A DNA stretch of 39,245 nucleotides, from the NCBI GenBank assembly GCA_947167125.1, contig CAMVGT010000017.1, forward strand, positions 1 to 39,245, read 5' to 3'. The DNA comes from an uncultured Erysipelotrichaceae bacterium. Its GTDB lineage: Bacteria; Bacillota_I; Bacilli_A; Erysipelotrichales; Erysipelotrichaceae. Of this stretch, positions 1 through 39,245 are shown in pieces. A model generated the notes under the pieces. That model was given only the letters and a program-made list of their open reading frames with translations. It made no database searches and was not told the DNA's origin. The first letter of the stretch is position 1, and each line of letters starts with the position of its first letter. The position numbers and the translations under genes were made by a program.

Positions 1-1434
1 GAATCCGGATGTCACTTCCACCGCTTTGCAGGATTCTTTGAGCGCTTTGACGACCGGCGGTTTCAGTCTGGAATCATCCAGCAGTTCAAGCGCTTCATCC
101 GCCTGTTCCAGAAGCGTCATAGAGTGGAGGCCTCTTGGAAAATATTCATAGGTCAGATAATCCATGTCATGGAATTCTCTTCTGAGCCGCTCCTTTTCCT
201 GCGCACTCAGGTCATCTTCAAACAGAGCGCATTCATTGAAGTGGGAAATGATTTCTTCGAGTCCTCCGGAAGAAATGATTGCGGCAGGATCGGAATAATA
301 CGGCGCAATCAGGGCGGCCAGGTCTTTCACGTTTTCAATCCGTACAAAGATGACAAAGTTTTCAGGATTCAGACCTTCCAGAAGCTTAGCTCCATGCATT
401 TCCTTCAGGCCTTCCTTCGGATCGTATTCCAGAATATCTTCAGCGGAACCTTCTTCCGAAATTTTCCTGACGGTTTCCTCAAAGGAATCCGCATGATAGA
501 TCTGACGGTACTGACGGGTGCCTTCGACCGCGATCATTGCCAGCGTGCATCCTTCGATTGTTTCGATATCATCTTCTTCATCTTCCTCATCATCCTCTTC
601 ATCGCGTTCCGGGAACCGTCCGTCCGCAAGCAGGATATATGCCTGATCATCATGTGTGAATTCAAGATAATGCATGCCGGTGTCAAGAATGGAACGGCTG
701 CAGATTTCTTCAAAGCCATCTCTTTCAATGACCAGATTTTCAGCTTCGCAGCGCATGAAGACAACCGAGTCAGGGAAAAGGACAATTCCTTTGATCATAT
801 TGCGGTGAACGGTATCGACTTCCTCTTCTGACGCTTCGCAGATCATGCCTGCGGCTTCTGCTTCGGCGATCTGCTGGATCGAGAGGATCATTGTCACAAA
901 ATTGAGGAATGAATCAAAGCCGTCAATTTCATACAGCTCCCGGTTCAGACCGATATTGCGGCGCAGATCGGATTCAAATTCGATTTCCCTGCGGGCGGTA
1001 TGGCGGACGGAAAGATAGAAGACTTCGGATTCCTCTTCAGAATGGCGGAAGATCTTCTGTTCTGATTCGATCCGGAAGATTTCATAATCCGCGTCAAAGC
1101 TGACCGGTTTAATTGAAACGATCTGTTCGCTCTGCAGCAGAATCACATTGCCTGCTTCATCCGCAAAGGCGATGTCATTGCTTTTGAGACAGTTGGAGGC
1201 TGCTTTATAAAATGTGAAGATGGCGGTATGATCTTCCGCTTCCAGAATGCCGTTCAGCGTACGGTTATGACCGGTTTTCGCGGTGATCCAGATGGCGAGA
1301 AGACGGGGATTGTCAATGCGCTCAAACATCGAAAGGGATGTTTTGCGGAAGCTGATGATGGATTCGGGAAGCCGGGCGGTTTCCTCTTCTGTACAGCCGA
1401 ATGAACGGCAGATTTCTTCGGGGATTGTTCTCAT
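1..1434 (-). CDS. Acidic hypothetical protein, C-terminus cut by window edge
   Basis: The frame stays open for 478 codons from the ATG at 1434 to the left edge, so the end of the gene is missing. An AAGGAG site lies six bases before the start. I do not recognise the family. The protein is soluble-looking, with no signal peptide or membrane segment, is rich in Glu and Asp, and has a run of about 14 nearly continuous acidic residues near residue 280. It is the last visible gene of a coupled set (leader ORF, guanylate-kinase-like, VWA-like, this gene), starting 16 bases after the VWA-like stop. A role shared with those two is inference only. The gene is real because the frame is long, the ribosome site is good and codon use matches the neighbours. 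Confidence 0.8.
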   Translation of the reverse strand, partial: MRTIPEEICRSFGCTEEETARLPESIISFRKTSLSMFERIDNPRLLAIWITAKTGHNRTLNGILEAEDHTAIFTFYKAASNCLKSNDIAFADEAGNVILLQSEQIVSIKPVSFDADYEIFRIESEQKIFRHSEEESEVFYLSVRHTARREIEFESDLRRNIGLNRELYEIDGFDSFLNFVTMILSIQQIAEAEAAGMICEASEEEVDTVHRNMIKGIVLFPDSVVFMRCEAENLVIERDGFEEICSRSILDTGMHYLEFTHDDQAYILLADGRFPERDEEDDEEDEEDDIETIEGCTLAMIAVEGTRQYRQIYHADSFEETVRKISEEGSAEDILEYDPKEGLKEMHGAKLLEGLNPENFVIFVRIENVKDLAALIAPYYSDPAAIISSGGLEEIISHFNECALFEDDLSAQEKERLRREFHDMDYLTYEYFPRGLHSMTLLEQADEALELLDDSRLKPPVVKALKESCKAVEVTSGF

Positions 1435-1450
1435 GGTTTCTCCTTGTGAT

Positions 1451-2104
1451 CTAGGAAAGCGGAACGCTGATTCCTGTGTGCCCGGCCATCATGCCGGGAT
1501 GGTGTTCATATGCGTAAAGGACGGATTCGATTTCATCGCGCACAGCAGCGAAGCAGTACAGGGAGCTTTCCATGTTTTCTTCAAAGACGCGCGGCGCTTT
1601 TTCCGTGCATTCGCGAAGGCTTTTGACAAAGCTGTCTTCCGGAGAAAGGCAGTATGCGGACACATTCACATCCGCGTGGCGGATTGCCGCAATGTCCCTG
1701 GCCTCTGCGTCGGTTGAGGCATCGGCACTGATCCAGAAGATCTGCAGGCTGCAGCTGGAAAAGAGATCCTGCATTTCTGCCTTGCGGCACTGACTGAGAC
1801 AGAAGGCGAGGGCGTGCAGAGAGTCGATGGGACTGGACGCAAGCGAGAGGTCCATGATGTCAAAATCTTCATCGGTCCATAACGGCGGTTCATCGAGATA
1901 TTCAAACTGATCGCTCAGCGCGAACCATTCCTTCCCGCAGTACAGATGCACCATGACTCTGGCTCTGTATGCCATTTTGTAAAGATGAACGAAGAGGATG
2001 TTGATCAGCTTCAGCCAGTATTTTCTGTTTTCCGGATTCAGGGCAGGGGTGAGATCGATCAGAAAACAGAGGTCCAGATTTTTTTTAATTGTTAATGTTT
2101 TCAT
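1451..2104 (-). CDS. Von Willebrand factor A-like protein with degenerate metal site
   Basis: 217 residues. The start at 2104 is chosen because GGAG lies just upstream, although the frame is open further; this start lies inside the end of the kinase-like gene (20-base overlap), so translation is probably coupled. The pattern of a hydrophobic strand ending in Asp (FLIDLTPA, about residues 14-21), a long helix, a strand with VMVHLYC, and a later strand IFWISADAST fits a von Willebrand A fold. The usual metal site (DxSxS) reads DLTPA here, so metal binding is probably altered. No membrane segment. VWA proteins usually assemble with ATPases or act as adaptors; the partner here may be the adjacent kinase-like protein. 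The fold is inferred from pattern only. Confidence 0.6.
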   Translation of the reverse strand: MKTLTIKKNLDLCFLIDLTPALNPENRKYWLKLINILFVHLYKMAYRARVMVHLYCGKEWFALSDQFEYLDEPPLWTDEDFDIMDLSLASSPIDSLHALAFCLSQCRKAEMQDLFSSCSLQIFWISADASTDAEARDIAAIRHADVNVSAYCLSPEDSFVKSLRECTEKAPRVFEENMESSLYCFAAVRDEIESVLYAYEHHPGMMAGHTGISVPLS

Positions 2105-2729
2105 CTTCTTTTTCTCCTTCCAGCAGCTTCCGAAGCGAAGCTGTAAATGATACTGCGTCAAACGGGTCCCCGGCACTGAATTCAAAGATGACATTCTTCA
2201 TCAGCGCATAGGCACGATCTTCATCGTCATTGATGATAAAGGCGTCATAATTGTTCATGTGTTTAGCTTCTTCAAGACCGGCCTGCAGGCGGTTATGGAT
2301 TTCTTCTTCTGTTTCGGCTGCGCGCTTCTGCAGACGTTCTTTGAGAACGGATGGGGATTGTACGGTGATAAACAGACTGACCAGACGGTCTTCTCGGATA
2401 TCTTCGGATCTCAGAAGCTGTTCAAATCCGTCTGTATTCAGATCAAGAACAGGAATGCGTCCTTTTTTCTGAACAGCCTTGATTTCCATAAAGGAAGTAC
2501 CGTAGCGGTGGCCGGCATATTCGGTATGTTCCAGGAATTCCTGATCCTGAATCATCTGATCGAATGCCGAAGGTGAAATAAAGTAATAGTTTTCTTCTTC
2601 ACTCCGTCTTTTGCGGTCAGTGAAGGAACGGATCGCGCGGTAGGCAGGATATTCACTGACAAACCGTTCGATCAAAGTGCTTTTTCCGGCACCTGAGAAA
2701 CCGGAAATCACAACCAGGCCGCGGTTCAT
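2085..2729 (-). CDS. Guanylate kinase-like protein
   Basis: 214 residues, close to the usual length of guanylate kinases. It has a Walker A loop GFSGAGKST at residues 10-18, followed by an RSFTDRKRRSEEENYYF stretch that matches the GMP-binding region of guanylate kinases (canonical form S-x-T-T-R-x-P-R ... YYF), and later an HNRL-type lid segment. The threonine-arginine pair of the GMP site is replaced by Thr-Asp, so the substrate may differ. It sits between a small leader ORF, whose stop overlaps its ATG, and a VWA-like gene, with no rpoZ or priA neighbour as usual for housekeeping gmk. I take it to be a paralogue adapted to this cassette, but the sole gmk of the genome is not excluded. Confidence 0.75.
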   Translation of the reverse strand: MNRGLVVISGFSGAGKSTLIERFVSEYPAYRAIRSFTDRKRRSEEENYYFISPSAFDQMIQDQEFLEHTEYAGHRYGTSFMEIKAVQKKGRIPVLDLNTDGFEQLLRSEDIREDRLVSLFITVQSPSVLKERLQKRAAETEEEIHNRLQAGLEEAKHMNNYDAFIINDDEDRAYALMKNVIFEFSAGDPFDAVSFTASLRKLLEGEKEDENINN

Positions 2730-2839
2730 GAAAGCCTCCGCAGACCGGGATGGTGCATGTGCGTACCGGATGGAAACACCCGGATTTTCTTTGTGCAGGG
2801 TACGTTGAAAACAACTCCTGCCGATCGCATGGAATTCAT
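2726..2839 (-). CDS. 37-residue leader ORF coupled to the kinase-like gene
   Basis: An ATG at 2839 sits six bases after a perfect AGGAGG, the best ribosome site in this operon, and opens a 37-codon frame that ends in TGA overlapping the kinase-like ATG (ATGA). The kinase-like gene itself has only a CGGAGG-like site within this ORF. The predicted peptide is basic (MNSMRSAGVVFNVP..., ending in PGLRRLS) and resembles nothing I know. It may be a translated leader that couples ribosomes to the kinase, or a genuine small protein. The frame extends upstream to 3022, but that longer form lacks a ribosome site and would cover the promoter region. Confidence 0.4.
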   Translation of the reverse strand: MNSMRSAGVVFNVPCTKKIRVFPSGTHMHHPGLRRLS

Positions 2840-3053
2840 ATGTTTCCTCCTGAATAATTGTGTGTTTTTAAGATATAAAAAAGGATCTTCATCCGAATCC
2901 GGCGCAAGAGACAGATTCATCTGACAGCAGCACTGTCTATGAAGATAAAGGGCGGATACACGGGGACTGAATGATATCGTGCATCGCACCTTCAATATAT
3001 CATGCCGTATACAGCGGATCAATTATTTAGTAAATGTAAAATAAACTTTAATG

Positions 3054-3068
3054 ATATTTCCGAAATAT
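3054..3068. promoter_or_regulatory. Perfect palindrome in divergent intergenic region
   Basis: ATATTTC-C-GAAATAT is a perfect 15-base palindrome in the AT-rich gap between the minus-strand cassette and the gene at 3125. A TATGAT/TAAAAT-rich stretch follows at about 3084-3096, suitable for a -10 element, but I see no clear -35. It could be an operator for either direction. The rest of 2840-3124 shows only AT-rich sequence and no other gene. Confidence 0.4.
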
Positions 3069-3124
3069 ACAAATAATATGGTTTATGATATAAAATAAAT
3101 ACAGGCAGAAGGAAAAAATGAGAT

Positions 3125-4114
3125 ATGGGAAGAAAAAACGCGTCTGATGATCTTACGTTTGAAGAAAAGCAGAATTTTCATGCTAACTTCCGCTATATGT
3201 GGGATAAGCTCGGTACATCCTATTATTATATCCTCGGACCGGATTCCAAGGATGATTTTGAAGAAAGAAGAAACGGAATCAATGATGATCTAGGACTTCT
3301 GCCGTCGTATACTATCTGTTCGAAATGCTATACCGGCAAGGAAAACTTCTGGCCGGGAAGAAATACGATCCGCAAAGTCGTCAATTTTTATAACCGCTGG
3401 ATCACGCCTGAAATCAGCGTCGCGGAAATCATATCCACACGCCTTGCGGAATCCGACGACAGGCGCTTCAGGATCGGGGATGAAATGGATCACCGCTTCA
3501 TCGGTGTCTATTACGGATATTACTGGTCGCAGAATCTGAAAAAGCTGACAGGGGCATATCTGATCCTGACACCCGGCAGCACAAAAATGATGGCGCATCT
3601 GATCACCGGCTTCCGCACCGATGAAGATCTACATGAACAGAATCTTCTCGATCATGTGATCGGAACAAACAAAATCTCCAACAGTAGCTATCATGAATGG
3701 TTTATCCATATGCCGGTGCAGAAACAGCAGACCAACTACTATACCGGCGAAGCGGAAATGAACGGCAGCACGATCGTGATCCGTCTTTCCGGAAATGACC
3801 GCGATTTCAGAAGAATGACACTCATCCTCAATACCCGGGCATTTGCCCAGTCGGAAAAATTCAACCGCTCCAGTGACGGCTTCATGGCATTTGTCCTGTC
3901 GAGCGGCACCGGTGCTGCTCCGCCGTTTTTCTGCCGGATGGGATTCATCCGCAAGGACAGTTTCCCGCTTTCACTGGAAACACAGCAGCTCGGGGAACTG
4001 TTAATCAATGACAGAAGCGAACAGGTAACGGAACTGACAACCGGACTGGATTCGAAATGGATCGAAACGGTCTGGGCTCTGAAAGCGGATAAAAATAATC
4101 CGCCCCGCATATGA
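3125..4114 (+). CDS. Hypothetical protein with HTH-like N-terminus
   Basis: 329 residues, no membrane segment or signal peptide. The first 105 residues read like a diverged helix-turn-helix module: FRYMWDKLGTSYYYIL near residue 27, a short loop with a Cys-x-x-Cys pair (CSKC), then FWPGRNTIRKVVNFYN followed by an acidic helix. The remainder is mixed alpha/beta with no motif I know. AAGG lies about 13 bases before this ATG and six before a second ATG at 3118, which opens only nine codons (ATG to TGA) and may be a short overlapping leader. The gene stands alone: a divergent operon lies before it and a hairpin follows at its stop. A regulator with a C-terminal sensor domain is my inference. Confidence 0.7.
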   Translation: MGRKNASDDLTFEEKQNFHANFRYMWDKLGTSYYYILGPDSKDDFEERRNGINDDLGLLPSYTICSKCYTGKENFWPGRNTIRKVVNFYNRWITPEISVAEIISTRLAESDDRRFRIGDEMDHRFIGVYYGYYWSQNLKKLTGAYLILTPGSTKMMAHLITGFRTDEDLHEQNLLDHVIGTNKISNSSYHEWFIHMPVQKQQTNYYTGEAEMNGSTIVIRLSGNDRDFRRMTLILNTRAFAQSEKFNRSSDGFMAFVLSSGTGAAPPFFCRMGFIRKDSFPLSLETQQLGELLINDRSEQVTELTTGLDSKWIETVWALKADKNNPPRI

Positions 4115-4128
4115 TCCCTGCGGATCAT
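4111..4128. repeat. Perfect 7-bp hairpin at gene end
   Basis: ATGATCC-CTGC-GGATCAT forms a perfect stem over the stop codon of the upstream gene. There is no U-tract, so it is not a clear intrinsic terminator; it may stabilise the 3' end. A possible -10 (TACAAT, 4133-4138) for the PAP2 gene follows directly. Confidence 0.45.
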
Positions 4129-4171
4129 ACGCTACAATGAAAACAGAAAACGAAGACGTCCGGAGGTGTCT

Positions 4172-4867
4172 ATGAAGAAACTGACAGACCTTTTGAAAAG
4201 AGTTCCATGGTGGGGATATGTGCTCGGAATTGTATATTTCGCACTGCAGTACGGCATGTACAGACTGGGAAACTGGCTGAGCGTTGTGCTCGGCACAATC
4301 AATTACGCATTCGAATGGAAAATCGCACCGATTGATGACCTGTTTCCGGTCATCCCCGCATTCTCACTGATTTATATTTATTCCTATGTCTTCTGGATCA
4401 TGGGACCGATGGCGGTTTCCATCACAAAAAGAAGAAACTTCATCAATTACATCTGCGGGCTTACACTGGCCTATATCATCGGCTTTCTCTTCTTTGTCTT
4501 CATGCCGACATACATGGACAGAGTCAAGGAAGGGCTGATGGAATATGCGGACAAGACCGGTTTCCTCAATCAGCTTCTCGCATCTGTATTTGCGGCGGAT
4601 GGCGGAACGATGGCATTCAATCTGTTCCCGTCCTATCACTGCCTGATCAGTGCCTATTGCTGGCTCGGAGTATGGAAACAGCCTGAAATCTCAAAAGGAT
4701 TCCAGATGTATTCCCTGATCATGTTCATCCTGATTGTGCTTTCCACGCTCTTCACCAAGCAACATTACATTCCCGACTGCTTCGGCGGCATCGGCATCGC
4801 AGTATTCTGTTACTGGCTGATGAACCGTCTTGATCCCGGGAAAAAGTGGGAAGAAAAACATTCCTGA
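4172..4867 (+). CDS. PAP2-superfamily integral membrane protein
   Basis: 231 residues with about six hydrophobic segments. It carries the two better conserved parts of the PAP2 lipid-phosphatase signature: FPSYHCLIS (PSxH type) in the middle and TLFTKQHYIPD (SRxxxxxHxxxD type, with Thr-Lys for Ser-Arg) near the end. The spacing fits the inositol-phosphorylceramide-synthase-like subgroup of bacterial PAP2 proteins. Such enzymes remove or transfer phosphate or head groups on lipid substrates at the outer face of the membrane; the substrate cannot be told from sequence. The ATG at 4172 is preferred over a GTG at 4166 because CGGAGGTG lies just before it. It is followed by a strong terminator. 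Confidence 0.8.
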   Translation: MKKLTDLLKRVPWWGYVLGIVYFALQYGMYRLGNWLSVVLGTINYAFEWKIAPIDDLFPVIPAFSLIYIYSYVFWIMGPMAVSITKRRNFINYICGLTLAYIIGFLFFVFMPTYMDRVKEGLMEYADKTGFLNQLLASVFAADGGTMAFNLFPSYHCLISAYCWLGVWKQPEISKGFQMYSLIMFILIVLSTLFTKQHYIPDCFGGIGIAVFCYWLMNRLDPGKKWEEKHS

Positions 4868-4880
4868 TTCATTCATGCAA

Positions 4881-4906
4881 GGCTGACTCCGTCGGCCTTT
4901 TTTTTC
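4881..4906 (+). terminator. Intrinsic terminator
   Basis: GGCTGAC-TCC-GTCGGCC stem (one G-U pair) followed by eight T, 13 bases after the PAP2 stop. Confidence 0.85.
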
Positions 4907-4931
4907 TTTTTCCGGAAGCTTCTTGTATTCA

Positions 4932-4981
4932 ATATCGTTATATGATATCGTAAAGACGAAGATAATATCGTTTAACGATAT
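4932..4981. promoter_or_regulatory. Two matching operators upstream of padR
   Basis: Two copies of ATATC-N7-GATAT occur at 4932-4948 (ATATCGTTATATGATAT) and 4965-4981 (ATATCGTTTAACGATAT). The second is a perfect 17-base palindrome. Their starts are 33 bases apart, about three helical turns, so bound dimers would lie on the same DNA face. The second copy ends 11 bases before the PadR start. PadR-family repressors commonly bind such dyads in their own promoter, so autoregulation is likely. Confidence 0.8.
4938..4966 (+). promoter_or_regulatory. Candidate promoter of padR operon
   Basis: TTATAT (4938-4943), a 17-base spacer and GATAAT (4961-4966). The -35 lies in the first operator and the -10 touches the second, giving a start near 4973 and a leader of about 20 bases with GGAGG. 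The -35 matches poorly, so this is tentative. Confidence 0.45.
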
Positions 4982-4992
4982 CGGAGGAAAAC

Positions 4993-5343
4993 ATGCCGAG
5001 AAAATCCATGCAGATTTTAACCGACTCAATGTTTTACATCCTGATGGCGCTTTCCGTAAAGGAATTATGCGGTCAGGACATCACAGATGTGATTGCGTCG
5101 CTGACAGATCGGAGAATTGAAATCGGACCGGCAACCCTGTATACGCTTCTTTCCAAATTCCTGAAGGAGGGGATGATTGAAGAAGTTTCCGTGCAGGGCA
5201 GAAAGCGTACCTACCGGATCACAGAATACGGTCTTGAAGTCTATCAGGCGGAAAAGGAGCGTCTTGCCATGTGTCTGAAAGATGCGGAAAGGATTGCGGA
5301 TTATGAACGAAAAAAAGAAGCTGATTCCCTGTCCTTCATATGA
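4993..5343 (+). CDS. PadR-family transcriptional regulator
   Basis: 116 residues, the usual size of short PadR regulators. It is a winged helix throughout: DSMFYILMALSVKELCGQDI (start helix and turn), IEIGPATLYTLLSKFLKEGM (recognition helix with the ATLY core), RKRTYRITEYG (wing), then a C-terminal dimerisation helix. GGAGG lies eight bases before the ATG. Two matching dyads sit in its promoter. It overlaps the next gene, a DUF2812 membrane protein, by 41 bases; PadR with DUF2812 is a recurring pair in Bacillota in which the regulator controls the membrane protein. The inducer is unknown; PadR proteins often sense phenolic or drug-like compounds. Confidence 0.92.
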   Translation: MPRKSMQILTDSMFYILMALSVKELCGQDITDVIASLTDRRIEIGPATLYTLLSKFLKEGMIEEVSVQGRKRTYRITEYGLEVYQAEKERLAMCLKDAERIADYERKKEADSLSFI

Positions 5344-6490
5344 CATCGCCGCGATTGAAAGCTGGCTGAAGGACATGGCGGCAGAAGGCCTGCTTTTAAA
5401 GGAAAACGGACTCGGGAATCTGATTGCTGTATTTGAAAAGGGCGAAGCGAAAACAATGACATACCGCTTTGAACCGTCCGCCTATATTCTTCGAAGTGAT
5501 GAAGTGCTGGATGAAGCCAACCGTCTTGCGAAAAATGATTTTCTGGAGGAAGCGGGCTGGAAGAATCTCGGGATCTACAGGTCATATATCCTGTATTGCC
5601 ACGAGGGCAATGCGGAGCTGCATACGGAAAGTGAAATTGAAGCGCCGCTGCGCTATGAAGCCGCAAGGGCAAGATCCATTGCGATGCTGGAAACACTGGT
5701 CTGGGTCGTGCTGATTGTCTCGGTGTTTTATCGCCGCTGTATGTCTCTTCTGATTCAGACCGGCTCGGTGATTCTTCTGATCGCGGCTGTATTTGCGGTG
5801 CTCTCCGTATTCTCAGGGATTGCGGAATGCGTCAGGCTGTATGTCAGTTCATCAAGGCTTGAAAAAGGAATTCCTTTTGAACATGAAAAGGACTGGAAAA
5901 AGCATTCCCGTTTTTACAGAGCATTCCGGATTGTCCGTCTGATTGCGGTCGGGATCGCGTGCGCGGCTGTGTTTGCGTCGCTTGGCGATGAAGGAGGGGC
6001 AGGCAGAATACATATTTCAGAGTGTCAGGAAGATCCGCCGTTTCTGACCGTACAGGATCTTGATCCGCAGGCGGAATACAAAGTGGATACCTGGCTTGAA
6101 GAATTTCATCCCAGGATCAATACCGTAAGAAGATGGAGCGATCCGCTTTCCATTGACAACTGGATCTGGCAGGAGATATCAACTCTTGATACTGCAGATC
6201 ATCACTGGAGCGCTGCGATGAATATCACCTATTACGATACCGAATATGAATTTGTTTCAAAGCAGCTGTTTAAGGAATACGAACGGGATGTAAAGATGAA
6301 TGCGGACGAACCGATCACTCTCAGCGGAGCGGATGAAATCACGGCTGCAGTGAATCAGGATGGGTTTATCCATCTTGTTTTCCGCAAAGGGAAAAAGACG
6401 GTTTATGCATCTTTGAATGTCGCAAATGCAGCGGAAGGCATTGATATGACAGCAGAAGCAGCGCAGAGACTGATTGACAGCGTTCATTGA
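5303..6490 (+). CDS. DUF2812-domain membrane protein
   Basis: 395 residues from the ATG at 5303, chosen over an in-frame ATG at 5282 because AAAGGA lies upstream and the protein then starts MNEKKKLIPCPSYD as family members do. The N-terminal DUF2812 domain is clear: IESWLKDMAAEGLLLKENG, then FEKGEAKTMTYRFEP and a WKNLGIYRSYILYC segment. Three hydrophobic segments follow at about residues 133-150, 156-178 and 205-225, then a soluble C-terminal part of about 165 residues, probably extracytoplasmic. DUF2812 proteins have no defined biochemical role; they are usually co-transcribed with PadR, as here. A terminator follows directly. Confidence 0.88.
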   Translation: MNEKKKLIPCPSYDIAAIESWLKDMAAEGLLLKENGLGNLIAVFEKGEAKTMTYRFEPSAYILRSDEVLDEANRLAKNDFLEEAGWKNLGIYRSYILYCHEGNAELHTESEIEAPLRYEAARARSIAMLETLVWVVLIVSVFYRRCMSLLIQTGSVILLIAAVFAVLSVFSGIAECVRLYVSSSRLEKGIPFEHEKDWKKHSRFYRAFRIVRLIAVGIACAAVFASLGDEGGAGRIHISECQEDPPFLTVQDLDPQAEYKVDTWLEEFHPRINTVRRWSDPLSIDNWIWQEISTLDTADHHWSAAMNITYYDTEYEFVSKQLFKEYERDVKMNADEPITLSGADEITAAVNQDGFIHLVFRKGKKTVYASLNVANAAEGIDMTAEAAQRLIDSVH

Positions 6491-6501
6491 AAAGTGAATG
6501 A

Positions 6502-6528
6502 ACAGACCGTAAGACGCGGTCTGTTTTT
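6502..6528 (+). terminator. Intrinsic terminator
   Basis: ACAGACCG-TAAGACG-CGGTCTGT, a perfect 8-bp stem followed by a T-tract, ends the padR operon. Confidence 0.88.
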
Positions 6529-6610
6529 CTTTGTCAGAAAACAGATGAAGTTTAATATTTTCGTGCATGAAGGAAAAACGGTCTAATATAGATTCATGGA
6601 GAAAACGACT

Positions 6611-7687
6611 ATGAAACTGAACCAGAATATATTTGTACATGAAACCGACAGGGCGGCGATGGAAGCCCTGCAGGCAATACCGGGCTTTTCACAGGTGATG
6701 AAAGCCTTCATGAAAAGCTGGAGCGAAAAAGCGATGTATATCGAAAACATGGCTTCCAACATCCGTATCTCGGAAGACCAGTTTCCTCAGTATGACGCAA
6801 TGCTGAAGGAAATCAGCGCGAAGCTCGGCATTGAGAAACCGGATCTCTTTCTCAAGATGGATGTTGTGCCCAATGCCTATACATCGGGAGAAACCAAACC
6901 GTTTATTGTGATGACAAGCGGACTTCTTGAACTGATGCCGGAAGAACTGATCCCGACCGTTCTTGCCCATGAATGCGGACATATCGTCTGCCACCATGTG
7001 CTTTACAGGACAATGGGCACCTGGGTGCTTTCCGGCGCGCTGGCTCTGGTACCGCTCGGCGCAATTGCCATGTATCCGATTATGACCGCGTTCCATAACT
7101 GGATGAGATGCAGCGAATTGTCCGCTGACAGAGCGGCTGTATTATGCGATGGAACACCGGACAAGGTGATTGAAATGTGCATGCGCTTTGCCGGAGGAAC
7201 ACAGAATATCGCTTCCCAGCTCAATATTGAAGCCTTCATGAAACAGGCACAGGAATACCGCGATCTGGTATCGGACGGCATGATGAACAAGGCGATTGAA
7301 CACATGCGCTTTTCCCAGGCCACCCATCCGATGAACGCGGTCCGTGCCCTTGCATGCCAGGAGTGGGCAGGCTCTGACAGTTATCAGATGGCAAAAGAAT
7401 ATTTTGACCGCTTCCGCAATGGTCTGGAACCGGAATACCTGCCGGTTCACTGGACAGACAAGACCTTTATCGGCAAAGATTTCAAGATCGCCGAAAAGCA
7501 GCTGCGCGAATGCGGATTCACCAATATCATCACCGTGGCACAGGATCAGAGAAAACTGTTCGACCGCGACTATGGCGTTGTTTCAATTAAAATCAAAGAG
7601 GATGCGGATACGAAAAACGGCTGGATCGCGCCGGATACGCCGATCCTGCTGAAATATACAGCGCCGGCTCAGAAACAGACGCATTGA
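6611..7687 (+). CDS. M48-family zinc metallopeptidase
   Basis: 358 residues. The zinc site HECGH is at residues 120-124, with the third ligand in CSELSADRA (Glu169, Asp173), the Ste24/HtpX arrangement. One hydrophobic hairpin (about 135-158) lies between them, so the protein may be membrane-attached but lacks the multiple helices of HtpX. The C-terminal region of about 90 residues (from EYLPVHWTDK) is an added domain I do not recognise. The start at 6611 follows GGAG by nine bases; an in-frame ATG at 6596 has no ribosome site. It forms its own unit between two terminators. A role in membrane or envelope protein turnover is family knowledge; the substrate is unknown. Confidence 0.88.
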   Translation: MKLNQNIFVHETDRAAMEALQAIPGFSQVMKAFMKSWSEKAMYIENMASNIRISEDQFPQYDAMLKEISAKLGIEKPDLFLKMDVVPNAYTSGETKPFIVMTSGLLELMPEELIPTVLAHECGHIVCHHVLYRTMGTWVLSGALALVPLGAIAMYPIMTAFHNWMRCSELSADRAAVLCDGTPDKVIEMCMRFAGGTQNIASQLNIEAFMKQAQEYRDLVSDGMMNKAIEHMRFSQATHPMNAVRALACQEWAGSDSYQMAKEYFDRFRNGLEPEYLPVHWTDKTFIGKDFKIAEKQLRECGFTNIITVAQDQRKLFDRDYGVVSIKIKEDADTKNGWIAPDTPILLKYTAPAQKQTH

Positions 7688-7692
7688 TTTTG

Positions 7693-7718
7693 AAAGGGAC
7701 TGCGGTCCTTTTCTTTTT
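7693..7718 (+). terminator. Intrinsic terminator
   Basis: AAAGGGAC-TGCG-GTCCTTTT stem (one G-U pair) followed by CTTTTT, just after the peptidase stop. Confidence 0.75.
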
Positions 7719-7809
7719 GATCTGCATACTTGCGGAAGAATACCGTGCTATGATTTTTGAGGATATTAAATTTTCGTGACAATCATTCATACAGGAGGAG
7801 CTGGGGAAT

Positions 7810-9216
7810 ATGCTGCTGTTTCAGACATTGCTGAAAATCAGAAAGGAAATGAATGCAGAACGGTTTCTTGATCTGGTCATTGAATGGAACGAAACCAATG
7901 AACATGAAGAAAACCGGATTGAAGATATCAGAGCCATCCGTGAGGGTATCCAGTACTGCGGAAATGACATGGTCAATATGGAAGTGCTGCACTGGCCCTT
8001 GCAGAACATCATTGCCGTACGCTACCGCAAAAAGTCGGAAGACGGAATCCAATGGACAACCGACTATGTTATGAATTTCAGCGAATCCCGCATGGCGGTC
8101 AGACTGGAAAGAACATACAGCGAGGATGCGTTAATGATGTATGCGCCTTTTTCCGCGCCGCATTTCATCTCGCTTCTGATTGAACACGGATATCTTGAAG
8201 ATGACCATGGTTTAAAGATTGATCGCAGACCGAAATATATCGATGAAACCAACGCGGACCTTCTGGCAGATATCGTCCTGAGAGGAAATTCCTTTGATCT
8301 GCCTGCTGTCTATCTTTCCAGAACCTATTATGATGAAGACCCGGTCGAACCCGGTCTGCTTGCGTCAAAGCTCAAAGGCATTGCCCATGTATTCAGCGAA
8401 AAGAACTTCCTCATGGATCCTTTGATCCGGGAAAAGACGGAAGGCAACAATGAATATCATGGCGCTGTCGGCATTTATTATCCAGGTTCCGTTTCTGAAC
8501 ACGAACGTCTTTTCTACCGCGCAAAGCAGGGATATGATCAGAACCTGATGAATCAGATCATCCGCATCCTGATGGAATATGCAGGACAGAGAATGGTCGA
8601 TCCTCTGTATACATGGCATGGCGTCTACAGCGCGATGCTGGAAGAAGATGTGCGGACACAGAAAAAACGGACGGACGCGGCTGAAAAAGAAAAGGATGAA
8701 GTCTATGAACTCTTTGACCGGGATCTTGAAAAATACCGCGCCCGCGTGGAGGAACTGACATCTGCCGCCCAGGCAAAGGATGCCGAAATTCTCGGCCTGA
8801 GGAAAAAGCTGAGAAACAGCGAAGGCGCGTTGTTAAAAGGAGGAAAGGAAGAAGAATTCTTCCCGTTGGAAATCCAGGAAATCGTCATGGACGCGCTCAG
8901 CGAAACCCTGAAGAACACAAAAGAAAACACCCGCAGGGCGGATGTGATCAAAGACATCATCGATGCCAATGAATATCCACATAAACTGAAGGCGATGCAG
9001 GATGAAATCCGCAGTCTGTTCAAAGGCTATCAGTCCATGAATGCATCAATGCGCAGAAAACTGCAGGAGATGGGATTCACTGTCGAAGAGGACGGCAGGC
9101 ATCTGAAACTTGTCTATCATGATGATCAGAGATATGCCACAACGATTGCCAAAACCGGCAGCGACCACAGGGAAGGTCAGAACATTGCCGCTGTGATTGT
9201 GAAAGGAATGCTGTGA
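7810..9216 (+). CDS. Coiled-coil protein with HicA-like C-terminal domain
   Basis: 468 residues, no signal peptide or membrane segment. Three parts are visible. Residues 1 to about 275 are mixed alpha/beta with a LPAVYLSRTYYDEDPVEP segment, then LLASKLKGIAHVFSE and GAVGIYYPG; this looks like a conserved domain but I cannot name it. Residues about 280-345 are a charged coiled coil. Residues about 418-468 (KLQEMGFTVEEDGRHLKL ... GQNIAAVIVKGML) follow the HicA pattern: strand, GxH with His431 where HicA toxins have their histidine, strand, then helix. HicA-like and double-stranded-RNA-binding folds bind RNA. AGGAGG precedes the start. The stop overlaps the KptA start (TGATG), so the two are co-translated. 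Function in RNA metabolism is inference. Confidence 0.75.
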   Translation: MLLFQTLLKIRKEMNAERFLDLVIEWNETNEHEENRIEDIRAIREGIQYCGNDMVNMEVLHWPLQNIIAVRYRKKSEDGIQWTTDYVMNFSESRMAVRLERTYSEDALMMYAPFSAPHFISLLIEHGYLEDDHGLKIDRRPKYIDETNADLLADIVLRGNSFDLPAVYLSRTYYDEDPVEPGLLASKLKGIAHVFSEKNFLMDPLIREKTEGNNEYHGAVGIYYPGSVSEHERLFYRAKQGYDQNLMNQIIRILMEYAGQRMVDPLYTWHGVYSAMLEEDVRTQKKRTDAAEKEKDEVYELFDRDLEKYRARVEELTSAAQAKDAEILGLRKKLRNSEGALLKGGKEEEFFPLEIQEIVMDALSETLKNTKENTRRADVIKDIIDANEYPHKLKAMQDEIRSLFKGYQSMNASMRRKLQEMGFTVEEDGRHLKLVYHDDQRYATTIAKTGSDHREGQNIAAVIVKGML

Positions 9217-9764
9217 TGAGTAAAAGAAATGATACATTGACAAAAACCAGCCGCTTCATCAGTCTCATCCTGCGCCATCAGCCCGAAGCGATCGGTATCA
9301 CGCTTGATGAACATGGCTGGGCGGATACTGAGCAGCTGATCAAAGGCGTTTCAGCGACGCATCCGTTAAACAGAGATATTCTCGAAGAAATTGTGAGAAC
9401 GGATGAAAAGCAGCGCTATTCCTTCAATGAGGACCATACAAAGATACGGGCCAACCAGGGCCATTCCATCCCGGTCGATGTGGAACTGAAGGAAACAGAT
9501 CCGCCGGCCGTTCTGTATCACGGAACCGGAGAAAAATATGTTTCCTCCATTGAAAAAGAAGGACTCAAGCCGCAGTCAAGACTGTATGTGCATTTATCTG
9601 CCGATACTGATACCGCATTTAAAGTCGGCAGACGCCATGGAAAACCTGTGATCTTTATGATTGATGCCGCAAAGATGAAAGAAGACGGATATCCATTCTT
9701 TCTTTCCGTCAACGGCGTCTGGCTCACAAAAGCAGTACCGGTTTCCTATCTGACACGTCTTTGA
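9216..9764 (+). CDS. kptA: RNA 2'-phosphotransferase (KptA/Tpt1)
   Basis: 182 residues, full family length. It transfers an internal 2'-phosphate from RNA to NAD+, giving ADP-ribose 1'',2''-cyclic phosphate and nicotinamide. Visible signatures: SLILRHQPE with the catalytic Arg20-His21, KIRANQGHS with Arg78, LYHGT at 100-104, LYVHLSAD, and FKVGRRHGKPV with Arg139/140; these correspond to the Arg-His-Arg-Arg set of Tpt1. The ATG at 9216 is chosen over GTG 9213 because it forms the usual TGATG overlap with the preceding gene. Bacteria have no known tRNA splicing that leaves 2'-phosphates, so the cellular substrate is open; the coupled upstream gene may supply it. Confidence 0.95.
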   Translation: MSKRNDTLTKTSRFISLILRHQPEAIGITLDEHGWADTEQLIKGVSATHPLNRDILEEIVRTDEKQRYSFNEDHTKIRANQGHSIPVDVELKETDPPAVLYHGTGEKYVSSIEKEGLKPQSRLYVHLSADTDTAFKVGRRHGKPVIFMIDAAKMKEDGYPFFLSVNGVWLTKAVPVSYLTRL

Positions 9765-9804
9765 ATCCATCAGTTCTTCTTATAGGGTTCTTCGTGAATC
9801 AGAA

Positions 9805-9833
9805 TTGTTCATTCATGCCGATATCACTATTCT
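9805..9833 (+). promoter_or_regulatory. Candidate sigma-A promoter
   Basis: TTGTTC (9805-9810), 17-base spacer, TATTCT (9828-9833), upstream of the flavodoxin lipoprotein. No terminator is evident after kptA, so some read-through from kptA is also possible. Confidence 0.45.
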
Positions 9834-9860
9834 TGAAACGTACAGAAGAAGGATGCGCAT

Positions 9861-10526
9861 ATGAACAGAATGATCCGGATCCTCTCTGCGCTTACGCTCC
9901 TTGCGCCGCTTGCCGCATGCGGTGCGCAGCAGAGTGCAGAGACAGCAGATACAGAAGAACCCGCAGTCACAGAAGAAGCAGTGATTGAAGAAGCAGCAGA
10001 GCCCGAAGAAACAAAAGAAGAAGGAAAGGCATTGATTGCCTATTTCTCAAGAGCCGATGAAAACTACAATGTCGGCGTGATTGAAGAAGGCAATACATAC
10101 AAAGTTGCCAAAGAAATCGCGGCACAGACCGGCTGCGATCTCTTTGAAATCCGCACCGTAAACGGCTATCCGCAAAGCTATGACGAATGCATTGCCATCG
10201 CTCAGAAAGAACAGGATAAAAACGCAAGACCCGAACTTGCCGAAACCATTGATCTCAGTGAGTATGATGAAATCTATCTCGGCTCGCCGGTCTGGTGGGG
10301 CGATTATCCGATGGCAGTCTACACATTCCTGGAATCCAATGATTTTGCAGGAAAGACGATCCATCCGTTCAATACCCATGAAGGATCCGGTTCCGCCGGC
10401 TTTGAGGCAAAGCTGAAAAGGGTATGTCCGGACGCGGAAGTGACAGAGATCCTTTCAATCCAGGGCGCCGAAGCGCAGAATGATCCTGACAGGGTTAAAC
10501 AGGCAGTCGCGGACTGGCTGAAATAA
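9861..10526 (+). CDS. Flavodoxin-domain lipoprotein
   Basis: 221 residues. A type II signal peptide ends in LAAC (Cys20), followed by a Glu/Thr/Ala-rich linker to about residue 50. The rest is a flavodoxin fold: LIAYFSRADENYNVG (phosphate-binding loop region), then GNTYKVAKEIAAQTGCDLFEI, IYLGSPVWWGDYPMAVYTFL (FMN isoalloxazine loop) and THEGSGSAG. It would bind FMN and sit anchored outside the membrane, presumably passing electrons to or from an extracytoplasmic redox partner. Flavodoxins are normally cytosolic; lipoprotein forms are a recurring variant in gut Bacillota. AAGGA precedes the ATG by eight bases. A bidirectional terminator follows. Confidence 0.9.
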   Translation: MNRMIRILSALTLLAPLAACGAQQSAETADTEEPAVTEEAVIEEAAEPEETKEEGKALIAYFSRADENYNVGVIEEGNTYKVAKEIAAQTGCDLFEIRTVNGYPQSYDECIAIAQKEQDKNARPELAETIDLSEYDEIYLGSPVWWGDYPMAVYTFLESNDFAGKTIHPFNTHEGSGSAGFEAKLKRVCPDAEVTEILSIQGAEAQNDPDRVKQAVADWLK

Positions 10527-10542
10527 TCATCAATTTCATTAC

Positions 10543-10567
10543 AAAAACCGGCAGACAGCCGGTTTTT
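10543..10567. terminator. Bidirectional intrinsic terminator
   Basis: AAAAACCGGC-AGACA-GCCGGTTTTT, perfect 10-bp stem with T-tracts both ways, between the convergent flavodoxin and helicase genes. It overlaps the helicase stop codon. Confidence 0.92.
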
Positions 10568-13500
10568 AAGATGCCCGGAAATAGCGGGACAGAATATCTT
10601 TCATATAGTGATAGCGTCTTGCATAGGTGTTATCGACACGGATCAGTTCGAAGCCATGTTCTCTGCAGATGGCTTCTTTTTTTTCATCCCTTGCCTTCAC
10701 CGCATCGCTGTCCATATGTTCTCTTCCGTCCAGTTCAATTGCGAGAACCGGAATCTCACGGTTATTGATTTTCCGGAAGACCGTAAAATCAAAGCGTCCT
10801 TTGTAGAAATATCCGGAAAGGGAAGGGTTGTTCACAAAGATCTGCGATATCGGAACTTCCTTATGCACGGTATAGCGCCTGCCGTCTGAAAATGCGTTAT
10901 CGAGGGCGTGATTCAGATTGAGCAGGAATGCTTCTTCGGTTTCCGTGCTGTAGGGACGGATGCCGAGCGCTCTTGACTGGCATTCGTGCGAAACAATTTC
11001 ACATTCACCGTTTGTGCGCACATACTGCACCAGATCATAAAGATCATCATCTTCCAGCGGATTATGAAGCTTCCTTAAGGCATCGGTGCTTCCGATCACA
11101 AGAAGCTTCTTTCTGGCTCTTGAAGTTGAAACATTGATCAGTTCGCGGTTGTTTTTCAGCCATTCATAGGTTTCCGGTCTTGTCTGCTCAGACAGACACA
11201 GAGAGAACAGGATCACATCCTTTTCGTCTCCCTGAAAGGCATGAACCGTACCGCACTGCGCATTGCCGCAGCCGCTGTTTTCCAGCGCGGACTGGATCAG
11301 TTTTCTCTGGGCCACAAAAGGTGTGATGATGCCGGCATTGTCATCGGGATGCCGTCTGAGATAATCGATCACCGCGTCAGCTTCCTTCGGCGATGTGTTT
11401 TTGACTGCTGTTTCGCTTTTTCCCACATCGATATAGACAAGCGGTTTCGGATCAATGCTTCTGCCGTCCAGCTTCAGTCTGGAATTGTAATACTTCTTAT
11501 TGGAAAAGCTGATGATCTTCGGATCGCAGCGGTAATGGTGGCTTAAAAGGATTTCATCGCTGACCGCGTCATTTGCCAGCATTGTTTTATAAATCGAGCT
11601 GCGGCAGTAATCATATTCTTCCGCCACGCCATAGCGTTTTCTTAAGGCATCGGAATCGCTTTGCGCAAGCAGAATCACCGGCTGCAGCTGCTGGGGATCC
11701 CCGACCATCATCAATCCTTTTCCTCTGATGATCGGAACCAGGGAAACAGCAGTATTGCATTGGCTTGCTTCATCGAGAATGGTCAGATCAAACTGAGGAA
11801 CCGGAGGACCCAGGCGTCTAGCGGAAATGCAGGTTGTCGCAATGACGGGGAAGACTTCCAGAAGAGCCGCAAGGTTTTCCTTTGCGCCGATCCAGGAATT
11901 GAATTCCTTGACCATGCCTTCATCATTTTCAATCGCGATGATCCGCTTCAGGCCGTCATATTTTTCATCCGGCAGTTTTGCAAGGCGGGCGTTGGATGCT
12001 TCATACAGCCAGGAAAGCATCTGATCAAAATCCGTACCGATCATTTTCAATGCTTCATCAATTTCAAATTCACCGGCTTTTTCCAGTTCCTTTTCAATCC
12101 GGGGCAGCTGACGGGTTTCAATTTCAAGGGCAAAATTCATCTGTGTGCTGCTTTTCAGAAGCTGTTCAGCAGCCTCTTTGCGCTCGAGAAGATCCAGTTT
12201 TGTTTCATAGCGGTCAAGATACCTGCTCAGCTTTCTCGCATGGCGGGATCTTGATATATATGCTTTCTCCATTCTCTTTTCATAGATCTTTGTCTTTTCA
12301 ATGGTTTTCAGTAATTCACCGAGCCGCCTTAAGGAGCGGATGGTTTCCTCCTGGTTGCCCAGGCGGAGCACCGGGAAACGGACCGGCTTATCATGATATT
12401 TCAATGAACACAGCTTTTCGACAGCTTCATCAATCGGATGATTGTTGAAGGAGGAAAGCAGAACGGTGCGCTGATTGAAAAAAGCAGTGATCACGGTTCT
12501 GACAATGGTCATGGTCTTGCCGGTGCCGGGCGGACCCTGTACATAGGAAACCGGCATGCGCATGGCATGGTTCATTGCCGTCAGCTGATCCAGATTGACC
12601 TGCTCATCGGTTAAGGCAAGCGGCAGGGAATCCGAAGCTTCCGGTCTTGCCGTCAGCTCACCGAAAAATGCCCGTACCGGCGCTGTGACGGCTTCGGGAT
12701 CCGAATCATCATACATCTGCAGAATCCCTTCATATTCCGCATCAAGATTCATTTTCGAATCCCGGCATACTTCAATCATATAGGGCATATCATCCACCGG
12801 AAGGCCTGGGCAGGATACAGCGATTGCTTCACGGATCGCTTCGGCATTCTGCCGGAAATGATTGAGCAGATCGAGATATTCCGGATTCATGAAACGGCGG
12901 ATTGTCTGAACCGTGCCGTGGATTGTAAACTGGCTGCAGATGACGGGATCATCATAAGCGCTTAACATCCTGTTTTTTACATCCAGCCGCAGCGGCTGAT
13001 AGGCAAGCAGATATTTTCCCTGGGCGGTGTGCAGGGAAAGCAGATTGACGCCGAACTGCTTCATTGCAAGTGTGTTTCTGCGGTTTTCCGTACGCTTCTG
13101 GAAAGCGCGGACAATCTGCTTAAACTGTGCGTCATTCAGATGCATCGTGCACTGTTCCAGCACTTCATCATCCATATGATCGACCAGGGTGAAGTTCCCG
13201 ATAAACGGTGCCTGGTCCAGTCTTGCGCATTCGGCAAGATAATTGAGAATCTGCAGGTTGGCGGATGATGAAAAGAGAGGCCTGTATTTTTCCGGATTGT
13301 TCCGGATATCCGCAGCCAGTTCCTCATTCACCCCGGCCCACGTGCCTTCGATGACCTTTGCGTCTTTAATTCTTTTCAGATGCAGATTCAGTGAGGCAAA
13401 TGTATATTTTCCCAGATGCATTCCTTCCGCGCTTAAACGGCCGGAGCGGGGATTGAGATCTTTCACCGCGATCCAGTATCTGGTTGTTTCATTTTTCTGA

Positions 13501-13571
13501 TTCAGATATTCCACAGCCAGCCAGTATCCTTCATGAATGGCGCGGAACAGTTCTTTTGCGACAGTGTTCAT
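10566..13571 (-). CDS. SF1 (Upf1/DNA2-like) helicase with WYL-like N-terminus and nuclease-like C-terminus
   Basis: 1001 residues. Residues 1-75 (FRAIHEGYWLAVEYL, later FASLNLHLKRIKDAKVIEG) resemble a WYL beta-barrel. The helicase core has Walker A GPPGTGKTMT near 347, LTILDEASQ (motif II) near 598, VGDPQQLQPV (motif III) near 623, a LLSHHYRCDP motif IV-type segment, GTVHAFQGDEKDVI (motif V) and NVSTSRARKKLLVIG (motif VI). The last 120 residues resemble a DUF2726/Vsr-type nuclease: FDFTVFRK, then VLAIELDGREH near 943, matching a D...ExD pattern. It should translocate on DNA or RNA using ATP and may cut it. It is a single-gene unit ended by a bidirectional terminator. Similar helicase-nuclease fusions occur in defence systems, but a repair role is equally possible. 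Confidence 0.9.
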   Translation of the reverse strand: MNTVAKELFRAIHEGYWLAVEYLNQKNETTRYWIAVKDLNPRSGRLSAEGMHLGKYTFASLNLHLKRIKDAKVIEGTWAGVNEELAADIRNNPEKYRPLFSSSANLQILNYLAECARLDQAPFIGNFTLVDHMDDEVLEQCTMHLNDAQFKQIVRAFQKRTENRRNTLAMKQFGVNLLSLHTAQGKYLLAYQPLRLDVKNRMLSAYDDPVICSQFTIHGTVQTIRRFMNPEYLDLLNHFRQNAEAIREAIAVSCPGLPVDDMPYMIEVCRDSKMNLDAEYEGILQMYDDSDPEAVTAPVRAFFGELTARPEASDSLPLALTDEQVNLDQLTAMNHAMRMPVSYVQGPPGTGKTMTIVRTVITAFFNQRTVLLSSFNNHPIDEAVEKLCSLKYHDKPVRFPVLRLGNQEETIRSLRRLGELLKTIEKTKIYEKRMEKAYISRSRHARKLSRYLDRYETKLDLLERKEAAEQLLKSSTQMNFALEIETRQLPRIEKELEKAGEFEIDEALKMIGTDFDQMLSWLYEASNARLAKLPDEKYDGLKRIIAIENDEGMVKEFNSWIGAKENLAALLEVFPVIATTCISARRLGPPVPQFDLTILDEASQCNTAVSLVPIIRGKGLMMVGDPQQLQPVILLAQSDSDALRKRYGVAEEYDYCRSSIYKTMLANDAVSDEILLSHHYRCDPKIISFSNKKYYNSRLKLDGRSIDPKPLVYIDVGKSETAVKNTSPKEADAVIDYLRRHPDDNAGIITPFVAQRKLIQSALENSGCGNAQCGTVHAFQGDEKDVILFSLCLSEQTRPETYEWLKNNRELINVSTSRARKKLLVIGSTDALRKLHNPLEDDDLYDLVQYVRTNGECEIVSHECQSRALGIRPYSTETEEAFLLNLNHALDNAFSDGRRYTVHKEVPISQIFVNNPSLSGYFYKGRFDFTVFRKINNREIPVLAIELDGREHMDSDAVKARDEKKEAICREHGFELIRVDNTYARRYHYMKDILSRYFRAS

Positions 13572-13667
13572 CTGTATTCAGTGTAGCAGGATTTCATACA
13601 GTTGAAAAAGTTATCTTGATTCCCGTGAAATTATCTTTGTTTTTCTTTTCATTCTTTGCATAATGAT

Positions 13668-13673
13668 TATAAT
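13668..13673 (+). promoter_or_regulatory. Candidate -10 element of acyP unit
   Basis: TATAAT 24 bases before the acylphosphatase ATG; the -35 region has no good match. Confidence 0.4.
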
Positions 13674-13696
13674 GTTTGAAAAAAGGGAGAAGAGCG

Positions 13697-13987
13697 ATGG
13701 AGAATATCTTACGGAAAGCGTACCGTTTCCGCGGACGCGTGCAGGGCGTCGGCTTCCGCTACCGTGCCTGCTACGCAGCCAGAGAGGCCGGTGTGACCGG
13801 CTGGGTCCGCAACGAATTTGACAGCAGTGTAATGATGGAAGTGCAGGGGACAGAAGCACAGATCGACAGGGTCCTGCAGCTGATTGATTCAAGTCCCTAC
13901 ATCGTCATTTCCAATGTCAGCAGCACCGATATTCCGCTTGCGTCGGATGAAACAGATTTCTCCGTTGTTGATGATATGTGGTATTGA
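13697..13987 (+). CDS. acyP: Acylphosphatase
   Basis: 96 residues, the standard size. It hydrolyses acyl phosphates such as acetyl phosphate and carbamoyl phosphate. The signature RGRVQGVGFR ends in the substrate-binding Arg21, and GWVRNEFDSSVMMEVQG holds the catalytic Asn39 and the second conserved block. The ATG at 13697 follows GGGAGAAG; an upstream in-frame TTG lacks a ribosome site. Its stop lies three bases before the next gene, a flavin reductase that has no clear ribosome site of its own, so the two are probably translationally coupled. Confidence 0.95.
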   Translation: MENILRKAYRFRGRVQGVGFRYRACYAAREAGVTGWVRNEFDSSVMMEVQGTEAQIDRVLQLIDSSPYIVISNVSSTDIPLASDETDFSVVDDMWY

Positions 13988-13990
13988 TCT

Positions 13991-14578
13991 ATGAAGATTC
14001 TGTTTATCAATACATGCGTCCGTGAAAATTCCAGAACAAAGCGGCTTGCGGATTATTTCCTCAAAGAATTCAGCGGGGATGAAATCACAGAAGTTCAGCC
14101 GCGTAAGGAAGGAATTGCGGGGCTGGATGAGGAAATGCTGAAAGTCCGCGATCAGGCGCTTCTTGAAAAGAATTACGATCATCCCGTTCTTGCATATGCA
14201 AAACAGTTTAAGGAAGCGGATATGATTGTCATCGCTGCCCCGTATTGGGATCTTTCCTTCCCGTCCGCTCTGAAAAACTATATCGAGCGGATCTGCGCGG
14301 TAGGCATGACATTTGATTATGATGAACATGGCATTCCTTACGGAATGTGCAGCGCAGAGAATCTGGTCTATATCCAGACAGCCGGCGGCATGGTCGATAA
14401 CGACGCATTCGGCTATGGCTATATCAAAGCCTTATGCGAAAACTTCTTCCATATTGAAAAAACCTTCTGCTTCAAAGCTGAAGGTCTTGATCTTCCGTTC
14501 AATGATCCGGAAGAATTGCTGAAAAAAGCAGAAGAGGAAATTGATTCCTTTCTGCCTGATCTGAAACAGAACGCATGA
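13991..14578 (+). CDS. NAD(P)H-dependent FMN reductase / azoreductase-like flavoprotein
   Basis: 195 residues with the Flavodoxin_2 fold. MKILFINTCVRENSRTKRLA is the FMN phosphate loop, ADMIVIAAPYWDLSFPSALKNYIERI matches the NQO/azoreductase flavin-binding segment (P-Y-W-x-x-x-x-P), and YIQTAGGMV is the second flavin loop. Enzymes of this family reduce quinones, azo dyes or free flavins with NAD(P)H in the cytosol; substrate not determined. It follows acyP after three bases. Its terminator stem overlaps the stop codon. Confidence 0.85.
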   Translation: MKILFINTCVRENSRTKRLADYFLKEFSGDEITEVQPRKEGIAGLDEEMLKVRDQALLEKNYDHPVLAYAKQFKEADMIVIAAPYWDLSFPSALKNYIERICAVGMTFDYDEHGIPYGMCSAENLVYIQTAGGMVDNDAFGYGYIKALCENFFHIEKTFCFKAEGLDLPFNDPEELLKKAEEEIDSFLPDLKQNA

Positions 14579-14596
14579 ATGGACATGCGTTTTTTA
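14570..14596 (+). terminator. Intrinsic terminator
   Basis: AACGCATG-AATGGA-CATGCGTT perfect 8-bp stem followed by TTTTT; stem starts inside the last codons of the flavin reductase. Confidence 0.9.
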
Positions 14597-15382
14597 TTAT
14601 TTGTTCAGGAACCATTTGATTGCTTTCTGAATCGAAAGCTCCCAGAACGGCCATTCATGCGAATAGCCTTCGACTTCATCAAAGACTGCCTTCAGTCCGG
14701 TTTCTTCTGCATAGGCTTTGAACTGATTGTAGCGTTTCCATGCAATCGGATCCTGATCGCCGCAGGTGAAATACAGTTCAGGAAGTTCATCTTTTCTTTC
14801 CTTTGCGAGCTTCCATAAATTCAGCTCACTGTTCAGATAGCCTTCCATTCCTCCGTAGTTGGCAATCAGATTTTCCACCCGGTGATAGAAAGGGGACTTT
14901 GTGTCAATGTCAGTAAGATCTTCGGGAACTGCCGACATGACGAATGCTTTGGCAAACAGCTCAGGATGATTGAATGCATAGACACAGGCACCGCGGCCGC
15001 CCATCGATAGTCCGGCAATGAAATTGTCTTCCTTCCGGTCGCTGATGGGGAACCATGCATAGACAGCAGGCATCAGTTCTTTGATCAGATAATCAAAGGC
15101 ATCGTATCCCATCGCAAATGAATTCCAGTTTCCGTACATCGAATTAAGGGCGGAAGGCATCACAACAGCCAGATTGTGCTCACATGCATAGCGCTCGATA
15201 TTGGTGTATCTGACCCAGTCGGTATGATCGCCGAATGTTCCGTGCAGAAGCCACAGGACTTTATATTTCTTTCCTTTTTCATAGAACTGTTCCGGTTCGC
15301 CTTGGGATTCAGGAAGAATGATGGAAACATCGGTGTTTCCTCTCAGATAAATGCTTCGGAAATTCCACTGCAGAAGTGACAT
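14597..15382 (-). CDS. Alpha/beta-hydrolase esterase (esterase D / EstA type)
   Basis: 261 residues, cytosolic. It has the esterase-D fold: LWLLHGTFGDHTDWVRYTNI (oxyanion-hole HG region), nucleophile elbow AGLSMGG with Ser126, acid in GDQD (Asp209/211) and His242 in YSHEW. Family members act on short-chain acyl esters, S-formylglutathione or feruloyl/acetyl sugar esters. It is the second gene of a pair, 12 bases after a paralogue with the same layout and motif order, so the two look like a tandem duplication that diverged. Divergent from a TetR regulator that may control both. Confidence 0.9.
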   Translation of the reverse strand: MSLLQWNFRSIYLRGNTDVSIILPESQGEPEQFYEKGKKYKVLWLLHGTFGDHTDWVRYTNIERYACEHNLAVVMPSALNSMYGNWNSFAMGYDAFDYLIKELMPAVYAWFPISDRKEDNFIAGLSMGGRGACVYAFNHPELFAKAFVMSAVPEDLTDIDTKSPFYHRVENLIANYGGMEGYLNSELNLWKLAKERKDELPELYFTCGDQDPIAWKRYNQFKAYAEETGLKAVFDEVEGYSHEWPFWELSIQKAIKWFLNK

Positions 15383-15394
15383 GATCAGACTCCT

Positions 15395-16192
15395 TTAAAC
15401 AGAACGTTTTCCCAGTTTTGCGTAATAGTCATCACGCGGGATCCAGTCGAGGAACTTCTCAACCTGCGCGTCCCAGAAGCGCCACTCATGGCCATACTGT
15501 TCCATTTCATCCCATGTGACATCCGCGCCGAGTTCCTTCAGTTTTTCGGCATAATCCAGACATGACTGATATAAAGCGTCTTTCTTTCCGCAGGAAGCGT
15601 AGATCTTCGGGAATGTCTTTCCTTCTTCTTTCACTTTTTCCGCAATGGCATAGAGATCATACTGCGGATCGCGGTCCGTGACTTTGGCAAATGCCGATTT
15701 GGCGAATGTGCCCGGATCAATGGAAACACCGGCGGAGAATGTTCCGACTGCACGGTATTTTTCCGGATGGGTAAGACCGTGGAGATAGGAACCGTAGCCG
15801 CCCATGGAAAGACCGGCAATGTAGGTTTCTTCCGGCTTTGAGGAAACCGGGAAGTAATTGGTCACAAATGCAGGAAGTTCTTCTGAAACAAATTTAAAGA
15901 AATCATCGCCGCCGACATGCGCGTAGGCTTTGTTTTCAGTGCTGAAGTTGACAACTGCGATTCTTCTTTCTTCCGCATACATTTCAACATTGGTGTAGCC
16001 GGTCCACTGAACATGGTTGTTGCCGAAACCGTGCAGAAGATACAGAACCGGGAATTTTTCCTTCAGCTCGTGGCAGGGCGGATAGCCGGCAAGCCCGAGG
16101 GATTCGGGACACGTGACGGAAGGAAGAACGACAGTGATGTCGACAGCACGGTTCAATACATACGAATAAAAATTAGTGACTGTTTTTGCCAT
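15395..16192 (-). CDS. Alpha/beta-hydrolase esterase, paralogue of the next gene
   Basis: 265 residues from the ATG at 16192, chosen because AGGAG precedes it; the frame remains open further upstream into the regulatory region. Motifs: YLLHGFGNNHVQWTGYTNVE, AGLSMGGYGSY with Ser129, ASCGKKD (acid) and QYGHEWRFWD (His). It shares with its neighbour the LLHG...W..YTN, AGLSMGG and HEW..W blocks. The N-terminal strand (FYSYVLNRAVDITVVLP) shows it is a complete, cytosolic esterase-D-type enzyme without a signal peptide. The promoter region carries a hairpin and a -10 element and lies back to back with the TetR gene. Confidence 0.9.
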   Translation of the reverse strand: MAKTVTNFYSYVLNRAVDITVVLPSVTCPESLGLAGYPPCHELKEKFPVLYLLHGFGNNHVQWTGYTNVEMYAEERRIAVVNFSTENKAYAHVGGDDFFKFVSEELPAFVTNYFPVSSKPEETYIAGLSMGGYGSYLHGLTHPEKYRAVGTFSAGVSIDPGTFAKSAFAKVTDRDPQYDLYAIAEKVKEEGKTFPKIYASCGKKDALYQSCLDYAEKLKELGADVTWDEMEQYGHEWRFWDAQVEKFLDWIPRDDYYAKLGKRSV

Positions 16193-16219
16193 GATATTTC
16201 TCCTGTTATTGATAATTTC

Positions 16220-16256
16220 ATTATAAGTAAAAAAAGACAGTTTTACGCACCGTCTT
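16220..16256 (-). promoter_or_regulatory. -10 element plus terminator-like hairpin before esterase pair
   Basis: Read on the minus strand, AAGACGGT-GCGTAAA-ACTGTCTT (16234-16256, one G-U pair) is followed by T5 and then TATAAT (16225-16220), 28 bases before the esterase start. No convincing -35 is present; the hairpin occupies that position. It could be an activator/repressor site or an attenuator for a more distant start. Confidence 0.45.
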
Positions 16257-16386
16257 CTTTTCAAATCTCTGATCAAGTCAATTATCGGATCATTGGATCT
16301 GCAGCGCTGAAACAAAGATTCCCCCAGGATCAAATCATGCCGTTCATGCGCAGTCACATGATAAATGAAATGATTTCAGAAAGAAA

Positions 16387-16437
16387 TTGACAGAAAAAAA
16401 CATTTGTGAGATAAAGTGAATCGGCGGACATTATGTC
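16387..16437 (+). promoter_or_regulatory. tetR promoter and possible operator
   Basis: TTGACA (16387-16392), 17-base spacer, GATAAA (16410-16415) is a near-consensus sigma-A promoter. Palindromes GAAAT-G-ATTTC (16367-16377) and GACAT-T-ATGTC (16427-16437) flank it; the latter lies just after the expected start point and suits an autoregulatory TetR operator, though both are short. Confidence 0.7.
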
Positions 16438-16456
16438 ATTTAAAAAAAGAGGAATT

Positions 16457-17074
16457 ATGAATCGTAACGACCTGCGCTTTGTCAAAACAGAAGACCTGAT
16501 CCGAAAAGCATTCCTTGCATGTGCAGCTGAGAATGATTTTGAGAATATCCGGATCAAAGACATCTGCAATCATGCCAGAATCTCCCGCAACGCATTTTAT
16601 GCGCACTACGCCGACAAATATGAGCTTCTCGACAAGATCATTATTGATCTGAAGGAAAGCCTGAAAGCCGATATGACGCCGCTGATGCTGAACAACATCC
16701 ATCATCACCGGTTTGAAGAAAGCACGAAGTGGGCTGTCAATGTGATCTCTGACCACCGTGAAATTCTGCAGGTGCTTGCCAAAACATCGCCGCAGCTGCT
16801 CAGACAGCTTGTCCATGATGTCTTTATTGAAGGCACCCTGAGCGAGATCTATGAAAATACAGACGAAATCAAAAATGATGTGACGCTCCGCATGGCATAC
16901 AATGCGATCTCGGAAATGCTTTCCGGCAGTATCCTTGTATGGCTGCAGGATATGGATGCCGTCAGTAAAGAAGAAATGAAGTCTTTCATTGAAGATTTCC
17001 TTCATGAACCGGTTTCCATTCTGTATCAGAAGCTTGACTGCCATCCCGGCATGGTACAGAACACTGCAATCTGA
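16457..17074 (+). CDS. TetR-family transcriptional regulator
   Basis: 205 residues. The N-terminal TetR DNA-binding domain is clear: KTEDLIRKAFLACAAENDF, IRIKDICNHARISRNAFYAHY, then DKYELLDKII. The C-terminal ligand domain is all-helical and not assignable. The ATG at 16457 follows AGAGGA with short spacing; an in-frame ATG at 16433 is possible but has only GGCGGA. It is divergent from the esterase pair, which it may regulate, and is followed 23 bases later by a hydrolase-fold membrane gene likely in the same transcript. Confidence 0.9.
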   Translation: MNRNDLRFVKTEDLIRKAFLACAAENDFENIRIKDICNHARISRNAFYAHYADKYELLDKIIIDLKESLKADMTPLMLNNIHHHRFEESTKWAVNVISDHREILQVLAKTSPQLLRQLVHDVFIEGTLSEIYENTDEIKNDVTLRMAYNAISEMLSGSILVWLQDMDAVSKEEMKSFIEDFLHEPVSILYQKLDCHPGMVQNTAI

Positions 17075-17097
17075 TATTACGAATACGAATAAAAACT

Positions 17098-17937
17098 ATG
17101 AACGCATGGATTCTTTTCGCGCTTGCCGCAGCCGCGGGTGTGCTGATCGTGTCCATCTGGATCATTCAGCTCGCCGCATATCTGCTGCAGAAATATTCGC
17201 ATGAGATGAAAACCTGGCAGATTGTCATCTGCACGGTTTTCGTGTGGATCATGTTCTGCGCAGGCGGCGTTTTTCTTTTCCTGAATCAGACTGTCAAAGC
17301 CGAAGAAAACGCGGCGGAAGGATTGATTTCGGAAGAACGCGTCGTTGTTCATCAGGTGGAATCCGGATGGTATTTTGACGGATGGGCAGGCGGGCAGGCC
17401 GCTGTATTCTTCGGAAAGCGGGGCGTGGAAGAAAGCGCCTATGCACCGCTGCTGAAGGAAATCGCGCGTCAGGGACTTGACTGCTGGCTTGTCACATATC
17501 CGTATTCCATCGCTGATTTTGATCCGGAACTGCCGGATGCCATTCTGAACAGCCAGCCCGGTACCGCATGGTTTCTGATGGCACATGGCGACGGAATCTT
17601 TGCGGCAGACGCTTATTACCGTCTGCACAGCGATGAAGTGCAGGGGATGATCCTGCTGGGATGCTCGCCGCTTTCAAAAATGCAGGAGGATGATGAACTG
17701 ATCCTGATCCAGGGCGACCATGATGAACTCATGGACAATGCGGCATATAACAGTTCTTCTGATTTCCTGCCGGACCATGTCAGAGAGACGGTTCTTACCG
17801 GCGGAAATCATTCCGGCTTTGCGGCCTGCGGGCTTTTAAAAGGGGACGCGGAAGCGAAGATATCACCTTCTTTGCAGAGACAGAAAACATCCGAACTGAT
17901 CCGCAGTGCATTTATTCATTTCTACGCCGGAGACTGA
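17098..17937 (+). CDS. Membrane-anchored alpha/beta-hydrolase-fold protein lacking the nucleophile serine
   Basis: 279 residues. Two hydrophobic segments (about 4-28 and 40-62) precede a soluble domain with the alpha/beta-hydrolase_5 pattern: AAVFFGKRGVEESAYAPLLK, LVTYPY, an elbow at 162-166, ILLGCSPL, LILIQGDHDEL (acid) and LTGGNHSGFAACG (histidine). The elbow reads AHGDG where catalytic members have G-H-S-x-G, so Gly164 stands in place of the serine. Either it is inactive and binds a ligand, or it uses another residue such as Asp165. It follows the TetR gene by 23 bases. No strong ribosome site is visible, suggesting coupling or low expression. Confidence 0.8.
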   Translation: MNAWILFALAAAAGVLIVSIWIIQLAAYLLQKYSHEMKTWQIVICTVFVWIMFCAGGVFLFLNQTVKAEENAAEGLISEERVVVHQVESGWYFDGWAGGQAAVFFGKRGVEESAYAPLLKEIARQGLDCWLVTYPYSIADFDPELPDAILNSQPGTAWFLMAHGDGIFAADAYYRLHSDEVQGMILLGCSPLSKMQEDDELILIQGDHDELMDNAAYNSSSDFLPDHVRETVLTGGNHSGFAACGLLKGDAEAKISPSLQRQKTSELIRSAFIHFYAGD

Positions 17938-17948
17938 CTCCGGTTTTT
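17927..17948 (+). terminator. Intrinsic terminator
   Basis: CCGGAG-ACTGA-CTCCGG followed by TTTTT, overlapping the stop of the hydrolase-fold gene. Confidence 0.88.
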
Positions 17949-17949
17949 C

Positions 17950-17978
17950 TTTACAATGCGTAAAGAAAGGAGTACTCT
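17950..17978 (+). promoter_or_regulatory. bioY promoter
   Basis: TTTACA (17950-17955), 17-base spacer, TACTCT (17973-17978). The expected start point falls at the left half of the BirA operator, so bound BirA would block initiation. Confidence 0.6.
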
Positions 17979-17984
17979 TTCATT

Positions 17985-18015
17985 CGTAAACCAAAAATGC
18001 AATTACAGGTTTACG
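17985..18015. promoter_or_regulatory. BirA operator upstream of bioY
   Basis: CGTAAACC-N15-GGTTTACG, a perfect dyad with the half-site and spacing of known BirA boxes (TTGTAAACC-N15-GGTTTACAA type). The right half runs into the GGAGGT ribosome site of bioY. With birA itself next door this makes biotin-dependent repression of bioY highly likely. Confidence 0.92.
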
Positions 18016-18025
18016 GAGGTGTTCT

Positions 18026-18568
18026 ATGAAACTTACAGTCAGGCAGATTTCTTCCACCGCTCTGATGGCGGCCGTCATCTGCATCCTTTCACCCATCGCG
18101 ATTCCTCTTGCCGGCCAGGTGCCGGTGTCACTCGCAACTCTGGCGGTCATGTTGACAGGCGGATTGCTCGGACCGTATCTTGGAACGCTGGCAGTATTGA
18201 TCTATCTGCTGCTTGGCGGAATCGGACTGCCCGTATTTGCCGGATGGACCGGCGGCTTCGCATTGCTGTTCGGCATGACAGGAGGGTATCTGTTCGGTTA
18301 TCTGCCGCTGGCTTTTCTGACCGGTCTTGCGGCTGAAAAAATGAAACATCCCGGCGACTGGAAAATCCTTACTGCAGGAATGATCGCAGGAACCGCAGTG
18401 CTTTATCTGCTTGGAACATTCTGGTTCATGAAGTATACCGGCATGGATCTTGCGGCATCCTTAGCCGCCTGCGTCATCCCGTTTCTGCCGGGTGACTGTC
18501 TGAAGATGATCGTCACATGCATTCTTGTGCCGCGTCTGATGCCTGCCGCACAGAAAATCACCGTATAA
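18026..18568 (+). CDS. bioY: Biotin transporter substrate-binding membrane protein BioY
   Basis: 180 residues with about six hydrophobic segments. It is the S component that captures biotin for an ECF transporter. Family features: QISSTALMAAVICILSPIAI at the start, GQVPVSLATLAVMLTGGLLGP (the conserved loop after helix 1), LLLGGIGLPVFAGWTGGFALL, GGYLFGY, and a final PGDCLKM segment. No ECF ATPase or T-component gene is nearby, so it must share energising units encoded elsewhere, as group II ECF transporters do. GGAGGT precedes the ATG and a BirA operator overlaps its leader. The birA gene is convergent 12 bases downstream. Confidence 0.97.
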   Translation: MKLTVRQISSTALMAAVICILSPIAIPLAGQVPVSLATLAVMLTGGLLGPYLGTLAVLIYLLLGGIGLPVFAGWTGGFALLFGMTGGYLFGYLPLAFLTGLAAEKMKHPGDWKILTAGMIAGTAVLYLLGTFWFMKYTGMDLAASLAACVIPFLPGDCLKMIVTCILVPRLMPAAQKITV

Positions 18569-18579
18569 AAAAGACCGGC

Positions 18580-19533
18580 TTACTGCCAGTCCTTAATGGA
18601 AATTTCACCGGAATGCAGCAGCTGTGATGTGCCGTCTTCCTTTTCGATGATCAGGTTTCCTTCCTCATTGATTGCTTTTGCAATCCCAACATAAGGAATA
18701 TTGCTCAGTGTATAGACAATCTGCTTTCCAAGAACGATCGAATCGCGTCTGTAAAGTTCCATGGTTTCAGGATCTTCCAGATGCGCCGTCCGTTCCAGCA
18801 GGTGTTCCCTCAATGAAGCCGCTAAGAAGGATCTCTGCAGATGCACCGCATTCAGGGATCCGGCTGTTTCTTTGATCTCATCGGGGAACTCAGAAGTACG
18901 GCAGTTGATGCCGATGCCGATGATGACCGTCTGAATCGTTCCTGTTTCAAAATCGCTGACCGCTTCGCTCAGAATGCCGGCGATTTTTTTCTTTCCCAGA
19001 AACAGATCATTGACCCATTTGATTCCCGGACGGATGCCGCAGGTTTCTTCAATCGCTTCCGCCGATGCTACAGCGGCGGCAGGGGTGATGCGGGAAATCT
19101 GTCCGGTATGTTCAGGATGAATGAGAATGGAAAAATACAGCCCGGTATTCTTCGGGGAATAGAAGCTGTGACCCTGTCTGCCTCTGCCGGCAGTCTGATG
19201 ATTGGCAATGACAATTGTGCCGTGAGGCGCATTCTGTGCCGCCAGGATTTTTGCGTAATTGTTTGTGGAGTCAATGGTTTCAAAGACATGGACCGGCGTA
19301 TCGATTGACGGATCGCATGCCCTGATCGCTTCTTCGCTCAGAAAATCATTGGCATCCGTAAATGTATAGCCTGAAGGATCGGAAATGATTTCAAATCCGT
19401 CACTGCGCAGTGCCTGCACCGCTTTCCAGATGCCGGCTCTGGAAACGCCGTATTGCCGGGCAAGCTGTTCGCCCGAAAAAGATTCCTGCGGATTGGCGCA
19501 GAAGAATCTGAGAAGTTCGTCTTTGAGTGCCAT
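18580..19533 (-). CDS. birA: Bifunctional biotin ligase / biotin operon repressor BirA
   Basis: 317 residues, the length of two-function BirA. Residues 1-60 form the winged helix (FSGEQLARQYGVSRAGIWKAVQ). The ligase core has STNNYAK, GRGRQGHSFYS with the biotinyl-AMP loop at 116-121, GIKWVNDLFLGKKKIAGIL with the lysine of KWVND, and GIGINC. The C-terminal SH3-like domain is complete. It joins biotin to acyl carboxylases and, when loaded with biotinyl-AMP, binds operators such as the one before bioY. AGGAGG lies six bases before the ATG. It is convergent with bioY with no clear terminator between. Confidence 0.97.
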   Translation of the reverse strand: MALKDELLRFFCANPQESFSGEQLARQYGVSRAGIWKAVQALRSDGFEIISDPSGYTFTDANDFLSEEAIRACDPSIDTPVHVFETIDSTNNYAKILAAQNAPHGTIVIANHQTAGRGRQGHSFYSPKNTGLYFSILIHPEHTGQISRITPAAAVASAEAIEETCGIRPGIKWVNDLFLGKKKIAGILSEAVSDFETGTIQTVIIGIGINCRTSEFPDEIKETAGSLNAVHLQRSFLAASLREHLLERTAHLEDPETMELYRRDSIVLGKQIVYTLSNIPYVGIAKAINEEGNLIIEKEDGTSQLLHSGEISIKDWQ

Positions 19534-19644
19534 GAATACCTCCTGACCAAGTCAAATCCTAATACGAAGCGGGCTTCTTTTCAAGAAAGGTATTTAAAGA
19601 CAGAATGATTGTTTTCGTCTACAATAGATGCGGGGTAAACGACA

Positions 19645-20607
19645 ATGAACTTTGAACTTGAAAAAACATGCAATGATTTCCTTGATTATTCTGAAATCTG
19701 CCATACATGGTCGCGTTTTTCCGACCGCCGTCTGGATGCGCTGGGCGCTTATATCTGCCTGATGCGCAGATGCGAACCGACGGAAGAACTGCTGCAGCTG
19801 TGCAGGGACATTGTGCACGAATATTCCGGCTTTTTCTCAATGATGAGAGGCTTTGGCGAACATGCGCTGGTTGCGCAGCTTTCCTGTGAAAGGGATCCGG
19901 GTGCCGCAATGGCGCTGACCGACCGCGCATATCATGTACTCCGTGATGAATTCAGTGCCAGCCACTATCTGCCGATGCTGGCATACTATATGGCAACTTC
20001 CATGGCACCGGACAATTTCGTTCCGTTTGCCCGGAGAGTACGTGAACTCTATGAAAAATTCAACGACAAACATCCATGGCTGACCGGGGAAAGGGATGTG
20101 ATTTTCACCGGCCTTCTTGTCGGTACAGGAAAGGATCCTCAAGCACTTGAGGAAGAAGCGGAATATACCTGGCAAATGCTGCTGGACGGTTTCCGTTTCC
20201 ACAAGGACGCGATTCAGACGCTTGCCCATGCGCTGACTCTGTGCAAAGGGGAAGCACCTTATAAAGTCGCCAAGTTCCGCAATCTCCGCAACCGTCTCAG
20301 ATCGTTAGACTTCAAGTACGGCAAGGATTATGAAATCGTGCCGCTCGGCATTCTTGCCAATTCGGGTATCGATGAGGAACAGATTGTTGCTGACTTTGCC
20401 GAAGTCAACGATTATCTGAAAGGACACGGAAATTACGGATTCTGGCTCGGCTTCTCAACGGAAACACGCTACCTGCACACCATTCTGTGCCTGTCCGCAT
20501 ATTATCAGAGCGCGACCAATGAACTTGCGATGGCATATCTGATTTCTGTACTCGTCGATATTGAGCGTGAACAGTCTCAGAGCACGACGACAGCCGCAAC
20601 GATGTAA
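19645..20607 (+). CDS. DUF4003-family protein
   Basis: 320 residues, all-helical, soluble. The layout fits DUF4003: a paired-helix repeat region with LDALGAYICLMRR, HALVAQLSCERDPGAAMA, FSASHYLPMLAYYMATSM, a central DVIFTGLLVGTGKDPQALEEE, and the GHGNYGFWLGF segment before the last helices. No catalytic motif is seen and the function of the family is unknown. A GCGGGG site precedes the ATG. A weak promoter (AAGACA, 17 bases, TACAAT at 19620-19625) lies upstream. It stands alone between birA and the FeoA-like gene. Confidence 0.75.
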   Translation: MNFELEKTCNDFLDYSEICHTWSRFSDRRLDALGAYICLMRRCEPTEELLQLCRDIVHEYSGFFSMMRGFGEHALVAQLSCERDPGAAMALTDRAYHVLRDEFSASHYLPMLAYYMATSMAPDNFVPFARRVRELYEKFNDKHPWLTGERDVIFTGLLVGTGKDPQALEEEAEYTWQMLLDGFRFHKDAIQTLAHALTLCKGEAPYKVAKFRNLRNRLRSLDFKYGKDYEIVPLGILANSGIDEEQIVADFAEVNDYLKGHGNYGFWLGFSTETRYLHTILCLSAYYQSATNELAMAYLISVLVDIEREQSQSTTTAATM

Positions 20608-20633
20608 TTCTATTTCATATATTCTGAAGACAG

Positions 20634-20739
20634 TCAGCCTGTACTAAGCATGGTTATGCATGCTAAGGTGGAATCATGAAAGCAGGCAGAGGTTTTCCTC
20701 AGCGACCCGTTCTCAAAGCCTGAAAGGGAAGGAGAACGT
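20634..20739 (+). promoter_or_regulatory. Structured leader of the FeoA-like gene
   Basis: The 132-base gap before the FeoA-like gene holds nested stems: GCCTG (20637-20641) with CAGGC (20683-20687), enclosing AGCATG-GTTATG-CATGCT (20647-20664), followed by GAGG-TTTT-CCTC (20689-20700). A 15-codon ORF runs through the 3' part. I could not match it to a riboswitch class from memory, including the NiCo, manganese, c-di-GMP and cobalamin types. Confidence 0.5.
20676..20723 (+). CDS. 15-codon upstream ORF in FeoA leader
   Basis: ATG at 20676 follows AAGGTGG with five-base spacing and encodes MKAGRGFPQRPVLKA, ending in TGA 16 bases before the FeoA-like ATG. Its codons run through the outer stem's 3' arm and the GAGG/CCTC hairpin, so ribosome movement would open both. 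It may be a regulatory leader peptide; chance is not excluded for so short a frame. Confidence 0.35.
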   Translation: MKAGRGFPQRPVLKA

Positions 20740-20964
20740 ATGCTTTGTCTGAATGATGTCCATGACGGAAGAAGCTGCAGTATTATCTGGCTGATCGGAA
20801 AAACCGGAACAATGATCCGCAACGCATGCGGTCTGCAGCTGGATGACAGGCTTGAAATGATCCGCAATTCCGGAAAGGACGGTGTAATCGTCAGAAACGG
20901 AAGCCGCCGGATCGCGATGAGCTATGACGCTTCCTATGCAGTCAAAGTCGAACTGTGTCAATGA
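20740..20964 (+). CDS. FeoA-domain small protein
   Basis: 74 residues. The pattern fits a FeoA/SH3-like barrel: a first strand pair (SIIWLIGKTGTMIRNA), CGLQLDDRLEMIRN in place of the usual L-G-L-x-P-G-D segment, then DGVIVRNGSRRIAMSYDASYAVKVE, which matches the closing strands and helix of FeoA. FeoA assists FeoB in ferrous iron uptake, but no feoB is present here, so this may be a stand-alone regulator or partner protein. GGAAGGAG precedes the ATG. The leader is structured and a strong terminator overlaps the stop, so this is a single-gene unit. Confidence 0.7.
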   Translation: MLCLNDVHDGRSCSIIWLIGKTGTMIRNACGLQLDDRLEMIRNSGKDGVIVRNGSRRIAMSYDASYAVKVELCQ

Positions 20965-20987
20965 AAGGAGAGAAATCTCCTTTTTCT
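20964..20987 (+). terminator. Intrinsic terminator
   Basis: AAAGGAGA-GAAA-TCTCCTTT perfect 8-bp stem with GNRA-type loop and T-tract, overlapping the FeoA-like stop. Confidence 0.9.
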
Positions 20988-21004
20988 TTTCCTGCATCCA
21001 TGGT

Positions 21005-21010
21005 TATAAT
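21005..21010 (+). promoter_or_regulatory. Candidate -10 of the AbiEi-like gene
   Basis: TATAAT 24 bases before the ATG at 21035; no good -35 (the T-rich tract of the preceding terminator lies there). Confidence 0.4.
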
Positions 21011-21034
21011 TTTTTTGACAGGAAAGGGCGGCAG

Positions 21035-21757
21035 ATGGTGGAAAAAAGAAAAGAAACAGGCGGTGACGCACAGGCTTTCACAACCAGGGAGTTTATCGAA
21101 ACTCTGCTGAAAATCAACCCGGAATACGGCGAGCGCAAAGCCTACCGTACCCTTCAGCATCTGCAGGAACAGGGCCGCATCACCAAAGTGAGCAGGGGAC
21201 ATTATACCTTCAAAATCAGCCGCAAGGTCTACCGCTACCGTGCTTCCTCCCTGATGAAATCAGTCCGCAGGAAGATTGAAGCCGCTTTTCCGAAATGCGA
21301 GTTTCAGATTTTTGAACTGCAGCAGTTCAATGAATTCCTCCAACATCCGCTTGATTACAACGCCGTGTTTGTCGAAACCATTCACGGCTATGAAGAAAAG
21401 GTCAGCGATCTTTTGCGCAGCGGGGATGTGCTTGTCATGCGGGATCCGGATTACACCCGGTTTCAGCGCTACCGCACCGATGAAGTCATTGTCGTGTGCC
21501 GGCTGATCACCGACAGTCCTGCCCCATGTCCGGCAAGTAAAACCGCATCTCTTGAAAAGCTTCTTGTGGATCTTTTTTCAAAGAAGCTGACCGGCCGCCT
21601 GATTGACAGAAGCGAATACCGCCGGCTGTTTGAAGAAGCGTTCTCACGCTATTCCATCAATGAGAAATCGATGTTCCGCTATGCAAGAAGGCGTTCGCAG
21701 GAAAAGGAGATCGTATCCTTCATTGCCGAAGAAACACTGATTCATCTGATGATCTGA
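21035..21757 (+). CDS. AbiEi-antitoxin-like / DUF6577-type protein
   Basis: 240 residues from the ATG at 21035 (AGGAAAGGGCGG upstream). The N-terminal part is a winged helix: FTTREFIETLLKINPEYGERKAYRTLQHLQ, then QGRITKVSRGHYTFK, the wing and short basic hairpin seen in AbiEi antitoxins. The middle is alpha/beta (FQIFELQQFNEF, YNAVFVETIHGYEEKV), and SLEKLLVDLFSKKL matches the SLEK-LVDL block typical of AbiEi C-terminal and DUF6577 proteins. AbiEi normally pairs with a nucleotidyltransferase toxin (AbiEii); none is adjacent, so it is an orphan. It probably binds DNA. The family assignment is from pattern only. Confidence 0.65.
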   Translation: MVEKRKETGGDAQAFTTREFIETLLKINPEYGERKAYRTLQHLQEQGRITKVSRGHYTFKISRKVYRYRASSLMKSVRRKIEAAFPKCEFQIFELQQFNEFLQHPLDYNAVFVETIHGYEEKVSDLLRSGDVLVMRDPDYTRFQRYRTDEVIVVCRLITDSPAPCPASKTASLEKLLVDLFSKKLTGRLIDRSEYRRLFEEAFSRYSINEKSMFRYARRRSQEKEIVSFIAEETLIHLMI

Positions 21758-21781
21758 GGAATCCATTGAGGTTCCTTTTTT
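21757..21781 (+). terminator. Intrinsic terminator
   Basis: AGGAATC-CATTGA-GGTTCCT stem (one G-U pair) followed by six T. Confidence 0.75.
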
Positions 21782-21866
21782 AAAGAACAGTCATAAATGT
21801 TAAATATTCTTTTTGCAGAAAAGGACTATTATGGGAAAGAACCGGAAAGGAAAAAGGAGGTGCGCA

Positions 21867-22229
21867 ATGTCATTGCTCGGTAATTTTCTCTGGCTGATTT
21901 TCGGCGGCTTTCTCAGCGGACTCGCATGGATCGGTGCCGGAATTCTCTGGTGCATCACAATCATCGGCATTCCTGTCGGGATGCAGTGCTTCAAGCTGGC
22001 TTCCATTTCATTCATGCCGTTCGGCAGATTTGTGGAATACGGCGGGGGAGCACCGTCGTTTTTGCTCAATGTCATCTGGCTGTGTACAACCGGATGGGTA
22101 CTGGCGCTCGGCAACTTCATGCTTGGTGCAATGCTCTGTATCACTGTGATCGGAATACCGTTCGGAAAGCAGTTCTTCAAGATCGCAAAGCTTTCTCTGG
22201 CACCGTTCGGCGCCTATATTGTGAGTTAG
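21867..22229 (+). CDS. YccF-domain membrane protein
   Basis: 120 residues with two copies of the YccF domain: LGNFLWLIFGGFLSGLAWIG, CITIIGIPVGMQCFKLAS, then LLNVIWLCTTGW, CITVIGIPFGKQFFKIAK and LAPFG. The repeated ITxIGIPxGxQxFK motif is diagnostic. Inner-membrane protein of unknown function. The ATG at 21867 follows AAGGAGG by seven bases; the open frame starting at 21813 adds an unsupported basic extension. Ended by a UUCG-loop bidirectional terminator. Confidence 0.92.
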   Translation: MSLLGNFLWLIFGGFLSGLAWIGAGILWCITIIGIPVGMQCFKLASISFMPFGRFVEYGGGAPSFLLNVIWLCTTGWVLALGNFMLGAMLCITVIGIPFGKQFFKIAKLSLAPFGAYIVS

Positions 22230-22231
22230 AA

Positions 22232-22251
22232 AAAAGGCCTTCGGGCCTTTT
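22232..22251. terminator. Bidirectional intrinsic terminator
   Basis: AAAAGGCC-TTCG-GGCCTTTT, perfect 8-bp stem with the stable TTCG tetraloop, between convergent genes. Confidence 0.92.
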
Positions 22252-22258
22252 GTCATTC

Positions 22259-23128
22259 TTACAGATTCTTAAACACTTCGTCATCCATCTTTTCATTGAA
22301 CGGATGATCCAGCAGATCCGGATGGCTCAGGAAATATTGCAGCATCTTCATCGATTTGGAGAAGTAATAGCCATCCGCAATTCGTTCATCCATGGTGATG
22401 TTGAGATCCACCGCGTCGCGGAAGATGACTTCATCATTTTCATAGAACGGCATCCTGCCGGCCTTGCCGATGACAATAAACATCGAAGTGGTTCCCCAGT
22501 TGGTCAGATGGTGATAGCCGCTGGGCAGTCCGATCGAGCCGAGATTGGCGAAGTTGACAGTGGAATGATACGGATCTGTTTCCACCAGTTCCTTCGGAAT
22601 CATTCCTTTTTTCTCCAGCCAGCATACCGAACTGATCAGAGGTCTTGAAACTGCCTTGGGCAGCGCGTTCAGCTTGTCCATGACACCGGTTGATTCATCC
22701 TTATAGCTTTTGTTTTTCAGCTTCAATAACTGTCTGTGGATTTCATTGTGCAGATCATCGATCGTCCAGTCCGGCTTTGAATGAATAAACGCGAGAACTT
22801 CTCCGCCTTCATCCGTGAATTCCTGCTTGACCGTAAAGGCCGCGCTGACTTCATTGCGCTTGTACATTTTCCGGTTATGGATAAAGATCGAAAGCTTTGA
22901 GCGAAGCGTGATGGTTTTGAGCGTCGCAGCGATCAGGCACTGAAACAGGTTGTATTTATATTCCGGATTGTCCGCATTCTTTTTTTCCAGATATTTATTG
23001 ACCTCTGTCAGATCAATCCGGAAGGAGAAGAATGCTTCGTTATCGCATCTGTTCGGATACATGAAAGGCATAATAAAATGCATGGAATCTATCTTCTTCA
23101 GATATTTTGCGTCAAATCTGTCCCCCAT
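22259..23128 (-). CDS. Acyltransferase-fold protein (CAT / 2-oxoacid dehydrogenase E2 catalytic-domain-like) with altered active site
   Basis: 289 residues, single domain without lipoyl arm. The chloramphenicol-acetyltransferase/E2 fold is suggested by FFSFRIDLTEVNKYLEK, FQCLIAATLKTI, GSIGLPSGYHHLTNWGTTSMFIVIGK, and LNITMDERIADGYYFSKSMK near the end. The last contains the site equivalent to HxxxDG, but the catalytic His is Glu248 (ERIADG), with Asp252-Gly253 kept. Activity as a CoA-dependent acyltransferase is therefore doubtful. GGGAGA precedes the ATG. It is a single-gene unit, convergent with yccF, and an inverted repeat lies in its promoter region. Confidence 0.8.
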   Translation of the reverse strand: MGDRFDAKYLKKIDSMHFIMPFMYPNRCDNEAFFSFRIDLTEVNKYLEKKNADNPEYKYNLFQCLIAATLKTITLRSKLSIFIHNRKMYKRNEVSAAFTVKQEFTDEGGEVLAFIHSKPDWTIDDLHNEIHRQLLKLKNKSYKDESTGVMDKLNALPKAVSRPLISSVCWLEKKGMIPKELVETDPYHSTVNFANLGSIGLPSGYHHLTNWGTTSMFIVIGKAGRMPFYENDEVIFRDAVDLNITMDERIADGYYFSKSMKMLQYFLSHPDLLDHPFNEKMDDEVFKNL

Positions 23129-23150
23129 AATAATCTCCCTTCATAAACAG

Positions 23151-23177
23151 TGTTCATTTTACTACTGATCGTGAACA
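23151..23177. promoter_or_regulatory. Inverted repeat upstream of the acyltransferase-fold gene
   Basis: TGTTCA-N15-TGAACA, perfect 6-base arms, 22 bases before the minus-strand ATG. The spacing is suited to a dimeric regulator. The plus-strand lipoprotein starts 160 bases to the right, so it could serve either. Confidence 0.4.
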
Positions 23178-23338
23178 TTAACACACATTTTTGCGATTGG
23201 TGTCCTGTAAGCGGTGCCATCGGAACAAAAGGTGAAAATTGTTTCTTTTTCCATGAATATGACTTGTTTCGTAATTTAAACAGTGGTATCTTCATCATTG
23301 TGCCTGAAAAGGCAGATATCGGAAAGGAAGTAAATCAC

Positions 23339-23770
23339 ATGACAAAATTTGTAAAGGGCATTCTGGCTGGCACTATGGCTCTGACACTTGCCGCATGTTC
23401 AAACTCTTCTGCAGCTGATGAACAGCCCAAGGAAGAAACACCGGCAGAAACAGCAGAAACAGAAACAGCGGAAGCTGAAACAGCAGTTGCTGCGTACAAG
23501 TTCACAAACAACACAGGCGAGACAGTCAAGCTCTCCGTTACCAACAACGAAGGCAAGCTCGACGCGTTCGAAAAGGAACTCAAGGACGGCGAATCCGCTT
23601 CTGTTGAATACGGCGAAGTCGACGCATCCCTGAGCTTCACAGTTCTCTATACAACAGAGAGCGGCCGCGAAGGAAAGTTCGAAACTCTCCATGCGGAAGA
23701 AGCGAACATCAGCCTGCTGAAGGAAGACGATATGACCGGTTCCACACCGCTCGCATTCGTCATGGAATAA
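23339..23770 (+). CDS. Small lipoprotein, unknown function
   Basis: 143 residues from the ATG at 23339 (GGAAAGGAAG upstream). A type II signal peptide ends in LAAC (Cys20), followed by a Glu/Thr/Ala repeat linker (units of AET) to about residue 50, then a beta-rich domain: YKFTNNTGETVKLSVTNNEG, LKDGESASVEYGEVD, FTVLYTTESGREGKFETL. The domain looks immunoglobulin-like and ends with a well-formed strand. No close family known to me. The linker resembles those of the flavodoxin and aldo/keto reductase lipoproteins in this window. Confidence 0.85.
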   Translation: MTKFVKGILAGTMALTLAACSNSSAADEQPKEETPAETAETETAEAETAVAAYKFTNNTGETVKLSVTNNEGKLDAFEKELKDGESASVEYGEVDASLSFTVLYTTESGREGKFETLHAEEANISLLKEDDMTGSTPLAFVME

Positions 23771-23792
23771 TCATTGTCTGATGAATCTTTTG

Positions 23793-23822
23793 CAGATCCT
23801 TTGAAAAAAGGGTCTGTTTTTT
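23793..23822 (+). terminator. Intrinsic terminator
   Basis: CAGATCCTTT-GAAA-AAAGGGTCTG stem of 10 bp (one G-U pair) followed by T6. Confidence 0.92.
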
Positions 23823-23833
23823 CTTTTCTGCCC

Positions 23834-23860
23834 AAAAGAAAAGAAGCGGGCAGCTGCTTC
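23834..23860 (-). terminator. Weak intrinsic terminator of HD-domain gene
   Basis: Minus strand: GAAGC-AGCTGCCC-GCTTC followed by TTTTCTTTT, overlapping the stop. Confidence 0.5.
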
Positions 23861-24362
23861 AGATTTCTTCAAACATCACATCAAGCATCCGTTTTCCGCA
23901 TTCTGTCACAAACAGATTGTTTTCGGCATTGAGGATTGCCTGATACTTCACGCTGCTTTCAAACAGATTGACCAGGAAGTCAGCTTCCACCAGAATCTGC
24001 CAGTCCATTCCGTCAATTCCCTGATAGGTATGATGATGGCCGACCAGGTAACAGATTCTTTCAATCTCTGCGTCCGTATAGCCGCCGGTTTCCTCCAGCA
24101 TTTTTTTGGCGAATGCGGGTCCTTCCTTTTCCTGCAGCTTTCCGTTTTCCGAACCGTATTTTTCAAGGGCAGGGCGGATGCCGATCTCATGGACAAGGGC
24201 CGCGCTTTCCAGAATATAAAGGGTTTCTTCATCCAGTCCTTCTTCGATGCCGATGGTTCTGGCAAAGGAATGAACCTTGAGAAAATGCTGGATGCGCTTC
24301 GGCGATCCGTGATCGAATTCCATCATCGCTTTCACAAGTTTGGCATACTGTCTGTTTTCCAT
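23859..24362 (-). CDS. HD-superfamily hydrolase with HE in place of HD
   Basis: 167 residues from the ATG at 24362 (GAGGAG upstream). The HD pattern is His31 (KVHSFA), His58-Glu59 in ALVHEIG, His109/110 in VGHHHTYQ and Asp128 in EADFLVN. The central Asp of the HD pair is Glu, an uncommon change that leaves a potential metal ligand. Similar small HD proteins hydrolyse nucleotides or phosphate esters in the cytosol; the substrate is unknown. It lies 11 bases after the Sm-like gene in a two-gene operon. Confidence 0.85.
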   Translation of the reverse strand: MENRQYAKLVKAMMEFDHGSPKRIQHFLKVHSFARTIGIEEGLDEETLYILESAALVHEIGIRPALEKYGSENGKLQEKEGPAFAKKMLEETGGYTDAEIERICYLVGHHHTYQGIDGMDWQILVEADFLVNLFESSVKYQAILNAENNLFVTECGKRMLDVMFEEI

Positions 24363-24373
24363 GATTTCTCCTC

Positions 24374-24826
24374 TCAGTATCCGCATGCCTTCAGCATTTC
24401 CCCGGCTTCCAGCATGATCCTTTCACTCGGCACGGTATCGCGCAGCTGCCGCAGAATTGCGGCAGTATCATTGTACCAGCGCGGCCTGTTTCTGTTTTCC
24501 GCATACATCACGGTTTTCAGAAAAGCCATCATCCGCAGTACATATTCTTCTTCTTCGCACAGCAGGAATTCTTCAATCAGTTCAATGCCCGCTTCAGCCG
24601 CTTCCTTTTCAAGTTCACCGTACGGACCTGTATATTCTTCAATTCTTTTCACATCGGAAATATTGCTGCTGTAAAAAACAAAACAGCAGAGTTGCAGACA
24701 TTCTTCAAAGACACCGTATTCGTGTTCGCAGTATTCAGCAGACTGCCATTCACCGATGCCTTCATATTTTCTGCCGTCTCTGTCTGTCAGCAGGATTCGT
24801 TTTCCGTCAAATTGTTTCAGATCCAT
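24374..24826 (-). CDS. Sm-like-fold N-terminal domain protein
   Basis: 150 residues from the ATG at 24826; the frame is open further upstream but GGAG sits five bases before this ATG. The first 45 residues (FDGKRILLTDRDGRKYEGIG, then an acidic CEHEYGVFEECLQL) match the Sm-like barrel often found in small Bacillota proteins (F-x-G-K-x-V-x-x-x-x-x-D-G-x-x-x-x-G). The rest is helical and acidic (LEKEAAEAGIELIEEFLLCE). RNA binding is possible but not shown. First gene of a pair with the HD-domain gene, divergent from phzF-like. Confidence 0.65.
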   Translation of the reverse strand: MDLKQFDGKRILLTDRDGRKYEGIGEWQSAEYCEHEYGVFEECLQLCCFVFYSSNISDVKRIEEYTGPYGELEKEAAEAGIELIEEFLLCEEEEYVLRMMAFLKTVMYAENRNRPRWYNDTAAILRQLRDTVPSERIMLEAGEMLKACGY

Positions 24827-24863
24827 ATATGCTCCATATAACGTGCATGCTGTATATGAGCAG

Positions 24864-24892
24864 ATTATAGCTGATTTTCTTTCTGTTGCCAA
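24864..24892 (-). promoter_or_regulatory. Sigma-A promoter of Sm-like/HD operon
   Basis: Minus strand: TTGGCA (24892-24887), 17-base spacer, TATAAT (24869-24864). Near consensus. Its -35 overlaps that of the divergent promoter. Confidence 0.8.
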
Positions 24893-24915
24893 AAGCGGAA
24901 GACTGAGGATACCAT
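24886..24915 (+). promoter_or_regulatory. Candidate promoter of PhzF-family gene
   Basis: TTGCCA (24886-24891), 18-base spacer, TACCAT (24910-24915). The -35 uses nearly the same bases as the divergent one, so the two polymerases would compete. Confidence 0.55.
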
Positions 24916-24941
24916 AAGCAGGAAAGAAAGAAGGAACCATT

Positions 24942-25724
24942 ATGAAGCAGTACATTGTCGATGCTTTTACAGATACACCGTTTTCCGGCAATCCGGCCGC
25001 AGTCTGCGTGATGGACAAATGGCCGAAAGAAGAATCCATGAAGAAGCTGGCACTGGAAAACAATCTTTCCGAAACCGCATTTATTGTCAAAGAAGAAAAC
25101 GGATATCATCTGCGCTGGTTTACACCGGAAACAGAAGTGGAACTGTGCGGACATGCCACCCTGGCAAGCGCGTCTGTGATTCTGAATCAGATCGAACCTG
25201 GAGCTGACAGTGTGACATTCCATACAATGAGCGGAGATCTTCATGTGAAAAGAAACGGTGCATTTTATGAAATGAACTTCCCGGTTTATGAACTGAAAGA
25301 AATCCCGGTCAGTAATGATATGGAAAAAGCATTCGGCATCCGTCCGGTCAAAGCCATTCTGGGACTGGATCTTGTCTGTGTCTTTGAATCGGAAGAACAG
25401 GTCCGCAATATGAATCCGGATCCGGAACTGCTAAAAAAGATTGAAGGAAGAATCCAGAATGCGACCGCAGAAGGAAAAGAAACCGATTGTGTTTCCAGAA
25501 GCTTCTGTTCCAAACTCGGCATTATTGAAGATCCGGTATGCGGCTCTGCCCATTGCGCAATCGCGCCGTACTGGGCAGATCAGCTTGGCAAAAATGAAAT
25601 CACTGCATACCAGGCTTCCGGAAGGGGAGGCCTGCTGAAATGCCGCATCGAAGAAAACCAGAGGATCACAATCAGCGGACAGGCGGTACTTGTTGCCATA
25701 AGTGATATTATCGCGGAGCTTTGA
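24942..25724 (+). CDS. PhzF-family isomerase
   Basis: 260 residues, full length. It shows both mirrored halves of the PhzF fold: YIVDAFTDTPFSGNPAAVCV at the start, NNLSETAFIV with the catalytic Glu44, RWFTPETEVELCGHATLAS, then in the second half DCVSRSFCSKLGIIEDPVCGSAHCAIAPYW and QASGRGGLL. The enzyme class isomerises or epimerises small metabolites (trans-2,3-dihydro-3-hydroxyanthranilate in phenazine producers); there are no phenazine genes here, so the substrate is unknown. Co-transcribed with the next gene, whose ATG lies right after its stop. Confidence 0.95.
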   Translation: MKQYIVDAFTDTPFSGNPAAVCVMDKWPKEESMKKLALENNLSETAFIVKEENGYHLRWFTPETEVELCGHATLASASVILNQIEPGADSVTFHTMSGDLHVKRNGAFYEMNFPVYELKEIPVSNDMEKAFGIRPVKAILGLDLVCVFESEEQVRNMNPDPELLKKIEGRIQNATAEGKETDCVSRSFCSKLGIIEDPVCGSAHCAIAPYWADQLGKNEITAYQASGRGGLLKCRIEENQRITISGQAVLVAISDIIAEL

Positions 25725-25725
25725 A

Positions 25726-26094
25726 ATGATCAGTGAAGAATCATTCATTCATACATTCATTGTCAGAAACAGACGCGGACGTCTGCTTTATGAACTTGCA
25801 GATCCGAAAAAGCGGCATGCGGCACTGGATCGCTTCTGCCATTCATCCGCAGATCTTCTTGATCCAAAGCATATTGTCTGCACTGTCCGCAGCTTCAAAG
25901 AGATTCCTGCAGAATTTCTGAATCAGGAGGAATGTGTCATCCTGTCACCCGATCCTTCATTCGATCAGAAGAAGATGACTTTTGCGGAAGCTCTTGAAGA
26001 AGCGGATCTCTGCTTTGACGCAATGATCCTGCTATCCAAGCCATACTGTGCCGTCAAAGAAGAATGCCCCGGAAACATCTTTCTGTTAAAGTAA
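25726..26094 (+). CDS. Hypothetical protein coupled to the PhzF gene
   Basis: 122 residues from the ATG at 25726, one base after the PhzF stop, with GGAG nine bases before. Soluble, mixed alpha/beta; distinct stretches are HTFIVRNRRGRLLYELADPKKR and a CVILSPDPSFDQKKM segment. I do not recognise the family. Co-translation with PhzF suggests a linked role, but this is inference. Confidence 0.75.
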   Translation: MISEESFIHTFIVRNRRGRLLYELADPKKRHAALDRFCHSSADLLDPKHIVCTVRSFKEIPAEFLNQEECVILSPDPSFDQKKMTFAEALEEADLCFDAMILLSKPYCAVKEECPGNIFLLK

Positions 26095-26117
26095 AAACGC
26101 GCACATCGGCACGTTTT
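26093..26117. terminator. Bidirectional terminator
   Basis: AAAACGCGC-ACATCG-GCACGTTTT, 9-bp stem with one mismatch, between convergent genes. Confidence 0.65.
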
Positions 26118-26122
26118 GATGT

Positions 26123-26554
26123 TCAGAAATACAATGCCCGGTAAGCGGGTAAGAGAAGAATGATCAGAATGATCACATAGAAGCAGAGCTTCATCAAAGG
26201 AAAGGCATTGATCTTTCCTTTGAGCTTGAACAGAACCGAAGCGATCGAAAACAGATTGAATCCGAACGCAATCGCCCATAATACCGGACTTCCTGCTTTG
26301 AAAATGGAGAATGAAGTCAGTCCCTGCACAATGCCGACCCAGAAGGTAACCCATCCCATTTTTACGGCAAACTTTGTCATCTTTTCTTCAGTATCCAGTT
26401 TCTTTACAAAACTGTCGGAGAGCTCAAGCGGATTGAGTTCTTTTTTTCCGGACGCATACATCAGTCCGGTGACAATGGAAAAGATACAGAGCACGGCATA
26501 GAAGATGCCGCAGAAAATCAAAGGCAGATATTTGAATGGTTCTGATAAGATCAT
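26123..26554 (-). CDS. Small integral membrane protein, unknown
   Basis: 143 residues with four hydrophobic segments (about 8-30, 62-82, 88-108, 118-140) and a charged cytoplasmic loop (SGKKELNPLELSDSFVKKLD). It resembles small DUF3784-like Bacillota membrane proteins in layout, but I cannot confirm that. The start at 26554 has GAGG nine bases upstream; the longer open frame to 26650 runs into the terminator of the operon upstream. Single-gene unit. Confidence 0.7.
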   Translation of the reverse strand: MILSEPFKYLPLIFCGIFYAVLCIFSIVTGLMYASGKKELNPLELSDSFVKKLDTEEKMTKFAVKMGWVTFWVGIVQGLTSFSIFKAGSPVLWAIAFGFNLFSIASVLFKLKGKINAFPLMKLCFYVIILIILLLPAYRALYF

Positions 26555-26608
26555 AAACAGTTTCCTCACTCCACAGATTCTACACCCGATTTCCATGATC
26601 TGCATATG

Positions 26609-26629
26609 AAAAGCGGCAGCGCCGCTTTT
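26609..26629 (-). terminator. Intrinsic terminator of MBL/GH13 operon
   Basis: AAAAGCGGC-AGC-GCCGCTTTT perfect 9-bp stem, 10 bases after the stop of the last operon gene (minus strand). Confidence 0.85.
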
Positions 26630-26639
26630 GAGATAGAGT

Positions 26640-27479
26640 TCAGATTTCAACGGAAGTCAGAGGAATCTGCACGATCATATGAATGTCATGTGCTTCACAA
26701 TACCGAGCCAGTTTATAGAAAACAACTTCCGTCTTTTCGACAACCGGAATCATTCCGGTGACAGGTTTTGTCAAAGGGGAGAAGAAGTTATCCCAATGAA
26801 CCGGAATGACAAGCTTCGGCTCCAGTTTTCCGAGTGTTTCTTCAAAGAATGTCTTTTCCGTTTCCGCATCTGCCTTGGCAAGACCGGCAACCCCAAGGAA
26901 TACGGTATCCGCTTTAAAATGATCCATCTGTCCTTTGATGTAATTGAAGCTCGGACGGATCATGATTTTCTTTCCTTCCGCTTCCACATAGAAATCATAG
27001 GATCCGCCTTCTTTATACTCCCGAAGCTTTGCGTCATTGGGGAGAGGTTCTGTGATCTCTTCGCCAAGATCATTGTTCAGAATGGTCGGCTTGGAATGCA
27101 GGGACGCAATGACAGTGATGGAATAGTTTCCGACATGATAGGTCTGATCCCTTTCAAACTGCACCATCTGGTTTTCCGGCACATCCGATCCTCTTGCGAC
27201 ATTCATCGCGGATCTGGAACCGTAAATCACAGCACCTGTTTTCTTTGCGATATAGGATGCGTCAAGGACATGGTCATGATGTGTATGCGATACAAAGATT
27301 GCCTTTAAGCGGTCGACATGATGCAGCTTCAGCTTTTCATCCACAAGCTCTGTATTCGTCGGACAGCTGCCGCTGATATAAGCTTTTAAAGAAGGTCTTG
27401 TCAGATGGGCGTCAAAGAGAATCTGGTCTGTTCCGTCATCGAACAGAAGGGTGGTTGTCCCGAATGAAGTTACTTTCAT
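26640..27479 (-). CDS. Metallo-beta-lactamase-fold hydrolase (UlaG-like)
   Basis: 279 residues, cytosolic. The MBL zinc motif is SHTHHDH with preceding strand LKAIFV, and later SLHSKPT, KADTVFLGVAG and a final VIPVHWDNF. The start MKVTSFGTTTLLFDDG is the first beta hairpin of the fold. The group resembles UlaG-like lactonases and phosphodiesterases; substrate unknown. AAGGAG precedes the ATG. Third gene of an operon with a GH13 glucosidase (10-base gap) and another MBL-fold protein. Confidence 0.88.
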   Translation of the reverse strand: MKVTSFGTTTLLFDDGTDQILFDAHLTRPSLKAYISGSCPTNTELVDEKLKLHHVDRLKAIFVSHTHHDHVLDASYIAKKTGAVIYGSRSAMNVARGSDVPENQMVQFERDQTYHVGNYSITVIASLHSKPTILNNDLGEEITEPLPNDAKLREYKEGGSYDFYVEAEGKKIMIRPSFNYIKGQMDHFKADTVFLGVAGLAKADAETEKTFFEETLGKLEPKLVIPVHWDNFFSPLTKPVTGMIPVVEKTEVVFYKLARYCEAHDIHMIVQIPLTSVEI

Positions 27480-27489
27480 ATACTGCTCC

Positions 27490-29181
27490 TTACTGCATGT
27501 CAGCTTCCCATACGATTGCCTGGTACGGTTTCAGCCTGACTTTTCTTCCTTTTTGTTCAATTGAATCATAGTTATTGGTCAGTACCTTCGCTTCATCCAG
27601 CCATGAAGGCAGGGTGATTGAAGTGCTGTGCGCGCTGAAGTTTCCCATCACGAAGACTTTTCCTGTATACCATGTGCGCGCATAGGCAATGATCCGGCTG
27701 CTGCTTTTATAATACTCCTGTACGGTGCCTTTCAGAACCGTTTCATTTTCCTTACGGATCTTCAGCAGATTCTGATAGAAACGGTAAACCGAATGTTCAC
27801 TTTCAAGATCCTTTTTGATATTGATTTCCTGATAATTCGGATTCACGCACTGCCATGGCTCACAGCCTTCGTTGAATCCGCCGTTAACGGAATCATCCCA
27901 TGCCATCGGCACTCTGGCATGATCCCGTGCGCCGTATTTGATGAAGCTGAAGGCAAGCTTTGCGGGCATGCCGTAACTGCGCATTAAATCATAGACAAAA
28001 TGGCTGACCGGATCTTTCATTTCATCCATATTTCTGAAATCGCAGTTGGCCAGTCCCGCTTCCTGTCCCATATAGATAAACGGTGTTCCCCAGCCCATAA
28101 AGGTCACAGCCGCCAACATCGTGGCTGCTTCATAGCGGTACTTTTCCGTCGGAATGCCAAAGCGGTTTACACAGCGCGGGTTGTCATGATTTTCCAGTAC
28201 CAGCGTATTCCATCCGTCATAATAATTTTCAATCTGCGGATCGAGCAGACCGCGTTTGAACTGCTTCAGATCAAACGGCTTGCGGAAGAATTTCTTTCCG
28301 GCAATGTTATCGGAATCCAGATGGGTAAAATTGAAGATGGAATCGAGTTCCTGATTATCCTGCTTTACATAGGCCTTCGCGTTTTCTCTGGAAGGATGGA
28401 AGGATTCACCGACCGTGAATGTATCATAATGGGAAAGCGCCTTTTCATTGAGCTCCTTCAGATATTCATGCATACGGGGACCGTCGACATAGAAAGGTGC
28501 GCCTTTCTGGAAAGAATCTTTATTGAAATCATCCTGCACCGGCATGATTTTGGAGAACATATTGAATACATCAAAACGGAAACCGTCCACGCCTTTTTCC
28601 AGCCAGAAATTCAGAATCGAAATAATTTCCTTACGGACTTCAGGATTCTCCCAGTTCAGATCCGCCTGTTCCTTACAGAAAAGATGGAGATAGAATTCAT
28701 CGCTGTCACCGATCTGTTCCCATGCGGAACCGGTGAATGTCGATTCCCAGTTGCACGGCGGAATCAGTTTTCCTTTATCATATTTTCCTTTGCGGATGAT
28801 GTAGTAATCCCGGTAAGGGGAATCAGGAGATGATAAAGCTTCTTTGAACCATGGGTGTTCAATGGATGTATGGTTGATGACCATATCCATGATCACTTTG
28901 AGATTCCTCTGATGGCATTCTTTGAGAAGTTCATCAAAGTCCTCCATCGTTCCGAATTTTTCATCGATTGCACAGTAGTCAGCCACATCATAGCCGTAGT
29001 CATAATCCGGTGAGCGGTAAAGAGGGGAAAACCAGATTGCGTCGACGCCGAGATCCTTAATGTAGTCCAGTTTTGAAATGATACCCGGAATATCTCCCCA
29101 GCCGTCATTATCGGAATCTTTGAAGCTGAACGGATAGACCTGGTAGACGGAAGCGTTTCTGTACCATTGTGTTTTACTCAT
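27490..29181 (-). CDS. GH13 alpha-glucosidase (oligo-1,6-glucosidase type)
   Basis: 563 residues from the ATG at 29181 (AGAGGT upstream). The barrel motifs are present in order: IKDLGVDAIWFSPLYRSP, VIMDMVINHTS (region I), GVDGFRFDVFNMFSK with nucleophile Asp204 (II), FTVGESFHP with acid Glu259 (III), VLENHDNPR with His332-Asp333 (IV). The residue after the nucleophile is Val205, which in this subfamily goes with alpha-1,6 linkages (isomaltose-type) rather than maltose. Cytosolic: no signal peptide. It overlaps the upstream MBL gene by eight bases. No sugar transporter is adjacent. Trehalose-6-phosphate hydrolase is the main alternative. Confidence 0.93.
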   Translation of the reverse strand: MSKTQWYRNASVYQVYPFSFKDSDNDGWGDIPGIISKLDYIKDLGVDAIWFSPLYRSPDYDYGYDVADYCAIDEKFGTMEDFDELLKECHQRNLKVIMDMVINHTSIEHPWFKEALSSPDSPYRDYYIIRKGKYDKGKLIPPCNWESTFTGSAWEQIGDSDEFYLHLFCKEQADLNWENPEVRKEIISILNFWLEKGVDGFRFDVFNMFSKIMPVQDDFNKDSFQKGAPFYVDGPRMHEYLKELNEKALSHYDTFTVGESFHPSRENAKAYVKQDNQELDSIFNFTHLDSDNIAGKKFFRKPFDLKQFKRGLLDPQIENYYDGWNTLVLENHDNPRCVNRFGIPTEKYRYEAATMLAAVTFMGWGTPFIYMGQEAGLANCDFRNMDEMKDPVSHFVYDLMRSYGMPAKLAFSFIKYGARDHARVPMAWDDSVNGGFNEGCEPWQCVNPNYQEINIKKDLESEHSVYRFYQNLLKIRKENETVLKGTVQEYYKSSSRIIAYARTWYTGKVFVMGNFSAHSTSITLPSWLDEAKVLTNNYDSIEQKGRKVRLKPYQAIVWEADMQ

Positions 29182-30025
29182 AAGAAATACCTCTGATTCC
29201 AGTGTACACTCTTTTGAACGCCGGAAAAGAAAAATCCTGCTGTTCTTCAGCAGGACTGCAGGCAATCAAAACTCCAGGGTTTCCCCATCCGAAGGGACCA
29301 GCGCGTTTGATAACTGCTTTTCTTTTTACAAACTTCCGTACATCTGCACGTGGATATACGGCATGGTTGACACTGTCAAGACGCGCTGCGATCACAATTG
29401 CGTCCGGTGCTTTATGACAGATGGTTTCCAGTTCATCAACATCCATGATCAGCCTGCCCCTTGGCGTTTCAGCACCGCAGCAGTTGACCAGTATGATATC
29501 GGGACAGTATGTCTCAAGATTTGTTTCAACACCTTTGTACCAGACAGTATTCCCGGCAATATACAATGTTTTTTCATCATCCGCGTTGACAATAAAGCCG
29601 CTGACTTTTCCCATGCGCTCAGCTACCTCATCATTGTTGCCGTGTCTTCCTTCCACAGGAATAAATGTCACATCTTTAATCTGCATCGGATCTGATTCAA
29701 ACCATTTCACATCCGTAAATCCCATTTTCGTAAGCTTTGCGGCATCTGCTTCATCCTGGGAAATCATCGGCATTTCATCCGGAATGCAATCCTTTGTGAT
29801 GTGATCGGAATGGACATGGCTGATCAGACAGAAATCAACGCCGGAAAGAATTTCTTCCGGGGAGAAGTGAAGATCATTCAAAGGACTTTTCAGACCGCTC
29901 ATTTCCGGGATCACGGTTCTTGCGCACATTCCTGTTCCTTTATTCTGAAACCAGGGATCGACCAGGAAAGTAATATCTTTGATTGTGATTTTGACAGTCG
30001 CGCTGCGGATTTGCTGTATTTTCGT
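29174..30025 (-). CDS. Metallo-beta-lactamase-fold hydrolase with ACG at the expected start
   Basis: The frame holds a complete MBL-fold protein of 283 residues if read from 30025: KIQQIRSATVKITIKDITFL at the start (first beta hairpin), VDPWFQ, then LISHVHSDHITKDC (zinc motif), EGRHGNND, GKVSGFIVNADDEKTLYIAG and DIILVNCCGAE. But the codon where relatives have ATG is ACG (30025-30023). GAGGAAA lies five bases before it, correctly placed. No ATG, GTG or TTG occurs in frame between the upstream TAG and Met33 at 29929, which would remove the first strands. Either ACG is used inefficiently, the gene is a recent start-codon mutant, or there is a base error. First gene of the MBL-GH13-MBL operon. 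Confidence 0.8.
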   Translation of the reverse strand, partial: TKIQQIRSATVKITIKDITFLVDPWFQNKGTGMCARTVIPEMSGLKSPLNDLHFSPEEILSGVDFCLISHVHSDHITKDCIPDEMPMISQDEADAAKLTKMGFTDVKWFESDPMQIKDVTFIPVEGRHGNNDEVAERMGKVSGFIVNADDEKTLYIAGNTVWYKGVETNLETYCPDIILVNCCGAETPRGRLIMDVDELETICHKAPDAIVIAARLDSVNHAVYPRADVRKFVKRKAVIKRAGPFGWGNPGVLIACSPAEEQQDFSFPAFKRVYTGIRGISYE

Positions 30026-30188
30026 TATCGTTTCCTCGCATTTTTGTTTCTATTCTGCCGTTTTCATCAGATGAAAGATATATCCCTTCAATTATGCATA
30101 CAGCGCATAACTGAACATACATATTAAGCAGTCGCTTTATCTGGCTGTCAAAGCTATGATTAATCTGTAAAGAAAGAAGGTAACCGGA

Positions 30189-30383
30189 ATGAAAGTCATT
30201 GCGATCAACGGAAGTGCGAGAAAAAAAGGAAACACATCGATTCTGATTCAGACGGTGTTTGATGAACTGAAAGCGGCCGGGATTGAAACAGAAGAAATCA
30301 GCCTTGCCACAGATAATATCGCTCCGTGCCGTGCCTGCCAGATGGCATATCTTCTGCATGCCCTGCAGCAGGTGAAACAATGA
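30189..30383 (+). pseudogene. Truncated flavodoxin-like NAD(P)H reductase
   Basis: 64 codons encoding the N-terminal third of a flavodoxin-fold reductase: MKVIAINGSARKKGNTSIL (FMN phosphate loop), FDELKAAGIETEEISLA, then NIAPCRAC, where full proteins continue with a second Cys pair and over 100 further residues. Here the sequence leaves the family after AC and stops at TGA, which overlaps the start of the next gene (ATGA). A good ribosome site (GAAAGAAGG) and probable promoter remain, so it is transcribed, and it may serve to drive the reductase lipoprotein. Most likely a deletion remnant. Confidence 0.7.
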
Positions 30384-31342
30384 GAAGAAAATGGATTGCC
30401 TGGATTCTGCCGGCATTCCTGCTCATGGGATGCGGACAGAAAGCAGAAGAAGAGATACAGGAAACAGATCTGCCTGAAGAAACAGCGGAAACAGAAGGCA
30501 GTCAGGAAACAGGCTATTCCTTCAGCCTTGACACAAAAACCGTCACCTTGAATTCCGGCTGGAGTATGCCGGTGATGGGACTTGGAACGTATTCTCTGGA
30601 TCATGATACATGCGTCAATTCCGTCAAGACACTGCTGAAAAACGGCGGCCGTTTAATCGATACCGCCTATATGTATCACAATGAGGAAGCAGTCGGCCAG
30701 GGCGTACGGGAAGCCATGGAGGAATATGGAATTGACAGAGAAGAGATCTTTGTCATCACCAAGATTTATCCCACCCAGTTTGACAATCCGAAAGAAGCGA
30801 TCGACATGGCGCTGGAAAAACTGAATATCGGATATGTGGATATGATCCTTCTGCATCATCCCGGTGAAAATGATGTTCAGGCCTATCAGGCATTGGAACA
30901 GTATGTCAAAGACGGAAAGATTCATTCGATCGGTCTATCCAACTGGTATCAGGAAGAACTGGAAGAATTCCTGCCGCAGATTGAAATCATGCCGGCTCTT
31001 GTCCAGAATGAAATCCATCCCTATTATCAGGAACAGGATGTTGTTCCCTATATCCAGTCCCTCGGCATTGCCGTGCAGTGCTGGTATCCGCTGGGCGGAA
31101 GGGGATATACAGCAGAACTGCTGAATGATGAAACCATCGTTTCGATTGCCGAAGCCCATGGCGTCAGCAGTGCCCAGGTGATATTACGCTGGGATCTGCA
31201 GAGAGGAATCATTGTGATTCCCGGTTCCTCCAATGAAGAACATATCAAAGAAAATCTGGATTTGTTCGGCTTTGAGCTGAGCGAAGAAGAGATGGAGCGG
31301 ATCAATTCGCTCAACCGCAATGAGAAACATGACTGGTACTGA
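30380..31342 (+). CDS. Aldo/keto reductase made as a lipoprotein
   Basis: 320 residues. MRRKWIAWILPAFLLMGC is a type II signal peptide with Cys18 as lipidation site, followed by a Glu/Thr linker to about residue 45. The rest is a complete AKR barrel: GLGTYS, LIDTAYMYHNEEAVG (catalytic Asp and Tyr), VITKIYPTQ (Lys), DMILLHHPG (His), IHSIGLSNWY, and the NADPH-site segment VIPGSSNEEHIKENLD. AKRs use NADPH and are cytosolic, so an exported, lipid-anchored form is unusual. It starts inside the end of the truncated flavoprotein, with AGGTGA upstream. Strong terminator follows. Confidence 0.88.
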   Translation: MRRKWIAWILPAFLLMGCGQKAEEEIQETDLPEETAETEGSQETGYSFSLDTKTVTLNSGWSMPVMGLGTYSLDHDTCVNSVKTLLKNGGRLIDTAYMYHNEEAVGQGVREAMEEYGIDREEIFVITKIYPTQFDNPKEAIDMALEKLNIGYVDMILLHHPGENDVQAYQALEQYVKDGKIHSIGLSNWYQEELEEFLPQIEIMPALVQNEIHPYYQEQDVVPYIQSLGIAVQCWYPLGGRGYTAELLNDETIVSIAEAHGVSSAQVILRWDLQRGIIVIPGSSNEEHIKENLDLFGFELSEEEMERINSLNRNEKHDWY

Positions 31343-31371
31343 ACCTCTGCATAAAAACAGAGGTTCTTTTT
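31341..31371 (+). terminator. Intrinsic terminator
   Basis: GAACCTCTG-CATAAAAA-CAGAGGTTC perfect 9-bp stem followed by TTTTT. Confidence 0.92.
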
Positions 31372-31395
31372 CTTACCCATGCAAAAAGAAAGGAC

Positions 31396-31401
31396 TATAA
31401 T
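31396..31401 (+). promoter_or_regulatory. Candidate -10 of MATE gene
   Basis: TATAAT 33 bases before the MATE ATG; the -35 position reads TTACCC (31373-31378), a weak match with 17-base spacing. Confidence 0.45.
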
Positions 31402-31433
31402 ATTGCGGTATTACAGAATGAAGGTTAGAAAAA

Positions 31434-32837
31434 ATGGCAGACACAAAAACAGCATCCAAGCAGGCATTATTCGCCAGTGTTCCTGTACCCAAAGCGCTGA
31501 TGACGATGGCAGTGCCGACGATCATCAGCCAGCTCATCAATCTTATTTACAACATGGTCGACGCGTTCTTTATCGGACGCACCGGCAATTCCTATATGAT
31601 GGCAGCCACATCGGTCACATTGACCATGGTCATGATGAATGTGGCGCTTTCCAATCTCTTCGGGATCGGCGGCGGATCTCTCGTCGCAAGATTAATGGGA
31701 ATGAAGAGGGAAGAAAGGGCAAAGCAGATCAGTTCCTACAGCTTCTATGGCGCTGTGGCAATTGCGTTATGCTATTCATTTCTGATCGGGATTTTCCTGA
31801 ATCCGATCCTGCGCTTTCTCGGCGCTTCCGATGCGACCATTGATTATGCCCACAGCTATGCGCTCATTGTCATTGTCATCGGATCGCTTCCCGCCATTCT
31901 TTCCAATGCGGCAGCACATCTACTGAGAAATACCGGCTTTTCTTCCCAGGCAAGCCTTGGCTTAAGCATGGGCGGCGTTCTCAACTGCTTCCTTGATCCG
32001 CTCTTCATGTTTGTCATCCTGCCCAAAGGACAGGAAGTTACAGGCGCAGCCATTGCGACATGTCTTTCCAATGTGATTGCCTGCCTCTATCTGATTTATG
32101 CCTACCGCAAAGCCGGAAAGAGCGCGCCGCTTTCGATGAATCCGAAACTGGCAGTGCAGGCGGATCCCAATGATATCCGCTCCGTCTATACCGTCGGCGT
32201 TCCTTCAGCACTGTTGACCGGACTGTTTGATCTGGCAAATGTATGCGTCAATATCATCGCTTCCTCCCATTCCGATCTCGTTCTTGCGGCAATGGGAATT
32301 GTCATGAAGGTGGAACGGATTCCCAATGCCATCAACGTCGGCCTCTGTCAGGGAATGCTGCCCATCGTTGCCTTCAATTATTCTTCCGGCAATCATGAAA
32401 GAATGAAGGAAACAATCAATACCGGCCGTCTGTTCGGCTTGTGTGTATCCTTTGCAAGTATCATCTTCTTCCAGATCTTTGCGGCACCTGCCACCAGACT
32501 GTTCCTGTCCACCAAAGCAGGAGACGCCGATCTTGCACTGCAGACGATTGCCTATGCGGCACTGTTCCTGCGCATCCGCTGCATCGCTTCCCCGGTGCAG
32601 ATGCTTAACTATCACACTTCCTTCTGCATGCAGGCAATGGGAAAAGGAAAGGAAACACTGCTTCATGCCTTTGTGCGCGAACTGGTTTTCTACATTCCGC
32701 TCATGTTCACCCTGGACAGACTGTTCGGGGAAACAGGTCTTGCGGCAGCGCTTCCGGCGGGGGAAGGCCTTGCGGCTCTCTTTGCCCTCTGGCTGCTGCA
32801 CCGCACCATTCATAACGAAAAGCAGCAGGCGTATTAA
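31434..32837 (+). CDS. MATE-family multidrug/sodium efflux protein
   Basis: 467 residues with twelve hydrophobic segments in two six-helix halves. Family features: PKALMTMAVPTIISQLINLIY at the start, DAFFIG, a GIGGGSLVARLMG segment, NAAAHLLRNTG, then LGLSMGGVLNCFLDPLFMF, and in the second half GVPSALLTGLFDLANVCVN, NVGLCQGMLPIVAFNYSSGN. It belongs with the DinF/NorM-type bacterial MATE exporters that expel cationic drugs or metabolites using Na+ or H+. The actual substrate is unknown. AAGG precedes the ATG. Single-gene unit. Confidence 0.95.
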   Translation: MADTKTASKQALFASVPVPKALMTMAVPTIISQLINLIYNMVDAFFIGRTGNSYMMAATSVTLTMVMMNVALSNLFGIGGGSLVARLMGMKREERAKQISSYSFYGAVAIALCYSFLIGIFLNPILRFLGASDATIDYAHSYALIVIVIGSLPAILSNAAAHLLRNTGFSSQASLGLSMGGVLNCFLDPLFMFVILPKGQEVTGAAIATCLSNVIACLYLIYAYRKAGKSAPLSMNPKLAVQADPNDIRSVYTVGVPSALLTGLFDLANVCVNIIASSHSDLVLAAMGIVMKVERIPNAINVGLCQGMLPIVAFNYSSGNHERMKETINTGRLFGLCVSFASIIFFQIFAAPATRLFLSTKAGDADLALQTIAYAALFLRIRCIASPVQMLNYHTSFCMQAMGKGKETLLHAFVRELVFYIPLMFTLDRLFGETGLAAALPAGEGLAALFALWLLHRTIHNEKQQAY

Positions 32838-32842
32838 TAAAG

Positions 32843-32864
32843 AATCCGGGAGTCCCCGGATTTT
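32843..32864. terminator. Bidirectional terminator
   Basis: AATCCGGG-AGTC-CCCGGATT perfect 8-bp stem, between the convergent MATE and lipoprotein genes. Confidence 0.85.
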
Positions 32865-33613
32865 CAATCGGCCATCCTGTCAACCGGCAGGATGGTCACT
32901 TTTCTTGTTCTGAGATTTTCAGGAAGATTGTTTCCGGCATATTTTTCATATGCGTCTTTGTCCAGACGGATATAGCCGTCTTTTGCGCCGGTCGCAATCA
33001 GGCTTTCCGATTCGAAATATTTCATATTGTCGCAGCATACACAGAAGATTACAGGATCTTTCACTTCCGTTCCATCCTGTGCTTTCAGCACGCCGAAAGG
33101 CTGATAGGTATGAAATTCCACCCTTGGATCAGCAGTGAAGGCGGTCGGAATCATCGGATCTTCATGCAGACCGTACAGTGCTTCCTCCATTAAAAACGCC
33201 ATGGTTCTTTCTGCTTCTTCTTTGTCCATTGTTTCAGGAATCAGATAGAGTCTGACACCGGAATGAATCAGTTCCTTTTCTTCTTCATAAAGCGAATAGC
33301 CGCTGGCGGAAAGATAGTTTTCCGATGATACAAAATAAGAAAGATCTTCTTCCGGCACGGTTTCATAAATGCCGTTTTCCTTCCACTCTTTCATTAATTC
33401 TTTTCCAAACAGATCGTAATGGATGATATATACGCCGTCATTTCCTTCGATTGACTGATACCATTCAAAGGTGTCGGCAGTCAGCTGATCAAATGCCTGC
33501 CGCATTTCTTCTCCTTCTTCTTCAAGAAAGAAATGATCAATTCCATACATGCCTTCCTGTGCAGAACATCCACACATGCCCAGGACCAATGCAGTCAGTA
33601 CGATATTCTTCAT
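32864..33613 (-). CDS. Putative lipoprotein, unknown function
   Basis: 249 residues. The start MKNIVLTALVLGMCGC looks like a short type II signal peptide with Cys16 as lipid site (-3 Met, -2 Cys, -1 Gly; not a canonical lipobox). The mature part is acidic and has segments such as GVYIIHYDLFGKELMKEW, VRLYLIPETMDKEEAE, and DGTEVKDPVIFCVCCDN. The YLIPE...DPVI pattern is reminiscent of the extracytoplasmic domain of bacteriocin-associated membrane proteins (DUF1430), which is only a suggestion. AGGTGA precedes the ATG. It stands alone before a bidirectional terminator. Confidence 0.7.
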   Translation of the reverse strand: MKNIVLTALVLGMCGCSAQEGMYGIDHFFLEEEGEEMRQAFDQLTADTFEWYQSIEGNDGVYIIHYDLFGKELMKEWKENGIYETVPEEDLSYFVSSENYLSASGYSLYEEEKELIHSGVRLYLIPETMDKEEAERTMAFLMEEALYGLHEDPMIPTAFTADPRVEFHTYQPFGVLKAQDGTEVKDPVIFCVCCDNMKYFESESLIATGAKDGYIRLDKDAYEKYAGNNLPENLRTRKVTILPVDRMAD

Positions 33614-33685
33614 GATTCACCTCACACTTTCAGTATAGAAAAAAGAAGATGGCGGTTCTTTAAGGCAAGATTAAGAAGAAACAAA

Positions 33686-33713
33686 CAAAAAAAGAAGATT
33701 CAGATGAATCTTC
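33686..33713 (-). terminator. Intrinsic terminator
   Basis: GAAGATTC-AGAT-GAATCTTC perfect 8-bp stem, followed on the minus strand by seven T, four bases after the reductase stop. Confidence 0.9.
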
Positions 33714-33716
33714 CGG

Positions 33717-34532
33717 CTACCGTTTTTCAAGCGGGATTCTGTGTGAAGGGGCAGGGTACAGTGAATCGATAATGTTACTGTACTGACTGTAATCAAACCC
33801 GGTATTTCTGAGATCATCATCCAGATGCCCGATTGACGCAGTCTGAAACAGGGCACAGACACCATGCGATCTGACAAATTCCAGCATCAGGCCTTCGATG
33901 GAAACAGCTTCCTTTTTCAGGATCTCCTGAATTTCCGGTATCTTTTTCAGCTGGCTGCGCATCCTGGAAAGATCGAGGGAATTATATGCCATTAATGCAA
34001 TCTGTTTTTCAGTGCAGAAAGGCTGCAGATCAAATTCAATGCCGCGGTGAAGGATATTGTAGAGTACCTGATTGACTTCACAGTATTTTCCATCCGGACA
34101 GGCAAGCAGTTCTTCCATATCATGCACATCAAAGTTTGATACGCCCCAATGGAGAATCTTTCCCTGTGCTTTTGCCTGTTCCATCAGGCTGCTCATTTCT
34201 TCAAGATCCGCGTCTTCGCGCCAATGCAGAAGGTAGAGATCGATATAGTCTGTTCCAAGCAGACGCAGACTTCTTTCAAGACTTCGGAAGAAATTCCTTT
34301 GATGGGCATTTTCCGGCAGGATCTTATCAACAATGGTCAGTGAATCTCTTCCGGCTTTTCGGATCAGCTTTCCGACTGCTTTTTCACATTCTCCGCTGCC
34401 GTACATTTCAGCTGTATCGATCATGGTGATGCCGTATTCCTTCACTGCTTTTTCCATGCACGCAAAAGAATTCCGGTCATCCCCATACCAGAACTGTGTT
34501 GTGCCGAAACCGAAATCAGGAAGGTGCATCAT
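33717..34532 (-). CDS. Aldo/keto reductase, cytosolic
   Basis: 271 residues, no signal peptide. Catalytic features: FGFGTTQFW at the start, MIDTAEMYGSGECEKAVG (Asp and Tyr), LTIVDKILPE (Lys), DYIDLYLLHWRED (His), and ILHWGVSNFD. The last third (YNSLDLSRM..., ALFQTASIGHLDDDL) is shorter than in classic AKRs and the NADPH-binding Ser-Arg stretch is not obvious, so cofactor use may differ. GGAG lies seven bases before the first of two ATGs. Single-gene unit with its own terminator. Confidence 0.88.
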   Translation of the reverse strand: MMHLPDFGFGTTQFWYGDDRNSFACMEKAVKEYGITMIDTAEMYGSGECEKAVGKLIRKAGRDSLTIVDKILPENAHQRNFFRSLERSLRLLGTDYIDLYLLHWREDADLEEMSSLMEQAKAQGKILHWGVSNFDVHDMEELLACPDGKYCEVNQVLYNILHRGIEFDLQPFCTEKQIALMAYNSLDLSRMRSQLKKIPEIQEILKKEAVSIEGLMLEFVRSHGVCALFQTASIGHLDDDLRNTGFDYSQYSNIIDSLYPAPSHRIPLEKR

Positions 34533-34612
34533 ACTTCAACTCCAAAACAGATGTTTCCTGATCATCATTTTACTGCAGAAAATGACAAAACATGCAGAGG
34601 ACACTTCCATAA

Positions 34613-34646
34613 CAAAAACCGCATGATGGCTTTCATCATGCAGTTT
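34613..34646 (-). terminator. Intrinsic terminator
   Basis: Stem AAACTGCATGATG with CATCATGCGGTTT on the minus strand (13 bp, one G-U pair; loop AAAGC) followed by TTT, 12 bases after the CoA-transferase stop. Confidence 0.92.
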
Positions 34647-34657
34647 CGGCAAAATCT

Positions 34658-35995
34658 TTAAATCCGCTGTACCGGCTTACGCCAGATCTTCTGCTTTTCC
34701 GCGGCTCTGATCAGTTCTTCCCGGAAATCCGGATGGGAAATCGATACCAGCATCTCCGCTCTTTCCCATACGGTTCTTCCGGCCAGATTGACTGCGCCGT
34801 ATTCAGTGACCACAAAGTGATCCTGACTGCGGGGGATCGTGACAATGTCGCCTTCAAAATAAGGCACAATCCTTGAGTGCAGCATTCCGTCCTTATCCGT
34901 ATAAGTGGATGTCATGCACGCAAAGGCTTTTCCGCCTTTGGACATCGCTGCCCCGGTCAGATAGTCGAGCTGTCCGCCGGTCCCGCTGATATGGCGGAAG
35001 CCCGCGCTTTCAGCTCCGGTCTGTCCATAGAGATCAATGGAAATGCAGTTATTGATGGCGATCATGTTTTCCTGCAGGGCAATGACTTCAGACGCATTGA
35101 CAAATTCAAGCGGTTCCGCAATCACGCCGGGATTGCGGTCCACCCAGTCATAAAGCTTCTTTGAACCGAATACCATGCCGGTCACGCCTTTGTGGGGCTG
35201 ATAGGTTTTCTTCCGGTTGGTGAGCTTTCCGGCAAGAAACAGTTCATAATAGGCATCCCCGCACAATTCCGTATGCATGCCAAGATCCTTAAGCTCTGAT
35301 TCCGCCAGCATTTTCCCCACCACATTGGGAAGGCCTCCGATTCCTAACTGCAGGGTTGCGCCATCCGGAATATACGGCAGGATCAGTTCCGCGATCTTCC
35401 GGTTTTCTTCGGTAGCCTGTGGAATCGGGAATTCGGGCAGGGGACCGTGAGGTCCTTCAACGATATAATCCACATCGGAAATATGGATCGTCTCTTCAAA
35501 GCCTCCGTAGATCCACGGCAGATTCTCATTGATTTCAAGAATCACAACATCCGCTTTATCCAGGATTCCCCTTGCGACCCCGGTCGCGCAGGAAAGATTG
35601 AAATAGCCGTGCTTATCCATCGGCGTCACGCACATCATTGCCACATTGACCGTCAGGAAATGACGGTAATAAGGAACGACATTGCGGAAGATCATCGGGA
35701 TGTAGTCGCATAATCCCCGGTCGCACAGTTTTCTTTCATAAGCCGAACAATGCCAGCTGTTGTAATAGAAATGTTCCCTGGACGGATCGCACTCCGCAGC
35801 TTTTACCGGGCCGAAGGAAAGATTGCCGCGGATTTTGACATCGAAAAGCTCATCCCTGCGTTTTGAAAGAGCTTCATCGAGAAGGGTGGGGAAACAGACG
35901 TTAGTGCTGTAGTCAACCCAGTCGCCGCTTTTTACGATTTTCACAGCTTCTTCAGGCGTGCGCAGCTTCTGCTTATATTCCTGATAAACATCCAT
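34658..35995 (-). CDS. Butyryl-CoA:acetate-type CoA-transferase
   Basis: 445 residues, the family length. It swaps CoA between an acyl-CoA and acetate or another acid. Visible: LRTPEEAVKIVKSGDWVDYS at the start, ATLQLGIGGLPNVVGKML (oxyanion/CoA loop) at 215-232, and GMHTELCGDAYYEL with the catalytic Glu243, then GQTGAESAGFRHISGTGGQLD and a final ISHPDFREELIRAAEK. The sequence is nearest to butyryl-CoA:acetate and 4-hydroxybutyrate CoA-transferases, which end the butyrate pathway in gut anaerobes. No thiolase, crotonase or butyryl-CoA dehydrogenase gene is nearby, so the true acyl group is not settled. AAGGAGG precedes the ATG. Confidence 0.9.
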   Translation of the reverse strand: MDVYQEYKQKLRTPEEAVKIVKSGDWVDYSTNVCFPTLLDEALSKRRDELFDVKIRGNLSFGPVKAAECDPSREHFYYNSWHCSAYERKLCDRGLCDYIPMIFRNVVPYYRHFLTVNVAMMCVTPMDKHGYFNLSCATGVARGILDKADVVILEINENLPWIYGGFEETIHISDVDYIVEGPHGPLPEFPIPQATEENRKIAELILPYIPDGATLQLGIGGLPNVVGKMLAESELKDLGMHTELCGDAYYELFLAGKLTNRKKTYQPHKGVTGMVFGSKKLYDWVDRNPGVIAEPLEFVNASEVIALQENMIAINNCISIDLYGQTGAESAGFRHISGTGGQLDYLTGAAMSKGGKAFACMTSTYTDKDGMLHSRIVPYFEGDIVTIPRSQDHFVVTEYGAVNLAGRTVWERAEMLVSISHPDFREELIRAAEKQKIWRKPVQRI

Positions 35996-36075
35996 AACGG
36001 ATTCCTCCTTTGCATGAGTCAGTCGGCAGTCTGGAAGATATGGAATGATGATTTGAAAGGGATCAGATTAATTTC

Positions 36076-36081
36076 ATTATA
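36076..36081 (-). promoter_or_regulatory. Candidate -10 of CoA-transferase
   Basis: TATAAT on the minus strand, about 80 bases before the ATG; no good -35 (T-rich tail of the previous terminator). Confidence 0.45.
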
Positions 36082-36103
36082 CCTTCATTATGTATGCGGA
36101 AAA

Positions 36104-36130
36104 GAAAAATCCGCCCGTGCTGAGCGGATT
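36104..36130 (-). terminator. Intrinsic terminator
   Basis: Minus strand: AATCCGC-TCAGCACGG-GCGGATT followed by TTTCTTTT; overlaps the stop of the upstream unknown gene. Confidence 0.85.
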
Positions 36131-36753
36131 CAGTGACCGTACTTTTCCTGCTGCGCTTCTTCGTATACTTCCGGAAACAGCTGCTGAGGTACATCGTAAT
36201 AGCGAAGATACAGCTTTTTCATCAATGACCGGAATTCCTGATTCCGGTTATGGTATTCCGGAATGACTTTAATAAGAGATGCAATATGGGAATACTCAAA
36301 GTCGATCTGACTGAGCAGATGATAGTTTTTCTTTTCTCCGCATACAATCAATGCTTTGATGTAGTCTTCAATATCGCTTTCCAGGGGGTCCGGAAAGTCT
36401 CTGTGGATCTTTTGGGAGAGCTCATAGATGAAGTTCGGGTCGCCGGTTTCGGATACTTTGAAATGTTTCGGGATGATCCTGCAGATCAGGACCGGTATGA
36501 TATCGCGGTTAAACCATTGAACCGGGCGGCGCTGATCGAGAATATCCCCGTACATTTCTGAATATTTCCGGTTCAGTGCATCGGAATCGGGCATCTGTGC
36601 ATAATCCGCAACAATCATTTCTTCACTGAGCGGCACACCGATGCGTCTGGCCATTTCCATCATTTCTTCGCTGGAGGTCTGTTTCTGCCACTCACGGCAG
36701 CTGCGGTGATTCTGCAGGCGCTGCTGAATCTGTTTCATTTCATACTCACTCAT
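36130..36753 (-). CDS. Hypothetical cytosolic protein
   Basis: 207 residues from the ATG at 36753, chosen because AAGGAGA precedes it; the open frame extends to 36849 over the end of the YhhN gene. Charged, helical, with segments such as MKQIQQRLQNHRSCREWQKQ, RRPVQWFNRDIIPVLICRII and FEYSHIASLIKVIPEYHN. I do not recognise the family. It follows the YhhN gene after 16 bases, so the two form an operon. Confidence 0.75.
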   Translation of the reverse strand: MSEYEMKQIQQRLQNHRSCREWQKQTSSEEMMEMARRIGVPLSEEMIVADYAQMPDSDALNRKYSEMYGDILDQRRPVQWFNRDIIPVLICRIIPKHFKVSETGDPNFIYELSQKIHRDFPDPLESDIEDYIKALIVCGEKKNYHLLSQIDFEYSHIASLIKVIPEYHNRNQEFRSLMKKLYLRYYDVPQQLFPEVYEEAQQEKYGH

Positions 36754-36769
36754 ATTCTGTTTCTCCTTT

Positions 36770-37441
36770 TCACCCGGTCCTGGCGAACTGATGCAGCATA
36801 CTGAATGCGATGAGAAGCTGTCCGCTGTAATAAAGATACAGATAGACACATCTTCTCAGAAAACTCTTCCTTGTTCCAAATGTGTTGATGATCAGCATGA
36901 TATCGCTGATCAGAAAGAGAAACGCGCCAGAGGCAAACATTGCGGAAAATGCGGAAGGGGAAGTGATGAGATTTCCGACGGCAATGCAGTTGAGCGTCAC
37001 AAAGGTGCCGACATAAAACGTGCCGGCAATCCGGAATGTCCGGCTGGCCTCTGTATGCCTGTTCAGCCATGCCTGCAGAAGCACAGTGCAGAACAGAGCA
37101 GAGAGGATACAGATAACCGGATGGGAGCAGTACGGAAAGACAGCCGCAATATAGGCGATATGGCCGCTCAGGAAAAGGAAAATGCCTGCCATAAACCAGA
37201 ATTTCTTACGCTTTGGATCCACATAGCGCATATGCAGAACAACATCCGCGGCTGCCCCAAGGATCAATCCGGAAACAATCAGAAATGAAGTGTATGAACC
37301 GTCAGATGAAAAGATTCCGGGTATCACAAAACACGCGGAGGCGATCCCTTTGAGAACAGCCGCCGCAGTATGATGTTCACGCCGGTCGGTGATGATAAAG
37401 ACGGCCGCGCAGAAAAAGCACAGCGGAATCCATATATACAT
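36770..37441 (-). CDS. YhhN-family (lysoplasmalogenase-type) membrane protein
   Basis: 223 residues with eight hydrophobic segments. YhhN/TMEM86 features are the GAAADVVLHMRY segment in the third helix, FLSGHIAYIAAVFPY, GAFLFLISDIMLIINTFG and YYSGQLLIAFSMLHQF at the end. The animal members hydrolyse the vinyl ether bond of lysoplasmalogens; anaerobic Bacillota can make plasmalogens, so the same role is plausible. The ATG at 37441 is preferred because GGAG lies six bases upstream and the protein then starts with the first helix; an ATG at 37453 is possible. First gene of a two-gene operon. Confidence 0.85.
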   Translation of the reverse strand: MYIWIPLCFFCAAVFIITDRREHHTAAAVLKGIASACFVIPGIFSSDGSYTSFLIVSGLILGAAADVVLHMRYVDPKRKKFWFMAGIFLFLSGHIAYIAAVFPYCSHPVICILSALFCTVLLQAWLNRHTEASRTFRIAGTFYVGTFVTLNCIAVGNLITSPSAFSAMFASGAFLFLISDIMLIINTFGTRKSFLRRCVYLYLYYSGQLLIAFSMLHQFARTG

Positions 37442-37483
37442 GATTTTCTCCATTATTCTTCTGATTCCATTCTAATAGAAAAC

Positions 37484-37526
37484 CAAAAGAAAAAGAACTG
37501 TGAGGCGGACAATTCCCACAGTTCTT
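37484..37526 (-). terminator. Intrinsic terminator
   Basis: Minus strand: AAGAACTGTG-N14-CACAGTTCTT, perfect 10-bp stem, followed by TTTCTTTT. Confidence 0.8.
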
Positions 37527-37613
37527 AATAAATTCAGATTCAGATGCTGTTGGCAGCTCTGTAAGCTTCCGCCACAGCCTTGAGAATATTGGCTGCTCCG
37601 TTCATGACTCTGC

Positions 37614-37724
37614 ATGCAGTGGTACCGCCATGAACATGACATGACGCTTGAAGAAATACGGCAGTTTGCGATCAATGTCATCCGTGCCGATCTGCAATAT
37701 TTCGAAGGAACAAATTCCGCTTAA
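37614..37724 (+). pseudogene. Protein-like C-terminal remnant
   Basis: 36 codons (MQWYRHEHDM... then TLEEIRQFAINVIRADLQYF) ending in TAA ten bases before an intrinsic terminator. The tail has the composition of a protein C-terminus with helix pattern, but there is no ribosome site and a stop codon (TGA 37605-37607) closes the frame upstream. Probably the end of a lost gene; the family is unknown. Confidence 0.4.
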
Positions 37725-37733
37725 CACAAAGGG

Positions 37734-37757
37734 ATCCGCAGACAGCTGCGGATTTTA
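37734..37757 (+). terminator. Intrinsic terminator
   Basis: ATCCGCAG-ACAG-CTGCGGAT perfect 8-bp stem followed by TTTT. Confidence 0.85.
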
Positions 37758-37805
37758 TGTATTAAACCATGAAAGAATTTACATAAAAATATGAAAAAGT
37801 TTCTC

Positions 37806-37835
37806 TTGCACGCTGAAAACGCTGACATTTATAAT
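37806..37835 (+). promoter_or_regulatory. Sigma-A promoter of symporter gene
   Basis: TTGCAC (37806-37811), 18-base spacer, TATAAT (37830-37835). Strong match; start about 28 bases before the ATG. Confidence 0.8.
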
Positions 37836-37868
37836 GGACAGGTGATTTTATGAGAGGGGATTGAGGAT

Positions 37869-39245
37869 ATGATTGAAACAATCACGCAAATCAATGACGC
37901 GCTGAACAGCCAGATCTGGGGCTGGCCGGCGCTTGCGCTTCTCGGACTGACAGGTGTGCTGATGACATGCCTGACCGGTTTCTTCCAGATCACCCATTTC
38001 CGCTACTGGTGGAAACATACAATCGGCGCCATTTTCCATGAGGAACATATTACTCAGCATACAGCTGACAGAACGATTTCCCAGTTCCAGTCCTTATGCA
38101 CTGCGCTTGCGGCGACAGTCGGAACCGGAAACATTGTCGGTGTTGCCGGCGCGATCGCGACCGGCGGACCGGGTGCTGTCTTCTGGATGATTCTGATTGC
38201 CTTCTTCGGCATGATGACAAACTATTCGGAAAATGTCCTCGGTATTCTGTACCGCAGAAAGAATTCGGAAGATGAATGGTGCGGCGGCGCGATGTACTAT
38301 CTCAAGGACGGTCTCGGCGCAAAGCCCGGCATGAAACAGGTCGGCGCAATCCTTGCGGTTCTGTTCTCCATCTTCTGTGTGATTGCCTCCTTCGGCATCG
38401 GCAATATGAGCCAGGTCAACTCCATGGTCTCCAATATCTATACAGCCTTCGGCATTCCCAAGCTTGCCACAGGTATCTTCTTGTTTATCGCAGTCGGAGC
38501 CGTTATTGTCGGCGGCCTCAAGCGTGTTGCGGCATTCACGGAACGCCTGGTGCCGTTTATGGTCATTCTCTATCTTGCCGGCTCCCTGGTGATCGTACTG
38601 AGCCATATCAGTGTAATTCCTGCCGCGTTTGTTTCGATCTTCAAAGGCGCATTCGCGATGCGTTCCGTCGGCGGCGGTGTCGTCGGCGCAGGGATCGCGA
38701 TGGCGATGAAAATGGGCATGAAGCGCGGTGTCTTCTCCAATGAAGCAGGTCTTGGTTCATCGGTTATGGTGCATTCAAGCTCCAACGTCCGCGAACCGGT
38801 CAGACAGGGCATGTGGGGTATCTTTGAAGTATTTGCGGATACGGTTGTTGTCTGCACACTGACTTCTCTTGTCATTCTGACAAGCGGCGCGGTCAATCTG
38901 GAAACCGGTGTTCTTACACCGGCTGCCGAAGCAGTGGGAAGCTCATCGCTTGTTTCATGGGCATTCTCCAATATGTTCGGAAAATTCGGTGCCGCATTTG
39001 TCGCACTTGCAGTTCTCTTATTTGCCTATTCGACAGTTCTTGGCTGGAGCCATTACGGATCCAAAGCATTTGAATATCTCTTCGGCACAAAGGCAATCAT
39101 GATCTACCGTGTCATCTTCGCGGTGATTGTCCTGGCAGGTTCGGTTCTGGAAGCACAGCTGGCATGGGATATTTCCGATACATTCAACGGGTTGATGATG
39201 CTGCCGAACCTGATCGGCGTCGTTGTTCTTTCCCCGCAGGTATAC
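37869..39245 (+). CDS. Sodium:alanine symporter (AGCS family), cut by window edge
   Basis: 459 codons to the right edge, with the last helices missing. It imports alanine or glycine with sodium. Family features: IWGWPALALLGLTGVLMTC at the start, QSLCTALAATVGTGNIVGVAGAI (the AGCS signature), GGPGAVFWM, GGAMYYLKDGLG, FGIGNMSQVNS, MKRGVFSNEAGLGSS (the second signature), and GWSHYGSKAFEYLFG. At least nine hydrophobic segments are visible. AGAGGGG precedes the ATG by 11 bases and a strong promoter lies upstream. Confidence 0.95.
   Translation, partial: MIETITQINDALNSQIWGWPALALLGLTGVLMTCLTGFFQITHFRYWWKHTIGAIFHEEHITQHTADRTISQFQSLCTALAATVGTGNIVGVAGAIATGGPGAVFWMILIAFFGMMTNYSENVLGILYRRKNSEDEWCGGAMYYLKDGLGAKPGMKQVGAILAVLFSIFCVIASFGIGNMSQVNSMVSNIYTAFGIPKLATGIFLFIAVGAVIVGGLKRVAAFTERLVPFMVILYLAGSLVIVLSHISVIPAAFVSIFKGAFAMRSVGGGVVGAGIAMAMKMGMKRGVFSNEAGLGSSVMVHSSSNVREPVRQGMWGIFEVFADTVVVCTLTSLVILTSGAVNLETGVLTPAAEAVGSSSLVSWAFSNMFGKFGAAFVALAVLLFAYSTVLGWSHYGSKAFEYLFGTKAIMIYRVIFAVIVLAGSVLEAQLAWDISDTFNGLMMLPNLIGVVVLSPQVY

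Follow-up and report, generated by a model that had tools for sequence, protein, structure and literature searches.

The conserved pairing in the 468-residue protein family described here is with its own paralogue and not with KptA. In the window, as we call the whole 39,245-nucleotide stretch that was analysed, kptA overlaps the gene for a 468-residue protein with a HicA-like C terminus, and an earlier note had read the two as a possible RNA modification or toxin-and-repair pair. In distant relatives from the window's order, two paralogues lie side by side, a HicA-less gene A followed by a HicA-tailed gene B, and this A-B tandem unit is a new finding here. The 468-residue protein itself looks like a solitary mobile accessory gene.

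We propose, with the balance of our confidence close to even, that a sensor, a coiled coil and a HicA-like RNase are joined in a lone abortive phage-defence protein beside which kptA is a bystander. The protein would act by itself as a mobile accessory, most likely as an abortive-infection defence against phage. The two domains at its N terminus, one StART-like and one thioredoxin-like but free of the cysteine pair, may sense an infection signal; the coiled coil would make the protein an oligomer; and the HicA-like domain, once activated, would bind and probably cut RNA via His431, leading to cell arrest. If this is right, a common unnamed family of gut bacteria, also found on small Klebsiella plasmids, would be a phage defence with a built-in HicA-like RNase.

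The locus and the HicA-like tail

Both open reading frames are real, and the overlap of the 468-residue protein gene with kptA that the earlier note had pointed out is seen in the sequence as TGATG, the stop of the one running into the start of the other on the + strand (Table 1). Sequence conservation excludes a chance open reading frame for the 468-residue gene, which has 289 matching proteins at E ≤ 0.001 (a count that includes the window protein itself). For kptA, a GTG at 9213 is a possible alternative start. The further claim of a separate unit for the pair, set off by a terminator before it and a promoter after it, is only half supported. A terminator-like hairpin does lie upstream, but in the pattern scan, which is weak evidence either way, promoter-like sites on the + strand were absent from 7500-10600, as were + strand terminators from the interval separating kptA from the gene after it. 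We infer that both genes are transcribed together only because they happen to lie side by side.

Table 1. Features of the 468-residue protein gene, its domains and kptA in the window.
Feature	Position	Strand	Remarks
Terminator-like hairpin, then TTTTT	7692-7713	+	Pattern scan; 9 pairs, 4 of them G-C; between the M48 peptidase gene and the 468-residue protein gene
468-residue protein gene	7810-9216	+	ATG start; AGGAGG 11 bases upstream; unnamed widespread family, distant HEC-07 kin
N-terminal domain, residues 1-128	7810-8193	+	StART-like arrangement in the predicted model (weak)
Thioredoxin-like fold without Cys pair, residues 140-262	8227-8595	+	Predicted model
Coiled coil, residues 269-339	8614-8826	+	Model helices 269-291 and 298-339; weak coiled-coil Pfam matches
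Helical domain, residues 345-403	8842-9018	+	Model and conservation; first part common to the HicA-less paralogue
HicA-like domain, residues 410-468	9037-9213	+	His431 codon 9100-9102; H431, D439 and R441 invariant
kptA, RNA 2'-phosphotransferase	9216-9764	+	ATG start, 182 aa; Arg-His-Arg-Arg tetrad numbered from ATG 9216

The anatomy outlined earlier for the 468-residue protein, an unnamed N-terminal part, a coiled coil and a HicA-like C terminus with His431, is borne out by the predicted model, the profiles and the alignment. The predicted thioredoxin-like fold is the firmest structural part of the whole-protein comparison, and model confidence is lower in the coiled coil (pLDDT 50-77 over residues 281-340). 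Within the helical domain, G345, E347 and E354 are present in 72 of 72 aligned members and R375 in 71. A Foldseek search with the whole protein gave no match at E ≤ 0.001 in the PDB or viral libraries, an absence that proves nothing, and PDB sequence searches returned chance-like, coiled-coil and weak Hsp70 rows.

The last ≈59-65 residues resemble HicA toxins in both sequence and predicted fold, in a divergent form. The PADLOC HicA-like profile matches residues 410-461 of the window protein (E 4.3e-4) and 19 of 28 family members at E ≤ 0.01, and a PDB sequence search aligned the tail with HicA 6hpb at E 0.1. The Pfam HicA_toxin family (PF07927) gave no row for the window protein at E ≤ 1 and was not among the best 25 of 54 Pfam families for the 28 members. 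The tail is predicted to fold as alpha-beta-beta-beta-alpha, with HicA toxins as its best structural matches at low scores, in line with the HicA or double-stranded-RNA-binding fold foreseen for the C terminus. His431 sits at the GxH position, whose histidine we take to be catalytic in HicA; H431, D439 and R441 occur in all 72 aligned members and G429 in 66. The predicted fold and the GxH histidine are thus shared with the HicA mRNA interferases (PF07927; PDB 6hpb, 5yrz and 6g26). Unlike these, the domain described here is a 59-residue tail on a 468-residue protein, the second HicA histidine is missing, and no conserved partner gene is seen, no neighbour family among ORFs of at least 60 aa recurring in more than seven loci. 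By its size and these neighbour counts the protein is unlike a small stand-alone toxin beside a conserved HicB antitoxin.

The tail domain is also found by itself, in what may be fragments or separate toxins. Among 96 candidates, 65 short proteins (P0165-P0229; 50-114 aa) carry it; 15 of them are exactly 59 aa long, the length from M410 to the end, and three of the four whose sequence was inspected start at the place matching Met410. Codon 410 has a Shine-Dalgarno-like stretch ahead of it in 15 of 39 genes, against 59 of 433 internal ATGs (codon 410 included). We rejected separate translation of the tail from Met410 as a conserved feature: codon 410 is not ATG in 10 of the 39 genes (in eight of these it is neither GTG nor TTG), and the Shine-Dalgarno-like stretch overlaps the codons of a common Lys-Gly.

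Distribution, defence context and tandem paralogues

The family is patchily distributed. It occurs in 22 of 294 genomes of the order at E ≤ 1e-20; among the 22 are the window's genome itself, three of the tandem form and one that has four fragments. In a phylum sample it occurs in four of 392 genomes (own genome and one tandem-form genome included). Besides the window, we assembled 79 family loci, 72 on genome contigs and seven on viral contigs, with near-duplicates in L048/L100 and L097/L098; a 468-type ORF was called in 76 (not in L081, L088 or L093), and at least 600 bases lie downstream in 64 of the 76. Neighbouring genes are not conserved, the largest shared kind being a serine recombinase in seven loci, five of them viral contigs; on the seven IMG/VR contigs, those near serine recombinases are L094 and L096-L099. 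In 50,697 phage records, tblastn gave no match to the family.

Plasmids carry the family as well. On NZ_CP028803.2, a 5.9-kb mobilizable ColRNAI plasmid of Klebsiella pneumoniae, no cargo is evident other than a relative of the 468-residue protein (3836-5257, minus strand; identical at 122 of 441 aligned residues), which adjoins a RelE/ParE toxin and a TraY-domain gene. The whole gene is present in five plasmid records of this 5.9-kb Klebsiella type, and nine of the ten plasmid records matched are from Klebsiella or Citrobacter. In one Citrobacter plasmid (NZ_OQ821053.1) this gene is truncated, close to both ISKpn6 and a KPC carbapenemase gene.

The surroundings are rich in defence genes. At E ≤ 1e-15, two sets of 134 and 82 neighbours (216 of 217 listed) match 124 and 101 PADLOC models, and 92 neighbours of kptA, serving as a control, match five; this ratio is only indicative because the models are redundant, proteins of the control set were truncated at 1.5 kb and WYL regulators turn up in both groups. 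When family neighbours were tested singly, four of ten matched PADLOC. LeoA/LeoBC, Cas3, a type II methylase and PDC-S05 are among the models matched in batch, a type II restriction endonuclease and Vsr lie beside L048, and a type IV-like enzyme lies beside L089. The family itself distantly resembles a defence candidate, HEC-07, with similarity to the PADLOC profile in 27 of 28 members. The match of the window protein, through its N-terminal half, covers only positions 106-259 of 553 and not most of the profile (42-400 for the L046 protein). According to excerpts of PMC12988326 and PMC12111858, HEC genes are candidates embedded in Hma loci, some of which have shown antiviral activity in tests. 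HEC-07 as a whole word was not mentioned in the literature searched, and a word search of two PADLOC papers yielded neither HEC nor HicA, nor, in the second of them, PDC-S. Taken together, the unconserved neighbours, the defence-rich surroundings, the Klebsiella plasmid cargo and the link to the HEC candidates favour a stand-alone defence gene.

In the tandem form, gene B (≈420 aa) can be aligned with the 468 family throughout (E 1.4e-39), and its HicA-like end and histidine are kept in six of six proteins. Gene A (≈350-400 aa) aligns only up to residue 388, without the HicA-like end (E 1e-19), and the two match each other at E 5.9e-15. A gene B search of the 294 genomes matched 29, comprising 18 with the 468-type (66 to 133 bits, the window's included) and 11 with gene B proper (395 bits or more), the latter spanning four genera of two families. 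Gene B is immediately preceded by gene A in all ten testable loci (L169-L178), and the eleventh, L179, ends at a contig edge; six of the ten defined the pair, and four (L172, L174, L177 and L178) are independent. The A-B overlap is 4 nt in seven of the ten and 17 and 31 nt in two others by our start calls; gene B is broken in L178. No PADLOC model matched the three A and three B proteins tested at E ≤ 1e-3, and no viral locus was found for the tandem form.

Like type II toxin-antitoxin or RNA-damage/repair pairs, the window has overlapping co-directional genes, one of them with a toxin-like domain. It differs from such pairs in that kptA is not a constant companion of the family; what is conserved, in distant relatives, is the pairing of two paralogues. 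Within our proposal, the HicA-less paralogue, probably a sensor or inhibitor, would be co-translated with the HicA-tailed one. More tentatively, we suggest a new defence family with two layouts, either a single protein made of sensor, coiled coil and HicA-like RNase or a doubled gene whose paralogue controls a HicA-tailed effector. The single-protein layout might then be represented by the window, Lachnospiraceae, Streptococcus suis and the Klebsiella plasmids, and the doubled layout perhaps by four genera of the window's order. In the doubled layout the HicA-less paralogue could conceivably sense for, or restrain, the HicA-tailed effector through the shared coiled coil, though we hold this as speculative. 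If true, a HicA-type toxin in the tandem form would have its own paralogue as controller in place of HicB.

KptA and the rival readings

By sequence, the kptA product is a standard Tpt1/KptA, as originally named. It matches PF01885 (E 3e-48; 164.6 bits against a cut-off of 26), exceeds the NCBIfam equivalog cut-off (251.1 versus 239 bits) and can be aligned almost end to end with solved Tpt1 structures (PDB 7kw8 and 6ede; E 1.2e-51 to 7kw8_A). The Arg-His-Arg-Arg tetrad is intact, with R20, H21, R67 and R122 corresponding to R18, H19, R68 and R121 of CthTpt1, the residues named in an excerpt of PMC6333775; positions were counted by hand from the 6ede alignment, using the 21-residue offset of the 6ede chain. 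The protein shows no sequence difference that sets it apart from known Tpt1/KptA, and its adjoining gene is no conserved partner.

We looked for KptA in the 79 loci by BLAST and with a profile of 29 KptA sequences, on ORFs of at least 60 aa, and found it beside the family in one only, so the relatives mostly lack a KptA neighbour. In this locus (L046, a Candidatus Anaerobutyricum MAG, 1490-3641), a KptA 63% identical to the window's starts ≈80-100 bases downstream of the family member. Among 60 relatives, 38 have KptA and 15 have the family at E ≤ 1e-3, four of the 15 being distant, tandem-form matches (G038, G040, G043 and G049). The eight relatives with both genes (G001, G005, G011, G020, G021, G031, G032 and G041) all keep them apart, on different contigs except in G041, where they are separated by 1.1 Mb. 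Co-presence was not significant (8 of 10 versus 29 of 49 genomes, the window's own excluded; Fisher p 0.29). On these counts we reject a conserved KptA and HicA-like two-gene system, and we are highly confident that KptA is not a dedicated partner of the 468-residue protein.

The overlap itself says little of partnership, because kptA overlaps its upstream gene in eight of 28 resolved relatives (30 loci fetched of 40 matches, less the window and L118, which the ORF caller left unresolved), and these genes are of seven different kinds: GNAT (twice), SseB-domain, Toprim/DUF4093, GAF, an XRE-type regulator, radical SAM and one unknown. kptA is a wandering single gene that frequently overlaps the end of whichever gene happens to precede it. 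This removes an attractive but mistaken lead on the bacterial role of KptA. Shared descent of the L046 and window pairs is also unlikely: the window KptA is nearer to unpaired KptA of the same genus (75%, L110 and L124) than to that of L046, which makes two separate meetings of kptA and the family likelier. A rough estimate, assuming one kptA in most genomes and ≈2,500 genes per genome, puts the number of chance meetings in 79 loci at ≈0.04; the one observed is a little out of the ordinary, although accessory genes tend to collect in variable regions.

In a true two-gene RNA system, RNA would be cut or marked by the HicA-like protein and made fit for repair by KptA through removal of the 2'-phosphate. 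Such a system would account for the overlap in the window and for the second, distant adjacency at L046. It also finds an echo in excerpts of the literature that tie KptA to the clean-up of RNA cut by metal-independent RNases (PMC9503650) and to erasure of the 2'-phosphate from tRNA U47 (PMC9095486), a role that the window KptA may have. As a conserved system it is largely refuted by the neighbourhood and co-carrier counts, and we consider it very improbable in any form. RtcB, RNA_ligase PF09414 and the 2H phosphoesterase PF13563 had no match in the window's genome (94% complete), so the rest of a cycle of cutting and KptA-aided repair was not found there; the positive controls for these searches gave matches in 9, 6 and 11 of 14 genomes. 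On the annotated Klebsiella plasmid NZ_CP028803.2, no KptA is listed in a gene table that may be incomplete.

Two other readings keep KptA as a bystander and change the part played by the 468-residue protein. In one, it serves defence or plasmid stability through its N-terminal domains, and the HicA-like end, dsRBD-like, only binds RNA. The HicA fold is common to RNA-binding domains, the second histidine is missing, and the HEC-07 similarity of the window protein lies in the N-terminal half, all of which gives this reading some credit. Because His431, D439 and R441 are invariant and the histidine is kept in the six gene B proteins, catalysis would fit better than binding alone, and we regard an RNA-binding-only tail as possible but doubtful. 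The other, which we judge unlikely, is a housekeeping or metabolic accessory protein that travels in variable regions. Many neighbours are indeed ordinary (Sel1, flavodoxin and ABC transporters in a Pfam scan of 134 of the 216), and we found no family member with a tested function; the patchy presence, the mobilizable plasmid with no other evident cargo, and the restriction and other defence genes nearby argue against it.

The window also encodes, at 10566-13571 on the minus strand, an SF1 helicase with a DUF2726 nuclease-like end that is MkoA-like in PADLOC (E 2.9e-55). In three loci of the same genus (L022, L024 and L030) such a helicase is also found, two genes downstream of the 468-type gene.
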